64,000 bases of DNA from NCBI RefSeq assembly GCF_003751445.1, contig NZ_RJUU01000001.1:997001-1061000 (forward strand), written 5' to 3'. Both the position numbers and the translations under genes were made by a program. The notes under the pieces were generated by a model. The model did no database searches and was not told the DNA's origin. It saw only the letters and a program-made list of their open reading frames with translations. This document shows positions 1 to 64,000 of the stretch, piece by piece (the stretch's first letter is position 1; each line of letters starts with the position of its first letter). The DNA comes from Streptomyces sp. 840.1 (GTDB lineage Bacteria > Actinomycetota > Actinomycetes > Streptomycetales > Streptomycetaceae).

Positions 1-1271
1 GGCGGACCGGGATCGCCGCCCGTCAGCTGGGTGAGCTGGACAAGGCCCGCACCACACTGTCCTCGGTCGTCGGCCTGTACCGCGAGGCGCAGAACGACTC
101 GGGTACGGCGCTTGCGCTCTGTTCGCTCGGCATCACCCTGCACCACCAGGGCAATCTGACCGAGGCGGCGGCGCGGCTGCGGGAGGCGCTCGAACTGCAG
201 ACCTCCGAGGCCCAGGCCGCGGACCGGGCCTGGTCGATGCACGCGCTGGCCGCGGTGGAGCGCGACCGGGCCCACCCGGCCGAGGCGCTGGCACTGCTGG
301 ACACCGCGCTGGTCCTGCACCGCGAGGGCGAGTCGCTGCACGGGGAGGCGTGGACGCAGTTCCAGCTGGGTCAGGTGCTCCTGCGGATGGGCGATGTGGA
401 GCGGGCCGAGCTCGCGCTGCGCACGGCCCTGGATCTGTACGGGCGCACCCGCGACGAGCGCGGTGAGGCCTGGGCGCTGACCCAGCTGGCCCGCGCCCGG
501 CTGCTGGACGGTGACCCGGTCCCCGCGGTGGAGCAGCTGAACGCCGCGCTGGCCCGGCACCGCGACAACGAGGACGCGCGGGGCGAGGCGTGGACGCTCT
601 ACTACCTGGGCCAGTCCCTGGAGGAGAGCGGCGAGACCGATTCTGCGGTGCGGCAGCTGGAGCGGTCGCGCACGATGTTCTCCCGGATGCGGGACGTGTA
701 CGGGCTGGCGTGCGCCCGGCACCACTCGGGCCGGGTCACCCGCGACCAGCGGGCCGCCCAGACGGGCAACCTGCGCAACTCCGGTTTCGCCCGCCAGCTC
801 CTGGTGGACGCGCGGGCCGACTTCCGGCGGATCGGGGTCGCCCACGGGGAGGCCTGGACGTGTCTGGAGCTGGCCCTGATCGACGCGGGCAACCAGCGCG
901 CGCCGCAGGCGCTGGGCCTGTGCGGCGAGGCGGCCGAGCTGTTCGACTCGTACGGGGACGCGCGCGGCGCGGACTGGGCCCGCTTCCTGCGCTGCACGCT
1001 GCTGCCGTACGCGTCCCCGGGCGGCATCGAGGTGGGCACGGTGGTGGCCCAGCAGGAGCTCGCCGACCTGGTCGCGGCCGGCCACCCCACCCGGGACGGC
1101 AAGCTGGAGGAGTGCGCGGAGGCGTTCCGGGTGGTCCTGAACCGCGGAGTCGACCTGGAGGACGGCTGGCAGGCCTGGCGCCTGGGCCTGACCCCGACCC
1201 GCCACGCCCGCGAAATCATGGGCGTAGCGATCCCGGACAGAGGGCATCCTTCAGCCCCGCCCGGCGCTTGA
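1..1271 (+). CDS. TPR-repeat C-terminal part of a large regulatory protein (5' end outside window)
   Basis: The reading frame is open from base 3 and ends at the TGA closing at 1271, giving about 422 visible residues with no start inside the window. The protein is a solenoid of roughly 40-residue alpha-helical units in which G-E-A-W recurs at each unit (for example around bases 340, 460, 580 and 850), typical of tetratricopeptide repeats. This resembles the TPR tail of AfsR/SARP or LuxR-type multidomain regulators, which sits behind an NB-ARC ATPase and acts as a protein-interaction scaffold. The missing N-terminus prevents a firm family assignment. The end of the gene runs into a triple GC-rich repeat. 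Confidence 0.75.
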   Translation, partial: RTGIAARQLGELDKARTTLSSVVGLYREAQNDSGTALALCSLGITLHHQGNLTEAAARLREALELQTSEAQAADRAWSMHALAAVERDRAHPAEALALLDTALVLHREGESLHGEAWTQFQLGQVLLRMGDVERAELALRTALDLYGRTRDERGEAWALTQLARARLLDGDPVPAVEQLNAALARHRDNEDARGEAWTLYYLGQSLEESGETDSAVRQLERSRTMFSRMRDVYGLACARHHSGRVTRDQRAAQTGNLRNSGFARQLLVDARADFRRIGVAHGEAWTCLELALIDAGNQRAPQALGLCGEAAELFDSYGDARGADWARFLRCTLLPYASPGGIEVGTVVAQQELADLVAAGHPTRDGKLEECAEAFRVVLNRGVDLEDGWQAWRLGLTPTRHAREIMGVAIPDRGHPSAPPGA

Positions 1272-1333
1272 GGGCAGCGTTCAGCCCGTCCGGCGCTCTG
1301 AGGACGCCCTCGAGCCCGCCCGGCGCTTGGGGG
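1250..1333. repeat. Three tandem copies of the Streptomyces CCCGYCCGGCGCTTGAGG intergenic repeat
   Basis: Copies start near 1250, 1280 and 1309, about 30 bp apart, each built around GCCC-G(C/T)-CCGGCGCT(T/C)-(T/G)GAGG-like sequence. The first copy supplies the last codons and stop of the TPR gene. Similar short repeats are scattered between genes in Streptomyces chromosomes (from memory); no function is known to me. Confidence 0.7.
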
Positions 1334-1379
1334 CGGAGCGGCCACCGGACCCCGGTGCCGCCCCGCCCGTCCCCGCTGC

Positions 1380-1622
1380 CTACTTCCGCTTCGCGGACCC
1401 GGAGGCGCCGGACGTCTGCGGCGTACCGGGGGCCTCCGGGGCCTCCTCGAAGTCGACCTTGCCCATGTGCCGGTTCATGGACTTCATCAGCAGCCACACG
1501 CCGACGGCGAGCGCGGCGAAGACGATGAAGCCGAGGACCCCGGGGGTCACCTTGTTCTTGTCCAGTTCCTCGGCGAGCGGGACGAGGTGCGGCAGTGCCT
1601 GAGTCGCGTACATATCAGGCAT
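1380..1622 (-). CDS. Small single-pass membrane protein coupled to mca
   Basis: This encodes 80 residues: a polar N-terminus (MPDMYATQALPHL), one hydrophobic segment at about residues 29-46 (TPGVLGFIVFAALAVGVWLL), then a basic and acidic cytoplasmic tail ending SAKRK. The ATG overlaps the end of mca by 8 bp (ATGCCTGA), so translation is probably coupled. The family is conserved next to mca in streptomycetes (recollection), but its role is unknown. It could anchor or assist the amidase; that is inference only. Confidence 0.8.
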   Translation of the reverse strand: MPDMYATQALPHLVPLAEELDKNKVTPGVLGFIVFAALAVGVWLLMKSMNRHMGKVDFEEAPEAPGTPQTSGASGSAKRK

Positions 1623-2496
1623 TGTCGCGGATGCCCGCGAAGAGGTCGCTCTCGGGGAGGGAGGTATCGACGAGAGACTTCGCCAGCTCGTACTCCTCGG
1701 TCGGCCAAACCTCCTGCTGGATGTCCATCGGAACCCGGAACCAGCCGCCGTCCGGATCGATCTGCGTGGCGTGCGCGATCAGCGCCTTGTCGCGGATCTC
1801 GAAGAAGTCCGCGCACGGAACATGCGTGGTCAGCGTGCGTTCGGCGCGCTCGAACTCCTTCCAGCGCTTCAGCCAGTCCTCGTACGGGGACTCCAGGCCA
1901 CGGGCCAGCAGTGCCTCGTGCAGGGCCACGGTGCGCGGCTTGTTGAAGCCCTGGTTGTAGTAGAGCTTCTGCGGCGCCCAGACCGGGCCGAACTCTGCCT
2001 CGGGGAACCGCTCGGCGTCGGCCGCGCCCTCGAAGGCGATCATCGAGACCGTGTGGGTCATGATGTGGTCGGGGTGCGGGTAGCCCCCGTTCTCGTCGTA
2101 CGTGGTGATGACCTGCGGCCGGAACGCACGGATCTTCGCGACGAGACGCCCCGCCGCCGTCTCCTCGTCCTCCAGCGCGAAGCAGCCCTCGGGCAGCGGC
2201 GGCAGCGGGTCGCCCTCGGGCAGCCCGGAGTCGACGAAGCCGAGCCACTCCTGCTTGACGCCCAGGATCTCGCGGGCCTCGTCCATCTCCTTCCGGCGCA
2301 CCTCGTGGATGTTCTCCTCGATGTACGCGTCACCCTGGAGTTTCGGGTTGAGGATGGAGCCGCGCTCACCGCCCGTGCAGGTGACCACCAGCACGTCCAC
2401 CCCCTCGGACACGTACTTGGCCATGGTGGCCGCGCCCTTGCTCGACTCGTCGTCGGGGTGGGCGTGCACGGCCATCAGTCGAAGCTGCTCAGTCAA
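1615..2496 (-). CDS. mca: Mycothiol S-conjugate amidase
   Basis: Mca hydrolyses the glucosamine-cysteine amide bond of mycothiol S-conjugates, releasing a mercapturic acid for export and GlcN-Ins for recycling; it is cytoplasmic and zinc-dependent. The 293-aa length fits the family. The zinc-binding motif AVHAHPDDE lies at the N-terminus and HPDH (in GGYPHPDH) follows near residue 140, as in MshB/Mca deacetylases. I chose the TTG start at 2496 because GAGGAA precedes it by six bases; an ATG seven codons later is the alternative. It is followed by a coupled small membrane protein and lies divergent from the DUF4307 gene. Confidence 0.93.
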   Translation of the reverse strand: MTEQLRLMAVHAHPDDESSKGAATMAKYVSEGVDVLVVTCTGGERGSILNPKLQGDAYIEENIHEVRRKEMDEAREILGVKQEWLGFVDSGLPEGDPLPPLPEGCFALEDEETAAGRLVAKIRAFRPQVITTYDENGGYPHPDHIMTHTVSMIAFEGAADAERFPEAEFGPVWAPQKLYYNQGFNKPRTVALHEALLARGLESPYEDWLKRWKEFERAERTLTTHVPCADFFEIRDKALIAHATQIDPDGGWFRVPMDIQQEVWPTEEYELAKSLVDTSLPESDLFAGIRDNA

Positions 2497-2646
2497 GACT
2501 CGTTCCTCAGTGATTCGGTCGCCATCAGGTGCCGTCCCGCAGGGACGTCGGTGTGGGGTGGCGGTCGGGTGGCGGGTGGAGGCTTCTATAGTGACCGAAC
2601 CGGGGGGCGGAAAATTCCTTCGATCCCCGGCACGGGAGGAACGATC

Positions 2647-3063
2647 ATGACCGCGGTGCGCGAGGCGCCCCCCGAGAACCGCTACGGCCGCTCCGCGGAC
2701 CAGCGTGCGGACCGCAAACTCAAGATCATCGGCTCGGTGCTGGGCGTCGCCCTGCTCGGCGTGATCGGCTGGATCGGCTACGACTACGTCTCGGGCCAGG
2801 GTGTCAGCGCCGAGGTGATCAAGTTCAAGGTCGTCTCGGACGACCGGGTCGAGGTGCATCTGGAGGTCCGCAAGGACCCGGACGCCAAGGGCTACTGCAC
2901 GATCCGCTCGCAGCGCGAGGACGGCACCGACGTCGCCCGCAAGGACTTCCGTTTCGACGAGCGGACCGACCGGATCGACCGCGTGCTCTCGCTGCGTACG
3001 ACGTCCAGGGCTACCAGCGTCGAGCTGCTGGGCTGCACGGACGACGACGGGGCGTCGGGTTGA
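2647..3063 (+). CDS. DUF4307 membrane protein
   Basis: This encodes 138 residues: a short basic cytoplasmic N-terminus, one transmembrane helix at about residues 28-47 (IIGSVLGVALLGVIGWIGYD) and an extracytoplasmic beta-rich domain of about 85 residues. The domain contains two cysteines (GYCTI and LLGCT) that could pair outside the membrane. A GGGAGGA ribosome site sits seven bases before the ATG. The family is found beside mca and greA in actinobacteria; its function is unknown. It is divergent from mca with 150 bp between the starts, which must hold both promoters. Confidence 0.85.
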   Translation: MTAVREAPPENRYGRSADQRADRKLKIIGSVLGVALLGVIGWIGYDYVSGQGVSAEVIKFKVVSDDRVEVHLEVRKDPDAKGYCTIRSQREDGTDVARKDFRFDERTDRIDRVLSLRTTSRATSVELLGCTDDDGASG

Positions 3064-3246
3064 CCGGCGCACGCACGTCCTGACCCGCTCTTGACGCCGC
3101 TGACCTGCGGCTCGACAGGATCGGTCAGTAACCTTCTCCCCCTTTTCCCGGCGAATTGTTAGGCTCGTGGTTTCGCCCACCCGTGGAAGCGCATGCTTCG
3201 GGGTAGGGCGATGCTTTGTATTCCCAGTACCGACGAGGAGCACCCT

Positions 3247-3744
3247 GTGACCCAGACCAGCGAAAACGTCACCTGGCTCACGCAGGAGGCGTACAACCAG
3301 CTCAAGGCCGAGCTGGAGTACCTGTCTGGTCCCGCGCGCACGGAGATCGCCGTAAAGATCGCGGCGGCCCGTGAGGAGGGGGACCTGCGTGAGAACGGCG
3401 GGTACCACGCGGCCAAGGAGGAGCAGGGCAAGATGGAGCTCCGGGTGCGCCAGCTGACCCAGCTCCTGGAGCACGCGAAGGTCGGCGAGGCGCCGGCCGA
3501 CGACGGTGTGGTCGAGCCCGGCATGGTCGTGACGATCGCCTTCGACGGCGATGACGACGACACGACGACCTTCCTCCTGGCCTCCCGTGAGTACGCGAGC
3601 GCGGACATCGAGACGTACTCCCCGCAGTCCCCGCTCGGGGTGGGCGTGAACGGCAAGAAGATGGGCGAGACCGCGGACTACGAGCTGCCGAACGGCAAGA
3701 CCGCCACGGTGAAGATCCTTTCGGCGAAGCCGTACTCCGGCTGA
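3247..3744 (+). CDS. greA: Transcription elongation factor GreA
   Basis: GreA enters the RNA polymerase secondary channel and stimulates cleavage of backtracked transcripts. The 165 residues show an N-terminal coiled coil (NQLKAELEYL) whose tip carries the acidic catalytic pair in DLRENGGYHAAKEEQ, then the globular FKBP-like C-terminal domain ending with the SPLG and G-N-K motifs (ELPNGKTATVKIL). The GTG at 3247 is chosen because CGAGGAG precedes it by about five bases; an upstream ATG at 3193 has no ribosome site. A strong hairpin follows the gene. Confidence 0.95.
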   Translation: MTQTSENVTWLTQEAYNQLKAELEYLSGPARTEIAVKIAAAREEGDLRENGGYHAAKEEQGKMELRVRQLTQLLEHAKVGEAPADDGVVEPGMVVTIAFDGDDDDTTTFLLASREYASADIETYSPQSPLGVGVNGKKMGETADYELPNGKTATVKILSAKPYSG

Positions 3745-3780
3745 TCCGCACAGCCCGGCAGAGAACAACGAGCAGAGAAC

Positions 3781-3812
3781 GAGAGCCCCGGCCGCAGGCG
3801 GCCGGGGCTCTC
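3781..3812. terminator. Bidirectional hairpin terminator, greA / ABC transporter
   Basis: A perfect 14-bp stem (GAGAGCCCCGGCCG with its complement) closes a CAGG tetraloop. It lies between the convergent greA and ABC permease genes and probably stops transcription from both sides. Confidence 0.85.
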
Positions 3813-3827
3813 GCGCGTCCTGCGGGC

Positions 3828-4694
3828 TCAGACGGCGACCGAACGGTACTTGCGCACCGCCAGGGTCCGGAAGAACACGATGATCAGCACGGACCAGATC
3901 AGCGACGCCCAGATGGGGTGTTCCATCGGCCAGGCCCCCGTCACGGACTTCGGCACGCCCTCGATCGTGTTGCCGAACAGCTCGCGGGCCGCAGCCACCG
4001 TGGCGCTGAACGGGTTCCACTCGGCGACGTACTGCAAGAACCTCGGCATGCCGTTGACCGGAACGAACGCGTTGGAGATGAAGGTCAGCGGGAACAGCCA
4101 GATCAGACCGCCCGAGGTGGCCGCCTCCGGGGTGCGGACGGAGAGGCCGATCAGCGCACCGATCCAGGTGAACGCGTAGCCGAGGAGCAGGAGCAGGCCG
4201 AAGCCCGCGAGCACCTCGGCGATGTTCTCGTGGGTGCGCCAGCCCACGAGCAGGGCGACGGCCGCGAGTACCGCGAGCGTGATGGCCGTCTGCACCAGGT
4301 CGGCCAGGGTGCGCCCGGTCAGCACCGCGCCCCGCGCCATGGGCAGCGACCTGAACCGGTCGATGAGCCCCTTGTGCATGTCGTCCGCGATGCCCGCGCC
4401 GGCGCCCGCGGTGGCGAAGGTGACGGTCTGCGCGAAGATGCCGGCCATCAGGAATTCCTTGTAGGCACTGGCGCTGACGCCCGCACCCGGGATGGCGATC
4501 GAGCCGCCGAATACGTAGGTGAACAGCACCACGAACATGACCGGCTGGATGATCCCGAAGAGGATCATTTCGGGGATCCGGGTCATGCGGATGAGATTTC
4601 GCTGCGCGATGACCAGCGAGTCCCGGACGGACTGCCCGATGCCGCCGCTCGCCCGGGGGGCGCGCGTGGGGGCCGCTTCGCTGAGGGCGCTCAC
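3828..4694 (-). CDS. ABC-2 type multidrug transporter permease (DrrB-like)
   Basis: This encodes a 288-aa integral membrane protein with about six hydrophobic segments and the ABC-2 permease layout: a cytoplasmic N-terminus, a first helix at MILFGIIQPVMFVVLFTYV, a long extracytoplasmic segment, and a terminal pair of helices. Its ATG overlaps the stop of the ATPase gene by four bases, so the two are translationally coupled and form one exporter. The substrate is unknown; homologues export daunorubicin and other hydrophobic compounds. No biosynthetic cluster is adjacent, so a general detoxification role is more likely. Confidence 0.9.
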   Translation of the reverse strand: MSALSEAAPTRAPRASGGIGQSVRDSLVIAQRNLIRMTRIPEMILFGIIQPVMFVVLFTYVFGGSIAIPGAGVSASAYKEFLMAGIFAQTVTFATAGAGAGIADDMHKGLIDRFRSLPMARGAVLTGRTLADLVQTAITLAVLAAVALLVGWRTHENIAEVLAGFGLLLLLGYAFTWIGALIGLSVRTPEAATSGGLIWLFPLTFISNAFVPVNGMPRFLQYVAEWNPFSATVAAARELFGNTIEGVPKSVTGAWPMEHPIWASLIWSVLIIVFFRTLAVRKYRSVAV

Positions 4695-5698
4695 TTCTCG
4701 GCCTCCGATCCGGCGGCCGCGACCTTTTCGTCCGCACCGCCCCCTTCGCTCTTCTCCTGTTCGGCGGCATGGCCGGTCAGGGAGATGAACACGTCGTCCA
4801 GAGTGGGGCGGCGCAGCCCGATGTCGTCGATCTCCACGCCTCGGCCGTCGAGGTCGCGGATGATCTCGGCGAGGAGCTTGGCGCCGCCGTCGACCGGGAC
4901 GGTCAGTTTCCGCATGTGCGGGACGACGGCGACCTCGCCCTTGCCCAGGCCGGCCAGGACCGCGCGGGCGGGGTCGATCTGGTCGGGCTGGTGGACGACG
5001 ACCTCGACGCGCTCGCCGCCGGTGCGGGCCTTGAGCTGGTCGGAGGTGCCGCGGGCGATGACCAGGCCGTGGTCGATCACGCAGATGTCATGGGCGAGGC
5101 GGTCGGCCTCCTCCAGATACTGCGTGGTCAGCAGCAATGTGGTGCCGCCTGCCACGAGTTCCTCGATGACCTCCCAGAGCTGCTGCCGGTTGCGCGGGTC
5201 GAGGCCGGTGGTCGGCTCGTCCATGAACATGACCGGCGGGGAGACGACGAGCGCCGCTGCCAGGTCGAGGCGGCGGCGCATACCGCCGGAGTACGTCTTG
5301 GCGGGCCGGTCCGCCGCGTCGGCCAGGTTGAACCGCTCCAGCAGCTCCCCCGCCCGGACCTTCGCGTCGCGCCGGCTCATCTGGTAGAGCTGGCCGACCA
5401 TCTGCAGGTTCTCGCGGCCGGTCAGGTATTCGTCGACGGCGGCGAACTGGCCGGACAGCCCGATCGAGCGCCGTACCTCGTTGGGTCTCTTCAGTACGTC
5501 GATGCCCGCGACGAAGGCGCTGCCGCTGTCGGGCATGAGCAGCGTCGTCAGGACGCGCACGGCGGTCGTCTTGCCGGCCCCGTTGGGGCCGAGAAGTCCG
5601 AGGACGGTGCCTTCGGGAACATCCAGATCAACACCCCCGAGTGCTCGTACGTCGCCGAAGGTCTTCACCAGACCTTCGGCGTAGATGGCGCCTGGCAT
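4691..5698 (-). CDS. ABC transporter ATP-binding protein (DrrA-like)
   Basis: The 335-aa ATPase powers the permease encoded immediately downstream. Visible motifs are Walker A GPNGAGKTT at about residues 38-46, the signature SGGMRRRLDLA, Walker B VMFMDEPTTGLD and the switch histidine region TTQYLEEAD. The roughly 100-residue C-terminal extension typical of DrrA follows, ending in an Ala/Glu-rich tail. The first gene of a two-gene operon, it has about 150 bp of non-coding sequence before the next gene, which also holds the end of ilvA. Confidence 0.93.
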   Translation of the reverse strand: MPGAIYAEGLVKTFGDVRALGGVDLDVPEGTVLGLLGPNGAGKTTAVRVLTTLLMPDSGSAFVAGIDVLKRPNEVRRSIGLSGQFAAVDEYLTGRENLQMVGQLYQMSRRDAKVRAGELLERFNLADAADRPAKTYSGGMRRRLDLAAALVVSPPVMFMDEPTTGLDPRNRQQLWEVIEELVAGGTTLLLTTQYLEEADRLAHDICVIDHGLVIARGTSDQLKARTGGERVEVVVHQPDQIDPARAVLAGLGKGEVAVVPHMRKLTVPVDGGAKLLAEIIRDLDGRGVEIDDIGLRRPTLDDVFISLTGHAAEQEKSEGGGADEKVAAAGSEAEK

Positions 5699-5849
5699 AT
5701 GGGGCTCCCCCGGTGCGTTTGGGTGGCTTCCTCACAGATCCTAGATTTGCCCGTCCCCTCTTGCCCGGCGAACACCCGAAGCGAACGCGTGTACACCGAC
5801 GGGCCAGGCGATGGCACAGTAACGCGATACATCGCGACACACAAGGAGT

Positions 5850-7079
5850 TCAGTTCAGTACGAGGTACCCCGCGTCGCGCAGCGCCGCCGCGACCTCCTC
5901 GCAGTGCTCCGGGCCCTTCGTCTCCAGATGCAGCTCCACCTCCGCCTCGGTGAGGCCGAGGTGCGGGTCGGTCCGCACATGGCTCACGTCCAGGACGTTC
6001 GCGTCGGCCACCGAGAGCACGCCGAGCATCGTCGCCAGCGCGCCGGGCCGGTCCGTCAGCCGCAGCCGCAGGCTCAGGTAGCGGCCGGCCGCCGACATGC
6101 CCCGGGTCAGGATGCGCTGCATCAGCAGCGGGTCCACGTTGCCACCGGAGAGCAGCGCCACCACCGGCCCGCGGAACGACTTCGGGTCGCTCAGCAGGGC
6201 GGCCACCGGGCTCGCCCCGGCCGGCTCCACGACCATCTTCGCCCGCTCCAGGCAGAGCAGCAGCGCGCTGGAGAGCTCGTCCTCGGAGACCGTACGGACC
6301 TCGTCGACCAGGTCCCTGACCAGCGGGAACGGGACATCGCCGGGGCGCCCCACCTTCATGCCGTCCGCCATCGTCTGGAGCGAGCCGATCGACACCGGGC
6401 GACCGGCGGCCAGCGAGGGCGGGTAGGCGGCGGCGCCCGCCGCCTGCACACCGACGATCCGCACGTCGGGCCGGACCGCCTTGACCGCCACCGCGATCCC
6501 CGCGGCGAGGCCACCGCCGCCGATCCCGACGACGATGGTGCGCACCTCGGGGCACTGCTCCAGGATCTCCAGCCCCACCGTGCCCTGGCCCGCGATGATG
6601 TCCGGGTGGTCGAAGGGGTGGATGAAGACGGCGCCGGTCTCCTGCGCGTACTCCTGCGCCGCGGCCAGCGTCTCGTCGACGACCTGGCCGTGCAGCCGCA
6701 CCCGTGCCCCGTACTCGCGCGTCGCGGCGACCTTCGGCAGCGGCGCCCCGACCGGCATGAAGACCGTCGACCGTACGCCGAGGAGCGCAGAGGCGAGCGC
6801 GACACCCTGCGCATGGTTCCCGGCGCTCGCGGCCACCACACCCGCCGCCCGTTCCACCGGGGAGAGTCCGGCGATCCGCACGTAGGCGCCCCGCAGTTTG
6901 AACGAGCCGGTCCGCTGCAGGTTCTCGCACTTGAACTGGACGGGCGCGCCCACCAGCTCGGTGAGATGGCGGCTGCCCTCCATGGCGGTGACCCGTGAGA
7001 CGCCGGAGAGCATCTTCTGCGCCCCCTTGATGTCGTCGAGGATCAGCGGGGGGAACTGGGTGGCCGGCGGGAAGTTCAT
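5850..7079 (-). CDS. ilvA: Threonine ammonia-lyase (threonine dehydratase)
   Basis: The enzyme deaminates threonine to 2-oxobutyrate, the first step towards isoleucine, using PLP. In 409 residues there is the fold-type II core with the PLP lysine in TGSFKLRGAY (K61), the glycine loop GIGGGGLAAG, and a single C-terminal ACT-like regulatory domain (about residues 330-409). The short regulatory part marks the catabolic/TdcB-like or actinobacterial form. I chose the ATG of MNFPPATQ at 7079 because sequence upstream loses family character, although no clear ribosome site precedes it. It is divergent from a MarR gene. Confidence 0.9.
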   Translation of the reverse strand: MNFPPATQFPPLILDDIKGAQKMLSGVSRVTAMEGSRHLTELVGAPVQFKCENLQRTGSFKLRGAYVRIAGLSPVERAAGVVAASAGNHAQGVALASALLGVRSTVFMPVGAPLPKVAATREYGARVRLHGQVVDETLAAAQEYAQETGAVFIHPFDHPDIIAGQGTVGLEILEQCPEVRTIVVGIGGGGLAAGIAVAVKAVRPDVRIVGVQAAGAAAYPPSLAAGRPVSIGSLQTMADGMKVGRPGDVPFPLVRDLVDEVRTVSEDELSSALLLCLERAKMVVEPAGASPVAALLSDPKSFRGPVVALLSGGNVDPLLMQRILTRGMSAAGRYLSLRLRLTDRPGALATMLGVLSVADANVLDVSHVRTDPHLGLTEAEVELHLETKGPEHCEEVAAALRDAGYLVLN

Positions 7080-7234
7080 GCCGCAAGTCTTGCAGCCGTC
7101 GGGGGTGGCGTCCGCCGCGAGGATGCCGTCCTGCGCCGATGTCCGCAGGTTTGTGCAGCGCTGGTACGCGTTGCCCCGGGGCCGCGTACTCTGTCCCCCA
7201 CCCATCCGACACCGCACGAAGAGAGCCCCAGGCC

Positions 7235-7765
7235 ATGCCCCCTCAGGACATGACGACTGCCGCGTCTCCTTCCGGGGGCGCAGCCCCGGAGAACCCGGGT
7301 CCCGACCACCTCCTCGACGCCCTGCAGCACCAGGTGGCGGTCTTCGCCCGCCGTGCCGAGCAGACCCGCCTCGGCGGTGTCGGCCAGGTGCGCAACTCCA
7401 TGGACCGGGCCGCCTATCTGCTGCTCAACCGGCTGGACCGGGAAGGCCCGATGGGCGTGAAGGCGCTGGCCGCCGGGATGGGAATCGACTCCTCGACGGT
7501 GACCCGGCAGGTCGCGCCGCTCGTGGACACCGGCCTGGTCAAGCGGACCTCGCACCCGGAGGACGGCCGGGCGGTCGTGCTCCAGCTCTCCCCGCGCGGC
7601 CAGGCCCGCCTGGACGAGGTCCGGGCCTCGCGGCGCGAGCTGATGTCCCAGGTGACGGGCGACTGGGACGCGGAGGAGCGGGACACGTTCTGCGCGCTGC
7701 TCACCCGCTTCAACGCGGCGCTGGCCGCCCGGCAGAGCGCGAACCAGCCGCCCGCCGCGGAATAG
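7235..7765 (+). CDS. MarR-family transcriptional regulator
   Basis: The 176-aa protein carries a winged helix: recognition helix region MGIDSSTVTRQVAPLVDTGLV followed by the wing sequence RTSHPEDGRAVVLQLSPRG, as in MarR dimers. The first 25 residues are a low-complexity, proline-rich extension. GAAGAGAG precedes the ATG at 7235; a second in-frame ATG follows at 7250. It is divergent from ilvA across about 155 bp, so it may regulate itself or ilvA; its ligand is unknown. The coding sequence includes a CCGGGG-GCGCAG-CCCCGG palindrome near 7272. Confidence 0.9.
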   Translation: MPPQDMTTAASPSGGAAPENPGPDHLLDALQHQVAVFARRAEQTRLGGVGQVRNSMDRAAYLLLNRLDREGPMGVKALAAGMGIDSSTVTRQVAPLVDTGLVKRTSHPEDGRAVVLQLSPRGQARLDEVRASRRELMSQVTGDWDAEERDTFCALLTRFNAALAARQSANQPPAAE

Positions 7766-7836
7766 GGCGCGGCAGCCCGGAACCCGGGCCGTGCCCAGGC
7801 CTTGACCGGGGGCCCGAGGAGCGCTCGGATAACAGG

Positions 7837-8313
7837 GTGCGAGAGCGCCAGGCGGGCCGACAGCGGCGCCGCGCCCAGGAGTTCGAGGCCTTCGTGGCGG
7901 GCGCGGCCGGCCGGCTGCTGCACGCCGCCACCCTGCTCACCGCCGAACCCGCCCGCCCGCCGGGCTCCAACGAGCGCGCGCTGCGGCTGCTGACGGCCGC
8001 GCTGGCCCGTACGTACGCGGACTGGGACCGGCTGCACGGCGAGGACCCGTACAACCGCACCCGGCAGGAGCTGGCGGGCCGGTTCGCGCGGGAGGCCTGG
8101 CGCCACCACCACCCGCGCGGCGGGCTGCTGGACGGGCTGACCCCGCAGGAACGGCTGGTCCTGGTGCTGCGGCTGCACGAGGGCGTTCCCGAGGAGCAGA
8201 CCGCGGCGCTGCTCGGACTGCCCGCGGACCGGATCCGCGCGATCTGCAACCGCTCGGTGGCCACGCTGCGCGGCACCCGCGGACCCACCGTCCGGCGGGA
8301 GGCCACGTCATGA
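7837..8313 (+). CDS. Small sigma-70 region 4-like regulator
   Basis: This encodes 158 residues without the region 2 of a true sigma factor. The C-terminal 60 residues resemble sigma region 4 (LTPQERLVLVLRLHEGVPEEQTAALLGLPADRIRAICNRS), a helix-turn-helix that normally contacts the -35 element. The N-terminal half is helical and arginine-rich (RERQAGRQRRRAQEFEAFVAG). The GTG at 7837 is the best start, with GAGGA 16 bases upstream, a long spacing, so the start is uncertain. It overlaps the next gene by four bases, forming a sigma/membrane-protein pair. Confidence 0.7.
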   Translation: MRERQAGRQRRRAQEFEAFVAGAAGRLLHAATLLTAEPARPPGSNERALRLLTAALARTYADWDRLHGEDPYNRTRQELAGRFAREAWRHHHPRGGLLDGLTPQERLVLVLRLHEGVPEEQTAALLGLPADRIRAICNRSVATLRGTRGPTVRREATS

Positions 8314-8561
8314 GCGGGGCCGGCCGCAAGGAGGACGAGGTCCGGCGGATGCTGGAGGGGCCGCATCCGCAGGTGCCCGCCGATCTGGCGGAACGGGCGG
8401 CGGAGCTCGGCGGCCGGGTGCTGCGCCGGCGGCGGGCGCTGCGCCGGCTGGGGCTGCTGGCGCTGATCGCCGCGGTGGCGGTGTTCACGGTGTGGGCGGT
8501 GACGGTCCAGCCCTGGCAGGCGCCACCGGCGGAGACGACGCCGCCGCTGGGGGGCTGGTAG
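8310..8561 (+). CDS. Small membrane protein coupled to the sigma-like gene
   Basis: The 83-aa protein starts at an ATGA overlap with the preceding gene. A charged N-terminal helix (EDEVRRMLEGPHPQVPADLAERAAELGGRVL, described by position 8-38) is followed by an arginine cluster, one transmembrane helix at about residues 46-66 and a short proline-rich outside tail. Position and topology recall a miniature anti-sigma factor that holds its partner at the membrane, but no anti-sigma domain can be recognised. The role is inferred from context only. Confidence 0.75.
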   Translation: MSGAGRKEDEVRRMLEGPHPQVPADLAERAAELGGRVLRRRRALRRLGLLALIAAVAVFTVWAVTVQPWQAPPAETTPPLGGW

Positions 8562-8639
8562 CCCCGGCCGGCGGCCCGTGCCGGATCTATCCTTGAAGGA
8601 AACGGCCGGGGCCACAGGGAACCGGCCCGGGAGGTCGTC

Positions 8640-8831
8640 ATGACCAGGAAGATCGCTGACTGTCGCAAGTATCCGAGCGAGTCGAACTGCTCGCTGACCA
8701 TCTCCGGCGAGGAGGACGAAGTCGTGCGCGCGGCGACCGAGCACGCCGTCTCCGTCCATGAGCACGCCGACGGCCCCGAACTGCGTGAGCAGGTCCGGGC
8801 CATGCTGGAGGACGAGCGGGCCACCGTCTGA
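8640..8831 (+). CDS. DUF1059 family small protein
   Basis: This encodes 63 residues matching the DUF1059 pattern: MTRKIADCRKYP with the early cysteine, a second cysteine in SNCSLTISG, then E-EDEVVRAATEHAVSVHEH near the C-terminus. GGAGG lies five bases before the ATG. The family is small, soluble and of unknown function, with conserved cysteine and histidine residues that might bind a metal. It is the last plus-strand gene before the convergent metB. Confidence 0.88.
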   Translation: MTRKIADCRKYPSESNCSLTISGEEDEVVRAATEHAVSVHEHADGPELREQVRAMLEDERATV

Positions 8832-8927
8832 GACGGGTCCGACGCACCGGGCGGAGCCGGATTACCGGCCCCGCCCCAGGAGCGCTCGCGCCGTGAGGTG
8901 CCGGGCGCCGTCACGTGGACAGAACAC

Positions 8928-8994
8928 CTAGGGCCTCTCGTTTGGATCACGCCGGGCTCGCGGTGTCCGGCCTGATCCAAACGAAAGACCCTAG
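8928..8994. mobile_element. 67-bp deletion derivative of a CTAG-flanked MITE
   Basis: The element begins and ends with CTAG and has inverted ends containing CTCTCGTTTGGATCA on the left and its near-complement TGATCCAAACGAAAGAC on the right. It matches both ends of the 166-bp copy at 21713-21878 read in reverse, but lacks 99 bp between two CCGGC repeats. Its right CTAG provides the TAG stop of metB. It lies in the convergent gap between the DUF1059 gene and metB. Confidence 0.85.
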
Positions 8995-10136
8995 CCGAGC
9001 GCCTGCGTCAGGTCGGCCAGCAGGTCGTCGCCGTTCTCGATGCCGACGGAGAGCCTGACCAGGTCGGCGGGGACCTCCAGGGGCGATCCGGCCGCCGAGG
9101 CGTGCGTCATCCGGCCCGGGTGCTCAAGCAGCGACTCGACGCCACCGAGGGACTCACCGAGTGTGAAGAGCTTCGCCCGGTTGCAGACCTCGACCGCCGC
9201 GCTCTCGCCGCCCGCGACCCGGAAGGACACCATGCCGCCGAACGCCTTCATCTGCTTGGCGGCGACCTCGTGCCCCGGGTGGTCGGGCAGCCCCGGGTAC
9301 AGGACGTGGGTGACCTTGGCGTGCCGGGTCAGCAGGTCGGCCACCTTGGTGGCGTTCTCCGTGTGCCGGTCCATCCGGACTGCGAGGGTCTTGATGCCGC
9401 GCAGCACCAGCCAGGCGTCGAAGGGGCCGGCGACGGCGCCCATCGCGTTCTGGTGGTACGCCAGCTCCTCCGCGAGTTCGGGGTCGTTGACGATCAGCGC
9501 GCCGCCGACGACGTCCGAGTGGCCGCCCATGTACTTGGTGGTGGAGTGCACCACCACATCGGCGCCCAGGGCGAGCGGCTGCTGGAGGTAGGGGCTGGCG
9601 AAGGTGTTGTCGACGACCAGCCGCGCACCCGCCGAGCGGGCGACACCGGCGACGGCCGCGATGTCGGTGATGCCGAGCAGCGGGTTGGAGGGGGTCTCCA
9701 CCCAGATCGCCTTGGTGCGCGGCTGGATGGCGGCCCGGACCGCCGCCACGTCCGAGGTGTCCGCGACCGAGAACTCCACGCCCCAGCGCGAGGCGACCTT
9801 CGCGAACAGCCGGAACGTGCCGCCGTAGGCGTCGTTCGGGATGACCACGTGGTCGCCGGGCGTCAGCAGCGTACGGAGCAGGCAGTCCTCGGCGGCCAGA
9901 CCGGACGCGAAGGCGAGCCCGCGGCGGCCGCCCTCCAGGGCCGCCAGGTTCTCCTCCAGTGCGGTGCGCGTCGGGTTGGCGCTGCGGCTGTACTCGTAGC
10001 CGCCGCGCAGCCCGCCCACGCCGTCCTGCTTGTACGTGGACACCTGATAAATGGGCGGAACAACAGCGCCGGTGAGGGGATCGGCGGTGTTTCCCGCGTG
10101 GATCGCGAGAGTCTCGAAGCTGTGCTGGTCGCTCAT
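8991..10136 (-). CDS. metB: Cystathionine gamma-synthase / gamma-lyase (PLP)
   Basis: The 381-aa protein belongs to the Cys/Met metabolism PLP family. MetB condenses O-succinyl- or O-acetyl-homoserine with cysteine to cystathionine; closely related lyases run the reverse transsulfuration. The PLP lysine lies in STTKYMGGHSD (about residue 200); YSRSANPT near residue 50 and the SLGGVESL and RLSVGIE motifs near the C-terminus are family hallmarks. Sequence alone does not separate synthase from gamma-lyase. The start at MSDQHSFETL is supported by family alignment; no strong ribosome site is seen. The stop TAG belongs to the abutting MITE. Confidence 0.9.
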   Translation of the reverse strand: MSDQHSFETLAIHAGNTADPLTGAVVPPIYQVSTYKQDGVGGLRGGYEYSRSANPTRTALEENLAALEGGRRGLAFASGLAAEDCLLRTLLTPGDHVVIPNDAYGGTFRLFAKVASRWGVEFSVADTSDVAAVRAAIQPRTKAIWVETPSNPLLGITDIAAVAGVARSAGARLVVDNTFASPYLQQPLALGADVVVHSTTKYMGGHSDVVGGALIVNDPELAEELAYHQNAMGAVAGPFDAWLVLRGIKTLAVRMDRHTENATKVADLLTRHAKVTHVLYPGLPDHPGHEVAAKQMKAFGGMVSFRVAGGESAAVEVCNRAKLFTLGESLGGVESLLEHPGRMTHASAAGSPLEVPADLVRLSVGIENGDDLLADLTQALG

Positions 10137-10204
10137 GGGGCCCGAGCGTAGTTCGTCACGAGGGCGCTCACGGAGCACCGGGGCCGTCCGGGGACAATGG
10201 GGGC

Positions 10205-11308
10205 ATGGAGATTCTCTGGTTCCTGCTCGCTCTGTGCCTGCTCGCCGCCGTCGCCGGCCCCTATCTGCGCCGGCGCCGCGGCGGTATCCGGCAGGTGGCG
10301 CCCGGCTCCCCGGACGCCGCGGACCCGGACACCTACGGCTTCGCGCGCCAGGAGGAACTGGACATCCGGATGCCCGGCCCCGACCAGGACCTCATGGACG
10401 TCCTCGATGTCGTCCAGGGCACCCAGGAGTGGCGGGCCGCCTCGCAGCTGCTGTCCGGGACGCCGAAGGAGGGCGAGGTGCGGTGGCAGCGGGTACAGGC
10501 GTTCGCCGGGGCAGCCTCGCTGGAGCTGGCGCAGCGGCCGGGCGAGGGCGGGGCGTGGCTGCGCAAGTGGCGGGCCGAGTCCCCCAAGGACGCGGGCGGC
10601 GCGGCCGTGCACGCCGAGTTCCTGGTCCAGCAGGCCTGGCGTTCCTCCACCGTCGGTACGGACGACTTCCGGATCATCCTGGAGGAGGCCCGGACGGTCG
10701 TCGGCGAGGCGGCCCTGCTGGCCCCGGGCGACCCGGTGCCGTACCTGGTGGAGCTGGCGGCGGCCCGCGGGCTCGGCTACTCCCACGAGGAGTTCGACCA
10801 GCTCTGGGCGAAGATCATCGACCGGGCGCCCGCGCACATGGGCGCACACATCGCGGCGCTGCACTTCTGGTGCGAGAAGTGGCACGGCTCCCGCGAGGAG
10901 GCCGACCGCTTCGCCACCTCGGCCGCGGCCCGCGCCCCGCAGGGCTCCCTGCTGGCCGCGCTGCCGCTGTTCGCCCTGTACGAGCACCTGCCCGAGGTCA
11001 ACCTGGTGCGGGGCTTCTACCGGAGCCAGTCGGTGACCAAGGCGGTCGAGGGCGCCCTGTACGCGGTCCACTCGGCCCGCCCGGACGATCCGATGCTCGC
11101 CCACGTCCGCCACCTGCTGGTGCTGTTCCTGGTCCGGATGGAGCGCTGGTCGGAGGCGATGAACCAGTTCGTCCACATCGACGGGCACGTGGGCGCGCTG
11201 CCGTGGACGGAGAGCTCCGACCCGGCCGCCGAGTACACCGTGTACCGGGCCCTGGCGGTGGCCGGCTACGAGGCGAACGGCGGCAGCCCGGCGACGCTGG
11301 CGAGGTAG
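10205..11308 (+). CDS. Membrane-anchored TPR-like protein of unknown function
   Basis: The 367-aa protein begins with a signal-anchor helix (MEILWFLLALCLLAAVAGPYL) and an arginine stop (RRRRG). The rest is alpha-helical and soluble, rich in Trp, Glu and Ala, with helical hairpins such as DDFRIILEEARTVVGEAALLA and HFWCEKWHGSREEADRFATSAA that suggest a TPR-like solenoid. I recognise no named domain. With only the N-terminus in the membrane, most of the protein could face the cytoplasm. It is followed after 82 bp by a 40-aa membrane peptide that may be co-transcribed. Confidence 0.82.
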   Translation: MEILWFLLALCLLAAVAGPYLRRRRGGIRQVAPGSPDAADPDTYGFARQEELDIRMPGPDQDLMDVLDVVQGTQEWRAASQLLSGTPKEGEVRWQRVQAFAGAASLELAQRPGEGGAWLRKWRAESPKDAGGAAVHAEFLVQQAWRSSTVGTDDFRIILEEARTVVGEAALLAPGDPVPYLVELAAARGLGYSHEEFDQLWAKIIDRAPAHMGAHIAALHFWCEKWHGSREEADRFATSAAARAPQGSLLAALPLFALYEHLPEVNLVRGFYRSQSVTKAVEGALYAVHSARPDDPMLAHVRHLLVLFLVRMERWSEAMNQFVHIDGHVGALPWTESSDPAAEYTVYRALAVAGYEANGGSPATLAR

Positions 11309-11390
11309 GGCCTGCCCGGCACCGGAGGGGTGTGCGACGGTAGGCACCGACACGGCGACGACCGACTGACTGATGGGACCGGTACACCTC

Positions 11391-11513
11391 ATGGCCCGAC
11401 TGATACCCCTGATCCTGATCGGCCTCGGCCTCTACTTCTGGTTCAAGGCCCGCAAGCGGACCGCCGCCTACGTCGAGGACGCGGAGTCCGAGAACGGCAC
11501 GCCGCGCCGCTGA
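11391..11513 (+). CDS. 40-aa single-pass membrane peptide
   Basis: The frame reads MARLIPLILIGLGLYFWFKA, then RKRTAAYVEDAESENGTPRR and a TGA. A short basic start, one 15-residue hydrophobic helix and a charged cytoplasmic tail are typical of small bacterial membrane peptides. Codon third positions are GC-biased like real genes here. No clear ribosome site is visible, and no function is known. It sits between the TPR-like membrane protein and msrA on the same strand. Confidence 0.6.
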   Translation: MARLIPLILIGLGLYFWFKARKRTAAYVEDAESENGTPRR

Positions 11514-11597
11514 CCTGGCCGGCCGGGCCGGAGGCGGAATCCACGGCGGACCCGGTGCGTTGTACGGACAGCACGCCGACCCTTGAGGAGCCCCCGC

Positions 11598-12263
11598 ATG
11601 TTCCTGCACCGCCGTACCCCGCAGCTCCCCACTCCGCAGGAGGCGCTGCGCGGCCGCCCCACCCCCGAATTCACCGTCCCGTCCCGCCACACGGTCCTGG
11701 GCAACCCCCTGCTGGGCCCGTACCCGGACGGCCTGGAAGTCGCGGACTTCGCGATGGGCTGTTTCTGGGGCGCCGAGCGCACGTTCTGGCAGAAGGACGG
11801 CGTCTGGACGACGCTCGTCGGCTACCAGGGCGGCTACACGGAGAACCCCGCCTACGAAGAGGTCTGCTCCGGCCTCACCGGCCACACGGAAGCCGTCCGC
11901 GTCGTCTACGACCCCCGCGTCGTCACCTACCCCGAGCTGCTGAAGCTCTTCTGGGAGTCCCACGACCCCACCCAGGGCTTCCGCCAGGGCAACGACGTCG
12001 GCACCCAGTACCGCTCGGCGGTCTACACCCACTCCCCCGAGCAGGAAGCCGCCGTGCAGGCCTCCCGCGAGGCCTACCAGAAGGTCCTCACCGGCTCCGG
12101 CCACGGCGAGATCACCACGGAGATCCTGCCCGCCGACGGCCGCCCCTTCTGGCCCGCGGAAGCAGCCCACCAGCAGTACCTGGACAAGAACCCGGCCGGC
12201 TACTGCGGCATCGGCGGCACGGGCGTCTCGTGCCCGATCGGGGTGGCCCCGGCCGAGGGGTGA
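11598..12263 (+). CDS. msrA: Peptide methionine-S-sulfoxide reductase
   Basis: MsrA reduces methionine-S-sulfoxide in proteins, restoring oxidised proteins with thioredoxin as donor. The 221 residues contain the catalytic GCFWGAE motif (Cys55), the [13 protein letters not shown] substrate loop and C-terminal cysteines ([12 protein letters not shown]) that act as resolving and recycling thiols. The start at 11598 follows GAGGAG by seven bases. It is a monocistronic or loosely linked gene; MsrB is not in this window. Confidence 0.95.
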
Positions 12264-12346
12264 GCGCCCCGGGGCGTTTGCCCTCCTGGCCGCACTCGGC
12301 TCCGGTGGTCGCGATCCGGTCCCCCGCACCTGGCACCATCGGGGTC

Positions 12347-12952
12347 ATGAATGACACGGGTGGGGCCAACGAGGCAGCAGAAACTGGTGTGTTGACCACG
12401 TCGCAGCAGTGGCGTGGCTATCTGGGGCGGTACGACGAGCGGTATCTGAAGAACGTCGCCTCCGACCAGGAGCTTGCTGATCTGTTGGAGGAGAGCGAGC
12501 TGGAGGTACTGGAGGAAGAGGGCCGGCTGGAGAGGTGGCTGGGCGGGGAACCCGCGTCGGAGGAGGCCGTGGTCGCGGCCGAGGAGCGGCTCGGGGTGCG
12601 GTTTCCGCCCAGCCTTCGTGGATTCCTGCTGGCCAGCGACGGGTGGCCGCGCGTGAGCGGGTGGGTGGATCTCGTGTATCCGTGCGGGCGCATCTCCTGG
12701 ATGCGGGACAGCGACGCCGGTGCGAGCCTGATTCCGCTCTACGGCGAGGACGCCGACAACGACGACTTCGCTCAGCTGTTCCGCCGGTCCGTCGAGGTCG
12801 CCGGAGGCGAGGACGTCTGGTTGCTCGACCCCACCGATGTCGGGCCGGACGGCGAGTGGGCCGCGTACCTCTTCACGCCGAAGTACGGCGAACTGGACGA
12901 GTTCACGAGCTTCTCCGCGCTGTTCCACGACGGGTACGAGGACATGGACTAG
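12347..12952 (+). CDS. SMI1/KNR4 family protein
   Basis: The 201-aa soluble acidic protein has the SMI1/KNR4 signature in its centre: EEAVVAAEERLGVRFPPSLRG followed by FLLASDGW (about residues 69-97) and a later WLLDPTDVGPDGEWAAY. In bacteria this superfamily includes immunity proteins against contact-dependent and other polymorphic toxins, though many members are solitary. No toxin gene lies beside it here, so an orphan immunity role is only a possibility. GC content is slightly below its neighbours. Confidence 0.82.
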   Translation: MNDTGGANEAAETGVLTTSQQWRGYLGRYDERYLKNVASDQELADLLEESELEVLEEEGRLERWLGGEPASEEAVVAAEERLGVRFPPSLRGFLLASDGWPRVSGWVDLVYPCGRISWMRDSDAGASLIPLYGEDADNDDFAQLFRRSVEVAGGEDVWLLDPTDVGPDGEWAAYLFTPKYGELDEFTSFSALFHDGYEDMD

Positions 12953-13070
12953 CTGCCGGTCACGGCCGGGGGGCGAACCCTGATCGGACTCGGTGAGGGC
13001 CCGGCGCCGGGTATCCGATGGGGTAATCTCCGCGCGTCAGGACTGCCTGACTGTCCTTTTAAGGGGGGAA

Positions 13071-13634
13071 GTGAAGGCTTCCATAGCGTTGGCGACCAGG
13101 GCAGAACCTGCCGCTTCGGCCGCCGACGGGGCCGAGTTGACCAGTGATACGCCGGCCCGCGCCGCGCTCCGCCCCGTCACCTGGGCCGCAGCACTGCTCC
13201 TTGCCGTTCTGGCCACCGGATGCTCTGACAGTTCGAGCTCTCCCGCCACTCCCCGGCCGTCCCCCTCCGGCACACCGAGCAGCGCCGCGAGTGCTCCGGC
13301 ATCGGCCGAGGTGAGCTCGGAGCCGTCACCGGTGATCAGCCATCTGGGGAAGACCAAGATCGTTACGCTAGGCGATGTCGAGGTCCGTGCGACTCGCAAC
13401 GCGATCGGCTTCAATGTCGCCTGCAACGCCACCAACACCCATGACAGAACTCTCAACATCAGGGTCACCGTCAGCGTGGGAAACGGGACGGACTGGGTGC
13501 GGACCACCAAGTTCAACCTGCCGCGTGTGGCGGCGGGCGGGACGGGCCGGGAGACGACCCTCATAGCCGATCCGGGCGATGGCAATATGCCGGACGACCC
13601 GAAGGTCTACATCGATTCGGTCATGAACTACTGA
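13071..13634 (+). CDS. Putative secreted lipoprotein
   Basis: About 187 residues follow the GTG at 13071, with AAGGGGGG just before it, a tight spacing, so the start is uncertain. A long basic N-terminus precedes a hydrophobic stretch and a lipobox-like LLAVLATGC, giving an exported lipoprotein. A Ser/Pro/Ala-rich linker of about 40 residues follows. The folded domain (KIVTLGDVEVRATRN ... VNVRVTVSVGNG-like beta strands) resembles small FxLYD/DUF4352-type beta-sandwich domains of unknown function. It is transcribed towards gdhA and separated from it by a strong hairpin. Confidence 0.75.
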   Translation: MKASIALATRAEPAASAADGAELTSDTPARAALRPVTWAAALLLAVLATGCSDSSSSPATPRPSPSGTPSSAASAPASAEVSSEPSPVISHLGKTKIVTLGDVEVRATRNAIGFNVACNATNTHDRTLNIRVTVSVGNGTDWVRTTKFNLPRVAAGGTGRETTLIADPGDGNMPDDPKVYIDSVMNY

Positions 13635-13639
13635 CCGGT

Positions 13640-13677
13640 CCGGCACGGGCCAGGGACGCGTCCCTGGCCCGTGCCGG
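13640..13677. terminator. Bidirectional hairpin terminator, lipoprotein / gdhA
   Basis: A perfect 18-bp inverted repeat (CCGGCACGGGCCAGGGAC and its complement) has only two bases between the arms, so at least 16-17 pairs can form around a CGCG loop. It begins six bases after the lipoprotein stop and lies before the convergent gdhA stop. Confidence 0.87.
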
Positions 13678-13693
13678 CAGGCTGGGAACCCGG

Positions 13694-15596
<1,903 letters not shown>

Positions 15597-15717
15597 GGGG
15601 TACCTCCAAGGAAGACGGGACACGGGGCGACCCGGCCCCGGTGACGCGGCCGGGTCGGCGTCCGGCTGCGTCACCCATCCTTCCGGGCGGCCCGCTCCGG
15701 TACGAGGGCCCCCGCCC

Positions 15718-15755
15718 CCCGAACCATGGTGTAGCCGGCTGCACCATGGTTCGGG
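15718..15755. terminator. Hairpin downstream of the DUF1330 gene
   Basis: A perfect 14-bp inverted repeat (CCCGAACCATGGTG and its complement) flanks TAGCCGGCTG, whose core AGCCGGCT is itself self-complementary. It lies three bases beyond the DUF1330 stop codon, which favours a terminator, but the dyad's shape would also suit a dimeric repressor. Confidence 0.7.
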
Positions 15756-15758
15756 CCG

Positions 15759-16100
15759 TTACGCGGCGGCACGCATCGCGGCGGCCGTCGCCCGCGCGTC
15801 GTAGTCCCGGCCGACGCCGTCCACCAGCACCACCTCGCCCGCGATGTTGCGGGCCCGCAGCGGGATCAGCTCCTGGTAGGCGGGCGAGGCGAACCAGGTG
15901 CGGGCCGCCTCGATCGCGGGGAACTCCAGGACGACGAGGGCGCCGCGCCAGTCGCCCTCCATGACCTCGGCCGGGGTGTTGTGGACGAGGAACCGGCCCC
16001 CGTACGGGTCCATCGTCGACTGGATGCGCTCGATGTACTCCAGGACCTCCTCGTTGGGCGGGCCATCGGGGTGCAGGTGCGCGATCGCGTACGCGGTCAT
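15759..16100 (-). CDS. DUF1330 family protein
   Basis: The 113-aa protein has the dimeric alpha/beta ferredoxin-like pattern of DUF1330: MTAYAIAHLHPDG, a helix at EEVLEYIERIQSTMD, the conserved GGRFLVHN, and a later LVVLEFPAIEAARTW. The conserved D/E-rich surface motif EVMEGDWRGA is present. Members are small stress-associated or monooxygenase-like proteins without an established reaction. GGAGGAC precedes the ATG at 16100 by about six bases. A hairpin follows its stop immediately. Confidence 0.88.
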   Translation of the reverse strand: MTAYAIAHLHPDGPPNEEVLEYIERIQSTMDPYGGRFLVHNTPAEVMEGDWRGALVVLEFPAIEAARTWFASPAYQELIPLRARNIAGEVVLVDGVGRDYDARATAAAMRAAA

Positions 16101-16266
16101 GGTCACGTCCTCCGGTCTTCGGGTCTTCCGTCCGCTGGTGCACACCATGCTGCCGGGAGCGGCGGGGAGCGTCGATTACCCGTGAGGTAAGCGGGCGGGC
16201 GGCCGGTACGGGAACCGCCTGTGCGGACCGGGCCCGCCGTGACGGGCAATCGGACATGATGCCGTC

Positions 16267-16908
16267 ATGAAGACTTCACCGGGGCACCACGGCGGCCACG
16301 GGCCGGGCCGGCAGCACTACGGGCTCGCGTCACCGGCCGGAACCACGCTGCTCGGACACGGGCAGCCGAGGCCGCCGCACATACCCGGCCGGACCGGGCG
16401 GTCCGGGTATCGCACGCCGCCGCGGGCCGGGGAGACGCGCCGCTATCTCGCCGTGGGCCTCGACTGCTATCTCTGCCTGGTCACCGCGGGGTTACTGGCC
16501 CGGCCGCACGTGGACTCGGCGCCCCTGCCCGGGGACGTCGTCCTGCTGCTCGGGCCGGTCCTCGTCATCTCGTTCCTCAACCAGGTCGTCCTCACCGCGC
16601 TCGTCGGCGCCGGCGCCGGAAAACTGATCATGGGCATCCGGGTGGTGAGCCTGCCGGACGGCGGCCGCCCGGGGCCGGGCCGGCTCGTACGGCGCTGGCT
16701 GCACGGCCTGTGCTGGCTGCCGCTCCAGCCCTGGTACGGGCTGCGCGCCCACCTCGCCCGCGGGGACGACTCCCCCGGGCCCGCGCCGCGCGGCTGCGAG
16801 GAGGGCGATCCGTACGCGGAGCCGTACGCCGACCCGGCCGGGGTGCGCCAGGTGCGCCGCAGCGATCTGGCCGCGCACCGCCGGGCCGCCGCCGGACGGG
16901 CCGCCTGA
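16267..16908 (+). CDS. RDD-family membrane protein
   Basis: The 213-aa protein starts with a 55-residue Gly/His/Pro-rich region, then an RDD-like domain: AVGLDCYLCLVTAGLLA as the first helix, a second around DVVLLLGPVLVISFLNQVVLTAL, the G-A-G-KLIMGIRVV loop typical of RDD proteins, and a basic C-terminal tail. RDD proteins have been linked to transport or membrane integrity, without a settled function. It is convergent with the following ABC operon across about 40 bp. Confidence 0.8.
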   Translation: MKTSPGHHGGHGPGRQHYGLASPAGTTLLGHGQPRPPHIPGRTGRSGYRTPPRAGETRRYLAVGLDCYLCLVTAGLLARPHVDSAPLPGDVVLLLGPVLVISFLNQVVLTALVGAGAGKLIMGIRVVSLPDGGRPGPGRLVRRWLHGLCWLPLQPWYGLRAHLARGDDSPGPAPRGCEEGDPYAEPYADPAGVRQVRRSDLAAHRRAAAGRAA

Positions 16909-16950
16909 GGCCTGCCGTCCGGCGGTGACCCGCCTGCGGGCGCGGGGTGT

Positions 16951-17634
16951 TCACGCCGCCGCGTTCTCCGTGATGGTGACCTTGCCCTTGCGGATGGTCG
17001 CGAGCCTCGGGGCACGGCGGGCGATCGCGCTGTCGTGGGTGACCATGATGAACGTGAGCCCGTGCTCCTTCCACATGGTCTCCAGCACCTCCATGATCTC
17101 GTCGCGCATGGACTCGTCGAGGTTGCCGGTGGGTTCGTCCGCGAGCAGCACCTTGGGCTGCTTGACCAGGGCCCTGGCTATCGCCACCCGCTGCTGCTGA
17201 CCGCCGGACATCTCGCCGGGCAGATGTCCGAGCCGCTCGCCCAGGCCGACCGAGTCCAGCGCCTCGGCCGCCCGTCTGCGCCGCTCCGACGCCTTGCCGC
17301 CCAGCGGTACGAGGGCCGTCTCGACGTTCTCCTGGGCGGTGAGCGTCGGGATGAGGTTGAAGCTCTGGAAGACGAAGCCGATGTTCTGCGCGCGCACCTT
17401 GGTGAGTCTGGCCTCGCTGAGCTTCGCGAGGTCGACGCCGTCGAGTTCGACGCTGCCGGCCGTGGGGCGGTCCAGGCCGCCGAGCATCTGGAGCAGCGTG
17501 GACTTGCCGCCGCCGGTGGGGCCCTGGATGACGAGGCGGCCGCCGTCCTCGATGGTCAGGTCGACGCCTGCGAGCGCGTGGACGGTCGACTTGCCGCGCG
17601 TGTAGCGCTTGGTGACGCCTTGAAGGGTATACAT
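16951..17634 (-). CDS. MacB/LolD-type ABC transporter ATP-binding protein
   Basis: The 227-aa ATPase has Walker A GPTGGGKST (about residues 36-44), signature MSGGQQQRVAIARALV, Walker B VLLADEPTGNLD and H-loop VTHDSAIA. This spacing and the short length mark the MacB/LolD/FtsE group, which works with FtsX-like permeases by mechanotransmission rather than substrate passage. The permease gene lies 33 bp upstream in the same operon. Confidence 0.93.
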   Translation of the reverse strand: MYTLQGVTKRYTRGKSTVHALAGVDLTIEDGGRLVIQGPTGGGKSTLLQMLGGLDRPTAGSVELDGVDLAKLSEARLTKVRAQNIGFVFQSFNLIPTLTAQENVETALVPLGGKASERRRRAAEALDSVGLGERLGHLPGEMSGGQQQRVAIARALVKQPKVLLADEPTGNLDESMRDEIMEVLETMWKEHGLTFIMVTHDSAIARRAPRLATIRKGKVTITENAAA

Positions 17635-17667
17635 GGGTCAACTCCTGCTGGACGGTGGGCGGACGGA

Positions 17668-19125
17668 CTATTCGACGCGGCGCAGCGCGTCGGCCGGGCG
17701 CAGCCGGGAGGCGCGCCAGCCGCCGAAGGCGCCCGCGATCAGCCCGCCCGCCACGGCCAGGGCGACGGCGATCAGGATGATGGAGACGGAGACGGGCGCG
17801 GTCAGTGCGATGTCGAGGGCCTTGGACGCGCTCTGCCGGCCGGGGCCGCCGCCCATCATCGCGCCGCGCATCCCGCCGCCTCCGCCGCCGCCCGAGGAGC
17901 CGAGCTGGGCGGTGAGGGTGGGGCTGACCGCGGTGACGGCGTACGCGCCGGCCAGGCCGACCGCGATGCCGAGGACGCCGCCCATCAGGCCGTTGACGAG
18001 GGCCTCGCCGACGACCTGGCGGGTGACCCGGCCGCTCTTCCAGCCGAGGGCCTTGAGCGTGCCGAACTCCCGTACCCGGCGGCTGACCGCGGAGGAGGTG
18101 AGCAGGCCGGCCACCAGGAAGGCGGCGATCAGTACGGCGACGGAGAGCCACTTGCCGACGCTGGAGGCCAGGTCGGACGCGGTGGACAGGGAGCCGGAGA
18201 CGGTGTCCGCGAGATCGGCGGAGGTGGTGACGGTGGTGCCCGTGATGTTCTTCTGGATCGTGGACTTGACGCTGTCGATCGCTTGCGAGTCCGTGGCCTT
18301 CACGTAGACCGTGGTGACCTTGTCCTTGGCGTCGGCCAGGGTCTGGGCCTGCTGGAGCGGGACGTAGAGGTTGGCGGCCGCGTCGCCGCTGTCGGCCGCC
18401 GAGACGCCGACGATCGTGAACTTCGTGCCGTGGACGGTCACCGTCTTGCCGACGGCGAGCTTCTTCTCCTTGGCGTAGGCGGCGTCGACGACGGCCACCT
18501 TGCCGTTGGTCTCGGTGGACTTGAACGTGCGTCCCGAGGTGATCTTCGACGAGGTGAGCGGGCCCAGGTCCTGCTTGGTGACGTCGGTGCCGTAGACCGT
18601 GTAGGAGTTGACGTCGAAGGAGGCGCCGCCGCCCTTGACCTCGCCCTGCGGCTGGCCGCCGCCGTAGCCGCCGCGACCGCCCTGGGACGTGCCGCCCTCC
18701 TGCTTGAACTCGCCGCGCCTGAACTGGCCGTCGACCTTCATGACGGTCATGCTCAGGCCGCCGACGGCGTCGGCCACGCCGTCCTGCTTGCCCACCTTGT
18801 CCACCGTGGTGGCGGCCAGCGTCTGGAAGCCCTGGACCATGACCCGGTCCGTGCTCTGGGTCGTGTCGTCGCCGTTCTCCTTGGCGTCGAAGTCGAACCT
18901 GGGCCGCTCCGTGCCCGAACCGGGCGCCGCGGCCGCCTTGGTGACGGTCATGTCGGTGCCGAGCCCGTACAGCGATTCCAGGACCTTGTCCTGGGCCCTG
19001 CTCATGCCCGTGGAGACCGAGCTGACGATGATGACCAGCGCAATGCCGAGGCCGAGCCCCGAGGCGACGACGAGCGCCGCCTTTCTGCGGCGGCGCAGCT
19101 CGCGCCGGAGGTAGGTGAAGAACAT
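17668..19125 (-). CDS. FtsX/MacB-like ABC transporter permease
   Basis: The 485-aa protein has the MacB layout: an N-terminal transmembrane helix (AALVVASGLGLGIALVIIVSS), a 230-residue extracytoplasmic MacB-PCD domain, then three helices in the FtsX domain near the C-terminus (KWLSVAVLIAAFLVAGLLT onward). The outside domain has Gly-rich insertions (GGRGGYGGGQ), and a glycine run followed by methionines (GGGGGGGMRGAMMGGG) sits between the last helices. It forms an exporter or signalling complex with the ATPase downstream; the substrate is unknown. Confidence 0.9.
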   Translation of the reverse strand: MFFTYLRRELRRRRKAALVVASGLGLGIALVIIVSSVSTGMSRAQDKVLESLYGLGTDMTVTKAAAAPGSGTERPRFDFDAKENGDDTTQSTDRVMVQGFQTLAATTVDKVGKQDGVADAVGGLSMTVMKVDGQFRRGEFKQEGGTSQGGRGGYGGGQPQGEVKGGGASFDVNSYTVYGTDVTKQDLGPLTSSKITSGRTFKSTETNGKVAVVDAAYAKEKKLAVGKTVTVHGTKFTIVGVSAADSGDAAANLYVPLQQAQTLADAKDKVTTVYVKATDSQAIDSVKSTIQKNITGTTVTTSADLADTVSGSLSTASDLASSVGKWLSVAVLIAAFLVAGLLTSSAVSRRVREFGTLKALGWKSGRVTRQVVGEALVNGLMGGVLGIAVGLAGAYAVTAVSPTLTAQLGSSGGGGGGGMRGAMMGGGPGRQSASKALDIALTAPVSVSIILIAVALAVAGGLIAGAFGGWRASRLRPADALRRVE

Positions 19126-19201
19126 GGCGCGAGGTTATGGACCGCTTGTGATGGTGGGTTAAGGCCACGATGAGAGACGGATGAGAACGCTCCGCATACG
19201 C

Positions 19202-19251
19202 CGCAGGCGGCGGCACCCGTGATCCGTGGGGATCGGGTGCCGCCGCCTGCG
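19202..19251. terminator. Long hairpin terminator after the L,D-transpeptidase gene
   Basis: A perfect 18-bp stem (CGCAGGCGGCGGCACCCG and its complement) encloses a 14-base loop that can pair further (GATCC/GGATC). It lies between the L,D-transpeptidase stop and the ABC permease start, both on the minus strand, so it probably ends the transpeptidase transcript. Confidence 0.85.
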
Positions 19252-19283
19252 TCGAAGGGGTCGGGGGTGGGCCGGGCGTCCGC

Positions 19284-20537
19284 TCAGGCCCCGGAGCCCG
19301 CCGTCCACTGGGCCCAGCTCATGTTCCAGCCGTTGAGTCCGTTGTCGGGCTGGATGGTCTTGTCCGGGGAGTTCTTGATGACGACCACGTCGCCGATCAT
19401 GGAGTTGTTGTAGAACCAGGCGGCGGGCTGGCTGGCGTCGCCCGCGCCCTTGACGTCGGCGAGCCCGACGCAGCCGTGGCTGGTGTTGGCGGTGCCGAAG
19501 ATGCCCTTGCCCCAGTAGTTGCCGTGGATGAAGGTGCCGGACGTGGACAGCCGCATGGCGTGCGGCACGTCCTTGATGTCGTACTCACCCTTGCCGTCGT
19601 CGTCCGTGAAGCCGACCGTGGAGCCGTCCATCCGGGTCTCCTTGTACTTCTCGGAGATCACCATCTGTCCGTTGTACGTGGGGTTTTCGGGCGATCCGGC
19701 GGAGATCGGGATGGTCTTGATCGTCTTCCCGTTCTGGGCGACGGTCATCGTGTGCGTCTTGGCGTCCACGGTGGAGACCTGGTTGCGGCCGACCTTGAAG
19801 GTGACCGTCTTCTGCTGCACGCCGTAGACGCCGTCCGCGCCCTCGACGCCGTCCAGCGCCAGCTTCAGCGTGACGGTGGAACCGCCCTGCCAGTAGTCCT
19901 GCGGGCGCAGGTCCAGGCGCTGGGAGTTGAACCAGTGGCCGGCGACCTGCTGGCCGCTGCTGGACGTCACGGTGATGCCGTCCAGGACGGCCTTCTTGTC
20001 CGTGATCGCCTTGTTGAAGTTGATCGAGACCGGCATGCCGACGCCGACGGTGGAACCGTCCTCGGGGGTGAAGTTCCCGATGAAGCTGTTGGCGGGCGAC
20101 ACGGTGGTGAACGAGGAGTTCTCGTGCGCCTCGCGGCCCTTCGAGTCCTTCGCCGTGGCGTTGATCTTGTACGTGGTCGAGCGCTCCAGCTGGGCGTCCG
20201 GCTTCCAGGTGGTGCCGTCGGCGGAGAGGGTGCCCTTGACACTCGCCCCGGCCGCCGTGGTCATCGTGACGACCGTCAGCTTGCCCTTGGCGACGGTGAC
20301 CTTCGCGTCGTTGTTGATGCTCGCGTTGGTCGCACCGTTCTTCGGGGAGATCGCTATCTGCGCCTCAGAGGTCTCCTCGGCCGCCGCCTTGTCGACCTCG
20401 GCCGCCTGTGACTTCTTCGAGCTGTCGGGGCTGGAACCGCCCTTGTCGCCGCCGTCGCTGCAGGCCGTAAGCACCAGCACGCCGCCGAGCAGTGCGGACG
20501 CGGCCATGAGGCCCTTGCGCCGCTTGCTGTCCGTCAT
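19284..20537 (-). CDS. Lipoprotein L,D-transpeptidase with Ig-like domains (YkuD)
   Basis: L,D-transpeptidases form 3-3 crosslinks in peptidoglycan outside the membrane. The 417-aa protein has a lipobox LTACSD near residue 27, a Ser/Asp-rich linker, two beta-sandwich Ig-like domains as in mycobacterial Ldt enzymes, and a C-terminal YkuD domain with the catalytic IHG...SHGCVGL motif (GTFIHGNYWGKG and TSHGCVGL). The ATG at 20537 follows GGAGAAG; an ATG five codons earlier is possible. A strong hairpin follows the gene. Confidence 0.92.
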   Translation of the reverse strand: MTDSKRRKGLMAASALLGGVLVLTACSDGGDKGGSSPDSSKKSQAAEVDKAAAEETSEAQIAISPKNGATNASINNDAKVTVAKGKLTVVTMTTAAGASVKGTLSADGTTWKPDAQLERSTTYKINATAKDSKGREAHENSSFTTVSPANSFIGNFTPEDGSTVGVGMPVSINFNKAITDKKAVLDGITVTSSSGQQVAGHWFNSQRLDLRPQDYWQGGSTVTLKLALDGVEGADGVYGVQQKTVTFKVGRNQVSTVDAKTHTMTVAQNGKTIKTIPISAGSPENPTYNGQMVISEKYKETRMDGSTVGFTDDDGKGEYDIKDVPHAMRLSTSGTFIHGNYWGKGIFGTANTSHGCVGLADVKGAGDASQPAAWFYNNSMIGDVVVIKNSPDKTIQPDNGLNGWNMSWAQWTAGSGA

Positions 20538-20835
20538 CACACGCTTCTCCATCGTTGCCGAATCCCCAAAAACCCCGAGCAAGGCCGTCGACCGGCGATA
20601 CCCCGTCAATGTTCCAAGAACCCCCTGAAAGGGTTACCCGTTCCACATCCGCTGGAGATGTGGGGAACACCACTCATCGACGTACGGGTATCCACGGTGG
20701 TTCCTGTGCTCCACCGCGTAGGTGCCGCCGGTGTCCGGCCGGTTGCGCGGCAGCGTCGCGATCCGGTGCGCCGGCTGTCCTGCCCGCCGGCCCCGGCCCG
20801 CCGGATACGGGCCGGGGCCGGTGGTTGTCCACCCG
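20538..20835. other. Non-coding stretch upstream of the L,D-transpeptidase gene
   Basis: No gene is supported in these 298 bases. They hold the transpeptidase promoter side, a small CCACATC/GATGTGG dyad near 20643-20663, and the terminator of the acidic-protein gene at the far end. Confidence 0.5.
20787..20821. terminator. Hairpin terminator of the acidic-protein gene
   Basis: A perfect 14-bp stem (CCGGCCCCGGCCCG and its complement) with a seven-base loop begins 14 bases beyond the stop codon of the minus-strand gene. Confidence 0.8.
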
Positions 20836-21258
20836 CTACGCCTGCCGCTCCGCGCTGCCGTCGTCGTCGTTCTCCTCCCCATTGTGCGGGACGCCGGCGG
20901 CGTCCACGTCGCCGTCGTCCCCGTCCTCTTCGTCATCGTCGTCGTCGAGGTCCCATCCGTCCGGGTCCTGCGGGTCGTAGGCGATGCTCTCGCTGCTCCA
21001 GGAGGCCTGGGTCAGCTCAACCCCGGGCACCTCGCTGACCAGGTCGAACGGATCGATCAGCGAGGCAAGGGCCTCCGCACCGTCTTCCCGGACGGCGGTC
21101 TCGGCATGCGTGCGCTCCTCGGCGGAATCCCCGCCGGGCTCTCCGTACTCGGCCGCGAGGCTCTCCAGAGCGGTTCCGCTCAGTGCGTCGGCGTCGGTGA
21201 TCTCCAACACCATTTCGACCCGAAGGCGAACATAACGTGATGTCTCAGAAGTGCTCAT
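20836..21258 (-). CDS. Strongly acidic protein of unknown function
   Basis: The 140-aa protein has a folded N-terminal part (TSRYVRLRVEMVLEITDADA, a beta strand and helices to about residue 95) and a C-terminal tail rich in Asp and Glu (DLDDDDDEEDGDDGDVD). Such tails often bind cations or basic partners. No family is recognised with confidence. It is transcribed alone, divergent from the small LADTG surface protein with about 107 bp between starts. Confidence 0.8.
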   Translation of the reverse strand: MSTSETSRYVRLRVEMVLEITDADALSGTALESLAAEYGEPGGDSAEERTHAETAVREDGAEALASLIDPFDLVSEVPGVELTQASWSSESIAYDPQDPDGWDLDDDDDEEDGDDGDVDAAGVPHNGEENDDDGSAERQA

Positions 21259-21365
21259 GTGCCGGAGCGTAAGCTCCCGGCCGCCTCGGCTTTCCTGCGA
21301 CCCGCTGCTTTCACTAGCATCGGTCGCAGGCCTAACTCACCGCTGTCACAAGGGGGATCGATTCC

Positions 21366-21665
21366 GTGGCCAGCACCCGCCGCCCGCTCCTGACCGCCAC
21401 CGCCGCGGGAACGCTGCTGTGCGCCCTCTGGTTCGTGCCGACAGCCACCGCCACCGGCGATACGGGCGGTGGCCGAGGCACCCCGGACCGGACGGCCGCC
21501 ATCGACGCCATGGGCGCCACCGGCGCGCAGGGCGCGAGGCTCGCGGACACCGGGACCGGCACCGACACGGCCCCGTACCTGATCGGGGGCATGGCGTTCC
21601 TGGGCATCGGCGCGGGCTTCGTCACCTATTCCGCACGCCGCACCGGCCCGCTGCCCGCGCACTGA
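21366..21665 (+). CDS. Very small LAXTG-type sortase substrate
   Basis: The 99-aa protein has a signal peptide (basic RRP then a hydrophobic stretch, cleavage likely near ATATG at residues 28-31), only about 30 mature residues, then LADTG at 59-63, a transmembrane helix at about 70-88 and RR at 91-92. This is the cell-wall sorting architecture; LAXTG is the pentapeptide preferred by class E sortases of high-GC actinobacteria. The GTG at 21366 follows a GGGGGAT site. No sortase gene is adjacent. Its job is unknown; it seems too short for a folded domain. Confidence 0.8.
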   Translation: MASTRRPLLTATAAGTLLCALWFVPTATATGDTGGGRGTPDRTAAIDAMGATGAQGARLADTGTGTDTAPYLIGGMAFLGIGAGFVTYSARRTGPLPAH

Positions 21666-21712
21666 CAGTCGCGCGGCAGCGGGCCGGGCAGACGGGACCT
21701 TCAAAACACGCC

Positions 21713-21878
21713 CTAGGGTCTTTCGTTTGGATCAGGCCGGATCAGGGAGCGGTGTCCGGTGCGTGCGGCTGCAAGGCGGAGGAGGGAGTCAATGCGGAGC
21801 ATTGGCGACCGACGACAACGCCGCAGATGTGCGTGCCGGACACCGCGAGCCCGGCATGATCCAAACGAGAGGCCCTAG
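21713..21878. mobile_element. 166-bp CTAG-flanked MITE
   Basis: Both ends carry CTAG and a 28-bp inverted repeat with 25 matches (shared core TCGTTTGGATCA). The centre has no coding frame. The left end sits 47 bp after the LADTG gene and the right CTAG contains the TAG stop codon of hutH. The 67-bp element at 8928-8994 is a shortened copy in opposite orientation. Transposition must depend on a transposase elsewhere in the genome. Confidence 0.85.
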
Positions 21879-23434
21879 GCGAGCTGCCCCGTCACCGGTT
21901 CCACCGCCGCGACGAGTCCGCCCGCGCGCACGAAGGCGTCGGCGGCGGCCAGGTCCGGCGACAGGAAGCGGTCCGGCCCCGGGCCCTGGACGCCCGCTGC
22001 CCGCAGCGCCTCGACGGCCGCGAGCGAGGCGGGCGCCGGGGTCAGCCCCTGTGCGGCACGCAGCTCGATCGCACGGGTCGCCGCGTACAGCTCGACGGCG
22101 ACGATCCGGGCGAGGTTGTCCACGGCGGTACGGAGCTTGCGCGCGGCCGACCAGCCCATCGAGACGTGGTCCTCCTGCATCGCGGAGGACGGGATCGAGT
22201 CCGCCGAGGCCGGGACGGCGAGCCGCTTCATCTCGCTGACCAGGGCCGCCTGGGTGTACTGGGCGATCATCAGTCCGGAGTCGACGCCCGCGTCGTCCGC
22301 CAGGAACGGCGGCAGCCCGTGCGAACGGTTCTTGTCCAGCAGCCGGTCGGTGCGGCGCTCGGTGATCGAGCCGAGGTCGGCGGCGGCGATCGCGAGGAAG
22401 TCCAGGACGTAGGCGACCGGCGCCCCGTGGAAGTTGCCGTTGGACTCGACCCGGCCGTCGGCGAGGACCACCGGGTTGTCCACGGCGGCGGCGAGCTCGC
22501 GCTCGGCGACCGTCGCGGCGTGCGCGAGGGTGTCCCGGCCCGCGCCGTTGACCTGGGGCGCGCAGCGCACCGAGTAGGCGTCCTGGACGCGCGGCGCGTC
22601 GCCTGTGACCTCGGCGTGCCGCCCCGTGAGGCCCGAATCGGCCAGTACCCGCAGCATGTTGTCCGCGCTGGCGCCCTGGCCCGGGTGCGGGCGGATGGCG
22701 TGCAGTTCGGGGGCGAGGACCTTGTCCGTGCCGAGCAGGGCCTCCAGGGAGAGGGCCGCGGTGATGTCCGCCGAGGTGTAGAGGCTCCGCAGGTCGGCGA
22801 TGGCCATCACGAGCATGCCGAGCATCCCGTCGGTGCCGTTGAGGAGGGCGAGACCCTCCTTTTCGCGCAGCTCGACCGGGGTGATGCCGTGGGCGGCGAG
22901 GAGCTCGCCGGCGGGGCGCACGGTGCCGTCGGGGCCCTCCGCGTCGCCCTCGCCCATCAGGGTCAGCGCGCAGTGCGAGAGCGGTGCCAGATCGCCCGAG
23001 CAGCCGAGCGAACCGTACTCGTGAACGACGGGTGTGATCCCGGCGTTCAGGACGTCGGCCATGGTCTGCGCGATCTCGGGCCGCACGCCCGTGTGGCCCG
23101 AGGCGACCGTCTTGAGCCGGAGGAACATCAGCGCCCTGACGACCTCGCGCTCGACCCGCGGGCCCATGCCCGCGGCGTGCGAGCGGACGATGTTGCGCTG
23201 GAGCTGGGCGCGGAGCTCGGGGCTGATGTGGCGGCTGGCGAGGGCGCCGAATCCGGTCGAGACGCCGTAGACCGGCTCGGGCTTGGCGGCGAGGGCGTCG
23301 ATGACCTCGCGGGCCGCGGCGAGAGCGCCCAGCGCGGCGGCGGAGAGTTCGACGCGGGCGTTGCCGCGGGCCACGGCGATGACGTCCTGGGCGGTGGTAC
23401 CGGACGTCCCCACCACGACTGTATGCATATCCAT
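21875..23434 (-). CDS. hutH: Histidine ammonia-lyase
   Basis: HutH deaminates histidine to urocanate, the first step of histidine use. The 519-aa enzyme has the family active-site tripeptide that cyclises to the MIO electrophile in GSLGCSGDLAPLSH; here it is Cys-Ser-Gly (145-147) instead of the common Ala-Ser-Gly. GVSTGFGAL near residue 57 and the later SLQEDHVSMG-like motif (SAMQEDHVSMGWSA) are also present. The start MDMHTVVVG matches the S. griseus enzyme as I recall it. No other hut gene is beside it. The stop codon lies in the adjoining MITE. Confidence 0.95.
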   Translation of the reverse strand: MDMHTVVVGTSGTTAQDVIAVARGNARVELSAAALGALAAAREVIDALAAKPEPVYGVSTGFGALASRHISPELRAQLQRNIVRSHAAGMGPRVEREVVRALMFLRLKTVASGHTGVRPEIAQTMADVLNAGITPVVHEYGSLGCSGDLAPLSHCALTLMGEGDAEGPDGTVRPAGELLAAHGITPVELREKEGLALLNGTDGMLGMLVMAIADLRSLYTSADITAALSLEALLGTDKVLAPELHAIRPHPGQGASADNMLRVLADSGLTGRHAEVTGDAPRVQDAYSVRCAPQVNGAGRDTLAHAATVAERELAAAVDNPVVLADGRVESNGNFHGAPVAYVLDFLAIAAADLGSITERRTDRLLDKNRSHGLPPFLADDAGVDSGLMIAQYTQAALVSEMKRLAVPASADSIPSSAMQEDHVSMGWSAARKLRTAVDNLARIVAVELYAATRAIELRAAQGLTPAPASLAAVEALRAAGVQGPGPDRFLSPDLAAADAFVRAGGLVAAVEPVTGQLA

Positions 23435-23530
23435 ATTCAGAAGCGTACGGATTGAATCTCTTCATGTCACTAGTGGTCGCCGGGTTGACCCCTTACCGAC
23501 CGGACCGCGCGGGCCCGGGGGCCCAGAGGC

Positions 23531-24721
23531 TCAGGGGCGGTTGCCGCGCAGCCGGCGGCGGTCGTGGGCGGCCTTGGGCGGGGAGTCGGCCAGCCGGATG
23601 ACCTCGCCGTCGCGCCCCGCCACCACGGGCCGCAGCGAGCGGGCCGCCTTCGCCCGGTACTGGGCCGCGTCCGCGAGCCGGAACAGCCGTCGGGCGGAGA
23701 CCACCGGGCCGATCGGGTCGCCGGTGGAGGCGATCCCGCAGGCGACCCCGTTGCCGAACTCCAGCTCGGCCGCCCGCTCACAGAGCTCGGTGGCCACCGC
23801 GACCACCTCGTCCGCCGTCGGACCCACCGCCAGCAGGCAGAACTCGTCCCCGCCGAGCCGGGCCGACAGCGCCCCCGGCAGCATCGCGCCGCACCGCGAC
23901 AGCACCGAGCCGAAACGTTCCAGCAGGCGGTCACCGACCGCGTGGCCGTGGGTGTCGTTGACCGCCTTCAGCCCGTTGAGGTCGCAGACGGCCAGGCTCA
24001 CCACCGAACCGTCCACCCGGTGCCGCTCCACCGCCTCGTCCAGGCGCATGTCGACGGCCCGCCGGTTGGCGAGGCCGGTCAGCGGATCGGTGAAGGCGAG
24101 CTTGCGCACCTCCTCCAGCCGCTCCGTCTGGGAGATCCCGGCGGCCACGACGGCGGCCAGCACCGTGGCGAAGTCCGCGTCCGCCCGCCCGAACACCGGC
24201 TCCCCCACCGGACGCGCCACGTACAGCTCGCCCCAGGCCCGGCCGTGCAGCACGATCGGCGCCACCACACAGCAGCCACGCCCGCGCCGGCGCAGGGCCG
24301 CCACCCGCTGGTGGCAGTAGCCGTGCCCGTAGCCGCGCGCACCCGCCGCCCCGGCGCCCCGCCCGCCGGCCGAGGGCTCCGGCTCCACCGGGCCGTCGGC
24401 CGTCTCCACCCAGGCGTCCGGCTCGCCGCCTCCGGCCCACCGCTCGTGGAGGAACTCGGTGATCTCCGGGAACTGGTGCACCGGGTACGTCTCCTCGTCG
24501 GGGAACTCCTCCTCCCCCTCCGCCCGGTCGCCCGCGTTCACCAGGACCCGCAGCCGCCCGCGCCCGCGCTCCCAGACCGACAGCGCGGCGAAGGAGCCGC
24601 CCAGCGCCTCGCACGCCCCCAGCGCGGCCGCCCGCCAGCACCCCCGCGGGGTGTGCGCCGCCGCCATCGCCTGTGCAAGCGAAACCACGGCCCGGAGCCG
24701 CGCATCATCACCACCCATCAC
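23531..24721 (-). CDS. GAF-GGDEF diguanylate cyclase
   Basis: The 396-aa soluble protein has an N-terminal GAF-like sensor (about residues 8-195, with Gly/Arg-rich insertions) and a C-terminal GGDEF domain beginning at FTDPLTGLANRRAVD. The catalytic ARLGGDEF motif at 287-294 is intact, so c-di-GMP synthesis is likely; in Streptomyces c-di-GMP controls development through BldD and RsiG. The RxxD inhibitory site normally five residues before GGDEF is absent. Cysteines and a histidine in the GAF part (YCHQRV, GCCVV) could hold a cofactor. Confidence 0.9.
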   Translation of the reverse strand: MMGGDDARLRAVVSLAQAMAAAHTPRGCWRAAALGACEALGGSFAALSVWERGRGRLRVLVNAGDRAEGEEEFPDEETYPVHQFPEITEFLHERWAGGGEPDAWVETADGPVEPEPSAGGRGAGAAGARGYGHGYCHQRVAALRRRGRGCCVVAPIVLHGRAWGELYVARPVGEPVFGRADADFATVLAAVVAAGISQTERLEEVRKLAFTDPLTGLANRRAVDMRLDEAVERHRVDGSVVSLAVCDLNGLKAVNDTHGHAVGDRLLERFGSVLSRCGAMLPGALSARLGGDEFCLLAVGPTADEVVAVATELCERAAELEFGNGVACGIASTGDPIGPVVSARRLFRLADAAQYRAKAARSLRPVVAGRDGEVIRLADSPPKAAHDRRRLRGNRP

Positions 24722-24814
24722 CCCAGCTTATGTAGATTTGTGGTGATTTGATCAGTTTGCAGTGACGATCATGCGCGTTGCGTCGCCCTGCGGTAACCCT
24801 GCGTCACGCGGACG

Positions 24815-25627
24815 TCATTCGCCGGGCCAGTTCGGCTTCCGCTTCTCGTTGAACGCGGCGACGCCCTCCGCACGGTCCCCGGAGAAGGCCACCGACCGCC
24901 ACGCGGAGTCCTCGACCTCCAGGCCCGCCCGCAGATCGAGCCCGTGCCCCAGCCGCAGCGCCCGCTTGGCCGCCCGCAGCCCCACCGGGGAGTTGCCCGC
25001 GATCCGCGCGGCCAGCGCCAGCGCCTCGGACCGGTCCTCGCCAGCCTCCACCAGCTCGTCCACCAGCCCCAGCTCCCGGGCCTCGGCCGCCTCCACCCGG
25101 CGGGCGGTGAAGATCAGCTCGGCGGCACGCGCCGCCCCGATCCGGCGCGGCAGCAGCTGGGTGCCGCCACCGCCCGGGATGACCCCGACCGAGACCTCGG
25201 GCAGGCCCACCAGGGCCGTGGCGTCGGCCACGATCAGATCGCAGGACAGCGCCAGCTCGAAGCCGCCGCCGAGCGCGAAGCCGTGCACCGCGGCGATCGT
25301 CGGCATCGGCAGTTCGAGGACGCCGGTGTAGGCAGCCCGTGCGGTCGGCCGCTGCCGCACCAGGTCCGCGTCGGTGAAGGAGTTCCGCTCCTTGAGGTCC
25401 GCCCCCACACAGAAGGCCCGCTCGTGACTGGAGGTGAGGACGGTGACCCGCACGTCCGGGTCGGCCGCGAGCGCGGCACAGGCGGCGGCGATCGAGCGGG
25501 CCATGTCCGTGGACACCGCGTTCATGGCCTTCGGCCGGTCCAGGACCAGCTCGGCGACGTGCTCCAGGCCCTCGTGACCCCGTACGACGACGAACTCCCC
25601 GAACCGCTGCTCGGACGTGACGGTCAT
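24815..25627 (-). CDS. Enoyl-CoA hydratase/isomerase family protein
   Basis: The 270-aa protein shows the crotonase fold: the first oxyanion segment CVGADLKER near residue 94, the second AVHGFALGGGFELALSCD with glutamates, and the PEVSVGVIPGGGGTQ segment. In true hydratases two glutamates catalyse addition of water; E in GGGFELA and E in LPEVSVG occupy these sites, so hydratase activity is plausible. Substrate is not defined by context. The start ATG at 25627 is preceded by a GGGGTG site. It lies between the GGDEF gene and cya, same strand. Confidence 0.88.
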   Translation of the reverse strand: MTVTSEQRFGEFVVVRGHEGLEHVAELVLDRPKAMNAVSTDMARSIAAACAALAADPDVRVTVLTSSHERAFCVGADLKERNSFTDADLVRQRPTARAAYTGVLELPMPTIAAVHGFALGGGFELALSCDLIVADATALVGLPEVSVGVIPGGGGTQLLPRRIGAARAAELIFTARRVEAAEARELGLVDELVEAGEDRSEALALAARIAGNSPVGLRAAKRALRLGHGLDLRAGLEVEDSAWRSVAFSGDRAEGVAAFNEKRKPNWPGE

Positions 25628-25667
25628 GGCTGCACCCCTGTCGGTTAACGAGCGTTACCGGAGGGAT

Positions 25668-25737
25668 CCTAGGGCCTGCCTTCAAGCTGCCGTCGTCGCC
25701 CGGAGGGCGGCCGGGGGGGGCGTCAGGTGCGTGCTCT
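25668..25737. repeat. Remnant of a TAGGGCCTG-type insertion element
   Basis: The sequence starts CCTAGGGCCTGCC and contains CGCCCGGAGGGCGG and GCGTCAGGTGCGTGC, then TCTAGGCG. Its centre resembles the centre of the 152-bp element at 27068-27219 (CCGGAGGGCG and GGTGCGTGC in the same order). It lies upstream of the enoyl-CoA hydratase gene and after cya. Confidence 0.45.
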
Positions 25738-25774
25738 AGGCGTGCCGGCCCCGGGGCAGTCCGTCAGGGGCGGG

Positions 25775-26959
25775 TCAGGAGCTGCCGCGGCGGGCCAGCA
25801 GCCACGGTTCGACGACACCGAGGCCGCGCACCGGGCGCTGCCACATCGGCTGGAGCCCGTAGCGGTACTTGGGTACGGGCCTCGGCTCCTCGCCGTCCGT
25901 GCCCTCCCGGCCGGCGCGCTCGGCGGCGGCCGCGGCCTCCTCGGCGGCCCGCGCCTCGGAGGCGGGGGCGTCGCCGGTACGGGTCAGCTCCTCGGCGAAC
26001 GCCCCGTCCACCAGGACGGCGTCCTTCGGCGCTATCGAGGTGAGCCGGCTGGCGAGGTTCACGGTGGTGCCGAACACATCGCCCATCCGGGTGGTGACCG
26101 TCCCGAACGCGATGCCGACGCGCAGTGCGGGCATCTGCTCGTCCAGCGTCATCGCCTCGATGAGGCGCAGCGCGATCTCGGCCGCGGTGCCCGCGTCGTC
26201 GGCGGCGAAGAGGACCTCGTCACCGAGGGTCTTGATGAGCCGGCCGCCGTGGGCGGCGACCAGGTCGGCGCAGGTGGTCTCGAAGGCCTCGACGAGTTCG
26301 CCGAGCTCCTCCTCCTCCAGGCGGCGGGTGAGCCGGGTGAAGCCGACGAGGTCCGCGAAGCCGACGGCGAGGCGCCGGTCGACCATCTCGTCGTCGTCCG
26401 CCGCCTGCACGACCCGGCCGGTGGCGGCGGCGAGCTGGCGCCGCCACACGTAGACCAGGAACTCCTCCAGCTCCGGCAGGAGCAGCTCGACCAGCGGGTA
26501 GGTGACCTCGGTGCGGGTCATGCCGGGCTCGGGCGGCTCGGTCAGGCCCTCCAGGAAGGAGTCGATCTGCCACTCCGCCAGCCGGGCGGTGGTCTGCCCG
26601 GTGGACCGGGCGACCTGGATCGCCATCGGCTCGCTCAGCAGCCCGGCCTCGACCAGACCGGACAGCCGGCGCAGCGCCAGCACGTCCGCCTCGGTCAGCG
26701 CCTTGGCCTGGCCGATGTCGGCGAAGCCCATGGCCCGCCAGAACCGGGACGCCAGGTCCATCGAGACGCCGGCGGTCCGGGCGGCCTGGAACGGGGTGTA
26801 GCGCCGGTCGGCGCCCAGGATCAGCGCTTCCAGCCTGATCGCGAGGGGATCGTCGGTCGGCTCGGCCGTGTGGTCGACTTCGTGATGCGGTGTCGCGTGG
26901 ACCGATGGGTCCGACGAGGGCTCCGAGCCATCGCCGGAGGTCGTGTCGTCGACGGTCAC
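25775..26959 (-). CDS. cya: Class III adenylate cyclase with N-terminal regulatory domain
   Basis: The 394-aa soluble protein makes cAMP, which in streptomycetes affects germination and development. Residues 1-190 contain an Rv1264-like helical regulatory domain. The catalytic domain carries all key residues: metal-binding D203 (FADLVGFT) and D247 (LGDEVLF), adenine-selecting K243 and D294 (MGDVFG), and transition-state N301 and R305 (VNLASR). The K/D pair supports ATP, not GTP, as substrate. Position next to birA and pccB matches the S. coelicolor cya locus as I recall it. Confidence 0.93.
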   Translation of the reverse strand: MTVDDTTSGDGSEPSSDPSVHATPHHEVDHTAEPTDDPLAIRLEALILGADRRYTPFQAARTAGVSMDLASRFWRAMGFADIGQAKALTEADVLALRRLSGLVEAGLLSEPMAIQVARSTGQTTARLAEWQIDSFLEGLTEPPEPGMTRTEVTYPLVELLLPELEEFLVYVWRRQLAAATGRVVQAADDDEMVDRRLAVGFADLVGFTRLTRRLEEEELGELVEAFETTCADLVAAHGGRLIKTLGDEVLFAADDAGTAAEIALRLIEAMTLDEQMPALRVGIAFGTVTTRMGDVFGTTVNLASRLTSIAPKDAVLVDGAFAEELTRTGDAPASEARAAEEAAAAAERAGREGTDGEEPRPVPKYRYGLQPMWQRPVRGLGVVEPWLLARRGSS

Positions 26960-27067
26960 CAGCCGCCTCCTGCCCGTTCCCTGCGCACTGCCCTGCCGAT
27001 CTGTCGGTGGATCGCCTCAACGATACGGCAGGTGTGCCCTACCTCACGTCCTCAGGTCGTCCGGACC

Positions 27068-27219
27068 TGGGGCGTGTCCGTAAAGTCCCGCCGTAGGCCC
27101 GGAGGGCGTGGTCCGCGGCGTCCGGTGCGTGCAGTCGCGAGCCGGCGGATCGCCCTCGCGCCGGGTGGCCGCGCGTGCCGGGCGTCGCGGACCGGGCGGG
27201 ACTCTGCGGACACACCCCA
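27068..27219. mobile_element. 152-bp MITE with 25-bp terminal inverted repeats
   Basis: The ends match over 25 bp with three mismatches: the left begins TGGGGCGTGTCCGTAAAG and the right, reverse-complemented, TGGGGTGTGTCCGCAGAG. The interior has CCGGAGGGCG and GTGCGTGCAGTCGCGA and no coding frame. It lies 12 bp past the birA stop and upstream of cya, both on the minus strand. The ends resemble those of IS-derived repeats common in Streptomyces. Confidence 0.8.
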
Positions 27220-27230
27220 GGGGGCGCCGC

Positions 27231-28094
27231 TCAGGTCAGGCCGCCGGCGACTCCCCGCAGGTGGACGATGTCGCCCGCCGAGACCGGCTCCTGGAGGCCG
27301 TCGCCGGCCGACAGGACGAGGCGCCCGTCCCCGTCGATCGCCACCGCCTCCCCGGTGAGCGTGCGCTCGCCGGGCAGCTGGGCCCGCACCGTCCGCCCGA
27401 GCGTCGCGCAGCCGGCCGCGTACGCCTCCTGGAGCCCGCTGGCGGCCGCGTCCCCGTCCGCCGCACGCCACTGCCCGTACCACTGCTCCAGTGAGCGCAG
27501 CACGCCCCTGAGCAGCGTCTCGCGGTCCGTGGAGACCGCTCCGGCCAGGGCGAGCGAGGCGGCCGTGGGGGCGGGGAGCTCGTCCTCGCGCAGGGAGACG
27601 TTGAGGCCGATGCCGATGACGACGCCGTCCCCGGCACGTTCGGCCAGGATGCCGCCCGCCTTGCGCTCCTCGGTCCCGACCGTGACCAGCAGGTCGTTGG
27701 GCCACTTCAGTGCCGTGTCGACGCCCGCCGATTTCGCCAGGCCGGTCGCCACCGCGACCCCGGTGAGCAGCGGCAGCCAGCCCCACCGCTGGACGGGGAC
27801 CGCGCCGGGCGTCAGGTAGACGGAGAAGAACAGGCCCGAGCGGGCCGGCGCGGTCCAGGTCCGGTCCAGGCGGCCCCGTCCTGCGGTCTGCTCCTCGGCG
27901 ACCAGGACAGCGCCCTCGGTCAGCCCGGCCGCTCGCGCCGCGAGGTCGGAGTTGGTGGACCCGGTCGAGTCCACGACGTCGAGGGCGCTCCACAGCCCGT
28001 CCGGCCGGAGCAGACCGCGGCGCAGCGCGGGGACGTTCAGAGGCGGCCGGTCCAGGTCCGACCAACGGTTGTGTGACGCATCCGAGGGTGTCAT
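27231..28094 (-). CDS. birA: Biotin-[acyl-CoA carboxylase] ligase
   Basis: BirA activates biotin to biotinyl-AMP and transfers it to the carrier lysine of carboxylase subunits, here plausibly the 584-aa protein encoded at 31872. The 287 residues contain STNSD, the adenylate-binding GRGRLDRTW loop (from EEQTAGRGR), LKWPNDLLV and the KAGGILAE motif, then a short C-terminal SH3-like domain. There is no N-terminal helix-turn-helix, so it is a monofunctional (group I) ligase. AGGGTGG precedes the ATG at 28094. It is divergent from pccB. Confidence 0.93.
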
Positions 28095-28227
28095 GCAAGC
28101 CACCCTAGGTGTGTCAAACGACGCACTGCCGAACCGTATCCGCGCCGATACGCTACGGGGCAGTAGCTGTTCATCCGCTGATCAGCAGCACAGTCGTCCC
28201 CGTGACCAGGCAGGGAGCCGCAACCCG

Positions 28228-29811
<1,584 letters not shown>

Positions 29812-29825
29812 AAAGGGCTCTGGCC

Positions 29826-30032
29826 ATGATCAAGGTCGTACGGGGCAATCCGACCCCGGAAGAGCTGGCAGCCGCGCTCGCGGTCGTCCAGGCACGCGCC
29901 GCAGCGGTGGCCGCCGTGTCCTCCGGAGCGCCGGAGCTGCCCGCGCGCTGGTCCGACCCGGGCCGGGTCGCCCGGCGCGGGCGCCATCTGCCGAGGCCGC
30001 GCGCCTGGGCGCGTACGTACTGGCCCGGGTAG
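29826..30032 (+). CDS. pccE: Acyl-CoA carboxylase epsilon subunit
   Basis: The 68-aa protein starts MIKVVRGNPTPEELAAALAVV, the signature of actinobacterial acyl-CoA carboxylase epsilon subunits, and ends WARTYWPG. The epsilon subunit stabilises the alpha-beta complex and raises its activity; it has no catalytic residues. It lies 14 bp after pccB with AAAGGG as ribosome site, clearly in the same operon. Confidence 0.92.
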   Translation: MIKVVRGNPTPEELAAALAVVQARAAAVAAVSSGAPELPARWSDPGRVARRGRHLPRPRAWARTYWPG

Positions 30033-30055
30033 CCGGGTACGGCCGGGGCGGTTGT

Positions 30056-30071
30056 TGAGTACTCGTACTCA
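30056..30071. promoter_or_regulatory. 16-bp palindrome TGAGTAC-TC-GTACTCA
   Basis: The sequence is a perfect inverted repeat with a two-base spacer, 24 bp after the pccE stop and 37 bp before the 42-aa membrane gene. Its form suits a dimeric regulator such as a response regulator; similarity to BldM-type sites is a recollection and not established here. Confidence 0.5.
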
Positions 30072-30107
30072 GGCGCGGGCCCGGTCCGCCGCAGCAGGAT
30101 CGGAAGC

Positions 30108-30236
30108 ATGCTGTGGTCCGATCCCGAGAACAAGCCGCCGAAGGAACTGCGCGACGCCCAGGACATGATGCGGCGCGTGGGTCTGGTGCTCGCGCTGGCC
30201 ATGGTCGTCGCCATGTTCGTGAGCGGCACCCGCTGA
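30108..30236 (+). CDS. 42-aa membrane peptide
   Basis: The peptide reads [20 protein letters not shown], then [20 protein letters not shown] and TR. A charged amphipathic N-terminus is followed by one transmembrane helix at the very end. Third codon positions follow the local GC bias. It has a GGATCGGA-like site upstream and a possible operator palindrome 37 bp before its start. Function is unknown; it may be transcribed separately from pccBE because of the palindrome. Confidence 0.65.
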
Positions 30237-30306
30237 CAGGGCGGGCGCGCTCCCCCGGTGCCGCTGCCGGGGCCACCCGCACCGGCTGATTTGTACGATG
30301 GCGCGC

Positions 30307-30915
30307 ATGACTGATCCCGCGCCCCGCCGCCTCGTGCTCGCCTCCGCCTCGCCCGCCCGCCTCGGTCTGCTCCGGCAGGCCGGGTTCGCGCCCGAGGTGA
30401 TCGTCAGCGGGGTGGACGAGGACGCGCTGAGCGCCCCGACCCCCGCCGAGCTGGCGCTGGTGCTGGCCGAGGCCAAGGCCGCCGCGGTGGCGGCGCTGCC
30501 GGAGGTCGCGGGGGCCCTGGTCATCGGCTGCGACTCGGTGCTGGAGCTCGACGGCCAGGCTCTCGGCAAGCCGGCCGACGCCGAGGAGGCCACGGCCCGC
30601 TGGAAGTCGATGCGGGGGCGGTCCGGGGTGCTGCGGACCGGTCACAGCCTGACGGACACCGCGGCCGGGCGGACGGTCTCGGAGACGGCGTCCACGACGG
30701 TCCGCTTCGGCGAGCCGACGGACGCCGAGATCGCGGCCTACGTGGCCTCCGGCGAACCGCTCCACGTGGCGGGCGCCTTCACCCTCGACGGGCGCTCCGC
30801 GCCGTTCGTGGACTCCATCGACGGGGACCCGGGCAACGTCATCGGGCTCTCGCTGCCGTTGCTGCGGCGGCTGCTCGGCGAGCTGGGGATCACGGTCACC
30901 GAACTCTGGGCCTGA
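30307..30915 (+). CDS. Maf-family nucleoside triphosphate pyrophosphatase
   Basis: Maf proteins hydrolyse non-canonical or dTTP/UTP-type nucleotides to monophosphates, cleaning the pool. The 202 residues include the N-terminal phosphate-binding [18 protein letters not shown], the catalytic-base segment [12 protein letters not shown], and the later [23 protein letters not shown] ([21 protein letters not shown]). The start at MTDPAPRR (30307) fits the family; an ATG nine bases earlier is also possible. It sits between pccE and the biotin-carrying subunit, an order conserved in streptomycetes as I recall. Confidence 0.9.
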
Positions 30916-30953
30916 GCGGGTCCGGCGAGGCAGCGGGCGTCCGGCCGGCGGAA

Positions 30954-31025
30954 GGCGTCCGGCCAGGCGGGGGCGGGTCCGGTCAGGCAGGAGGCGTCCG
31001 GCCAGGCGGGGGCGGGTCCGGTCAG
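30954..31025. repeat. Two direct 33-bp repeats, 39 bp apart
   Basis: GGCGTCCGGCCAGGCGGGGG followed by CGGGTCCGGTCAG occurs identically at 30954-30986 and 30993-31025, and a degenerate third copy precedes them. The last four bases overlap the end of the convergent membrane-protein gene. A recent slippage duplication is likely. Confidence 0.8.
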
Positions 31026-31480
31026 ACGGGGGCCGGGGCCGCCGGCTGCTCGGCCTCCGCCCCGGCGGCCGGTGCCTCGCGGCCGGGCCCGTACGCCACC
31101 AGCGTCAGCACGATCAGGCCGAGCACCACCATCATGAACACGAACGCGGTCCAGCCGATCAGTCCCACCGCGAGCGCGCCCAGCACCCCGTGGATGACGG
31201 CGCAGCAGATGAGAACGGTCCTGGCGATCCGGCCCGGGGCCCGGTCGCGGATGCCGCACAGCAGGAGCAGCACACCGCACAGCAGCAGGAAGAGGCCACA
31301 GACCCCGCCCAGCACCCAGGCCCCGTTGGCCATGACGCCGGGATCCGTGCCCGCGAGGGACATGTCCTGGTTCTCCACGAACGTCGCCATGACACCGTTG
31401 ACGATCACGATGCCCACGGCCTCCGCGAACAGCACGATCGCGGATATGTATGCCACCGTCCTGCGCAGCACGGCGCTCAC
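31022..31480 (-). CDS. Four-helix membrane protein of unknown function
   Basis: The 152-aa protein has four hydrophobic segments at about residues 9-31, 52-76, 86-107 and 109-127, and a proline/alanine-rich C-terminal tail of about 25 residues (GREAPAAGAEAEQPAAPAPV). Two cysteines lie in helices (VCGLFLLLCG). No family is recognised. It is convergent with maf, and its last codons fall in the direct repeat. The start is divergent from the carboxylase alpha gene 390 bp away. Confidence 0.8.
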   Translation of the reverse strand: MSAVLRRTVAYISAIVLFAEAVGIVIVNGVMATFVENQDMSLAGTDPGVMANGAWVLGGVCGLFLLLCGVLLLLCGIRDRAPGRIARTVLICCAVIHGVLGALAVGLIGWTAFVFMMVVLGLIVLTLVAYGPGREAPAAGAEAEQPAAPAPV

Positions 31481-31871
31481 CCCCTGTTACCTGCAGTACG
31501 TGCGATAGCGCGGACCCTACTAATCGGTAATGCTCGGGACAAGGGGTTCGACCGCCTTCGCGGCCCGGCGGCACGCGCGGGGGCCGCCTGCCCGTGCGAG
31601 CCGCCGGCCGCCGGGCAAAGAAACGCGCGGCCGTTAGTGGGAATCAGACAAAGAAACACCGGGCGTCGCTGCCCTTACCGACAGAGACCTGGACCACACC
31701 TCGTGGCTACTGTGCGGTTATGGTTCCCGGCGTACCGTGGTTCCACAAGGGATTTCGCGACTTGAGCAGGCCTCGAATCACACTCCGTGTGGGCAAGCTC
31801 ACCATTGGGGACGGGTCGTAGGGCCGTGTCGGTAGTCCCTAAACTCAGCTTGTTTCAAGGAGGGAGCCATC
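31481..31871. promoter_or_regulatory. Upstream region of the carboxylase alpha gene
   Basis: This 391-bp gap is less GC-rich than the genes around it. It holds a CACAC-TCC-GTGTG dyad near 31780, and a possible 33-codon leader frame at 31720-31821 (MVPGVPWFHKGFRDLSRPRI and on), which has no ribosome site but a TACTGT box six bases before its ATG. An AAGGAGGGA site ends the region. The leader frame is a weak candidate only. Confidence 0.4.
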
Positions 31872-33626
31872 GTGCGCAAGGTGCTCATCGCCAACCGTGG
31901 CGAAATTGCTGTCCGTGTTGCCCGAGCTTGCCGGGACGCGGGAATCGGGAGCGTGGCCGTCTACGCGGACCCGGACCGCGACGCGTTGCATGTACGTGCG
32001 GCCGACGAGGCATTCGCGCTGGGCGGTGACACCCCGGCCGCCAGCTACCTGGACATGGCCAAGGTGCTCCAGGCTGCCAAGGACTCGGGGGCGGACGCGA
32101 TCCACCCGGGATACGGGTTCCTCTCGGAGAACGCCGAGTTCGCGCAGGCCGTGCTGGACGCCGGGCTGACGTGGATCGGTCCGCCGCCGCAGGCGATCCG
32201 GGACCTCGGTGACAAGGTCGCCGCCCGTCACATCGCCCAGCGTGCCGGCGCCCCGCTCGTCGCGGGCACCCCCGACCCGGTCTCCGGTTCCGCCGAGGTC
32301 GTCGCGTTCGCCGAGGAGAACGGGCTGCCGATCGCGATCAAGGCCGCCTTCGGCGGTGGCGGGCGCGGGCTGAAGGTCGCCCGCACCCTCGATGAGATCC
32401 CGGAGCTGTACGACTCCGCGGTCCGGGAGGCCGTCGCGGCCTTCGGGCGCGGCGAGTGCTTCGTGGAGCGCTACCTCGACAAGCCCCGGCACGTGGAGAC
32501 CCAGTGCCTGGCCGACACCCACGGCAACGTGGTCGTCGTCTCCACCCGTGACTGCTCGCTCCAGCGCCGCCACCAGAAGCTCGTCGAGGAGGCCCCGGCC
32601 CCCTTCCTGTCCGAGGCGCAGAACGCGGAGCTGTACGCGGCGTCCAAGGCGATCCTGAAGGAGGCCGGCTACGTCGGCGCCGGCACGGTCGAGTTCCTGG
32701 TCGGCATGGACGGCACGATCTCCTTCCTCGAGGTCAACACCCGCCTCCAGGTCGAGCACCCGGTCACCGAGGAGGTCACCGGCCTCGACCTCGTGCGCGA
32801 GATGTTCCGCATCGCGGACGGCGAGGAGCTCGGCTACGACGACCCCGCGATGCGCGGGCACTCCTTCGAGTTCCGGATCAACGGCGAGGACCCGGGCCGC
32901 GGCTTCCTGCCCGCTCCCGGCACGGTCACCCTGTTCGCCCCGCCGACCGGCCCCGGGGTCCGCCTCGACGCCGGCGTCGAGTCCGGCAGCGTGATCGGCC
33001 CCGCGTGGGACTCGCTCCTCGCGAAGCTGATCGTCACCGGCGCCACCCGTGAACAGGCACTGCAGCGCGCGGCCCGCGCCCTGGCCGAGTTCACCGTCGA
33101 GGGCATGGCCACCGCCATCCCCTTCCACCGCGCCGTCGTCGTCGATCCCGCGTTCACCGCCGACCCGTTCACCATCCACACCCGGTGGATCGAGACCGAG
33201 TTCGTCAACGAGATCCCCGCCTTCGCCGCGCCCGCCGAGGCCGACGCGGACGAGGAGTCCGGCCGTGAGACCGTCGTCGTCGAGGTCGGCGGCAAGCGTC
33301 TCGAGGTCTCGCTGCCCTCCTCGCTCGGCATGAGCCTGGCCCGCACCGGCCTCGCGGCGGGCGCCAAGCCCAAGCGCCGCGCGGCCAAGAAGTCCGGCTC
33401 GGCGGTCTCCGGCGACACCCTCGCCTCCCCGATGCAGGGCACGATCGTGAAGATCGCGGTGGCGGAGGGCCAGGAGGTCAAGGAGGGCGATCTGATCGTC
33501 GTCCTGGAGGCCATGAAGATGGAGCAGCCGCTCAACGCGCACCGCTCCGGCACGGTCAAGGGCCTGACCGCCGAGGTCGGCAGCTCGCTCTCGTCCGGTG
33601 CCGTGATCTGCGAGATCAAGGACTGA
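31872..33626 (+). CDS. accA2: Biotin-dependent carboxylase alpha subunit (biotin carboxylase + BCCP)
   Basis: The 584-aa protein joins a biotin carboxylase (residues 1-445: [28 protein letters not shown], the ATP-grasp loop [25 protein letters not shown]) to a C-terminal biotinyl domain with the attachment lysine in EAMKMEQ (about residue 550). It carboxylates biotin with bicarbonate and ATP, feeding PccB and other AccB subunits. The GTG start has a perfect AAGGAGGGA site. BirA 4 kb away is the likely modifying enzyme. A strong hairpin follows. Confidence 0.95.
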
Positions 33627-33646
33627 CCCCCGCTCCTCGCGTTCCC

Positions 33647-33686
33647 CGGCGCCCCCGTCATGTCGTACGACGTGACGGGGGCGCCG
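33647..33686 (+). terminator. Hairpin terminator of the carboxylase alpha gene
   Basis: A 14-bp perfect stem (CGGCGCCCCCGTCA and its complement) surrounds a 12-base loop with the self-complementary core TCGTACGA. It begins 21 bases after the stop codon. Confidence 0.82.
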
Positions 33687-33783
33687 CCCGTTGTCCGCCC
33701 GGCGCCTGCGGGCTCCCTGGCCACTGGGCCGGACGGGCGATGGCATCCTGGACCCCCGCGGCGGAATCAGGGAGGACTGCGCG

Positions 33784-34389
33784 ATGGCGACGAGCACTGC
33801 AGCGACACCGGCCCGGCCCATGCGCGCCGACGCGCGCCGCAATTACGACCGGCTGCTGGCCGAGGCCCGTACCGCCTTCGCTGAGCACGGCACGACGGCG
33901 TCCCTGGAGGATGTCGCGAGGCGCGCGGGGGTGGGGATCGGCACCCTGTACCGGCACTTCCCGACCCGGCACGCGCTGATGAGCGCCGTCTTCCAGGAGG
34001 CGGTGGCCGATCTGATCGCCCGCTCCCGGGAACTGGCCGGGGCGGAGCGGCCGTGCGACGCGCTGGTGGAGTGGCTGGGCACGATCATCACTCATGCGGG
34101 TGAGTACCGCGGGCTGGCGCAGGCCCTCATGTCGACCTGCCGGGACGAGACTTCGGCGCTGTCCCGGTGCAGTGTGCCGATGCGCCGGGCGGGTTCGGTC
34201 CTGCTGGCCCGTGCGCAGGCGGGCGGGGCGGTGCGGGCGAACGTGTCCATCGACGATCTGATGCAGCTCACCAACGCGATCGCGTTGGCCGCCGAGCAGT
34301 CGCCCGACGATCCGGGCCTGGCGGACCGGCTGCTGACACTGACGGTGCAGGGACTGGGCGCGGCACATCCGGGCCCCTCCGTGGACTGA
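33784..34389 (+). CDS. TetR-family transcriptional regulator
   Basis: The 201-aa protein has an N-terminal TetR helix-turn-helix (LEDVARRAGVGIGTLYRHFPTRHAL, about residues 41-65) and an all-helical ligand domain with one Cys pair region (MSTCRDETSALSRC). The AGGGAGGA site precedes the ATG at 33784. It follows the carboxylase alpha terminator, so it is transcribed on its own. Ligand and targets are unknown; a link with fatty-acid or carboxylase control is only suggested by position. A GGGGGC-AGC-GCCCCC hairpin follows at 34400-34416. Confidence 0.9.
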   Translation: MATSTAATPARPMRADARRNYDRLLAEARTAFAEHGTTASLEDVARRAGVGIGTLYRHFPTRHALMSAVFQEAVADLIARSRELAGAERPCDALVEWLGTIITHAGEYRGLAQALMSTCRDETSALSRCSVPMRRAGSVLLARAQAGGAVRANVSIDDLMQLTNAIALAAEQSPDDPGLADRLLTLTVQGLGAAHPGPSVD

Positions 34390-34455
34390 GGGCGGGGTAC
34401 GGGGGCAGCGCCCCCGAGACCCGGCGCCCCGGAACCAGGACCTCCGCCGGACCGG

Positions 34456-35421
34456 CTACCGGCGGCGCAGGTCCGCCACCCGTGCCCGGTCCGCCTGACC
34501 CTGCTCCGCCAGCACCGCGGAACCCCGTAACGGCTGCGGCCCGCCCCCGTGCGTGCGCCGCTGCCCCGGCAGGGGCATGTCCCGGCGGTTGCCCCGCCCG
34601 GATGCCCCCTGGTCGGACGAGGCCGGGGCCGGGGCGCCCGAGGGGCCCGCCACCGCGATCTGCACCCCCTGGTCCGCCAGGGCCTGCAGCTCGGCCGCCG
34701 CGCGGTCGTCGTGCGCGGCCGGTTCGTCCGTCACGAGCCGGGTGATGAGGTCGGTCGGCACCGTCTGGAACATGGTGTCGGAGCCGAGCTTGGTGTGATC
34801 GGCCAGGACCACCACCTCCCCGGCCGCCTGGACCAGGGCCCGGTCCACGCTCGCGGAGAGCATGTTGGACGTGGAGAGCCCGCGCTCGGCGGTGAGGCCG
34901 CTCCCGGACAGGAACGCCCGCGAGACCCGCAGCCCCTGGAGCGACTGCTCGGCCCCGCTGCCCACCAGCGCGTAGTTGGAGCCGCGCAGGGTGCCCCCGG
35001 TCATCACCACTTCCACCCGGTTGGCGTGGGCCAGGGCCTGGGCGACGAGCAGCGAGTTGGTGACCACGGTCAGACCGGGGACCCGCGCGAGCCGGCGGGC
35101 CAGCTCCTGCGTGGTCGTACCGGCGCCGACCACGATGGCCTCGCCCTCTTCGACGAGACCTGCGGCCAGATCGGCGATGGCCGTCTTCTCCGCGGTGGCG
35201 AGATGGGATTTCTGCGGAAAGCCGGACTCCCGCGTAAAACCGCCCGGCAAGACCGCACCGCCGTGCCGGCGGTCGAGGAGTCCTTCTGCCTCCAGTGCCC
35301 GCACGTCCCGCCGTACGGTCACTTCGGAGGTCTGGACGACGCGGGCGAGCTCACGGAGCGATACCGCCCCGTTGGCGCGCACCATTTCGAGGATCAATTG
35401 ACGACGTTCTGCAGCGAACAC
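34456..35421 (-). CDS. DeoR-family transcriptional regulator
   Basis: The 321-aa protein has the DeoR N-terminal helix-turn-helix (AVSLRELARVVQTSEVTVRRD, with R-R-D-V-R-A-L-E) and the ISOCOT-fold sugar-phosphate sensor (GAGTTTQELARRL, MTGGTLRG, KLGS near 245). DeoR proteins usually sense a phosphorylated sugar. A Ser/Pro/Arg-rich C-terminal tail of about 60 residues is unusual for the family. It lies close to punA, the mutase gene and, further on, deoC, so a role in nucleoside use is possible but unproven. Confidence 0.9.
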   Translation of the reverse strand: MFAAERRQLILEMVRANGAVSLRELARVVQTSEVTVRRDVRALEAEGLLDRRHGGAVLPGGFTRESGFPQKSHLATAEKTAIADLAAGLVEEGEAIVVGAGTTTQELARRLARVPGLTVVTNSLLVAQALAHANRVEVVMTGGTLRGSNYALVGSGAEQSLQGLRVSRAFLSGSGLTAERGLSTSNMLSASVDRALVQAAGEVVVLADHTKLGSDTMFQTVPTDLITRLVTDEPAAHDDRAAAELQALADQGVQIAVAGPSGAPAPASSDQGASGRGNRRDMPLPGQRRTHGGGPQPLRGSAVLAEQGQADRARVADLRRR

Positions 35422-35493
35422 GAAACTGACAGTAACGCCATCGCCCGATAGTTCTCAGCAGTTTGCGCTGAATTGCAGAAGTTGTACACACAA

Positions 35494-35521
35494 GGGGCCG
35501 CCAAGTGGTATAGGCGGCCCC
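35494..35521 (-). terminator. lpdA terminator
   Basis: GGGGCCGCC and GGCGGCCCC form a nine-bp stem around a ten-base loop, and on the minus strand the stem is followed by TTGTGTGT. It lies after the lpdA stop and before the DeoR start. Confidence 0.75.
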
Positions 35522-35618
35522 GTTGTTGTCCCCTACTGATCGCGGGTGGTCGCGGAACCGCCCGAGTTGCCGGGAGTTGCCGGGTAATGCCGGGCCCGCC
35601 GGGGGTTCCGCAGCGCGG

Positions 35619-37058
35619 TTACGCCTCGCCCGCCTGCTTACGGGTGTGCAACTGGCGGGCCACTTCCGCGATCGATCCCGACAGGGACGGATACACAGTG
35701 AAGGCGTTTGCGATCTGTTCCACCGTCAGATTGTTGTCGACCGCGATCGAGATGGGGTGGATCAGCTCGCTCGCCCGGGGCGCGACGACACAGCCGCCGA
35801 CCACGATGCCGGTGCCGGGGCGACAGAATATTTTGACGAAGCCGTCCCGGATGCCCTGCATCTTGGCGCGCGGGTTGCGCAGCAGCGGCAGCTTGACGAC
35901 CCGGGCGTCGATCCTGCCCGAGTCGACGTCGGACTGGCTGTAGCCGACCGTGGCGATCTCCGGGTCGGTGAAGACGTTCGAGGAGACCGTCTTCAGGTTC
36001 AGCGGGGTGACCGCGTCACCGAGGAAGTGGTACATCGCGATCCGGCCCTGCATCGCGGCGACCGAGGCGAGCGCGAAGATCCCGGTGACGTCACCGGCCG
36101 CGTAGACGCCCGGGGCGCTGGTGCGGGAGACCTTGTCGGTCCAGATGTGGCCCGAGTCCTTGAGCCGGACCCCGGCCTCCTCCAGGCCCATGCCCGCGCT
36201 GTTCGGGATCGCGCCGACCGCCATCAGGCAGTGCGAGCCGGAGATGACCCGGCCGTCGGCCAGGGTGACCTCGACGCGGTCGCCGACGCGCTTGGCGGAC
36301 TGGGCGCGGGAGCGGGCCATCACGTTCATGCCCCGGCGCCGGAACACGTCCTCCAGGACGGCGGCCGCGTCCGGGTCCTCGCCCGGCAGCACCCGGTCGC
36401 GGGAGGAGACGAGCGTGACGCGCGAGCCGAGGGCCTGGTAGGCGCCGGCGAACTCCGCGCCCGTGACACCCGAGCCGACCACGATGAGCTCCTCGGGGAG
36501 CTCGTCGAGGTCGTAGACCTGGGTCCAGTTCAGGATCCGCTCGCCGTCGGGGAGCGCGTCCGGGATCTCCCGGGGGTGGCCGCCCGTCGCGATCAGCACG
36601 GCGTCGGCGGTGAGCGTCTCCTCCGTGCCGTCCGCGGCGGTCACGACGACGCTGCGCGAGCCGTCGGCGGCCTGGAGGCCCTCCAGGCGGCCCCGGCCGC
36701 GCATCACCCGCGCGCCGGCCCGGGTGACGGAGGCGGTGATGTCGTGGGACTGGGCGAGCGCCAGGCGCTTCACCCGCCGGTTGACCTTGCCGAGGTCGAC
36801 GCCGACCACCCGCGCGGCCTGCTCCAGGTGCGGGGTGTCGTCCGCGACGATGATGCCGAGCTCCTCGTACGAGGAGTCGAAGGTGGTCATCACCTCTGCC
36901 GTCGCGATCAGGGTCTTCGAGGGCACGCAGTCGGTGAGCACCGACGCGCCGCCGAGGCCGTCGCAGTCGACGACGGTCACCTCCGCGCCGAGCTGGGCGC
37001 CCACCAATGCCGCCTCGTACCCGCCGGGTCCGCCGCCGATGATCACGATCCGGGTCAC
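35619..37058 (-). CDS. lpdA: Flavoprotein disulfide reductase family NAD(P)H quinone reductase
   Basis: The 479-aa protein has FAD-binding GGGPGGYEAA at the N-terminus, NAD(P)-binding VVGSGVTGAEFAGAY, and the dimerisation domain ending in the family C-terminus. The redox motif, normally GGTCLNxGCIPSK, reads GGASVLTDCVPSK, so one of the two cysteines is missing and it cannot be a lipoamide dehydrogenase. Mycobacterial LpdA (Rv3303c) has the same change and acts as NAD(P)H quinone reductase. The GTG start at 37058 has AGGCGGA upstream. Divergent from a gamma-glutamylcyclotransferase-like gene. Confidence 0.9.
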   Translation of the reverse strand: MTRIVIIGGGPGGYEAALVGAQLGAEVTVVDCDGLGGASVLTDCVPSKTLIATAEVMTTFDSSYEELGIIVADDTPHLEQAARVVGVDLGKVNRRVKRLALAQSHDITASVTRAGARVMRGRGRLEGLQAADGSRSVVVTAADGTEETLTADAVLIATGGHPREIPDALPDGERILNWTQVYDLDELPEELIVVGSGVTGAEFAGAYQALGSRVTLVSSRDRVLPGEDPDAAAVLEDVFRRRGMNVMARSRAQSAKRVGDRVEVTLADGRVISGSHCLMAVGAIPNSAGMGLEEAGVRLKDSGHIWTDKVSRTSAPGVYAAGDVTGIFALASVAAMQGRIAMYHFLGDAVTPLNLKTVSSNVFTDPEIATVGYSQSDVDSGRIDARVVKLPLLRNPRAKMQGIRDGFVKIFCRPGTGIVVGGCVVAPRASELIHPISIAVDNNLTVEQIANAFTVYPSLSGSIAEVARQLHTRKQAGEA

Positions 37059-37307
37059 GAAAAGTCCGCCTCGCGTTTCGTCCCGCGGCCGTCTGCTTGC
37101 CCCGGCCGGGGTCCGGGGGGCCGCCCCGGGTGAATGCAGTACGTACTTCATTGTCCCGCACGCGCCAAGGTGCTTCGCCCCGGGGCCCTCCATACGTGCG
37201 CCGGGCCGCTGGGGCGGGGGCCGGGCCGGGCGCGGCGCACCCCCCGAGCGGGCGTCTTCCTCACCGGAATCGACCTCACCGGTGCCACCTCCCGTACCCT
37301 CGACCCC

Positions 37308-37745
37308 ATGTCGCTCTACGCCGCATACGCCGGCAACCTCGACGCGCGGCTGATGACGCGCCGCGCACCGCACTCGCCGCTGCGCGGAACCGGCTGGCTG
37401 AACGGCTGGCGGCTGACCTTCGGCGGGGAGCAGATGGGCTGGGAGGGCGCGCTGGCCACGGTGGTCGAGGCGCCGCGCTCGCAGGTCTTCGTCGCCCTGT
37501 ACGACCTGGCCCCGATGGACGAGGACTCCATGGACCGCTGGGAGGGCGTCGGCCTGGACATCTACCGGCGGATGCGGGTGCGGGTGCACACCCTGGACGG
37601 CGAGGAGCCGGCCTGGATGTACGTGCTGAACGGCTACGAGGGCGGGCTGCCCTCCGCCCGCTACCTCGGCGAGATCGCGGACGCCGCCGACTCGGCGGGC
37701 GCCCCGCACGACTACGTGATGGAACTCCGCAAGCGCCCCTGCTGA
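37308..37745 (+). CDS. Gamma-glutamylcyclotransferase-like protein
   Basis: The 145-aa protein shows the GGCT/AIG2 fold motif near the N-terminus ([16 protein letters not shown], equivalent to YGSN-type loop), a glutamate in the centre ([17 protein letters not shown]) and the C-terminal [13 protein letters not shown] enzymes release 5-oxoproline from gamma-glutamyl peptides; the catalytic glutamate would be in the [10 protein letters not shown] region. Actinobacteria lack glutathione, so the substrate is open. It precedes punA by about 100 bp, which hold the CTACGCGCGTAG operator. Confidence 0.85.
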
Positions 37746-37811
37746 CCCCCGCCGGCCGGGCCTTCTGTGCGAAAGCACGAACGGAAGCCCCGAGTCTCTG
37801 TACGGGAACAT

Positions 37812-37823
37812 CTACGCGCGTAG
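37812..37823. promoter_or_regulatory. CTACGCGCGTAG operator upstream of purine nucleoside phosphorylase
   Basis: A perfect 12-bp palindrome ends 25 bp before the GTG of punA. A TACGCT -10-like box follows at 37836-37841, seven bases before the start, so the palindrome overlaps the expected -35 region. The same 12-mer stands before deoC (45648) and add (56897). Confidence 0.75.
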
Positions 37824-37848
37824 GGAATCAGCGGTTACGCTCATCCGC

Positions 37849-38673
37849 GTGAACGCATCAGTTATTCCGGACCACATCCAGGGCGACCCGCGCGCCGCCG
37901 CCGCCGACGCCGCCGCCCGCCTGCGCGAGCTGACCGGTGCCGAGACCCACGACGTCGCACTCGTGATGGGCTCCGGCTGGGCACCCGCGGGCGATGCGCT
38001 CGGCATCCCGGAGGCCGAGTTCCCGGTGACCGCACTGCCGGGCTTTCCCGCCCCCGCCGTCCAGGGGCACGGCGGCACCATCCGCTCGTACCTGATCGGC
38101 GAGAAGCGCGCCCTGGTCTTCCTGGGCCGCACGCACTTCTACGAGGGCCGCGGCGTCGCCGCCGTGGCGCACGGGGTGCGCACCGCCGTCGCGGCGGGCT
38201 GCGGGACCGTCGTCCTGACGAACGGCTGCGGCGGGCTGCGCGAGGGCATGCGCCCCGGGCAGCCGGTCCTGATCAGCGACCACATCAACCTCACGGCGGC
38301 GTCGCCGATCATCGGCGCCAACTTCGTCGACCTGACCGACCTGTACTCGCCGCGGCTGCGCGCGCTGTGCAAGGAGGTCGACGAGACCCTCGAAGAGGGC
38401 GTGTACGTGCAGTTCCCCGGCCCGCACTACGAGACGCCGGCCGAGATCAACATGGTCCGTGCGATGGGCGGCGACCTGGTCGGCATGTCCACCGTCCTGG
38501 AGGCCATCGCGGCCCGGGAGGCCGGGGCCGAGGTCCTGGGCATCTCCCTGGTGACGAACCTGGCCGCCGGGCTCAGCGGGGAGCCGCTGAACCACGCGGA
38601 GGTACTCCAGGCGGGCCGCGACTCCGCGACCCGGATGGGCTCGCTGCTGGCGCGCCTGCTGGACCGCATCTGA
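37849..38673 (+). CDS. punA: Purine nucleoside phosphorylase
   Basis: PNP cleaves purine nucleosides with phosphate into base and (deoxy)ribose-1-phosphate. The 274-aa trimeric-type enzyme shows the phosphate-binding [17 protein letters not shown] and the signature [11 protein letters not shown], with [14 protein letters not shown] and [21 protein letters not shown] later; Glu and Asn in these contact the purine. The GTG at 37849 has no ribosome site and lies seven bases from a -10 box, so a leaderless mRNA is likely. The mutase gene follows at 87 bp. Confidence 0.94.
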
Positions 38674-38760
38674 GCGGCTGCCCCTCCCCGGCCCCCGGGC
38701 CCCCGCCCCCCGACAGCCGGAGGGGCTCGTTGCGCCCCACCCCCCGAAAGGCGGACCACC

Positions 38761-40404
38761 GTGACCACGCAGGACCTCATCGCGCGGGCCAGGACCTGGC
38801 TCGACGAGGACCCCGACCCCGAGACCCGCGAGGAGCTGGCCAAGCTCATCGAGACCGAGGACCTCGACGAGCTCGCCGGCCGCTTCGCCGGCACCCTCCA
38901 GTTCGGCACCGCGGGCCTGCGCGGTGAGCTGGGCGCCGGCCCGATGCGGATGAACCGCGCCGTCGTCATCCGCGCCGCCGCCGGGCTCGCCGCCTACCTG
39001 AAGGACCAGGGGCAGGCGGGCGGCCTCGTCGTCATCGGCTACGACGCCCGCTACAAGTCCACCGACTTCGCCCGCGACACCGCCGCTGTGATGACCGGCG
39101 CCGGACTGCGGGCTGCGGTGCTCCCCCGCCCGCTCCCCACCCCCGTACTCGCCTACGCCATAAGGCACCTGGGCGCCGTCGCGGGTGTGGAGGTGACCGC
39201 GAGCCACAATCCGCCCCGCGACAACGGCTACAAGGTCTACCTCGGCGACGGCTCACAGATCGTCCCCCCGGCGGACGGGGAGATCGCCGCCGCGATCGCT
39301 GCCGTCGGCCCGCTGGACACCGTGCCCCGCCCCGACGACGGCTGGGAGACCCTGGGCGAGGAGGTGCTGGATGCCTATCTGGCGCGTACGGACGCGGTCC
39401 TGGCCGCAGGCTCGCCCCGTACCGCCCGCGTCGTCTACACGGCCATGCACGGCGTCGGCACCTCGGTGCTCACCGCGGCCTTCGACCGGGCGGGCTTCCC
39501 CGCCCCGGTCCTCGTCGCCGAACAGGCGGAGCCGGACCCCGCGTTCCCCACCGTCGCCTTCCCCAACCCGGAAGAGCCCGGCGCGATGGATCTCGCCTTC
39601 GCCACCGCGCGCCGCTCGGACCCCGACCTGGTGATCGCCAACGACCCGGACGCCGACCGCTGCGCCGTCGCCGTCCCGGACCCGGCGGCCGAGGGCGGCT
39701 GGCGGATGCTGCGCGGCGACGAGGTCGGCGCGCTGCTCGCCGCGCACCTCGTCGGACGCGGTGTCACCGGTGTCTTCGCCGAGTCGATCGTCTCCTCGTC
39801 CCTGCTCGGCCGGATCGCCGGGAAGGCGGGCCTCGGCTACGAGGAGACGCTGACCGGCTTCAAGTGGATCGCCCGGGTGGACGGTCTGCGCTACGGCTAC
39901 GAGGAGGCGCTCGGCTACTGCGTCGACCCGGACGGGGTCCGCGACAAGGACGGCATCACCGCCGCGCTGCTCGTCGCCGAACTCGCCTCCGTACTCAAGG
40001 AGCGGGGCCGCACCCTGCTCGACCTGCTGGACGACCTCGCGGTCGAGCACGGGCTGCACGCGACGGACCAGCTGTCGGTGCGGGTCGAGGACCTGTCCCT
40101 CATCGCGGACGCCATGCGCCGGCTGCGCGAGCAGCCGCCGGCCGCACTCGCGGGCCTCGCCGTCACCTCGGCCGAGGACCTGTCGAACGGCACCGAACTG
40201 CTGCCGCCCACCGACGGGCTCCGCTACCGGCTGGAGGGCGCCCGGGTGATCGTCCGCCCGAGCGGCACCGAGCCCAAGCTCAAGTGCTACCTGGAGGTCG
40301 TGGTGCCGGTCGCCTCGGCCGACGGGCTGCACACGGCCCGCGCACGGGGCACGGAACTGCTCGAAGGCATCAAGCGGGACCTGGCGGCCGCCGCCGGGAT
40401 CTGA
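38761..40404 (+). CDS. Phosphohexomutase/phosphopentomutase (alpha-D-phosphohexomutase family)
   Basis: The 547-aa enzyme has the four-domain phosphohexomutase layout: catalytic phosphoserine S148 in [14 protein letters not shown], metal loop [14 protein letters not shown], sugar loop region [10 protein letters not shown], and the C-terminal phosphate-binding [14 protein letters not shown]. Members convert glucose-1-P/6-P, mannose-P or ribose-1-P/5-P. Placement after PNP suggests it isomerises (deoxy)ribose-1-phosphate to the 5-phosphate needed by DeoC. The GTG has AAAGGCGGA upstream. Confidence 0.9.
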
Positions 40405-40410
40405 GCCGGG

Positions 40411-40440
40411 AGGGGCGGCGGGAAGTCTCCCGCCGCCCCT
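40411..40440. terminator. Bidirectional hairpin terminator, mutase / pepP
   Basis: A perfect 13-bp stem (AGGGGCGGCGGGA and its complement) closes an AGTC loop between the convergent mutase and aminopeptidase genes. Confidence 0.87.
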
Positions 40441-40464
40441 CTGCGCTGTGTCCGTGCGCCCCGC

Positions 40465-41877
40465 TCAGCCGGCGAAGCGGGCCATCCACGCCTCGACGTC
40501 GCCGGCCGACCTCGGCAGGCCGCCGGACAGGTTCTCGTGGCCGTCCTCGGTGACGACCAGGTCGTCCTCGATCCGGACGCCGATGCCGCGCCACTCCTCG
40601 GGGACGGTGAGGTCGTCCGGCTGGAAGTACAGGCCGGGCTCGACGGTGAGCACCATGCCCGGCTCCAGCACGCCGTCGACGTACGCCTCGTTCCGGGCGT
40701 GCGCGCAGTCGTGGACGTCCAGGCCGAGCATGTGCCCGGTGCCCGCCATGGTGAAGCGGCGCTGGAGGCCGAGTTCGTACGCGCGCTCGGCCGGGCCCTC
40801 GATGAAGCCCCACTCGACCAGCCGGGCCGCGAGGTGGCGCTGGGACGCCTCGTGGAAGTCCCGGTAGGCGGCCCCCGGCTTCACGGCGGCCATGCCCGCC
40901 TCCTGGGCCTCGTACACCGCGTCGTACACCTTGCGCTGCAGGGGGGTGAAGGTGCCGTTGATCGGGAGCGTGCGCGTGACGTCGGCGGTGTAGAGGGTGT
41001 GGGTCTCCACGCCCGCGTCGAGCAGGAGCAGGTCGCCGGGGCGTACGGGGCCGTCGTTGTCGGTCCAGTGCATGATCGTGGCGTGCTCGCCGGCCGCGCA
41101 GATCGAGCCGTAGCCGACGGCGTTGCCCTCCAGGCGGGCGCGGCGGAAGAAGGTGCCCTCGATCCACCGCTCGGACGAGGCGACGGCGCGGGAGAGCTCA
41201 CCGATGACGTCGGTGAATCCGCGCACGGTGGAGTCGACGGCCTTGCGGAGCTCGGTGATCTCCCAGGCGTCCTTGACGAGGCGGAGGTCGCTGAGCGCCT
41301 CCTCCAGTTCGGCGTCGCGCTCCTCGTCGGTGGTGACGGCGTCTTCCAGGGACGGGTCGATGCCCCGGACGATCCGGGTCGGCGCGCCGGTGGCCGCGGC
41401 CAGGGTGTCGGCGGCCGTGCGGACGTCGCGGCAGGGCAGGCCCAGTACCCGCTCCGACTCCGCGAGCGAGCGGCGCCGGCCCATCCACAGCTCCGCCGTG
41501 GGACCGGTCCAGAACTCGTCGTTGTCCCGGCTGTCGCGGGGCAGCTGGAAGCAGTAGGCGTCGTGGCCGCCGTCCGCGCGGGGTTCGAGGACGAGGGCGC
41601 CGTCCCGGGCCAGGTCGCCGGCCATGTGCGCGTAGCCGGTGTAGGGCCGGAACGCGTAGCCGTCGTCGTTGGAGCGGACCTTGAGGTTCCCCGAGGGGAT
41701 CACGAGGCGCTCGCCCGGGAAGCGCGCGGAGAGCGCGGCGCGGCGGACGGCGGCGTGCGGGGCCTGCTCGCCGAGCTGGAGGTCGTGCCGCTCGGTGTCC
41801 GCCCAGCCCGTCCGCATCAGGGCGGACAGTTCCTCGGAGATCCCTGTGTAGAGACGGTTCTTCCGGCCTTTCGCCAC
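40465..41877 (-). CDS. pepP: Xaa-Pro aminopeptidase
   Basis: PepP removes N-terminal residues next to proline using two Mn ions. The 470-aa cytoplasmic protein has an N-terminal non-catalytic domain and the pita-bread fold C-terminal half with metal ligands in [20 protein letters not shown] (Asp pair), [12 protein letters not shown] (His), [10 protein letters not shown] (Glu) and [11 protein letters not shown] (Glu). I chose the GTG at 41877 because GGAAGAGG lies nine bases upstream; a GTG three codons earlier would sit too close. It is divergent from the helix-turn-helix gene. Confidence 0.92.
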
Positions 41878-42068
41878 GTCGTGCACCCTCTTCCGGTGGT
41901 TTCCTCGGCGGCGAGGGACGTGCCGGCCCGGTGCGGCCGGGCCGCCCTCGCTGCCGCCGGTCGTCGGCGGCATCCGGACGCTATCGCCCACCGATGGCCC
42001 CCGGGGCCAAGGAGTGCCACTGGCACGGATCGGCCATGCGCCGGCCGGGCCCGTTGGACAATGGGGGC

Positions 42069-43052
42069 ATGACGAACGAGAAGCTCGGTGCGGCTCTGCG
42101 GCTCCTCGGGCTCGGTCACCCGGCGGCCGAGGTCTATCTCGCGCTCCTGGGCCTGGCCCCCGCGCCCCTGGCCGCCGTCGGCGAGGCGGCCGGCCTGGCG
42201 GGCCCGGAGCTCGACGCGGCGTACGGCGCGCTGGTCGACGCCGGTCTGGCCAGCGCCGCCGGGGAGGACGGGGACGTGGTGGCCCCGGTGCCGCCGGCCG
42301 CGGGCCTGGAGATCCTCGCCCGGCGCCGGGCGAGCGAGGTCGAGGCGTCGCGCATCGCCGTCGGGGGCGCGTTCGACTCGTTCCGGCGTCAGCGGCTGGC
42401 GGCGTACAACGACCACCTCGTCGAGGTCGTCACCGGCGACGCCGTCGGCCCCAGGATCCGCCGGGCCTGGGCGAGCGCCCGCGAGCAGATCCGCCAGTTC
42501 GAGTCACCGCCGTACTTCCCGCTGCCCGCCGCCACGGACGACGCGCTGGCCACCCTGGCGCGCGGTGTCACACAGCGCGTCGTGTACTCGCGGGAGTCAC
42601 TGGAGCACCCGGGCCATCTGAAGGACGTCATCGAACCGTGCGTCAACGCCGGTGAACAGGCCAGGGTGCTGCCGTCCGTGCCGGTCAAGCTCGTGATCAT
42701 CGACGACGCGTACGCGCTCGTGTCGCTGTCGATCAAGGAGGCCGATGTGCACAACACCATGCTGGTCGTGCAGCCGTGCGGACTGCTCTCCGCGCTCATC
42801 GCCCTGTTCGAGCAGTCCTGGCGCAACGCCCTCCCCTTCCACGGCTCCACCGCCCGCCCCGGCGGCCTCCCGCCCGCCGACCGCCGCCTCCTGTGGCTCC
42901 TGGCGGGCGGCGCGAGCGATGAGGCCGTCACCCGCGAACTGGGCATCAGCCGCCGCACGCTGTTCCGCCGCATCCAGGTCCTGATGGCCCGCCTGGGCGC
43001 CGCCAACCGCTTCCAGCTGGCCCTGCAGGCCCAGCGCAACGGCTGGCTGTGA
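42069..43052 (+). CDS. TrmB-like/LuxR-type helix-turn-helix regulator
   Basis: The 327-aa protein has a winged helix-like N-terminus (GHPAAEVYLALLGLAPAPLAA, as in TrmB), a middle domain with PLD-like TrmB features (RVVYSRESLEHPGHL, VKLVIIDDAYALVSL) and a C-terminal LuxR-type helix-turn-helix (LLAGGASDEAVTRELGISRRT, then LFRRIQVLMARLGA). Such proteins are abundant in Streptomyces and largely uncharacterised. It ends about 50 bp before the PIN toxin island on the opposite strand. Confidence 0.85.
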   Translation: MTNEKLGAALRLLGLGHPAAEVYLALLGLAPAPLAAVGEAAGLAGPELDAAYGALVDAGLASAAGEDGDVVAPVPPAAGLEILARRRASEVEASRIAVGGAFDSFRRQRLAAYNDHLVEVVTGDAVGPRIRRAWASAREQIRQFESPPYFPLPAATDDALATLARGVTQRVVYSRESLEHPGHLKDVIEPCVNAGEQARVLPSVPVKLVIIDDAYALVSLSIKEADVHNTMLVVQPCGLLSALIALFEQSWRNALPFHGSTARPGGLPPADRRLLWLLAGGASDEAVTRELGISRRTLFRRIQVLMARLGAANRFQLALQAQRNGWL

Positions 43053-43103
43053 GGGGCGGGTCCAGTCCGCCGCGACGCTGCACGGGGATTCTGGACAGGC
43101 CCT
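43053..43103. repeat. Insertion-element remnant with AGGGCCTGTCC end
   Basis: On the minus strand the sequence TAGGGCCTGTCC starts in the PIN-gene stop codon; GTCCAG at 43060 and CTGGAC at 43091 form an inner dyad. The same AGGGCCTGTCC occurs inverted at 44671-44681 inside the broken nucleotidyltransferase gene. Confidence 0.5.
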
Positions 43104-43665
43104 AAATACCTGCTCGCAATTCGGCGGCCGACTTCACCAGCCCGTCGCGTTCCAGACGCTCCAGGACATCGCCAGGCACTCCAGGGGGATTGCGCCAGCT
43201 GTCCGCGATCTGCTGGATACACGCGAAAACCCGGCCACGGTCGAGGTCCAACTGTGCCCGCACGAAATCGTCCGGATGAATCGCGTCAATGCCCCACGGC
43301 GCCAGCGCCTCCGCCGGAAAATCCTTGAGATTCCGCGTGACGATCAGCTGAGCACCGGCCCTGACAGCTGCCGCGAGGACATGACGATCGTCGGGGTCCG
43401 GAACCTCACACACCGGCTCCAGTCTCTCGAAATCCACCACCAGCCAGTCCCGAACAGCACGCTTCATGAGGACACGCGTGCGGTCCAACTTCTCCGTCCG
43501 AAGGTCCGGGCGGTTCTTGGCGAGGTTGTCGAAGACCTCGTCAAGGATCCGCTCACTCCACTTGGCCTGCACGAGTCCCGCCGCACCTATCCGAATCAGG
43601 AGATCACGCAAGGTGCTGGGATACAGGACACACGCGTCGACACAACCGTGAACGGCATCGGTCAG
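43102..43665 (-). CDS. PIN-domain toxin, probable CTG start
   Basis: The 187-aa protein has a PIN ribonuclease fold with the acidic residues D10 (GCVDACVLYPS), E43 (ILDEVFD), D93 (PDPDDRH) and D115 (RNLKDFP). These ligand a metal for RNA cleavage. No ATG, GTG or TTG lies early enough to include D10; the only in-frame start-like codon is CTG at 43665, in a CTGA overlap with the antitoxin stop. A TTG 18 codons later would remove the first catalytic Asp. The pair looks like a VapBC-related toxin-antitoxin operon with an excisionase-type antitoxin first. Confidence 0.82.
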   Translation of the reverse strand: MTDAVHGCVDACVLYPSTLRDLLIRIGAAGLVQAKWSERILDEVFDNLAKNRPDLRTEKLDRTRVLMKRAVRDWLVVDFERLEPVCEVPDPDDRHVLAAAVRAGAQLIVTRNLKDFPAEALAPWGIDAIHPDDFVRAQLDLDRGRVFACIQQIADSWRNPPGVPGDVLERLERDGLVKSAAELRAGI

Positions 43666-44114
43666 ATCAGTCCCATGTCCTGGTTGAGCGCCGTCAGTTC
43701 GTCGGCGGCCTGCCTGCGCCGACGGTCATCGGCGCGCTGATACGCCGCGAGGGAGTGGGCCTTGATCCTCCGGTGCGTCCCGACCTTACGGAACTCGATC
43801 TCTCCCGCTTCCAGGAGACCGATCAGGAAAGGGCGCGACACATTGAGCATGTCCGCCGCCTGCTGCGTGGTCAGTTCGGCGTGATCGGGCACGATCGACA
43901 CTGCCCGCCCAGCCGCCATGTGCCCGAGGATCGTGGCGAACATCTCGAACGCCTCGCGCGGGATCTCCACCGTGTCGGCCTCGATGAGCACCGGAATGTC
44001 ATCGCTCACGCCACTGTGCCGGGACAGTGCGTCACGCACGGCGTCGACTGCCCTCCCTGCGGATTCAACGCTCTCACGGCGGGGCTCCTGAGCACTGGAA
44101 ACCTTTATGGACAT
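43662..44114 (-). CDS. Excisionase-family (HTH_17) antitoxin
   Basis: The 150-aa protein has an N-terminal dimerisation-like part (VDAVRDALSRHSGVSDDIPV) and a MerR/excisionase helix-turn-helix (ELTTQQAADMLNVSRPFLIG, then GEIEFRKVGTHRRIKAHSL). Such antitoxins often precede PIN toxins and repress their own promoter. GAGGAG precedes the ATG by about nine bases. The promoter region before it is AT-richer (CGAGTATCCGAAATATTCGA) than the neighbourhood. The toxin start overlaps its stop by four bases. Confidence 0.85.
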   Translation of the reverse strand: MSIKVSSAQEPRRESVESAGRAVDAVRDALSRHSGVSDDIPVLIEADTVEIPREAFEMFATILGHMAAGRAVSIVPDHAELTTQQAADMLNVSRPFLIGLLEAGEIEFRKVGTHRRIKAHSLAAYQRADDRRRRQAADELTALNQDMGLI

Positions 44115-44262
44115 ATCTCTCAGCTCCTCGCGTCACACCCGAATGCGAGTATCCGAAATATTCGAAGCAAACGCAACATCTGAATCGCGTGTGGCGCGCA
44201 GCGAACGGGGGCCGTCTTCGGTCCCCCCGCTACGCACCCCATCCCCGCGGTACGCATGGGCG

Positions 44263-44860
44263 ATGACCGGCCGGCCGGCTCTGGACGAACAGCGCGTGGC
44301 GCTCAAGTCCGCGCTCTCCCGTATCGACGTCCTGTTGGAGGTTGCCGGGGCGGGCCGCGGGGCTGGGGCTGCCCGGCTGGTACCTGACCGCAGGGTGCCT
44401 CTTCCAAGCCGTGTGGAACGCCGTCACCTACCGGGCTCCCACACACGGGATCAAGGACTACGACGTCTTCTACTTCGACGACGGCGACCTGTCGTGGGAG
44501 GTCGAGGACGCCGCGATCCGGGCGGGCCGAGAGGCGTTCGCCGGTCTTGCCGCCGAGGTCGAGATCCGGAACGAGGCGCGGGTCCATCTCTGGTACGCGG
44601 AGAAGTTCGGCGTCCCGCACACCTCGGCCGAGTCGGCCATCGACTGCTTCGCCGCCACCACCTGCTGCCCAGGGCCTGTCCGGCGGCAGCCGGCGGGTCT
44701 ACGCGCCGCACGGGCTGTCCGACGTGTTCAACCTCGTCGTGCGCCCGAATCCGGTGCTCGCTCCGCAGGAGGTGTACGAGACGAAGAGCGCCCGCCGGCG
44801 GCAGGCGTGGCCCGAGCTGACCGTGCTCGACTGGCCGGCAGCAGGGCCGCCCCTCACCGT
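44263..44860 (+). pseudogene. Broken nucleotidyltransferase-fold gene, two frameshifts
   Basis: Three frames together give a nucleotidyltransferase (NTP_transf_6-like) protein: ALDEQRVALKSALSRIDVLLEV in frame 1 up to about 44340, GLGLPGWYLTAGCLFQAVWN through DYDVFYFDD and RVHLWYAEKFGVP to FAATTCC in frame 2 up to about 44670, then RVYAPHGLSDVFNLVVRPNP and WPELTVLDWPA in frame 3. The first shift is in a GC-rich run near 44340, the second at an AGGGCCTGTCCGG motif. Without an in-frame stop after the family end, the tail is also eroded. The family conserves GLPGWYLTAGC and KDYDVFYFD. Confidence 0.8.
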
Positions 44861-44893
44861 GACCGGCGGGTCACCCCGGCCCGAAGCGTCCGC

Positions 44894-45532
44894 TCAGCCC
44901 GTCGCGCCCAGCACCACCAGGAGCACCGCGCCCACGGCTGCCGGTGCGATGACCTCGTACGCCCAGCGCACCGAGGCGACGACGTCGCCCGCCACGGGCT
45001 TGTCGCCCGCGCGTTCGGCCAGTTCGCGCAGGTCCACCACGGTCTGGTCGGCGCCCGCGGTCAGTGCCTTGGTGGCGCGGACGTCGGCGGTCACCGATGT
45101 CCGGCCGTACGGGTCGTCCGTCGCCTGGCGGGACTGGAGGCGGGCGGCCTTCTTGCGCCGGCGCAGGGAGACCGGGACCGCCCAGAGCTGGTACTTCGTG
45201 CCGGCCTGCGTGAACAGCTCGCTGGAGTAGCCCGCGCGCACGTTCGCCACGTCGGTCCACGGCAGCGTGATCGTGCGGAACGGGTTGCGGATCCGGATGC
45301 GCCGGTCGTTGGCGAACACCACCGGGCGCACGGTGAAGGCGATCACCAGGGGGACCACGGTCAGCAGCCCGGCCAGTGCCAGCCACGGCACCCGGCCCTC
45401 GCCCCGGATCGCGGCGTCCAGGCCGATCCAGAGGATGAGCAGGAGCAGCAGGGCGCCCCCGACCAGCCCGGCGGGCGACCGGAAGGTCCGGTCGGCGTAA
45501 GTGGGCTCGGCGGGTGGCGTGGGGCTCGTCAT
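44894..45532 (-). CDS. PH-domain membrane protein
   Basis: The 212-aa protein has two adjacent N-terminal transmembrane helices (AGLVGGALLLLLILWIGLDA and WLALAGLLTVVPLVIAFTV), a bacterial PH-like domain of about 80 residues (VVFANDRRIRIRNPFRTITL, then WTDVANVRAGYSSELFT) and a third helix at the end. Bacterial PH-domain proteins of this type occur in pairs or alone; function is unknown. The ATG at 45532 is divergent from deoC, so the gap also holds the deoC operator. Confidence 0.87.
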   Translation of the reverse strand: MTSPTPPAEPTYADRTFRSPAGLVGGALLLLLILWIGLDAAIRGEGRVPWLALAGLLTVVPLVIAFTVRPVVFANDRRIRIRNPFRTITLPWTDVANVRAGYSSELFTQAGTKYQLWAVPVSLRRRKKAARLQSRQATDDPYGRTSVTADVRATKALTAGADQTVVDLRELAERAGDKPVAGDVVASVRWAYEVIAPAAVGAVLLVVLGATG

Positions 45533-45647
45533 GAGCCCGATTCTGCCTGACAGGCGCAAGGGATGCGGGGGCGGCTTCCCGACCGCCGGGGGCACGGCGC
45601 CGCGGAGCCGGGCGATACGCGAACGGCATGGGCCCCTGTACAGGCCG

Positions 45648-45659
45648 CTACGCGCGTAG
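45648..45659. promoter_or_regulatory. CTACGCGCGTAG operator upstream of deoC
   Basis: The 12-bp palindrome is separated by one base from a TATGCT -10-like box (45661-45666) that lies six bases before the GTG of deoC. A second palindrome, CCTGTACAGG, lies just upstream at 45635-45644, in the expected -35 zone. Confidence 0.75.
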
Positions 45660-45672
45660 ATATGCTCATCTG

Positions 45673-46626
45673 GTGACCATGCCCACCACTGCACCTTCAT
45701 TCGTCGACGCGACGGCGTCCGACAGTGCGCTGCGCCGCTTCCTGCACGGGCTGCCCGGCGTCGACGCCGTCGGCCTCGAAGCGCGCGCCGCCTCGCTCGG
45801 AACCCGTTCGATCAAGACGACGGCCAAGGCGTACGCCATCGACCTCGCCATTTCGATGATCGACCTGACGACGCTGGAAGGCGCGGACACCCCGGGCAAG
45901 GTCCGGGCGCTCGCCGCCAAGGCCGTCAATCCCGATCCCACCGACCGCACGTCGCCGCGCACCGCCGCCGTCTGCGTCTATCCCGACATGGCGGCGACCG
46001 CGGTCGCCGCCCTGGCCGGCTCCGGCGTGAAGGTGGCGTCCGTCGCGACGGCCTTCCCGGCCGGCCGTGCCGCGCTCGACGTGAAGCTCGCGGACGTCCG
46101 CGACGCGGTGGCCGCCGGGGCCGACGAGATCGACATGGTGATCGACCGGGGCGCCTTCCTCTCCGGCCGCTATCTGAAGGTCTACGAGGAGATCCTCGCC
46201 GTGAAGGCGGAGTGCGGCTCGGCCCGGCTGAAGGTGATCTTCGAGACCGGCGAGCTGTCCACGTACGACAACATCCGGCGGGCCTCCTGGCTCGGGATGC
46301 TGGCGGGCGCGGACTTCATCAAGACGTCGACCGGCAAGGTCGGGGTCAACGCCACCCCCGCGAACACCCTGCTGATGCTGGAGGCGGTGCGTGACTTCCG
46401 GGCGCAGACCGGCGTCCAGATCGGCGTGAAGCCGGCCGGCGGCATCCGCACCTCCAAGGACGCGGTCAAGTTCCTGGTTCTGGTGAACGAGACGGCGGGC
46501 GAGGACTGGCTGGACAACCACTGGTTCCGCTTCGGCGCCTCCAGCCTGCTGAACGACCTGCTGATGCAGCGCCAGAAGCTCAGCACCGGCCGTTACTCCG
46601 GCCCCGATTACGTGACGGTGGACTGA
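45673..46626 (+). CDS. deoC: Deoxyribose-phosphate aldolase
   Basis: DeoC splits 2-deoxyribose-5-phosphate into acetaldehyde and glyceraldehyde-3-phosphate. The 317-aa protein has the DeoC TIM barrel with the Schiff-base lysine in FIKTSTGKVGVNA, the proton-relay lysine in VKPAGGIRTSKDA and the DMVIDRGAFLSG strand. The start at GTG 45673 (VTMPTT) or ATG 45679 is uncertain, but both lie close to the -10 box, so the mRNA is likely leaderless. An aldehyde dehydrogenase gene follows at five bp and can remove acetaldehyde. Confidence 0.94.
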   Translation: MTMPTTAPSFVDATASDSALRRFLHGLPGVDAVGLEARAASLGTRSIKTTAKAYAIDLAISMIDLTTLEGADTPGKVRALAAKAVNPDPTDRTSPRTAAVCVYPDMAATAVAALAGSGVKVASVATAFPAGRAALDVKLADVRDAVAAGADEIDMVIDRGAFLSGRYLKVYEEILAVKAECGSARLKVIFETGELSTYDNIRRASWLGMLAGADFIKTSTGKVGVNATPANTLLMLEAVRDFRAQTGVQIGVKPAGGIRTSKDAVKFLVLVNETAGEDWLDNHWFRFGASSLLNDLLMQRQKLSTGRYSGPDYVTVD

Positions 46627-46631
46627 TACCC

Positions 46632-48095
46632 ATGGCATCCGCATTCGAGTACGCACCCGCCCCCGAGTCGCGCTCCGTCGTCGACATCGCGCCCTCGTAC
46701 GGCCTGTTCATCGACGGTGAGTTCACCGAGGCCGCCGACGGCAAGGTCTTCAAGACCGTCTCGCCGAGCAGCGAGGAAGTCCTCTCCGAGGTCGCACGGG
46801 CCGGCGCCGAGGACGTGGACCGGGCCGTGAAGGCCGCCCGTCGCGCGTTCGAGAAGTGGTCGGCGCTGCCCGGCTCCGAGCGCGCCAAGTACCTGTTCCG
46901 GATCGCCCGGATCATCCAGGAGCGCTCCCGCGAGCTCGCCGTCCTGGAGACCCTGGACAACGGCAAGCCGATCAAGGAGACCCGCGACGCGGACCTCCCG
47001 CTGGTCGCCGCGCACTTCTTCTACTACGCGGGCTGGGCCGACAAGCTGGAGCACGCGGGGTTCGGCCGAAGGACGACAGACGGGAACGCCGGCGCGAACC
47101 CGCGTCCGCTCGGTGTGGCCGGCCAGATCATCCCGTGGAACTTCCCGCTCCTGATGCTCGCGTGGAAGATCGCGCCAGCACTCGCCACCGGCAACACGGT
47201 GGTCCTGAAGCCCGCCGAGACGACCCCGCTCTCCGCGCTCTTCTTCGCGGACATCTGCCGCCAGGCCGGGCTGCCCAAGGGCGTCGTCAACATCCTCACG
47301 GGCTACGGGGACGCCGGACAGGCCCTCGTCGAGCACGGGGACGTCAACAAGATCGCCTTCACCGGCTCGACCGCCGTGGGCAAGGCGATCGCCCGCAGCC
47401 TCGCGGGCACGGACAAGAAGGCCACCCTGGAGCTGGGCGGCAAGGGCGCCAACATCGTCTTCGACGACGCGCCGATCGACCAGGCCGTCGAGGGAATCGT
47501 CACCGGCATCTTCTTCAACCAGGGCCAGGTCTGCTGCGCGGGCTCGCGGCTCCTCGTCCAGGAGTCCGTCCAGGACGAGGTGCTGGACGCCCTCAAGCGC
47601 CGGCTGACCACGCTGCGCCTGGGCGACCCGCTGGACAAGAACACCGACATCGGCGCGATCAACTCCGCGGAGCAGCTCGCCCGGATCACCTCGCTCGTCG
47701 AGACCGGCGAGGCCGAGGGCGCCGAGCGCTGGTCCGCCCCCTGCGAACTCCCGTCCTCGGGGTACTGGTTCGCGCCGACGCTGTTCACGGGCGTCACCCA
47801 GGCGCACACCGTCGCCCGCGACGAGATCTTCGGCCCGGTGCTCTCCGTCCTGTCCTTCCGTACGCCGGACGAGGCGGTCGCCAAGGCCAACAACAGCCAG
47901 TACGGCCTGTCGGCCGGCATCTGGACGGAGAAGGGCTCCCGCATCCTCGCGGTGGCCAACAAGCTCCGGGCGGGCGTCGTCTGGGCCAACACGTTCAACA
48001 AGTTCGACCCGACCTCGCCGTTCGGCGGCTACAAGGAGTCGGGCTTCGGCCGCGAGGGCGGCCGACACGGTCTGGAGGCCTATCTCGATGTCTGA
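46632..48095 (+). CDS. NAD-dependent aldehyde dehydrogenase
   Basis: The 487-aa protein is a complete aldehyde dehydrogenase: NAD-binding GSTAVGKAIA, catalytic base in LELGGKGANIVF, catalytic cysteine in FFNQGQVCCAGSR, and EIFGPVLSVL near the C-terminus. Being 5 bp after deoC, it probably oxidises the acetaldehyde made by DeoC to acetate, or an aldehyde derived from it. Its last eight bases overlap the next gene, a half-length relative lacking the catalytic cysteine. Confidence 0.92.
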   Translation: MASAFEYAPAPESRSVVDIAPSYGLFIDGEFTEAADGKVFKTVSPSSEEVLSEVARAGAEDVDRAVKAARRAFEKWSALPGSERAKYLFRIARIIQERSRELAVLETLDNGKPIKETRDADLPLVAAHFFYYAGWADKLEHAGFGRRTTDGNAGANPRPLGVAGQIIPWNFPLLMLAWKIAPALATGNTVVLKPAETTPLSALFFADICRQAGLPKGVVNILTGYGDAGQALVEHGDVNKIAFTGSTAVGKAIARSLAGTDKKATLELGGKGANIVFDDAPIDQAVEGIVTGIFFNQGQVCCAGSRLLVQESVQDEVLDALKRRLTTLRLGDPLDKNTDIGAINSAEQLARITSLVETGEAEGAERWSAPCELPSSGYWFAPTLFTGVTQAHTVARDEIFGPVLSVLSFRTPDEAVAKANNSQYGLSAGIWTEKGSRILAVANKLRAGVVWANTFNKFDPTSPFGGYKESGFGREGGRHGLEAYLDV

Positions 48096-48981
48096 CCAGC
48101 GACTGAGTGTCTTCAAGACCTACAAGCTGTACGTCGGGGGCAAGTTCCCCCGCTCCGAGAGCGGCCGGGTGTACGAGGTGTCGGACTCCAAGGGCAAGTG
48201 GCTGGCCAACGCGCCCCAGTCCTCCCGCAAGGACGCCCGCGACGCGGTCGTCGCCGCCCGCAAGGCCTTCGGCGGCTGGTCGGGCGCGACCGCGTACAAC
48301 CGGGGCCAGGTCCTCTACCGCGTCGCGGAGATGCTGGAGGGCCGCCGCGAGCAGTTCGTCCGCGAGGTGGCGGAGGCCGAGGGGCTGTCGAAGTCCAAGG
48401 CCTCGGCCGTCGTGGACTCGGCGGTGGACCGCTGGGTCTGGTACGCGGGCTGGACCGACAAGATCGCCCAGGTCGTGGGCGGGGCGAACCCGGTCGCGGG
48501 GCCGTTCTTCAACCTCTCGACGCCGGAGCCGACCGGTGTGGTCACGGTGCTGGCCCCGCAGGAGTCCTCGTTCCTTGGCCTGGTCTCGGTGGTGGCCCCG
48601 GTGATCGCGACCGGCAACACCGCGGTCGTCATCGCCTCGGCCGACGCCCCGCTGCCCGCCCTGTCGCTGGGCGAGGTGCTGGCCACCTCGGACCTGCCGG
48701 GCGGGGTCGTCAACATCCTGTCCGGGAAGACCGCGGAGCTCGCCGCGCCGCTCGCCTCGCACCAGGACGTGAACGGCATCGACCTCACGGGGGCGGACGC
48801 GGATCTGGCGAAGGAGCTGGAGATCGCGGCGGCCGACAACCTGAAGCGCGTCGCCCGCCCGCCCCTGCCGGGCACCGACTGGTCGGCCGACCCGGGCACG
48901 CACCGGCTCACCGCGTTCCTGGAGACCAAGACGGTCTGGCACCCGACGGGCGCGCTGGGCGTGTCGGGCTCCTCGTACTGA
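48088..48981 (+). CDS. Half-length aldehyde dehydrogenase-like protein without catalytic cysteine
   Basis: The 297-aa protein matches the N-terminal NAD-binding half of aldehyde dehydrogenases (KLYVGGKFPRSESGR, YRVAEMLEGRREQF, then PTGVVTVLAPQ and GNTAVVIASADAPLPAL) but ends before the catalytic domain; neither the GQxC cysteine nor EIFGP is present. The frame is clean with a normal stop, overlapping the full enzyme by eight bases. It therefore looks like a maintained partner subunit, not a random truncation. The last 35 residues carry a distinct tail (HRLTAFLETKTVWHPTG). Confidence 0.88.
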   Translation: MSDQRLSVFKTYKLYVGGKFPRSESGRVYEVSDSKGKWLANAPQSSRKDARDAVVAARKAFGGWSGATAYNRGQVLYRVAEMLEGRREQFVREVAEAEGLSKSKASAVVDSAVDRWVWYAGWTDKIAQVVGGANPVAGPFFNLSTPEPTGVVTVLAPQESSFLGLVSVVAPVIATGNTAVVIASADAPLPALSLGEVLATSDLPGGVVNILSGKTAELAAPLASHQDVNGIDLTGADADLAKELEIAAADNLKRVARPPLPGTDWSADPGTHRLTAFLETKTVWHPTGALGVSGSSY

Positions 48982-49002
48982 CGCACTGATGCACACACGG
49001 GA

Positions 49003-49039
49003 GTGGCCCGTGCCCCGGACTCCCCGGGGCACGGGCCAC
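49003..49039. terminator. Bidirectional hairpin terminator after the deoC operon
   Basis: A perfect 16-bp stem (GTGGCCCGTGCCCCGG and its complement) around a five-base loop lies between the convergent dehydrogenase and secreted-protein genes. Confidence 0.87.
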
Positions 49040-49046
49040 CGCCGGG

Positions 49047-49472
49047 TCAGCTGTGCAGCAGCCCCGTGACCTGCCCCACCACGGGCAGGTCCTTCAGCGC
49101 GCCGCCGCTGGTCAGCGGGTCGGTGACCAGGGCCGTGGAGACCGGCTTGAAGTCGGCGATCTGCGTCCCCACCGCGTTGTCCAGCGGGTCCGTGCCGGTG
49201 CCGGCCAGCGGGTCGAGCCGCAGGTGCGTGACGGGCGCGATGCTGTTGTCCAGCGCGGGGCCGAGCGCCCCGGTCAACGCCCCGCCCGCGGCGTCCGTGG
49301 CCGCACCCAGGCCGCTGCTGCCGCTGTCGCTGCCGGCCACCGGTGCGGCGGGCAGCGGCGCCGCCTGGGCCGCCGCGCCCCCCGCGCCGAGTGCGGCTCC
49401 CACCGCGGTGACGGTCAGCCCCGCCCGCAGCAGAGCGCGGCGCGGGGACTTGGAAAGTGCGTGACGAGCCAT
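49047..49472 (-). CDS. Small secreted protein of unknown function
   Basis: The 141-aa protein has a signal peptide (basic KSPRRALLR, hydrophobic AGLTVTAVGAALGAG, cleavage near AQAAP) and a mature part of about 100 residues rich in Ala, Gly, Leu and Asp without cysteine. No domain is recognised. The ATG at 49472 follows AGGTGGGA. A similar low-complexity secreted protein is encoded at 55276-55590; a true relation is unproven. Confidence 0.75.
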   Translation of the reverse strand: MARHALSKSPRRALLRAGLTVTAVGAALGAGGAAAQAAPLPAAPVAGSDSGSSGLGAATDAAGGALTGALGPALDNSIAPVTHLRLDPLAGTGTDPLDNAVGTQIADFKPVSTALVTDPLTSGGALKDLPVVGQVTGLLHS

Positions 49473-49583
49473 GGATTTCCCACCTGATCGGGCCGATCGA
49501 ACCATCGATCGAGTAATCGTCTGGGTGCACAGCGTAGTTGAGGTGTGATGCTCGATACCAACAAGACCTCCGGGGGGTCCCCT

Positions 49584-50267
49584 GTGCGGGTCAATGCCTC
49601 ACACTCATGTCCTGTGAGTTCCCATGCGCATTCGACCCGCGTCGTCCTCCTGGCGGGCCCCTCCGGCTCCGGCAAGTCCTCCCTCGCCGCTCTCACCGGT
49701 CTTCCGGTGCTGCGGCTGGACGACTTCTACAAGGAGGCCGACGACCCCACGCTGCCGCTCGTCCCCGACAGCACGGACATCGACTGGGACTCCGCACGGT
49801 CCTGGGACGCCGACGCGGCGGTCGCCGCGATCACCGCGCTGTGCCGCACCGGCCGCACCGACGTACCGCTGTACGACATCGCCACCAGCTCCCGGACCGG
49901 GCACGAGGTGCTCCACATCGAGCGCACCCCGCTCTTCGTGGCCGAGGGCATCTTCGCCGCCGACATCGTCGAGCGGTGCCGCTCACTGGGGGTGCTCGCG
50001 GACGCCCTGTGCCTGCGGGGCCGCCCGACGACGACGTTCCGCCGCCGGCTGCTGCGGGATCTGCGCGAGGGCCGCAAGTCGGTGCCGTTCCTGCTGCGTC
50101 GGGGCTGGCGGCTGATGCGCTCCGAGCGGCGCATCGTGGCGCGCCAGGCCGAACTGGGGGCGTACCCCTGCGGCAAGGAAGAGGCGCTGGGGCGGCTCGC
50201 CGCGGCCGCCGCGGGCCAGTGCCGGGCACGAGCGGTGCGCGGGGCGGTGGGGGGCCGCTCGTCCTGA
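49584..50267 (+). CDS. Uridine kinase-like P-loop protein
   Basis: About 227 residues follow the GTG at 49584, preceded by GGGGGG at a suitable distance; the frame is open from 49545, so the start is uncertain. The N-terminus has a Walker A GPSGSGKSS, then LRLDDFYKEADDP, an aspartate-rich phosphoribulokinase/uridine kinase motif, and YDIATSSRTG. The family phosphorylates uridine or related compounds, but the substrate of this actinobacterial branch is not established. It fits the nucleoside theme of the deoC neighbourhood. Confidence 0.83.
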   Translation: MRVNASHSCPVSSHAHSTRVVLLAGPSGSGKSSLAALTGLPVLRLDDFYKEADDPTLPLVPDSTDIDWDSARSWDADAAVAAITALCRTGRTDVPLYDIATSSRTGHEVLHIERTPLFVAEGIFAADIVERCRSLGVLADALCLRGRPTTTFRRRLLRDLREGRKSVPFLLRRGWRLMRSERRIVARQAELGAYPCGKEEALGRLAAAAAGQCRARAVRGAVGGRSS

Positions 50268-50279
50268 ACGGCCCCCCAC
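50247..50279 (+). terminator. Hairpin overlapping the end of the kinase gene
   Basis: GTGGGGGGCCG and CGGCCCCCCAC form an 11-bp stem; the kinase stop codon lies in the loop. It precedes the convergent sigQ gene. Confidence 0.78.
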
Positions 50280-50418
50280 ACGCACGCGCCGACGGGGCCG
50301 GACAGGACCCCCCGGCCCGTCCGACCCCGTCGGCGTTCTCCCCCGTGCGCCGCCGCCTCCCCCGAAGCGACGACCCCGTTTCCCCCCGTATCCCCGTTCC
50401 CCGTATCCCCCCGTTGCC

Positions 50419-51180
50419 TCAGGCCACCAGCTCGCCGAAGGACTCCTCCTCGTCACGGCCGAAGCTGAGGACCTCGTCCTCACGCAGCCGGCGGAGCGAC
50501 CGCCAGATGCTGGACTTCACCGTGCCGACACTGATGTCGAGGATGGCCGCGATCTCCGGGTCCGTACGGCCCTCGTAGTAGCGCAGGACCAGCATCGTGC
50601 GCTGGAGCTCCGGCAGTCGCGCCAGCGCCTGCCAGAGCACGGCACGCAGCTCGGTACCGCGCATCGCGTCCGTGTCGCCCGCCGTCTCCGGCAGCTCCTC
50701 GGTCGGGTATTCGTTCAGCTTGCGCCTGCGCCAGGCGCTGATGTGCAGATTCGTCATGGTGCGGCGCAGATAGCCGCCGACCGCCGCCTTGTCACTGATC
50801 CGGTCCCACGCCCGGTACGTCGAGAAGAGGGCGCTCTGCAGCAGGTCCTCGGCCTCGAACCGGTCGCCGGTCAGGTGATAGGCGGTGGCGTACAGGGAGG
50901 CGCGGCGTTCCCTGACGTAGGCCGTGAACACCGCTTCGGCGTCCTCGTCCCGCGCCGGGGCCTGCCGCTCCCCCGTGGCCTCCCCGTACGTGCTTCCCCC
51001 GTTGCTCCCGCCCGTTGGGGCGGGTGCGTCCACAACCGTCATGTACGACGGGTGCTGACGCCCAGCGCCGCGAACGCACCCCCGCCCGTTCAATGCGGCG
51101 CCGGACTTCTCTGCGGTCCGCCCGACGTCGTGGAGACGCGTGACAACTGCGCTTGCGGTGATGCTGTGAGTTGCGTTCAT
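50419..51180 (-). CDS. sigQ: SigE-type ECF sigma factor SigQ
   Basis: The 253-aa protein has ECF sigma region 2 (VFTAYVRERRASLYATAYHL, then FEAEDLLQSALFSTYRAWDRI) and region 4 (LPELQRTMLVLRYYEGRTDPE, then IAAILDISVGTVKSSIWRSLRRL), with a 90-residue variable N-terminus. In S. coelicolor sigQ is divergent from afsQ1 and is an AfsQ1 target; loss or overexpression affects antibiotic production. The ATG at 51180 follows GGGGGG. The gap to afsQ1 holds an AfsQ1-type box. Confidence 0.93.
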   Translation of the reverse strand: MNATHSITASAVVTRLHDVGRTAEKSGAALNGRGCVRGAGRQHPSYMTVVDAPAPTGGSNGGSTYGEATGERQAPARDEDAEAVFTAYVRERRASLYATAYHLTGDRFEAEDLLQSALFSTYRAWDRISDKAAVGGYLRRTMTNLHISAWRRRKLNEYPTEELPETAGDTDAMRGTELRAVLWQALARLPELQRTMLVLRYYEGRTDPEIAAILDISVGTVKSSIWRSLRRLREDEVLSFGRDEEESFGELVA

Positions 51181-51263
51181 CTCGCGCCCCCCGTCGGTGG
51201 AGTCCGTCCGTTCCTTGTGACAACGAGCTTGCCGGGGCAGTTTCATGGCGCTGTCCCCCGACT

Positions 51264-51279
51264 GTCACAGGCCTGTCAC
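51264..51279. promoter_or_regulatory. AfsQ1 box GTCAC-N6-GTCAC between sigQ and afsQ1
   Basis: GTCAC at 51264 and 51275 are separated by AGGCCT, six bases, exactly fitting the published GTnAC-N6-GTnAC consensus of AfsQ1. The site lies 84 bp upstream of the sigQ start and about 94 bp upstream of afsQ1, where it could control both. Confidence 0.82.
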
Positions 51280-51372
51280 AGGGCCCTGTGAGGACACGAT
51301 CAAGGGGTGCCCGACGCATAAGAGGGGACCAACTGTCGAACTAGGGCTCCCCCATGGGTCAGAATGACCAGC

Positions 51373-52050
51373 GTGCCTTTCCTGTTGCTGATCGAGGACG
51401 ACGACGCCATCCGCACGGCCCTCGAACTCTCGCTGTCACGCCAGGGCCACCGTGTGGCCACCGCGGCGACGGGAGAGGACGGCCTCAACCTGCTGCGAGA
51501 ACAGCGGCCCGACCTGGTCGTGCTGGATGTGATGCTGCCCGGAATCGATGGATTCGAGGTGTGCCGGCGCATCCGGCGCACCGACCAGTTGCCGATCATC
51601 CTGCTGACCGCGCGCAGCGACGACATCGACGTCGTGGTCGGGCTGGAGTCCGGTGCCGACGACTATGTGGTGAAACCCGTGCAGGGCCGGGTGCTCGACG
51701 CCCGGATCCGCGCGGTGCTGCGCCGGGGCGAGCGCGAGTCCACGGACTCCGCGACGTTCGGGAACGTGGTGATCGACCGGTCCGCCATGACCGTCACCAA
51801 GAACGGGGAGGATCTCCAGCTCACGCCGACCGAGCTGCGCCTCCTGCTCGAACTGAGCCGCCGCCCCGGCCAGGCCCTGTCCCGGCAGCAGTTGCTGCGC
51901 CTGGTCTGGGAGCACGACTACCTCGGTGACTCCCGGCTGGTGGACGCCTGCGTCCAGCGGCTGCGCGCGAAGGTGGAGGACGTGCCGTCCTCGCCGACCC
52001 TGATCCGTACCGTGCGGGGCGTGGGATACCGGCTGGACTCTCCGCAGTGA
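51373..52050 (+). CDS. afsQ1: Two-component response regulator AfsQ1
   Basis: The 225-aa OmpR-type regulator has receiver acidic residues in LLLIEDDDA, phospho-acceptor D52 (VVLDVMLPG), T and K switch residues (LLTARSD, DDYVVKPV) and a C-terminal winged helix (LTPTELRLLLELSRRPGQALS). With AfsQ2 it controls antibiotic and nitrogen genes in S. coelicolor on glutamate-containing medium. The GTG at 51373 gives the length I recall for the homologue; an ATG three codons earlier is possible. The stop overlaps the afsQ2 start (GTGA). Confidence 0.95.
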   Translation: MPFLLLIEDDDAIRTALELSLSRQGHRVATAATGEDGLNLLREQRPDLVVLDVMLPGIDGFEVCRRIRRTDQLPIILLTARSDDIDVVVGLESGADDYVVKPVQGRVLDARIRAVLRRGERESTDSATFGNVVIDRSAMTVTKNGEDLQLTPTELRLLLELSRRPGQALSRQQLLRLVWEHDYLGDSRLVDACVQRLRAKVEDVPSSPTLIRTVRGVGYRLDSPQ

Positions 52051-53585
52051 GCACGGCTGTGCGGCGGGGCCTGCGCGCCGGGCTCCGCTGGACCAGCCTG
52101 CGGTTGCGGCTCGTCGTCGTGTTCGCGCTGGTGGCGCTGACCGCCGCGGTATCCGCCTCCGGGATCGCGTACTGGCTGAACCGCGAGGCGGTGCTGACCC
52201 GTACCCAGGACTCGGCGCTCGGGGACTTCCGCCAGGAGATGCAGAACCGGGCGGCCTCGCTGCCGCCCCGCCCCACCAAGGACGACCTGGAGCACGCCGC
52301 CGCGCAGATGGCGAGCAGCAGCCCCGGTTACAGCGTGCTGCTGATCGACGAGCGCGATCCCGGCAAGCCGATCGTCGGCAACTCCGACGTGGACACCTTC
52401 ACCCGGGACAACGTGCCGGAGTCGCTGCGGAAGCAGGTCGCCAAGAAGCAGCCGGTGAAGGCGGGCAACAAGTACCAGTACCACGTGTTCTGGCAGCGGA
52501 CCTCGATCCGCGGCACCCCGTATCTCGTCGGCGGTACGAAGATCATCGGCGGTGGCCCGACCGGGTACATGCTCAAGTCCCTCGACCAGGAACGGCAGGA
52601 CCTGAACTCCCTCGCCTGGTCGCTGGGGATCGCCACCGCGCTCGCGCTCGTCGGCTCCGCGCTGCTCGCGCAGGCCGCGGCGACGACCGTGCTGCGTCCG
52701 GTCCAGCGGCTCGGTGACGCCGCCCGCAAGCTGGGCGAGGGCAAGCTGGACACCCGCCTGGTGGTGTCCGGGACCGATGAACTGGCCGATCTGTCAAGGA
52801 CGTTCAACAGGACGGCGAGTTCGCTGGAGAAGAAGGTCGCGGACATGACCGCGCGGGAGGAGTCCAGCCGCCGCTTCGTCGCCGACATGTCGCACGAGCT
52901 GCGCACCCCGCTCACCGCGATCACGGCGGTGGCCGAGGTGCTGGAGGACGAGGCCGACAGCCTCGACCCGATGATCGCGCCGGCCGTGCACCTGGTGGTC
53001 AGCGAGACCCGGCGGCTCAACGACCTGGTGGAGAACCTGATGGAGGTCACCCGCTTCGACGCGGGCACCGCCCGTCTCGTCCTGGACACCGTGGACGTGG
53101 CCGACCAGGTGACGGCCTGCATAGACGTGCGGGCCTGGCTGGACGCGGTGGATCTGGACGCCGAGCGCGGCATGATGGTCCGCCTCGATCCGCGCCGGCT
53201 CGACGTGATCCTGGCGAACCTGATCGGCAACGCGCTGAAGCACGGCGGCTCCCCGGTCCGGGTCACGGTCCGCACGGAGGGCGACGAGCTGGTCATCCAG
53301 GTCCGCGACCACGGCCCCGGCATCCCCGAGGACGTACTGCCCCACGTCTTCGACCGCTTCTACAAGGCCAGCGCGTCCCGGCCGCGCTCCGAGGGCAGCG
53401 GACTCGGGCTGTCGATCGCCATGGAGAACGCGCACATCCACGGCGGTGACATCACCGCCGCGAACTCGCCGGACGGCGACGGCGCCGTGTTCGTACTGCG
53501 CCTGCCGCGCGACGCGGAGGCGCTGAGCCGCAGCGCCGACGGACATGACGCGGAGATCCCGGACCAGGAGGACGACGCGACGTGA
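52047..53585 (+). CDS. afsQ2: Sensor histidine kinase AfsQ2
   Basis: The 512-aa membrane kinase has a first transmembrane helix at about residues 27-50, an extracytoplasmic sensor domain of about 140 residues, a second helix (ALALVGSALLAQAAATTVL), a HAMP linker (RPVQRLGDAARKLGEG), the phospho-acceptor H283 in MSHELRTPLTAI, and the ATP-binding N- and G-boxes (NLIGNALKHGG, DHGPGIPE, GSGLGLSIA). It phosphorylates AfsQ1. It overlaps afsQ1 by four bases and the downstream lipoprotein gene by four, showing strict operon coupling. Confidence 0.95.
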   Translation: MSTAVRRGLRAGLRWTSLRLRLVVVFALVALTAAVSASGIAYWLNREAVLTRTQDSALGDFRQEMQNRAASLPPRPTKDDLEHAAAQMASSSPGYSVLLIDERDPGKPIVGNSDVDTFTRDNVPESLRKQVAKKQPVKAGNKYQYHVFWQRTSIRGTPYLVGGTKIIGGGPTGYMLKSLDQERQDLNSLAWSLGIATALALVGSALLAQAAATTVLRPVQRLGDAARKLGEGKLDTRLVVSGTDELADLSRTFNRTASSLEKKVADMTAREESSRRFVADMSHELRTPLTAITAVAEVLEDEADSLDPMIAPAVHLVVSETRRLNDLVENLMEVTRFDAGTARLVLDTVDVADQVTACIDVRAWLDAVDLDAERGMMVRLDPRRLDVILANLIGNALKHGGSPVRVTVRTEGDELVIQVRDHGPGIPEDVLPHVFDRFYKASASRPRSEGSGLGLSIAMENAHIHGGDITAANSPDGDGAVFVLRLPRDAEALSRSADGHDAEIPDQEDDAT

Positions 53586-54199
53586 TACGCAGCGAAGGCC
53601 GGGGCCGACGCCTCGCCGCGGCGGTGGCCGGGGCCGTGCTGTGCGCGGCGCTGGCCGCGGGCTGCGGGATCAGGACGACCTCGGTGCCGGTCGACGCCGG
53701 GCCCGCGCCGTCCCGGGTGCCGTGCGAGACGCCCTCGCCGGACAGCACCGCCCAGCCGAGCCAGAGCATCGGCGCCGAGGTCTATCTCGTCTGCAACTCG
53801 CAGCTGGTCACGGTCGACCGCACGGTCGAGGTCCAGGAGGCGAAGGCCGGCCGGCTCACGCTGGCGGTCGCCCTCCTGAACGAGCTGCGCAAGGAGCCGC
53901 CGGCGCCCGAGCGGCAGGCGGGCTTCACCACGGACGTCCCCGCCACGCTGCGGGTCAGCGGCCCCCGCACGGGCGACCCGAAGGGTGCGCTGCGGCTCAG
54001 CGAGCAGCCGGAGGACCTGACGCCCGAGGCGCTGGCCCAGATCGTCTGCACGTACACGGAGAGCGATCCGCTCGTCCAGGACGGCACGGTGCTGCTCGGC
54101 GGCCCGGGGGCGTACGCGGCGCGCGGCTATCTGTGCACCGCCGAGACGAAGGCCAGCCCCAAGGCGGTCCCGACGCTGGGCGCGGTCCGGCTGTCGTGA
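53582..54199 (+). CDS. afsQ3: AfsQ-operon lipoprotein
   Basis: The 205-aa protein starts with a signal peptide and lipobox LAAGCG at about residue 28, then a domain with conserved cysteines (PCETP, LVCNSQ, IVCTYT, YLCTAE) that probably pair outside the cell. The gene overlaps afsQ2 by four bases, so its product is made with the kinase and may modulate sensing at the membrane; LpqB-type lipoproteins do this for MtrB. The homologue in S. coelicolor is called AfsQ3 as I recall; direct function is unproven. Confidence 0.88.
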   Translation: MIRSEGRGRRLAAAVAGAVLCAALAAGCGIRTTSVPVDAGPAPSRVPCETPSPDSTAQPSQSIGAEVYLVCNSQLVTVDRTVEVQEAKAGRLTLAVALLNELRKEPPAPERQAGFTTDVPATLRVSGPRTGDPKGALRLSEQPEDLTPEALAQIVCTYTESDPLVQDGTVLLGGPGAYAARGYLCTAETKASPKAVPTLGAVRLS

Positions 54200-54341
54200 G
54201 CGTGGTCCACCTGTTCTGAGGCCGGTCGGGCTGCCCCGAGCAGGCAGTCGGCCGCCTCGTACCGTGCTCCGGCGCGGGGGTGAGGCAGGTCTCCCCCGGG
54301 GGAGCGGAACCGATCCTGCCGCTGCCCGCGTCTTGGGAATC

Positions 54342-54890
54342 GTGCGTCAAGGTTCGGGCGGCCAAGCCGTCATCCGCTTCCGCGCGGCCGGAGTGTCACT
54401 CCTCCTCGCGCATCTGCTGCTCGTCGGGTGGCTGACTCTTCGCCCGCTGGACGTGCCGTGGATGACCGCCGCCAACTTCTCACCGTTCGCCGGCATCAGG
54501 GCCGATCTGACCCTGGGCCCGGCCGCCGCCGCCCACCGGATCGGCAAGGAGCTCCTGCTGCTCGCGCCGCTGGGCGTGCTGCTGCCGATGGCCGGCGGCC
54601 GGCTCTCCGTCTCGCCGTGGGCCTCGCTCGCCCGTACCGTCACGGCCGGGGCGCTGATCTCGCTGGGCATCGAGTTGGGCCAGACCGGGGTGCCGGGTCA
54701 GGTCGTCGACGTCGACTCGCTGATCCTGAACACGGTCGGTGTGGCACTCGCCCACGCACTGTTCGTCCCCGCGTGCCGGGCGCGGCTGCGCCGTCGCACC
54801 CGGGGCGGCGTCAGGGTGCTGCCCCCGGCCGGCCGCGAGGTCCCTCAGGGGTCGACCCCGACGATTTCCGGGGTCGGCATCGCCCCGTAG
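54342..54890 (+). CDS. VanZ-family membrane protein
   Basis: The 182-aa protein has four helices in the VanZ pattern: AAGVSLLLAHLLLVGWLTL with R-P after it, a loop NFSPFAGIRADL, then IGKELLLLAPLGVLLPM, and SLGIELGQTGVPGQVVDVDSLILNTVGV, the conserved E-x-x-Q and D-x-x-D-x-x-x-N-x-x-G. VanZ proteins affect teicoplanin resistance and lipid II related processes in some bacteria. The GTG at 54342 is chosen as the first codon before the basic start (VRQGSGG). It probably has its own promoter after afsQ3. Confidence 0.87.
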   Translation: MRQGSGGQAVIRFRAAGVSLLLAHLLLVGWLTLRPLDVPWMTAANFSPFAGIRADLTLGPAAAAHRIGKELLLLAPLGVLLPMAGGRLSVSPWASLARTVTAGALISLGIELGQTGVPGQVVDVDSLILNTVGVALAHALFVPACRARLRRRTRGGVRVLPPAGREVPQGSTPTISGVGIAP

Positions 54891-54982
54891 AGCGATGCCC
54901 CGGCCCTGCCGTCCGAGCCATCCTGGATACATCGGAGGGCGATCCGCCGCTCCCCGGGAAACGGTTCGCGAAGGAGCTCACC

Positions 54983-55186
54983 ATGGCCGCACTTGCCCGC
55001 CCCCGTGACGGACGCATGATCGGCGGAGTGTGCGCGGCGCTGGCCCGGCGCTTCGGCACCTCCGCGGGAACCATGCGCGTCATCTTCCTCGTCTCGTGCC
55101 TGCTGCCCGGCCCGCAGTTCCTGCTCTACCTGGCGCTGTGGGTGCTGCTCCCCGAGGAGCGGTCCTCGTCCGCCGGCGCCTGGTAG
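54983..55186 (+). CDS. PspC-domain small protein
   Basis: The 67-aa protein matches the PspC domain: LARPRDGRMIGGVCAALARR with the GGVCAGLA-type motif, FGTSAGTMRVIFLVSCLLPGP as helix, and LLYLALWVLLPEE at the end. PspC proteins take part in envelope stress signalling with LiaF/MacS-type partners, or stand alone. The AAGGAG site precedes the ATG by seven bases. A strong hairpin follows 28 bp later. Confidence 0.9.
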   Translation: MAALARPRDGRMIGGVCAALARRFGTSAGTMRVIFLVSCLLPGPQFLLYLALWVLLPEERSSSAGAW

Positions 55187-55213
55187 CCGGGCCGCGCCGC
55201 CGTCCTTGCCGTA

Positions 55214-55264
55214 CACATGCCTGTGGGCGGGCACCCCGGAAGGGTGTCCGCCCACAGGCATGTG
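55214..55264. terminator. Hairpin terminator, PspC / secreted protein
   Basis: A perfect 17-bp outer stem (CACATGCCTGTGGGCGG and its complement) contains a further CACCC/GGGTG pairing in its loop. It lies between the convergent PspC and secreted-protein genes. Confidence 0.87.
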
Positions 55265-55275
55265 CCGTACGGGTG

Positions 55276-55590
55276 TCAGCGGCCGAGCGGCAGGCCGTTG
55301 GCGGTCAGGCCGCCGGTCTTGAGGCTACCGGTGGGGAGACCGCCGAGCAGGCCCTTGGCGGGGGTGGTGACGTCCTTGACGACCTTGGTCTGGCTGGTGC
55401 CGAGGAGGTCCGTCGCGGCGTCCTGGACCGGCAGGGCCGAGGTGGCGTTCGCCAGCGCGCCGGCGACGGGCAGGGCGCCCGTCGCGGAGTCGAGCGGCAG
55501 TGCGGAGGCCGACGCGGTACCGGCGGCGGCAGCGGCGAACGCGGCACCGACGACGGCAACGCCGAGAGTCCTGACAGCAGACTGCTTCAT
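55276..55590 (-). CDS. Small secreted protein with low-complexity mature part
   Basis: The 104-aa protein has a signal peptide (MKQSAVRTLGVAVVGAAF, cleavage near ASA) and an about 70-residue mature part rich in Ala, Leu, Thr and Gly (ALPLDSATGALPVAGALA, SLKTGGLTANGLPLGR). No cysteine or known domain is seen. The ATG at 55590 follows GGATGA. Similar ALPL-containing small secreted proteins are common in Streptomyces and unstudied. Transcribed alone, between two hairpins. Confidence 0.78.
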   Translation of the reverse strand: MKQSAVRTLGVAVVGAAFAAAAAGTASASALPLDSATGALPVAGALANATSALPVQDAATDLLGTSQTKVVKDVTTPAKGLLGGLPTGSLKTGGLTANGLPLGR

Positions 55591-55680
55591 GTGAATTTCA
55601 TCCTTGGGGAAGGGGATGTGAGCGGCTCTGCAACGTAGCCAGCTCCGGGCCCCTCCCGCAAACACCGCGAACACGCGAAA

Positions 55681-55707
55681 ACGGCCGGGAATTGCCTTCC
55701 CGGCCGT
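55681..55707 (-). terminator. Rho-independent terminator of add
   Basis: ACGGCCGGGAA and TTCCCGGCCGT form an 11-bp stem with a five-base loop; on the minus strand TTTTCG follows, one of the few T-runs in this GC-rich window. It lies 18 bases after the add stop. Confidence 0.85.
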
Positions 55708-55725
55708 CTGTCGCGGTGTGCCCGT

Positions 55726-56880
55726 TCAGCCTGCGACCGAGGTGGAAACGCTGGTCGCAGCGGTCTGCTCGAAGAGCCATTCGGACTTCAGCTCGGCGTA
55801 TCCGGGCTTGATGACGTCATTGATCATCGCCAGACGTTCATCGAAAGGAATGAATGCTGATTTCATCGCATTGACTGTGAACCACTGCATGTCGTCGAGC
55901 GCGTATCCGAATGTCTCGATCAGCTTCTCGAATTCCTGACTCATGCTCGTACCACTCATGAGCCTGTTGTCCGTATTCACGGTGGCCCTGAAGTGCAGCT
56001 TGCGCAGCAGCCCGATCGGGTGCTCGGCGTACGAGGCGGCGGCACCGGTCTGCAGGTTGGAGGTCGGGCAGAGCTCCAGCGGGATGCGCTTGTCCCGTAC
56101 GTAGGAGGCGAGGCGCCCCAGCTTCACACTGCCGTCCTCGGCGACCTCGATGTCGTCGATGATGCGGACGCCGTGACCGAGCCGGTCGGCGCCGCACCAC
56201 TGGATGGCCTGCCAGATCGACGGGAGTCCGAAGGCCTCGCCCGCGTGGATGGTGAAGTGGTTGTTCTCGCGCTTGAGGTACTCGAAGGCGTCGAGGTGCC
56301 GGGTGGGCGGGAAGCCGGCCTCGGCGCCCGCGATGTCGAAGCCGACGACGCCCTGTTCCCGGTAGCGGTTGGCGAGTTCGGCGATCTCCAGCGAACGGGC
56401 GGCGTGCCGCATCGCGGTGAGCAGGGCGCCCACCCGGATCCGGTTGCCGTCGCGGCGGGCGCGTGCCTCGCCCTCCCGGAAGCCGGCGTTGACCGCCTCG
56501 ACGACCTCTTCGAGGGTCAGCCCCGCTTCGAGGTGCTGCTCGGGGGCGTAGCGGATCTCGGCGTACACGACCCCGTCGGCCGCCAGGTCCTCGGCGCACT
56601 CGGCGGCGACCCGGACGAGCGCGTCACGGGTCTGCATGACGGCGCAGGTGTGGGCGAACGTCTCCAGGTACCGCTCCAGCGAACCGGAGTCGGCGGCTTC
56701 CCGGAACCAGATGCCGAGCTTGTCGGGCTCGCTCTCCGGGAGTCCTTCGTAACCGGTCGCCGCGGCGAGGTCGACGATCGTCCCGGGGCGCAGCCCGCCG
56801 TCGAGGTGGTCGTGGAGAAGGACCTTGGGCGCACGCCGGATCTGATCCTGGCCGGGCACATTGAGGGTCGGGCTCATCAT
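55726..56880 (-). CDS. add: Adenosine deaminase
   Basis: Adenosine deaminase converts (deoxy)adenosine to (deoxy)inosine, which PunA then cleaves. The 384-aa TIM-barrel enzyme binds zinc through HDHLDG (His pair near residue 23), HAGEAFG (with the catalytic Glu), and the [15 protein letters not shown] loop (Asp), and has GHGVRIIDD. The double ATG at 56880/56877 is preceded by a TAGAGT box six bases away, so a leaderless mRNA is likely. A CTACGCGCGTAG operator is 16 bp upstream. The last 60 codons are AT-richer than the rest. Confidence 0.95.
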
Positions 56881-56896
56881 CCACGCACTCTAGCGC

Positions 56897-56908
56897 CTAC
56901 GCGCGTAG
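56897..56908. promoter_or_regulatory. CTACGCGCGTAG operator upstream of add
   Basis: The same 12-bp palindrome as before punA and deoC lies 16 bp upstream of the add start, with TAGAGT as -10 box four bases closer to the gene. The alpha/beta-hydrolase gene is divergent, starting 74 bp away. Confidence 0.75.
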
Positions 56909-56982
56909 AGCGGGCTCGTCGATATGTAACGGTGACCGCGAATACGGGTGGTGTACACCTGTCCTTCTGAGACTGTTACGTC

Positions 56983-57744
56983 ATGGCACAGCGCGCACTA
57001 CCCCTGCCTGCTGCGAGGCTGGGACGGGCCGTCAGGACGGCCGGAGCATCGAGCGAGGTCAGCGGCGTGGTCCTGCTGCTCCCGGACGGCGAGCCGCATT
57101 CGTACCGCCGCCCCTCCCCCCTCTCGTACGCCCGCCAGCTCCCGCTGGCCCGCGCCCTGGCCCGCGCGGCCCGCGACGACGGCCTCACGGCGCACGTCGT
57201 CCACTACCGCTGCCGGGGCTGGAACACGACGGACGCCCAGCTCGCGGCGGACGCCGAATGGGCGGTCGACGAGGTGGTACGCCGCTACGGTGACGTCCCC
57301 GTCTGCCTGGCCGGCCACGGCATGGGCGGCCGGGCGGCCCTGCGCGCCGGCGGCCACCCGGCGGTCGGCGCGGTCCTCGCCCTGGCCCCCTGGCTGCCCG
57401 CCGACCCGGACGCCGAGCCGGAGCCGGTGAAACACCTGCTCGGGCGTCAGGTCCTGGTGGTGCACGGCACCACCGACGCGGGCGCCGACCCCGAACTCTC
57501 CTTCCGCCTCGCGGAACGCGCCAAGAAGTCCAACCGCGACACCTGCCGCTTCGAGGTCCACTCGGACGGCCACGCGCTGCGCCAGCACCACAGCGAAGTG
57601 GCCGCCCTGGCGGCGGACTTCATCCGCGGCTCGCTGTTCGGCCACGCCTATGCCCGCCCGGTGGCCGACGCACTGGCGGCCCCGCCGCCGCTGGGGCTGC
57701 GGATGCCGCTGGCGGCGGGATTCGGGAAGTCACTGGGGCACTGA
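56983..57744 (+). CDS. Alpha/beta-hydrolase fold protein with altered nucleophile elbow
   Basis: The 253-aa protein has the alpha/beta-hydrolase core, including a possible acid in HGTTDAGADPELS (near residue 165) and a terminal histidine (HSDGHALRQHH). The nucleophile elbow, normally GHSMGG, reads GHGMGG (in CLAGHGMGGRAAL): serine is replaced by glycine, so it should not be a normal esterase. The codon is GGC in CACGGCATGGGC. It starts 74 bp from add, divergent. A non-catalytic binding role or a different nucleophile is possible. Confidence 0.85.
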   Translation: MAQRALPLPAARLGRAVRTAGASSEVSGVVLLLPDGEPHSYRRPSPLSYARQLPLARALARAARDDGLTAHVVHYRCRGWNTTDAQLAADAEWAVDEVVRRYGDVPVCLAGHGMGGRAALRAGGHPAVGAVLALAPWLPADPDAEPEPVKHLLGRQVLVVHGTTDAGADPELSFRLAERAKKSNRDTCRFEVHSDGHALRQHHSEVAALAADFIRGSLFGHAYARPVADALAAPPPLGLRMPLAAGFGKSLGH

Positions 57745-57774
57745 GGACCCGAACGGTGCGAAGGAGATAGCAGG

Positions 57775-58242
57775 TTGAGCTTCCGACTGGCGGCGTACGC
57801 CGTGTGTGTCGAGGACGGACGGGTGCTGATCGCCCGTCACGTCTCTGCGGACGGGCAGAGCACCTGGACCCTTCCCGGCGGTGGGGTCGAGCACGGGGAG
57901 GATCCGTTCGACGCGGTGATCCGAGAGGTCGCGGAGGAGACCGGCTGCACGGCGGTGGTCGAGAGCCTGCTGGGGGTGGACTCACGGGTGATCTCCGCGG
58001 CCGAGGCACGGCACGGGACCGAGCACCAGAACGTCGGCGTCTTCTACCGGGTCCGCATCACCGGCGGCCGGCTGCGGCCGGAGCCCGACGGCGTGATCGC
58101 CGAGTCCGTCTGGACGCCGTTGCCCGAAGTCGCCTCGCTGCTCCGGTCCTCGCTCGTCGACGTCGGCCTCGCCCTCGCGCGGACCGCCCCGGCGACCGGC
58201 CACGTGGCTCCCGTCCAGGTCGGCGGCCTGGTGCGGCACTGA
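57775..58242 (+). CDS. Nudix hydrolase
   Basis: The 155-aa protein has a complete Nudix box: GGGVEHGE, then REVAEETG with the metal-binding glutamates in position (about residues 38-60). It cleaves nucleoside diphosphates linked to another group; the substrate cannot be read from sequence. A TTG start at 57775 with AAGGAG 11 bases upstream is used; there is no better start. It lies 30 bp after the alpha/beta-hydrolase gene and may share its transcript. Confidence 0.9.
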   Translation: MSFRLAAYAVCVEDGRVLIARHVSADGQSTWTLPGGGVEHGEDPFDAVIREVAEETGCTAVVESLLGVDSRVISAAEARHGTEHQNVGVFYRVRITGGRLRPEPDGVIAESVWTPLPEVASLLRSSLVDVGLALARTAPATGHVAPVQVGGLVRH

Positions 58243-58459
58243 GCCGACCGCGTTCCCCGCGCGGCGATCCGGGCCCCGGGACGGGCCTTCGGGCCCGGCC
58301 CGTGGGCCCCCGCGCCCTCGTCACGGCCCGGGGCCCGGCGGGAGAACAGGCGCGGCACGGCACGGAATGGAACTCGATTCCGGCTTCCGGCGAAGTACCG
58401 GTGCAAGAACCGATCGAGCCCGAGCCTTCGAGGTATTCAGACCGATGAACGGAGCCCCG

Positions 58460-59152
58460 ATGACCGTCGAGCCCCCGGGCGTCCGCATCCGCGAAGCGGA
58501 TCGCGAGGAGAGCGACGCCCGGGTGATCGAACGGTCCCGGGACGAGCCCGAGCTGTTCGCCGCACTCTTCGACCGGTACGCCGACGCCGTGCACCGTTAC
58601 GCGGCGCGGCGGCTCGGTCCGGAGGCGGCGGAGGATCTGATGGCGGAGACGTTCACGACCGCCTTCCAGCGACGCCATACGTACGACCTCTCGCGCGGCG
58701 ACGCCCGCCCGTGGCTGTTCGGCATCACCACCAACCTCGTGAGCCGGCACCGCAGGTCGGAGGCGCGCCGTTTCAAGGCGCTCGCAAGAGTGCCGGAGCC
58801 GGTGGAGCACGAGGAACCGGTCGCGGACCGCGCGGTCGCCAGGGCCGGCGCTACAGGGGTGCGCCGGGAACTGGCGGCCGCGCTGGCCGGGCTGTCGGCC
58901 CGGCATCGCGATGTCGTACTGCTGGTGGCCTGGGCCGACCTCGACTACGAGGAGGCGGCCCAGGCCCTCGGGGTGCCGGTCGGCACCGTCAGATCACGGC
59001 TGCACCGGGCTCGCAGCAGACTGCGCGAAGCGCTGGGTGGATGCGATCCGACAGATCCGGCACGTCCGGCGGGCACGGCTGATCACGACGATCACCCGGG
59101 TCCCTCCGGTCACGCCGATCCGACAGCTTCCCGAGAGGCAGACACCCCATGA
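58460..59152 (+). CDS. ECF-type RNA polymerase sigma factor
   Basis: The 230-aa protein has region 2 (FAALFDRYADAVHRYAARRL, then AAEDLMAETFTTAFQRRHTYD) and region 4 (LSARHRDVVLLVAWADLDYE, then EAAQALGVPVGTVRSRLHRAR). A long disordered C-terminal tail with Asp/His/Pro follows. ATG 58460 has GGAG seven bases upstream; an ATG 15 bases earlier is an alternative. It overlaps the next gene (ATGA), whose membrane product could be its regulator. Confidence 0.9.
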   Translation: MTVEPPGVRIREADREESDARVIERSRDEPELFAALFDRYADAVHRYAARRLGPEAAEDLMAETFTTAFQRRHTYDLSRGDARPWLFGITTNLVSRHRRSEARRFKALARVPEPVEHEEPVADRAVARAGATGVRRELAAALAGLSARHRDVVLLVAWADLDYEEAAQALGVPVGTVRSRLHRARSRLREALGGCDPTDPARPAGTADHDDHPGPSGHADPTASREADTP

Positions 59153-60183
59153 GTGACCGTGGCATCGACGAACTGCGCGTGCTGAGGGAGTACGACGCCG
59201 AGGCCCCACCGCTCGACGACACCACCCGCGAGCGGGCGCGGGCGCGGCTGTCCGCCGCGATGAGCACGACGGCCGCGCCGGACCGGTCCGCCGCCCGCGC
59301 GGGCCGCCGGCCCGTTCTGCGCATCGCCCTGACCGGCGGCGTCGCGGCGGCCGTCGCCGCCGGGGTCCTGATCGGCCTGCCGTACCACGGCGAGGGGGGC
59401 GGTGACGGGTCGCGGGCGGCCGGGCCCGGCGCCGGCTCGCCCGCGATGCGGAACGTGAGCGCACAGACCGTCCTCAACGACGCGGCGGCGTACGAGCGCA
59501 GGCACGAGAAGGCGGTCAGCCCGCGCGACGACCAGTTCGTCTACACCAAGGAGATCATCCAGGAGACGAACCGGGCGACCGGCGCGAAGAAGAGCTACGT
59601 CGACGAGGACTGGCGCTCGGTGGACGGCTCGCAGCGCTCCTGGGTCATGGAGATCGGCCACGGCTGGTGGGCGCCGCCGCTCGGGAAGGACGAGAGCATG
59701 TGGCCGCCGCAGGACTGGGGGACGCTGCGGAAGCTGCCGACCGATCCCGAGAAGCTGATCCTCTCGCTCCTGCACAAGACCGGGCCCGACGACAGGAACG
59801 ACTCGCTCGACGACATCGGCGAGCAGGAGTGGTCGGACATCCACTTCTCGCTGGCCGGGCTGCTCAAGCTGGTCCCGGTGATGCCCGAGGGGCTGCGCCC
59901 GGCGGCGTACGAGGCACTGGGCATGGTGCCCGGGGTGCGGGCGGTGCCGAACCAGAAGGACGCCAAGGGCCGTACGGGCGTGGCGATCACCTACGACGAC
60001 CCGATGATCCCGTCGGGGGAGGGCGGGTACGGCGGATTCTTCATCTTCGAACCGAGCACGCACCGCTTCCTGGGCTTCCGTGACGAGCGCAGCTCGGGGG
60101 ACGGCAAGAACATGAAGCGGTACGTCCAGCTCTCGTACCTGGACAGCTGGGCCGTCGTCGACAGGGCCAAGCAGCGGCCGTAG
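59149..60183 (+). CDS. CU044_5270 family membrane protein, partner of ECF sigma factor
   Basis: The 344-aa protein has a cytoplasmic N-terminus of about 55 residues (RGIDELRVLREYDAEAPPLD), a transmembrane helix (LRIALTGGVAAAVAAGVLIGL) and an outside domain of about 250 residues (VSAQTVLNDAAAYERRHE, QFVYTKEII, and a C-terminal RYVQLSYLDSWAVVD). The CU044_5270 family is regularly coupled to ECF sigma genes in actinobacteria. An anti-sigma role is likely by position: one helix and a cytoplasmic sigma-binding part. The start overlaps the sigma stop by four bases. Confidence 0.85.
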   Translation: MSDRGIDELRVLREYDAEAPPLDDTTRERARARLSAAMSTTAAPDRSAARAGRRPVLRIALTGGVAAAVAAGVLIGLPYHGEGGGDGSRAAGPGAGSPAMRNVSAQTVLNDAAAYERRHEKAVSPRDDQFVYTKEIIQETNRATGAKKSYVDEDWRSVDGSQRSWVMEIGHGWWAPPLGKDESMWPPQDWGTLRKLPTDPEKLILSLLHKTGPDDRNDSLDDIGEQEWSDIHFSLAGLLKLVPVMPEGLRPAAYEALGMVPGVRAVPNQKDAKGRTGVAITYDDPMIPSGEGGYGGFFIFEPSTHRFLGFRDERSSGDGKNMKRYVQLSYLDSWAVVDRAKQRP

Positions 60184-60231
60184 CCCCCGGGCGGCGTGGG
60201 CCGGAGCGCGGGGGCGCCGGTGGCGTCCTCG

Positions 60232-61185
60232 TCACTCCGGCAGCAGGTGCCCCCGCCGGGACAGCAGGAACTTCTTGAACGCCGCGACCGGCGGGGTGTC
60301 CGGGTGGCCGTCCAGCCAGGCCACGCCGATCTCGCGGGCCGCCCGGGGCGCGGTCACCGTCAGCTCCACCACGCCGGGGCGGGCGACCGCCGGAGGGGGC
60401 AGCAGCGCGACGCCCAGGCCGGCCGCGACCAGGCCGCGCAGCGTCTCGGCCTCCTCGCCCTCGAACGCGATACGGGGTACGAAGCCCGCCTCCGCGCAGA
60501 GGTCGTCGGTGATGCGGCGCAGCCCGTAGCCCGGTTCCAGGGTGACGAACGTCTCGTCGGCGGCCTCTGCCAGGCGGACCCGACGGCGGCCGGCCAGCCG
60601 GTGGTCGTCGGGTACGACCAGGCGCAGCCGCTGCTCGTCCAGGCGCCGGGCGACCAGGTCCGGGGCGTCCGGGACGGGTGAGGTGAGGCAGAGGTCGAGG
60701 CCGCCCGCGCGCAGGCGTTCGATCATGGCCTCGCCGTAGTTCTGGACGAGCTGGAAGCGGACCCGGGGGTGGTCGGCGCGGAAGGCGCGGATCAGGGCCG
60801 GGACGGTCTCCGAGCCCATGGTGTGGAGGAAGCCGAAGGCGACCTTGCCCGCGGTCGGGTCGGCGTCCGCCCGTACCGAGTCGGCGGCCTTCTCCACCTC
60901 CGCGAGGGCCCGCTCGGCCGAGCCGAGGAAGGTGCGGCCGGCGGGGGTGAGGGAGACGGTACGGCCCTTGCGGGCGAACAGCGCCACTCCCAGGTCCTGT
61001 TCGAGCCTGACCATGGCGCGCGAGAGCGTGGACTGCGGGACGCCGAGTTCGTGCGCGGCGCGGGTGACGTGTTCGTGGCGGGCGACCGCCTCGAAGTAGG
61101 CGAGGCGCGGCGCGAGGACCGCGCGGATGTCTTCTTCGTAACTACTCGGTGACAGCCGCGGCTGTGAGCTGTGCTGATGCGCCAT
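60232..61185 (-). CDS. LysR-family transcriptional regulator
   Basis: The 317-aa protein has the LysR helix-turn-helix (YFEAVARHEHVTRAAHELGV, then PQSTLSRAMVRLEQDLGVALF) and a periplasmic-binding-like effector domain. It is divergent from an MFS transporter gene with 62 bp between starts, the usual place for control of a drug or metabolite exporter in response to the substrate. The start MAHQHSS at 61185 is the first codon consistent with the family. Confidence 0.92.
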   Translation of the reverse strand: MAHQHSSQPRLSPSSYEEDIRAVLAPRLAYFEAVARHEHVTRAAHELGVPQSTLSRAMVRLEQDLGVALFARKGRTVSLTPAGRTFLGSAERALAEVEKAADSVRADADPTAGKVAFGFLHTMGSETVPALIRAFRADHPRVRFQLVQNYGEAMIERLRAGGLDLCLTSPVPDAPDLVARRLDEQRLRLVVPDDHRLAGRRRVRLAEAADETFVTLEPGYGLRRITDDLCAEAGFVPRIAFEGEEAETLRGLVAAGLGVALLPPPAVARPGVVELTVTAPRAAREIGVAWLDGHPDTPPVAAFKKFLLSRRGHLLPE

Positions 61186-61247
61186 GGGATTGATTATCGC
61201 CCGTTTGTGCATTGGACGCATGAAACTGCGCGGCCTACGTTCATGGC

Positions 61248-62567
61248 ATGCCTCCCGCCAGTACCGGGGCGTCCACCCTGATCGTGGCCGCCTCGACCCA
61301 GTCGTCCCCTGCCACCGCCGCAACCGCCGCCGAGACCGCCACCGCGGACCGGCTGGAGCCCGGTGGGCCCGGCTACCGCCGGATGAGCTTCGCGCTCTTC
61401 GCCGCCGGTGTCGCGACCTTCGCACTCCTCTACTCCACCCAGGCCCTGCTGCCCGCCGTCTCCGCGTCCTTCGGCGCCACGGCCGGGCAGGCGAGCTGGA
61501 CGGTCTCCGCCGCGACGGGCGCGCTGGCCCTGTTCGTGCTGCCGCTCAGCGCCCTGTCCGAGCGGTTCGGGCGCCGGCAGATGATGACCGCATCACTGAC
61601 GGTCGCGGTCGTGGTCGGCCTCTTCGTGCCGTTCGCGCCCTCGCTCGGCTGGCTGATCGCGCTGCGGGCCGTACAGGGCGCCGCACTCGCCGGACTGCCC
61701 GCCTCCGCAATGGCGTACCTCGCGGAGGAGGTGCGGCCCAAGGCGCTGGTCGCGGCGATCGGGCTGTTCGTGGCCGGCAACAGCATCGGCGGGATGAGCG
61801 GGCGCATCCTCACCGGCTGGGTCGCCCAGCTGTGGGGCTGGCGGGCCGCGCTCGCCTCGGTCGGGCTGCTGGCGGTGGCCTGCGCCGTCGTCTTCCACTT
61901 CATGATCCCCAAGGCCCGGCACTTCACCCCGGGTTCGCTGAACCCGAAGGCACTCGCCCGGACTGTCGGCGGCCACCTCGCCGATCCGCTGCTGCGCCGC
62001 CTGTACGCGATCGGCGCGCTGTTCATGACGGTGTTCGGCGCGGTCTACACGGTGATCGGCTACCGGCTGGTGGAAGCCCCCTTCAACCTTCCGCAGGGGA
62101 TCGTCGGTTCGATCTTCCTCGTCTACCTGGTCGGCACGGTCTCCTCGGCCGCCGCGGGCAGGCTCGTCGCCCGGCTGGGCCGCCGGGGCGCGCTCTACCT
62201 GGCCGTCTCCACCACGGCCGCCGGCCTGCTGCTCTCGCTGGCCGACCAGTTGGTGGCGGTGCTGGCCGGTCTGGTCCTGATCACGGCGGGCTTCTTCGCC
62301 GGGCACGCGGTCGCCTCCTCCTCGGTCAGCCGTACGGCGACCAGGGGCCGGGCCCAGGCATCGGCGCTCTACCAGTCGGCGTACTACCTCGGCTCCAGCG
62401 CGGGCGGCACGCTCGGCGCGGTCGCCTTCCACGCCGGCGGCTGGGCGGGCACGGTCACGCTGGGACTGCTCGCGGTCCTGGGCGTGGTCTCGATCACGCT
62501 GTACGGGACGAGGGCGGCGCGCGTCGAACGGCGCCGGTCGGCGGCAGTACTGTCCGTCCAGAACTGA
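61248..62567 (+). CDS. MFS transporter (YnfM-like)
   Basis: The 439-aa protein has 12 hydrophobic segments in two halves after a 45-residue Ala/Thr-rich start. MFS motif A appears as LSERFGRRQMM after helix 2. The closest pattern is the YnfM/CynX-type proton-dependent transporters. The divergent LysR regulator probably controls it. Substrate is unknown. The next gene, an L,D-transpeptidase, is 100 bp away on the same strand. Confidence 0.9.
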   Translation: MPPASTGASTLIVAASTQSSPATAATAAETATADRLEPGGPGYRRMSFALFAAGVATFALLYSTQALLPAVSASFGATAGQASWTVSAATGALALFVLPLSALSERFGRRQMMTASLTVAVVVGLFVPFAPSLGWLIALRAVQGAALAGLPASAMAYLAEEVRPKALVAAIGLFVAGNSIGGMSGRILTGWVAQLWGWRAALASVGLLAVACAVVFHFMIPKARHFTPGSLNPKALARTVGGHLADPLLRRLYAIGALFMTVFGAVYTVIGYRLVEAPFNLPQGIVGSIFLVYLVGTVSSAAAGRLVARLGRRGALYLAVSTTAAGLLLSLADQLVAVLAGLVLITAGFFAGHAVASSSVSRTATRGRAQASALYQSAYYLGSSAGGTLGAVAFHAGGWAGTVTLGLLAVLGVVSITLYGTRAARVERRRSAAVLSVQN

Positions 62568-62667
62568 GACGTACAGAACCGAGACATTCGGCGCACAACC
62601 AACCACTCCCCGACGCGCGTCTAGCAGGCGGAATCACCGCACTGCGCGCGAAGGGGAGTTGGCGTAC

Positions 62668-63402
62668 ATGAGAATCACAGGGAACATGAAGAACATTCAA
62701 GGCATATCGGGCACACGTCTGCGGCGTGGACTGGTGCTGTCCGTCGCGGGCCTGACCGCGATACCGGCGTTCGTCCTCGGCACCGGCACGGCCGCGCAGG
62801 CGGCTTCCTGCACGGCGTCCAAGGGGCCGTACCAGAAGCAGGCGGAGAAGTACCTGCACCTGAAGGTGGACGGCAAGCAGTCGGCCGCCGACTGCAACGC
62901 GATCCGGTCGTTCCAGGGCACGTACGGGGTCACGCCCACCCTCGGCTACGCCGGGCCGGTCACCTGGCGCACCATGCAGACGCTGACCGCCCAGAAGGCG
63001 GCCGGGAAGAACCCGAACAAGGCCAAGAAGTGCCCCACGAACAAGGGGCGCATCGCGTGCGTCGACCTGACCCGGCAGATCAGCTGGATCCAGGACGGCA
63101 GCAAGCTGAAGTTCGGCCCGGTGCCGGTGCGGACCGGGCGGGACGGCTACGAGACCCGTACCGGGGCGAAGAAGATCTACTGGAAGCACAAGAACCACGT
63201 CTCCTCGATCTACCACGTGGCGATGCCGTACTCGCAGTTCTTCGACGGCGGCCAGGCCTTCCACGCGGTGGGCGTCAAGATGTGGAACCCGCCGGGCTCG
63301 CACGGTTGCGTCAACATGCGGACCGCCGACGCGAAGTCATACTGGAACCTGTTGAAGAACGGCGACGACGTGTACGTGTACGGGCGCAAGCTCGGAACGT
63401 GA
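62668..63402 (+). CDS. Secreted L,D-transpeptidase with peptidoglycan-binding region
   Basis: The 244-aa exported protein has a signal peptide (RLRRGLVLSVAGLTAIPAFV with AAQAAS cleavage), a PG-binding-like helical repeat (AEKYLHLKVDGKQSAADCNA, then IRSFQGTYGVTP) and a YkuD domain with FHAVG and the catalytic PPGSHGCVNM. It makes 3-3 crosslinks or attaches proteins to the wall. The ATG at 62668 follows AAGGGGAG. It is the second L,D-transpeptidase of the window, different from the lipoprotein form at 19284. Confidence 0.92.
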   Translation: MRITGNMKNIQGISGTRLRRGLVLSVAGLTAIPAFVLGTGTAAQAASCTASKGPYQKQAEKYLHLKVDGKQSAADCNAIRSFQGTYGVTPTLGYAGPVTWRTMQTLTAQKAAGKNPNKAKKCPTNKGRIACVDLTRQISWIQDGSKLKFGPVPVRTGRDGYETRTGAKKIYWKHKNHVSSIYHVAMPYSQFFDGGQAFHAVGVKMWNPPGSHGCVNMRTADAKSYWNLLKNGDDVYVYGRKLGT

Positions 63403-63495
63403 CCCTTTCGGCTCTTCCCGCCCCCGTTGTCAGTGCCGTGCGGTAGCTTCCGAAGTGCTGAGTGAGCGGTGTCACAGCGCAACAGGGGTGGAGCG

Positions 63496-64000
63496 ATGAG
63501 TGATCTGACGGCGACGGCTGACGATATCGACAGCCGTCTGGAGGGACACCGGGTCGAGCTGACCGGCTACTGCTACCGGATGCTCGGCTCGGCCTTCGAG
63601 GCGGAGGACGCGGTCCAGGACACGCTGGTGCGCGCCTGGCGCAACTTCGACAAGTTCGAGGGCCGTTCCTCGCTGCGGTCCTGGCTGTACCGGATCGCGA
63701 CGAACGTCTGCCTGGACATGCTGAACGCGGGCAACAAGCGCGCAAGGCCGGTGGATCTCTCCGGCCCGACGCCGCTCGCGCAGGCGGCGCTCAACCCCCT
63801 GCCGGAGAACACCTGGCTGGAGCCGATGCCGGACGGGCGGATTCTGCCGTCCGTCGCGGACCCGGCCGAGGCGGCGGTGGCGCGCGAGTCGGTGCGGCTC
63901 GCGTTCGTCGCCGCGCTGCAGCATCTGCCGCCCAAGCAGCGCGCCGTGCTGATCCTGCGCGAGGTGCTCGCCTGGAAGGCGAGCGAGGTCGCCGAGCTGC
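63496..64000 (+). CDS. ECF sigma factor, SigG/SigJ-like (3' end outside window)
   Basis: The visible 168 residues have region 2 ([20 protein letters not shown], then [20 protein letters not shown]) and the beginning of region 4 ([20 protein letters not shown], then KASEVAEL). The long linker with [17 protein letters not shown] and the GYCYRMLGS start match the SigG/SigJ-type ECF sigma factors that carry a C-terminal SnoaL-like domain; that part lies beyond base 64000. GGGGTGGAG precedes the ATG. Confidence 0.9.

Follow-up and report, generated by a model that had tools for sequence, protein, structure and literature searches.

A near-invariant palindrome, predicted to be an operator, at nucleoside uptake and recycling promoters of the Streptomycetaceae

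The PurR regulons of Escherichia coli (LacI family) and Bacillus subtilis are the closest described counterparts of the system reported here. In these regulons, one type of operator serves de novo purine genes together with uptake and salvage genes, and the palindrome lies inside the promoters. The deo regulons, governed by DeoR and CytR in E. coli and by DeoR in B. subtilis, have deoC, deoA, the purine nucleoside phosphorylase (PNP) gene and cdd among their targets, with contiguous palindromes near the promoters. In Streptomyces, XdhR, AllR and PecS control the breakdown of purine bases or allantoin, or respond to urate, and we know of none of the three that binds the palindrome described below. 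NupR of Bacillus thuringiensis, a member of the GntR/HutC group, is reported to be a dedicated nucleoside-permease regulator (PMC9430930).

We have found a 12-bp palindrome, CTACGCGCGTAG, that shares features with each of these systems. As in PurR regulons, a single operator type is found on de novo purine genes and on uptake and salvage genes, positioned inside promoters, and the CG step at its center is also seen in LacI-type operators. It departs from PurR regulons in having CTACGCGCGTAG instead of purine boxes and in including secreted nuclease-type and deo genes. The deo targets deoC, deoA, PNP and cdd recur, the last as part of an importer operon, and the palindrome is likewise contiguous and close to promoters. 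Unlike in deo regulons, however, the genes are distributed over several operons in 38 kb, purSQL is included, and the local DeoR-family protein is neither an equivalog of E. coli DeoR nor tied to the operator. XdhR, AllR and PecS occur in the same organisms and have a purine- or urate-related theme in common with it. NupR belongs to a different phylum and appears to have a smaller scope (PMC9430930). The operator and its regulon are akin to the PurR and DeoR kinds, with a sequence of their own and a wider target set. No description of this operator, or of any nucleoside or purine operator of Streptomyces, was found in a mostly open-licence literature, and this is not proof of novelty because subscription papers lay mostly outside the search. 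In three Streptomyces regulator papers that contain CTACGCG, it is part of primers.

We interpret the 12-mer, with a probability of about 0.7, as the operator of a dimeric regulator, probably a repressor encoded outside the cluster, that would govern a PurR-like purine-supply regulon.

Occurrence and conservation of the palindrome

The window is the whole stretch of DNA that was analysed, 64,000 nucleotides in length. The first-pass annotation had noted three exact copies of the 12-mer in the window and none besides, and had argued against chance; a scan of the whole window bore out the count (Table 1), the only two further matches having two mismatches each. The 8,839,408-base genome (G000, four contigs) contains four exact copies, compared to two for the reversed control, and all four lie inside 38 kb, in the nucleoside cluster and not scattered. 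The fourth copy (C1:1072287) is located 11 kb past the end of the window, before a nucleoside ABC-transporter ATPase gene, and a one-mismatch copy (C1:1067663) precedes the thymidine/pyrimidine-nucleoside phosphorylase gene, deoA; both escaped the first-pass annotation because they lie beyond the window. In this outer region, the ABC ATPase gene forms an importer operon with two permease genes and the cytidine deaminase gene, and a gene for a PnrA-like (Bmp) binding protein lies upstream.

Table 1. Positions of the operator copies, their candidate promoter elements and neighboring genes in the window.
Feature	Position	Strand	Remarks
TetR-family regulator	33691..34389	+	PF00440
DeoR/GlpR-type regulator	34456..35421	-	PF00455 and PF08220
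Operator 1, CTACGCGCGTAG	37812..37823	.	Before purine nucleoside phosphorylase
Candidate -10 TACGCT, PNP promoter	37836..37841	+	12 bp past operator, 7 bp before GTG 37849; leaderless
Purine nucleoside phosphorylase	37849..38673	+	TIGR01698, 319.5 bits vs cut-off 302.6
Phosphoglucomutase/phosphomannomutase-family protein	38761..40404	+	PF02878, PF02879, PF02880, PF00408
Divergent bPH_6-domain gene, just downstream of operator 2 on the minus strand	44894..45700 or shorter	-	bPH_6 domain
Operator 2, CTACGCGCGTAG	45648..45659	.	Before deoC
Candidate -10 TATGCT, deoC	45661..45666	+	1 bp past operator, 6 bp before GTG 45673; leaderless
Deoxyribose-phosphate aldolase DeoC	45673..46626	+	TIGR00126, above cut-off (scanned from 45628)
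Aldehyde dehydrogenase downstream of deoC	46632..48095	+	PF00171
Second aldehyde-dehydrogenase-family protein, overlaps preceding gene	48088..48981	+	PF00171
Adenosine deaminase	55726..56880	-	PF00962; NF006847, 642.4 bits vs cut-off 412
Candidate -10 TAGAGT, adenosine deaminase	56887..56892	-	4 bp from operator, 6 bp before ATG 56880; leaderless
Operator 3, CTACGCGCGTAG	56897..56908	.	Before adenosine deaminase
Divergent hydrolase-family gene, downstream of operator 3 on the plus strand	56983..57744	+	Hydrolase_4

The phosphoglucomutase/phosphomannomutase-family gene is probably co-transcribed with PNP, and its product may fill the role of a phosphopentomutase. Both aldehyde dehydrogenase genes are probably carried on the deoC transcript. 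Between deoC and the adenosine deaminase (ADA) gene, positions 50419-54199 encode a sigma factor, a response regulator, a histidine kinase and a Germane-domain protein, a region that we take to resemble afsQ1-afsQ2-sigQ of S. coelicolor; its response regulator is 85-95% identical in 19/20 other family genomes where found. No Rfam match was obtained in the window or in the L016 region.

The exclusion of chance rests on the clustering of the genomic copies and on two further comparisons. The 12-mer occurs 46 times in 818,632 bases from 21 genomes, where the best of 119 other palindromes of the same composition reached six copies and their median was zero, and it occurs 142 times in 80 named Streptomyces loci (1.51 Mb), where the reversed control was absent. 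Sites with at most one mismatch were not enriched in G000 (23 vs. 32 for the reversed control), and the corresponding counts of 25 vs. 33 in G009, 17 vs. 10 in G012 and 18 vs. 19 in G016 were not above control in every genome. Near-copies are therefore considered below only where conservation supports them.

The family was taken to be Streptomycetaceae on the basis of the nearest named loci, which belong to Streptomyces. Exact copies are present in 60 of 61 family genomes, with one to five in each (reversed control, 0 to 3). In a phylum-wide sample of 198 genomes, all eight of the same genus have an exact site, and among the other 190 there are five, with one copy each. In order to compare the cluster, regions of about 40 kb adjoining the DeoR orthologue (shorter at contig ends) were examined in 20 family genomes and the window's own. 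Sites with at most one mismatch occupy the PNP promoter in 20/21 genomes (15 exact), the deoC promoter in 20/20 (8 exact) and the ADA promoter in 18/18 (17 exact). The same threshold was reached at the ABC ATPase gene in only 6/16 genomes and at deoA in only 4/17, and the Bmp gene displays CTACGCGCGTTA or a similar form, with one or two mismatches, in 15/16 (the region of G015 being incomplete there). Starts of control genes have no site with two mismatches or fewer (CDD, 0/17; DeoR, 0/21; phosphohexomutase, 0/21; ALDH1, 0/20). Where gene order has been rearranged (G004, G005 and G006), the palindrome has moved together with its gene. In the named Streptomyces loci, the site is exact at PNP in 80/80 and exact at deoC, at one position, in 61/62, with two mismatches in the remaining one. 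Beyond the family, eight PNP and six deoC promoters of outgroup genomes lack any copy with up to two mismatches (0/14).

One site is thus found, above chance, at the promoters of functionally linked, separately transcribed genes. As judged from sequence, it is a near-invariant operator on Streptomyces nucleoside uptake and recycling promoters and is common to the family Streptomycetaceae. The nucleoside regulon with a putative repressor that the first-pass annotation had postulated is strongly supported in its core by this conservation in related species.

Position of the palindrome within the promoters

The longest deoC reading frame begins at 45628, upstream of the operator, and GTG 45673 was taken as the start because conservation points there. 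The first-pass annotation had placed every copy 16-25 bp from a start codon, which is accurate for PNP (25 bp) and ADA (16 bp); for deoC the distance is 13 bp to the GTG and 19 bp to ATG 45679.

The -10 hexamers of Streptomyces take the form TANNNT. A hexamer of this form begins 1 bp past the operator at deoC, with the start codon 4-7 bp further on, in 20/20 genomes, and 4 bp past it at ADA, with the same spacing to the start codon, in 17/19. At PNP it lies 10-13 bp past the operator, with the start codon 5-7 bp on, in 15/21 genomes. In these proportions, the position of the operator relative to the core promoter is conserved. At deoA, the TAG of the operator doubles as the start of the hexamer TAGAGT, and the operator's last bases form the hexamer of the Bmp gene. 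If the candidate hexamers are right, transcripts begin at or next to the start codon, i.e., they are leaderless, and the operator spans about -37 to -14. The operator therefore appears to be located inside the core promoter of leaderless genes, as would be expected for a repressor operator. In the leader of the Bmp gene (L016:12468-12527, minus strand), a GCGCC...GGCGC inverted repeat follows soon after the operator in several genomes.

A promoter element contacted by RNA polymerase carrying an alternative sigma factor could also account for the position between -35 and -10 and for the way in which the last bases run into the -10 hexamer in the deoA and Bmp promoters. However, a sigma element would not allow the distance to the -10 hexamer to vary from promoter to promoter (1, 4 or 10-13 bp), and the perfect two-fold symmetry and the presence of a separate TANNNT hexamer also speak against it, such that we give the sigma-factor reading hardly any credence. 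The distance between operator and hexamer varies between promoters but stays almost constant at each of them, which is most simply explained by steric repression. The operator sits in the spacer or on the -35 or -10 region of its target promoters and, according to the repressor model, the bound protein would for that reason block RNA polymerase.

Targets outside the cluster and the scope of the regulon

Outside the cluster, 66 sites with at most one mismatch were collected from four genomes that represent three genera (G000 and G009 being congeneric), and 63 of these were taken in, the three left out all being in G016. Seven groups of sites are shared, at orthologous positions, by at least three of the four genomes. 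Near-copies at a xanthine/uracil permease gene, at purS-purQ-purL (purSQL), which is divergent from lsr2, and at rpoB were each found in 4/4 genomes and three genera. Four other near-copies were found in 3/4 genomes each, namely those at genes for a 5'-nucleotidase-type protein, an ExeM/NucH-like extracellular nuclease (its score falls under the curated cut-off), a secreted protein containing a nuclease-type GmrSD_C domain, and a carbon-nitrogen hydrolase. For four of the seven recurrent groups, the sites come from just two genera. Two genomes of one genus each have two sites at a 2',3'-cyclic-nucleotide phosphodiesterase-type gene, and the interval between MarR and GH25-lysozyme genes has a near-copy in two of the four genomes. 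Under random placement, about 0.005 genes would be common to three or more genomes and 1.2 to two or more, in a model that assumes 5,500 genes, treats the genomes as unrelated and uses 22 instead of 21 sites for G009.

Among the matches listed, 17 exact copies lie off-cluster in other genomes. Seven of them precede purN, at loci of two further genera; the identity of purN was established by Pfam in two cases and by the same protein sequence in five. Another four (L193, L195, L196 and L200; one genus) precede the gene for a secreted protein of ~490-584 aa. The others comprise one at a HAD hydrolase gene, one at PNP on a contig of its own, one in the first codons of a second adenosine deaminase, one in a long inverted repeat and two within listed ORFs, one of these near the start of a secreted protein. 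One of the ~490-584 aa secreted proteins was scanned and was found to have a putative Ig domain and a weak InhA-like MAM match.

A half-site scan of two small genomes, in which an autoregulated regulator was sought, produced 21 and 25 hits vs. 6 and 12 for the reversed control, with exact copies counted twice among the hits. It added single cases at genes for an endonuclease/exonuclease/phosphatase-family protein, a PLD-family secreted protein, an NCS1 permease and a secreted acid phosphatase, the last three in one genome each. A TetR gene divergent from the secreted acid phosphatase gene (L330) has a half-site ~255 bp upstream.

The sites at rpoB and the GH25-lysozyme gene stand apart from the purine/nucleoside theme. 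The rpoB leader carries GTACGCGCGTAG (G000:C1:1351702, L007; also L186, L168 and L157), 29 bp before the TTG of the AASRNAS frame, and the sequence between site and gene hardly differs among the four genomes, which span three genera. This site may be a purine link to the supply of RNA polymerase or just part of a conserved leader. Protein constraint may explain both the rpoB and the GmrSD_C sites, because both touch or neighbor conserved coding sequence. At L014, L176, L163 and L207, a near-copy or copy falls within the first codons of the GmrSD_C protein (signal peptide YAR) or the second adenosine deaminase, and the operator therefore seems to be embedded in coding sequence there. The genes for an amidohydrolase (hydantoinase-like, G000 only) and the carbon-nitrogen hydrolase have CTACGTGCGTAG-like palindromes (L151, L170 and L188), two of them with longer symmetric flanks, and these may serve as the operator of a related but distinct regulator.

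In the manner of a PurR regulon, the operator is found on de novo purine genes (purSQL near-copies and purN exact copies) and on purine transport genes (permease, importer ATPase and Bmp sites). The scope of nucleoside catabolism given by the first-pass annotation is appropriate for the core regulon and is probably too narrow for the whole, in view of the near-copies at purSQL, permease, 5'-nucleotidase and nuclease-type genes and the exact copies at purN. The targets would together form one purine and nucleoside supply path, beginning with secreted nuclease-type proteins, nucleotidases, a nucleoside ABC importer and a nucleobase permease, and continuing through adenosine and cytidine deaminases, PNP, thymidine phosphorylase, DeoC and purSQL, with purN in some genera. 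One study notes a higher joint abundance of adenosine deaminase and three putative nucleases in S. coelicolor than in S. lividans (PMC7244524), which is circumstantially in line with joint control.

The identity of the signal depends on how these sites are weighed. The strongest and most conserved sites are all on catabolic genes, and near-copies are found on the pyrimidine gene deoA and on the carbon-nitrogen hydrolase gene (with the amidohydrolase nearby in G000), as would be the case in a classical deo-type catabolic regulon whose repressor is released by a nucleoside or deoxyribose 5-phosphate and in which the purine-synthesis sites are incidental or have another reader. A nucleoside-induced repressor explains deoC, deoA and ADA. 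It fails to explain purSQL and purN, since neither the purSQL near-copies (in all four genomes) nor the exact purN copies (seven loci) have a place in a purely catabolic switch, and we consider the classical deo-type regulon unlikely, albeit the most credible of the competing accounts. Because scavenging and synthesis genes share the operator, we infer a purine-type corepressor rather than simple nucleoside induction, and the PurR-like protein would accordingly release DNA when purines run low. On the other side, nucleoside induction fits better for deoC, deoA and the carbon-nitrogen hydrolase, none of which supplies purine.

Candidate regulators and significance

Four regulator candidates, one DeoR, one TetR and two MarR proteins, were compared by sequence and none was supported. 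The regulator is most likely encoded outside this cluster. The first-pass annotation had put forward the local DeoR and TetR proteins as candidate repressors while noting that neither has the motif at its own promoter; the latter observation is correct, and neither candidate is supported.

The DeoR protein has an orthologue in 26/26 family genomes searched and is encoded 2.2-3.3 kb from PNP in 19/21 regions, the other two distances being 6.3 kb (G005) and 8.0 kb (G008), and the deo genes of E. coli are controlled by a DeoR. However, its promoter has no site with up to two mismatches in any of 21 family genomes or 80 named loci, and a different sequence is conserved there. Autoregulation is common among regulators and is not obligatory. 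Four outgroup DeoR orthologues (57-69% identical overall) have the recognition-helix stretch SEVTVRRD without any change, an argument of only moderate weight because the stretch may be common to DeoR proteins. The five outgroup DeoR regions have no site with at most one mismatch and four single sites with two, and the outgroup PNP and deoC promoters lack the motif, as described above. Neither PNP nor deoC occurs near the outgroup DeoR genes within regions of 18-20 kb, and two of these DeoR genes adjoin sugar-type ABC transporters. The local protein scored 70.9 bits against the NCBIfam model of E. coli DeoR, far under the cut-off of 244; neither a DeoR equivalog near the operators nor an operator at the deoR promoter, as expected of a deo regulon, was thus found. 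Two papers naming the S. coelicolor locus tag that we take to be this DeoR concern other matters. Altogether, it is improbable that the local DeoR protein reads the operator.

The remaining candidates are the adjacent TetR protein and the MarR proteins encoded beside regulon members. The TetR gene adjoins DeoR in 70 of 80 named, closely related loci. It is in place in only 4 of 21 family genomes (the G019 contig ends before it), PNP and deoC still carry the site in family genomes where it is not in place, and its promoter has no site in 69/69 cases. The MarR gene beside the GH25 lysozyme gene has a site with at most one mismatch within 350 bp upstream in 7/18 genomes; a search at E<=1e-30 did not recover its product in 6/24 genomes, all six of them motif-bearing, and it was rejected on account of this absence. 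The MarR gene beside the nucleobase (xanthine/uracil) permease gene is present in 24/24 genomes and has no site with up to two mismatches within 300 bp upstream in any of the 24; it was rejected because its own promoter bears a different conserved element. That element (L367-L390), of a TTAG...TAATGA...CTAA-like form, overlaps the promoter across the 24 family genomes and is likely a separate MarR operator. We regard it as very improbable that the TetR protein or either MarR protein is the regulator.

The PurR-like reading of the operator, in which a single protein would serve every site, can be extended to one master regulator, restricted to the Streptomycetaceae, that would connect the digestion of external DNA and RNA, via the 12-bp operator, to uptake and salvage and finally to de novo purine synthesis. 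We place the odds of this extension just short of even. The operator can serve as bait for isolating its regulator and provides a list of targets. Growth, sporulation and antibiotic production are all influenced by purine supply, which determines the levels of GTP and ppGpp and of nucleotide precursors. If secreted nucleases, salvage and synthesis are controlled together, the recycling of DNA from lysed hyphae becomes open to direct testing. The master regulator, if it exists, would couple the reuse of nutrients released by lysed hyphae with the provision of nucleotides during development.
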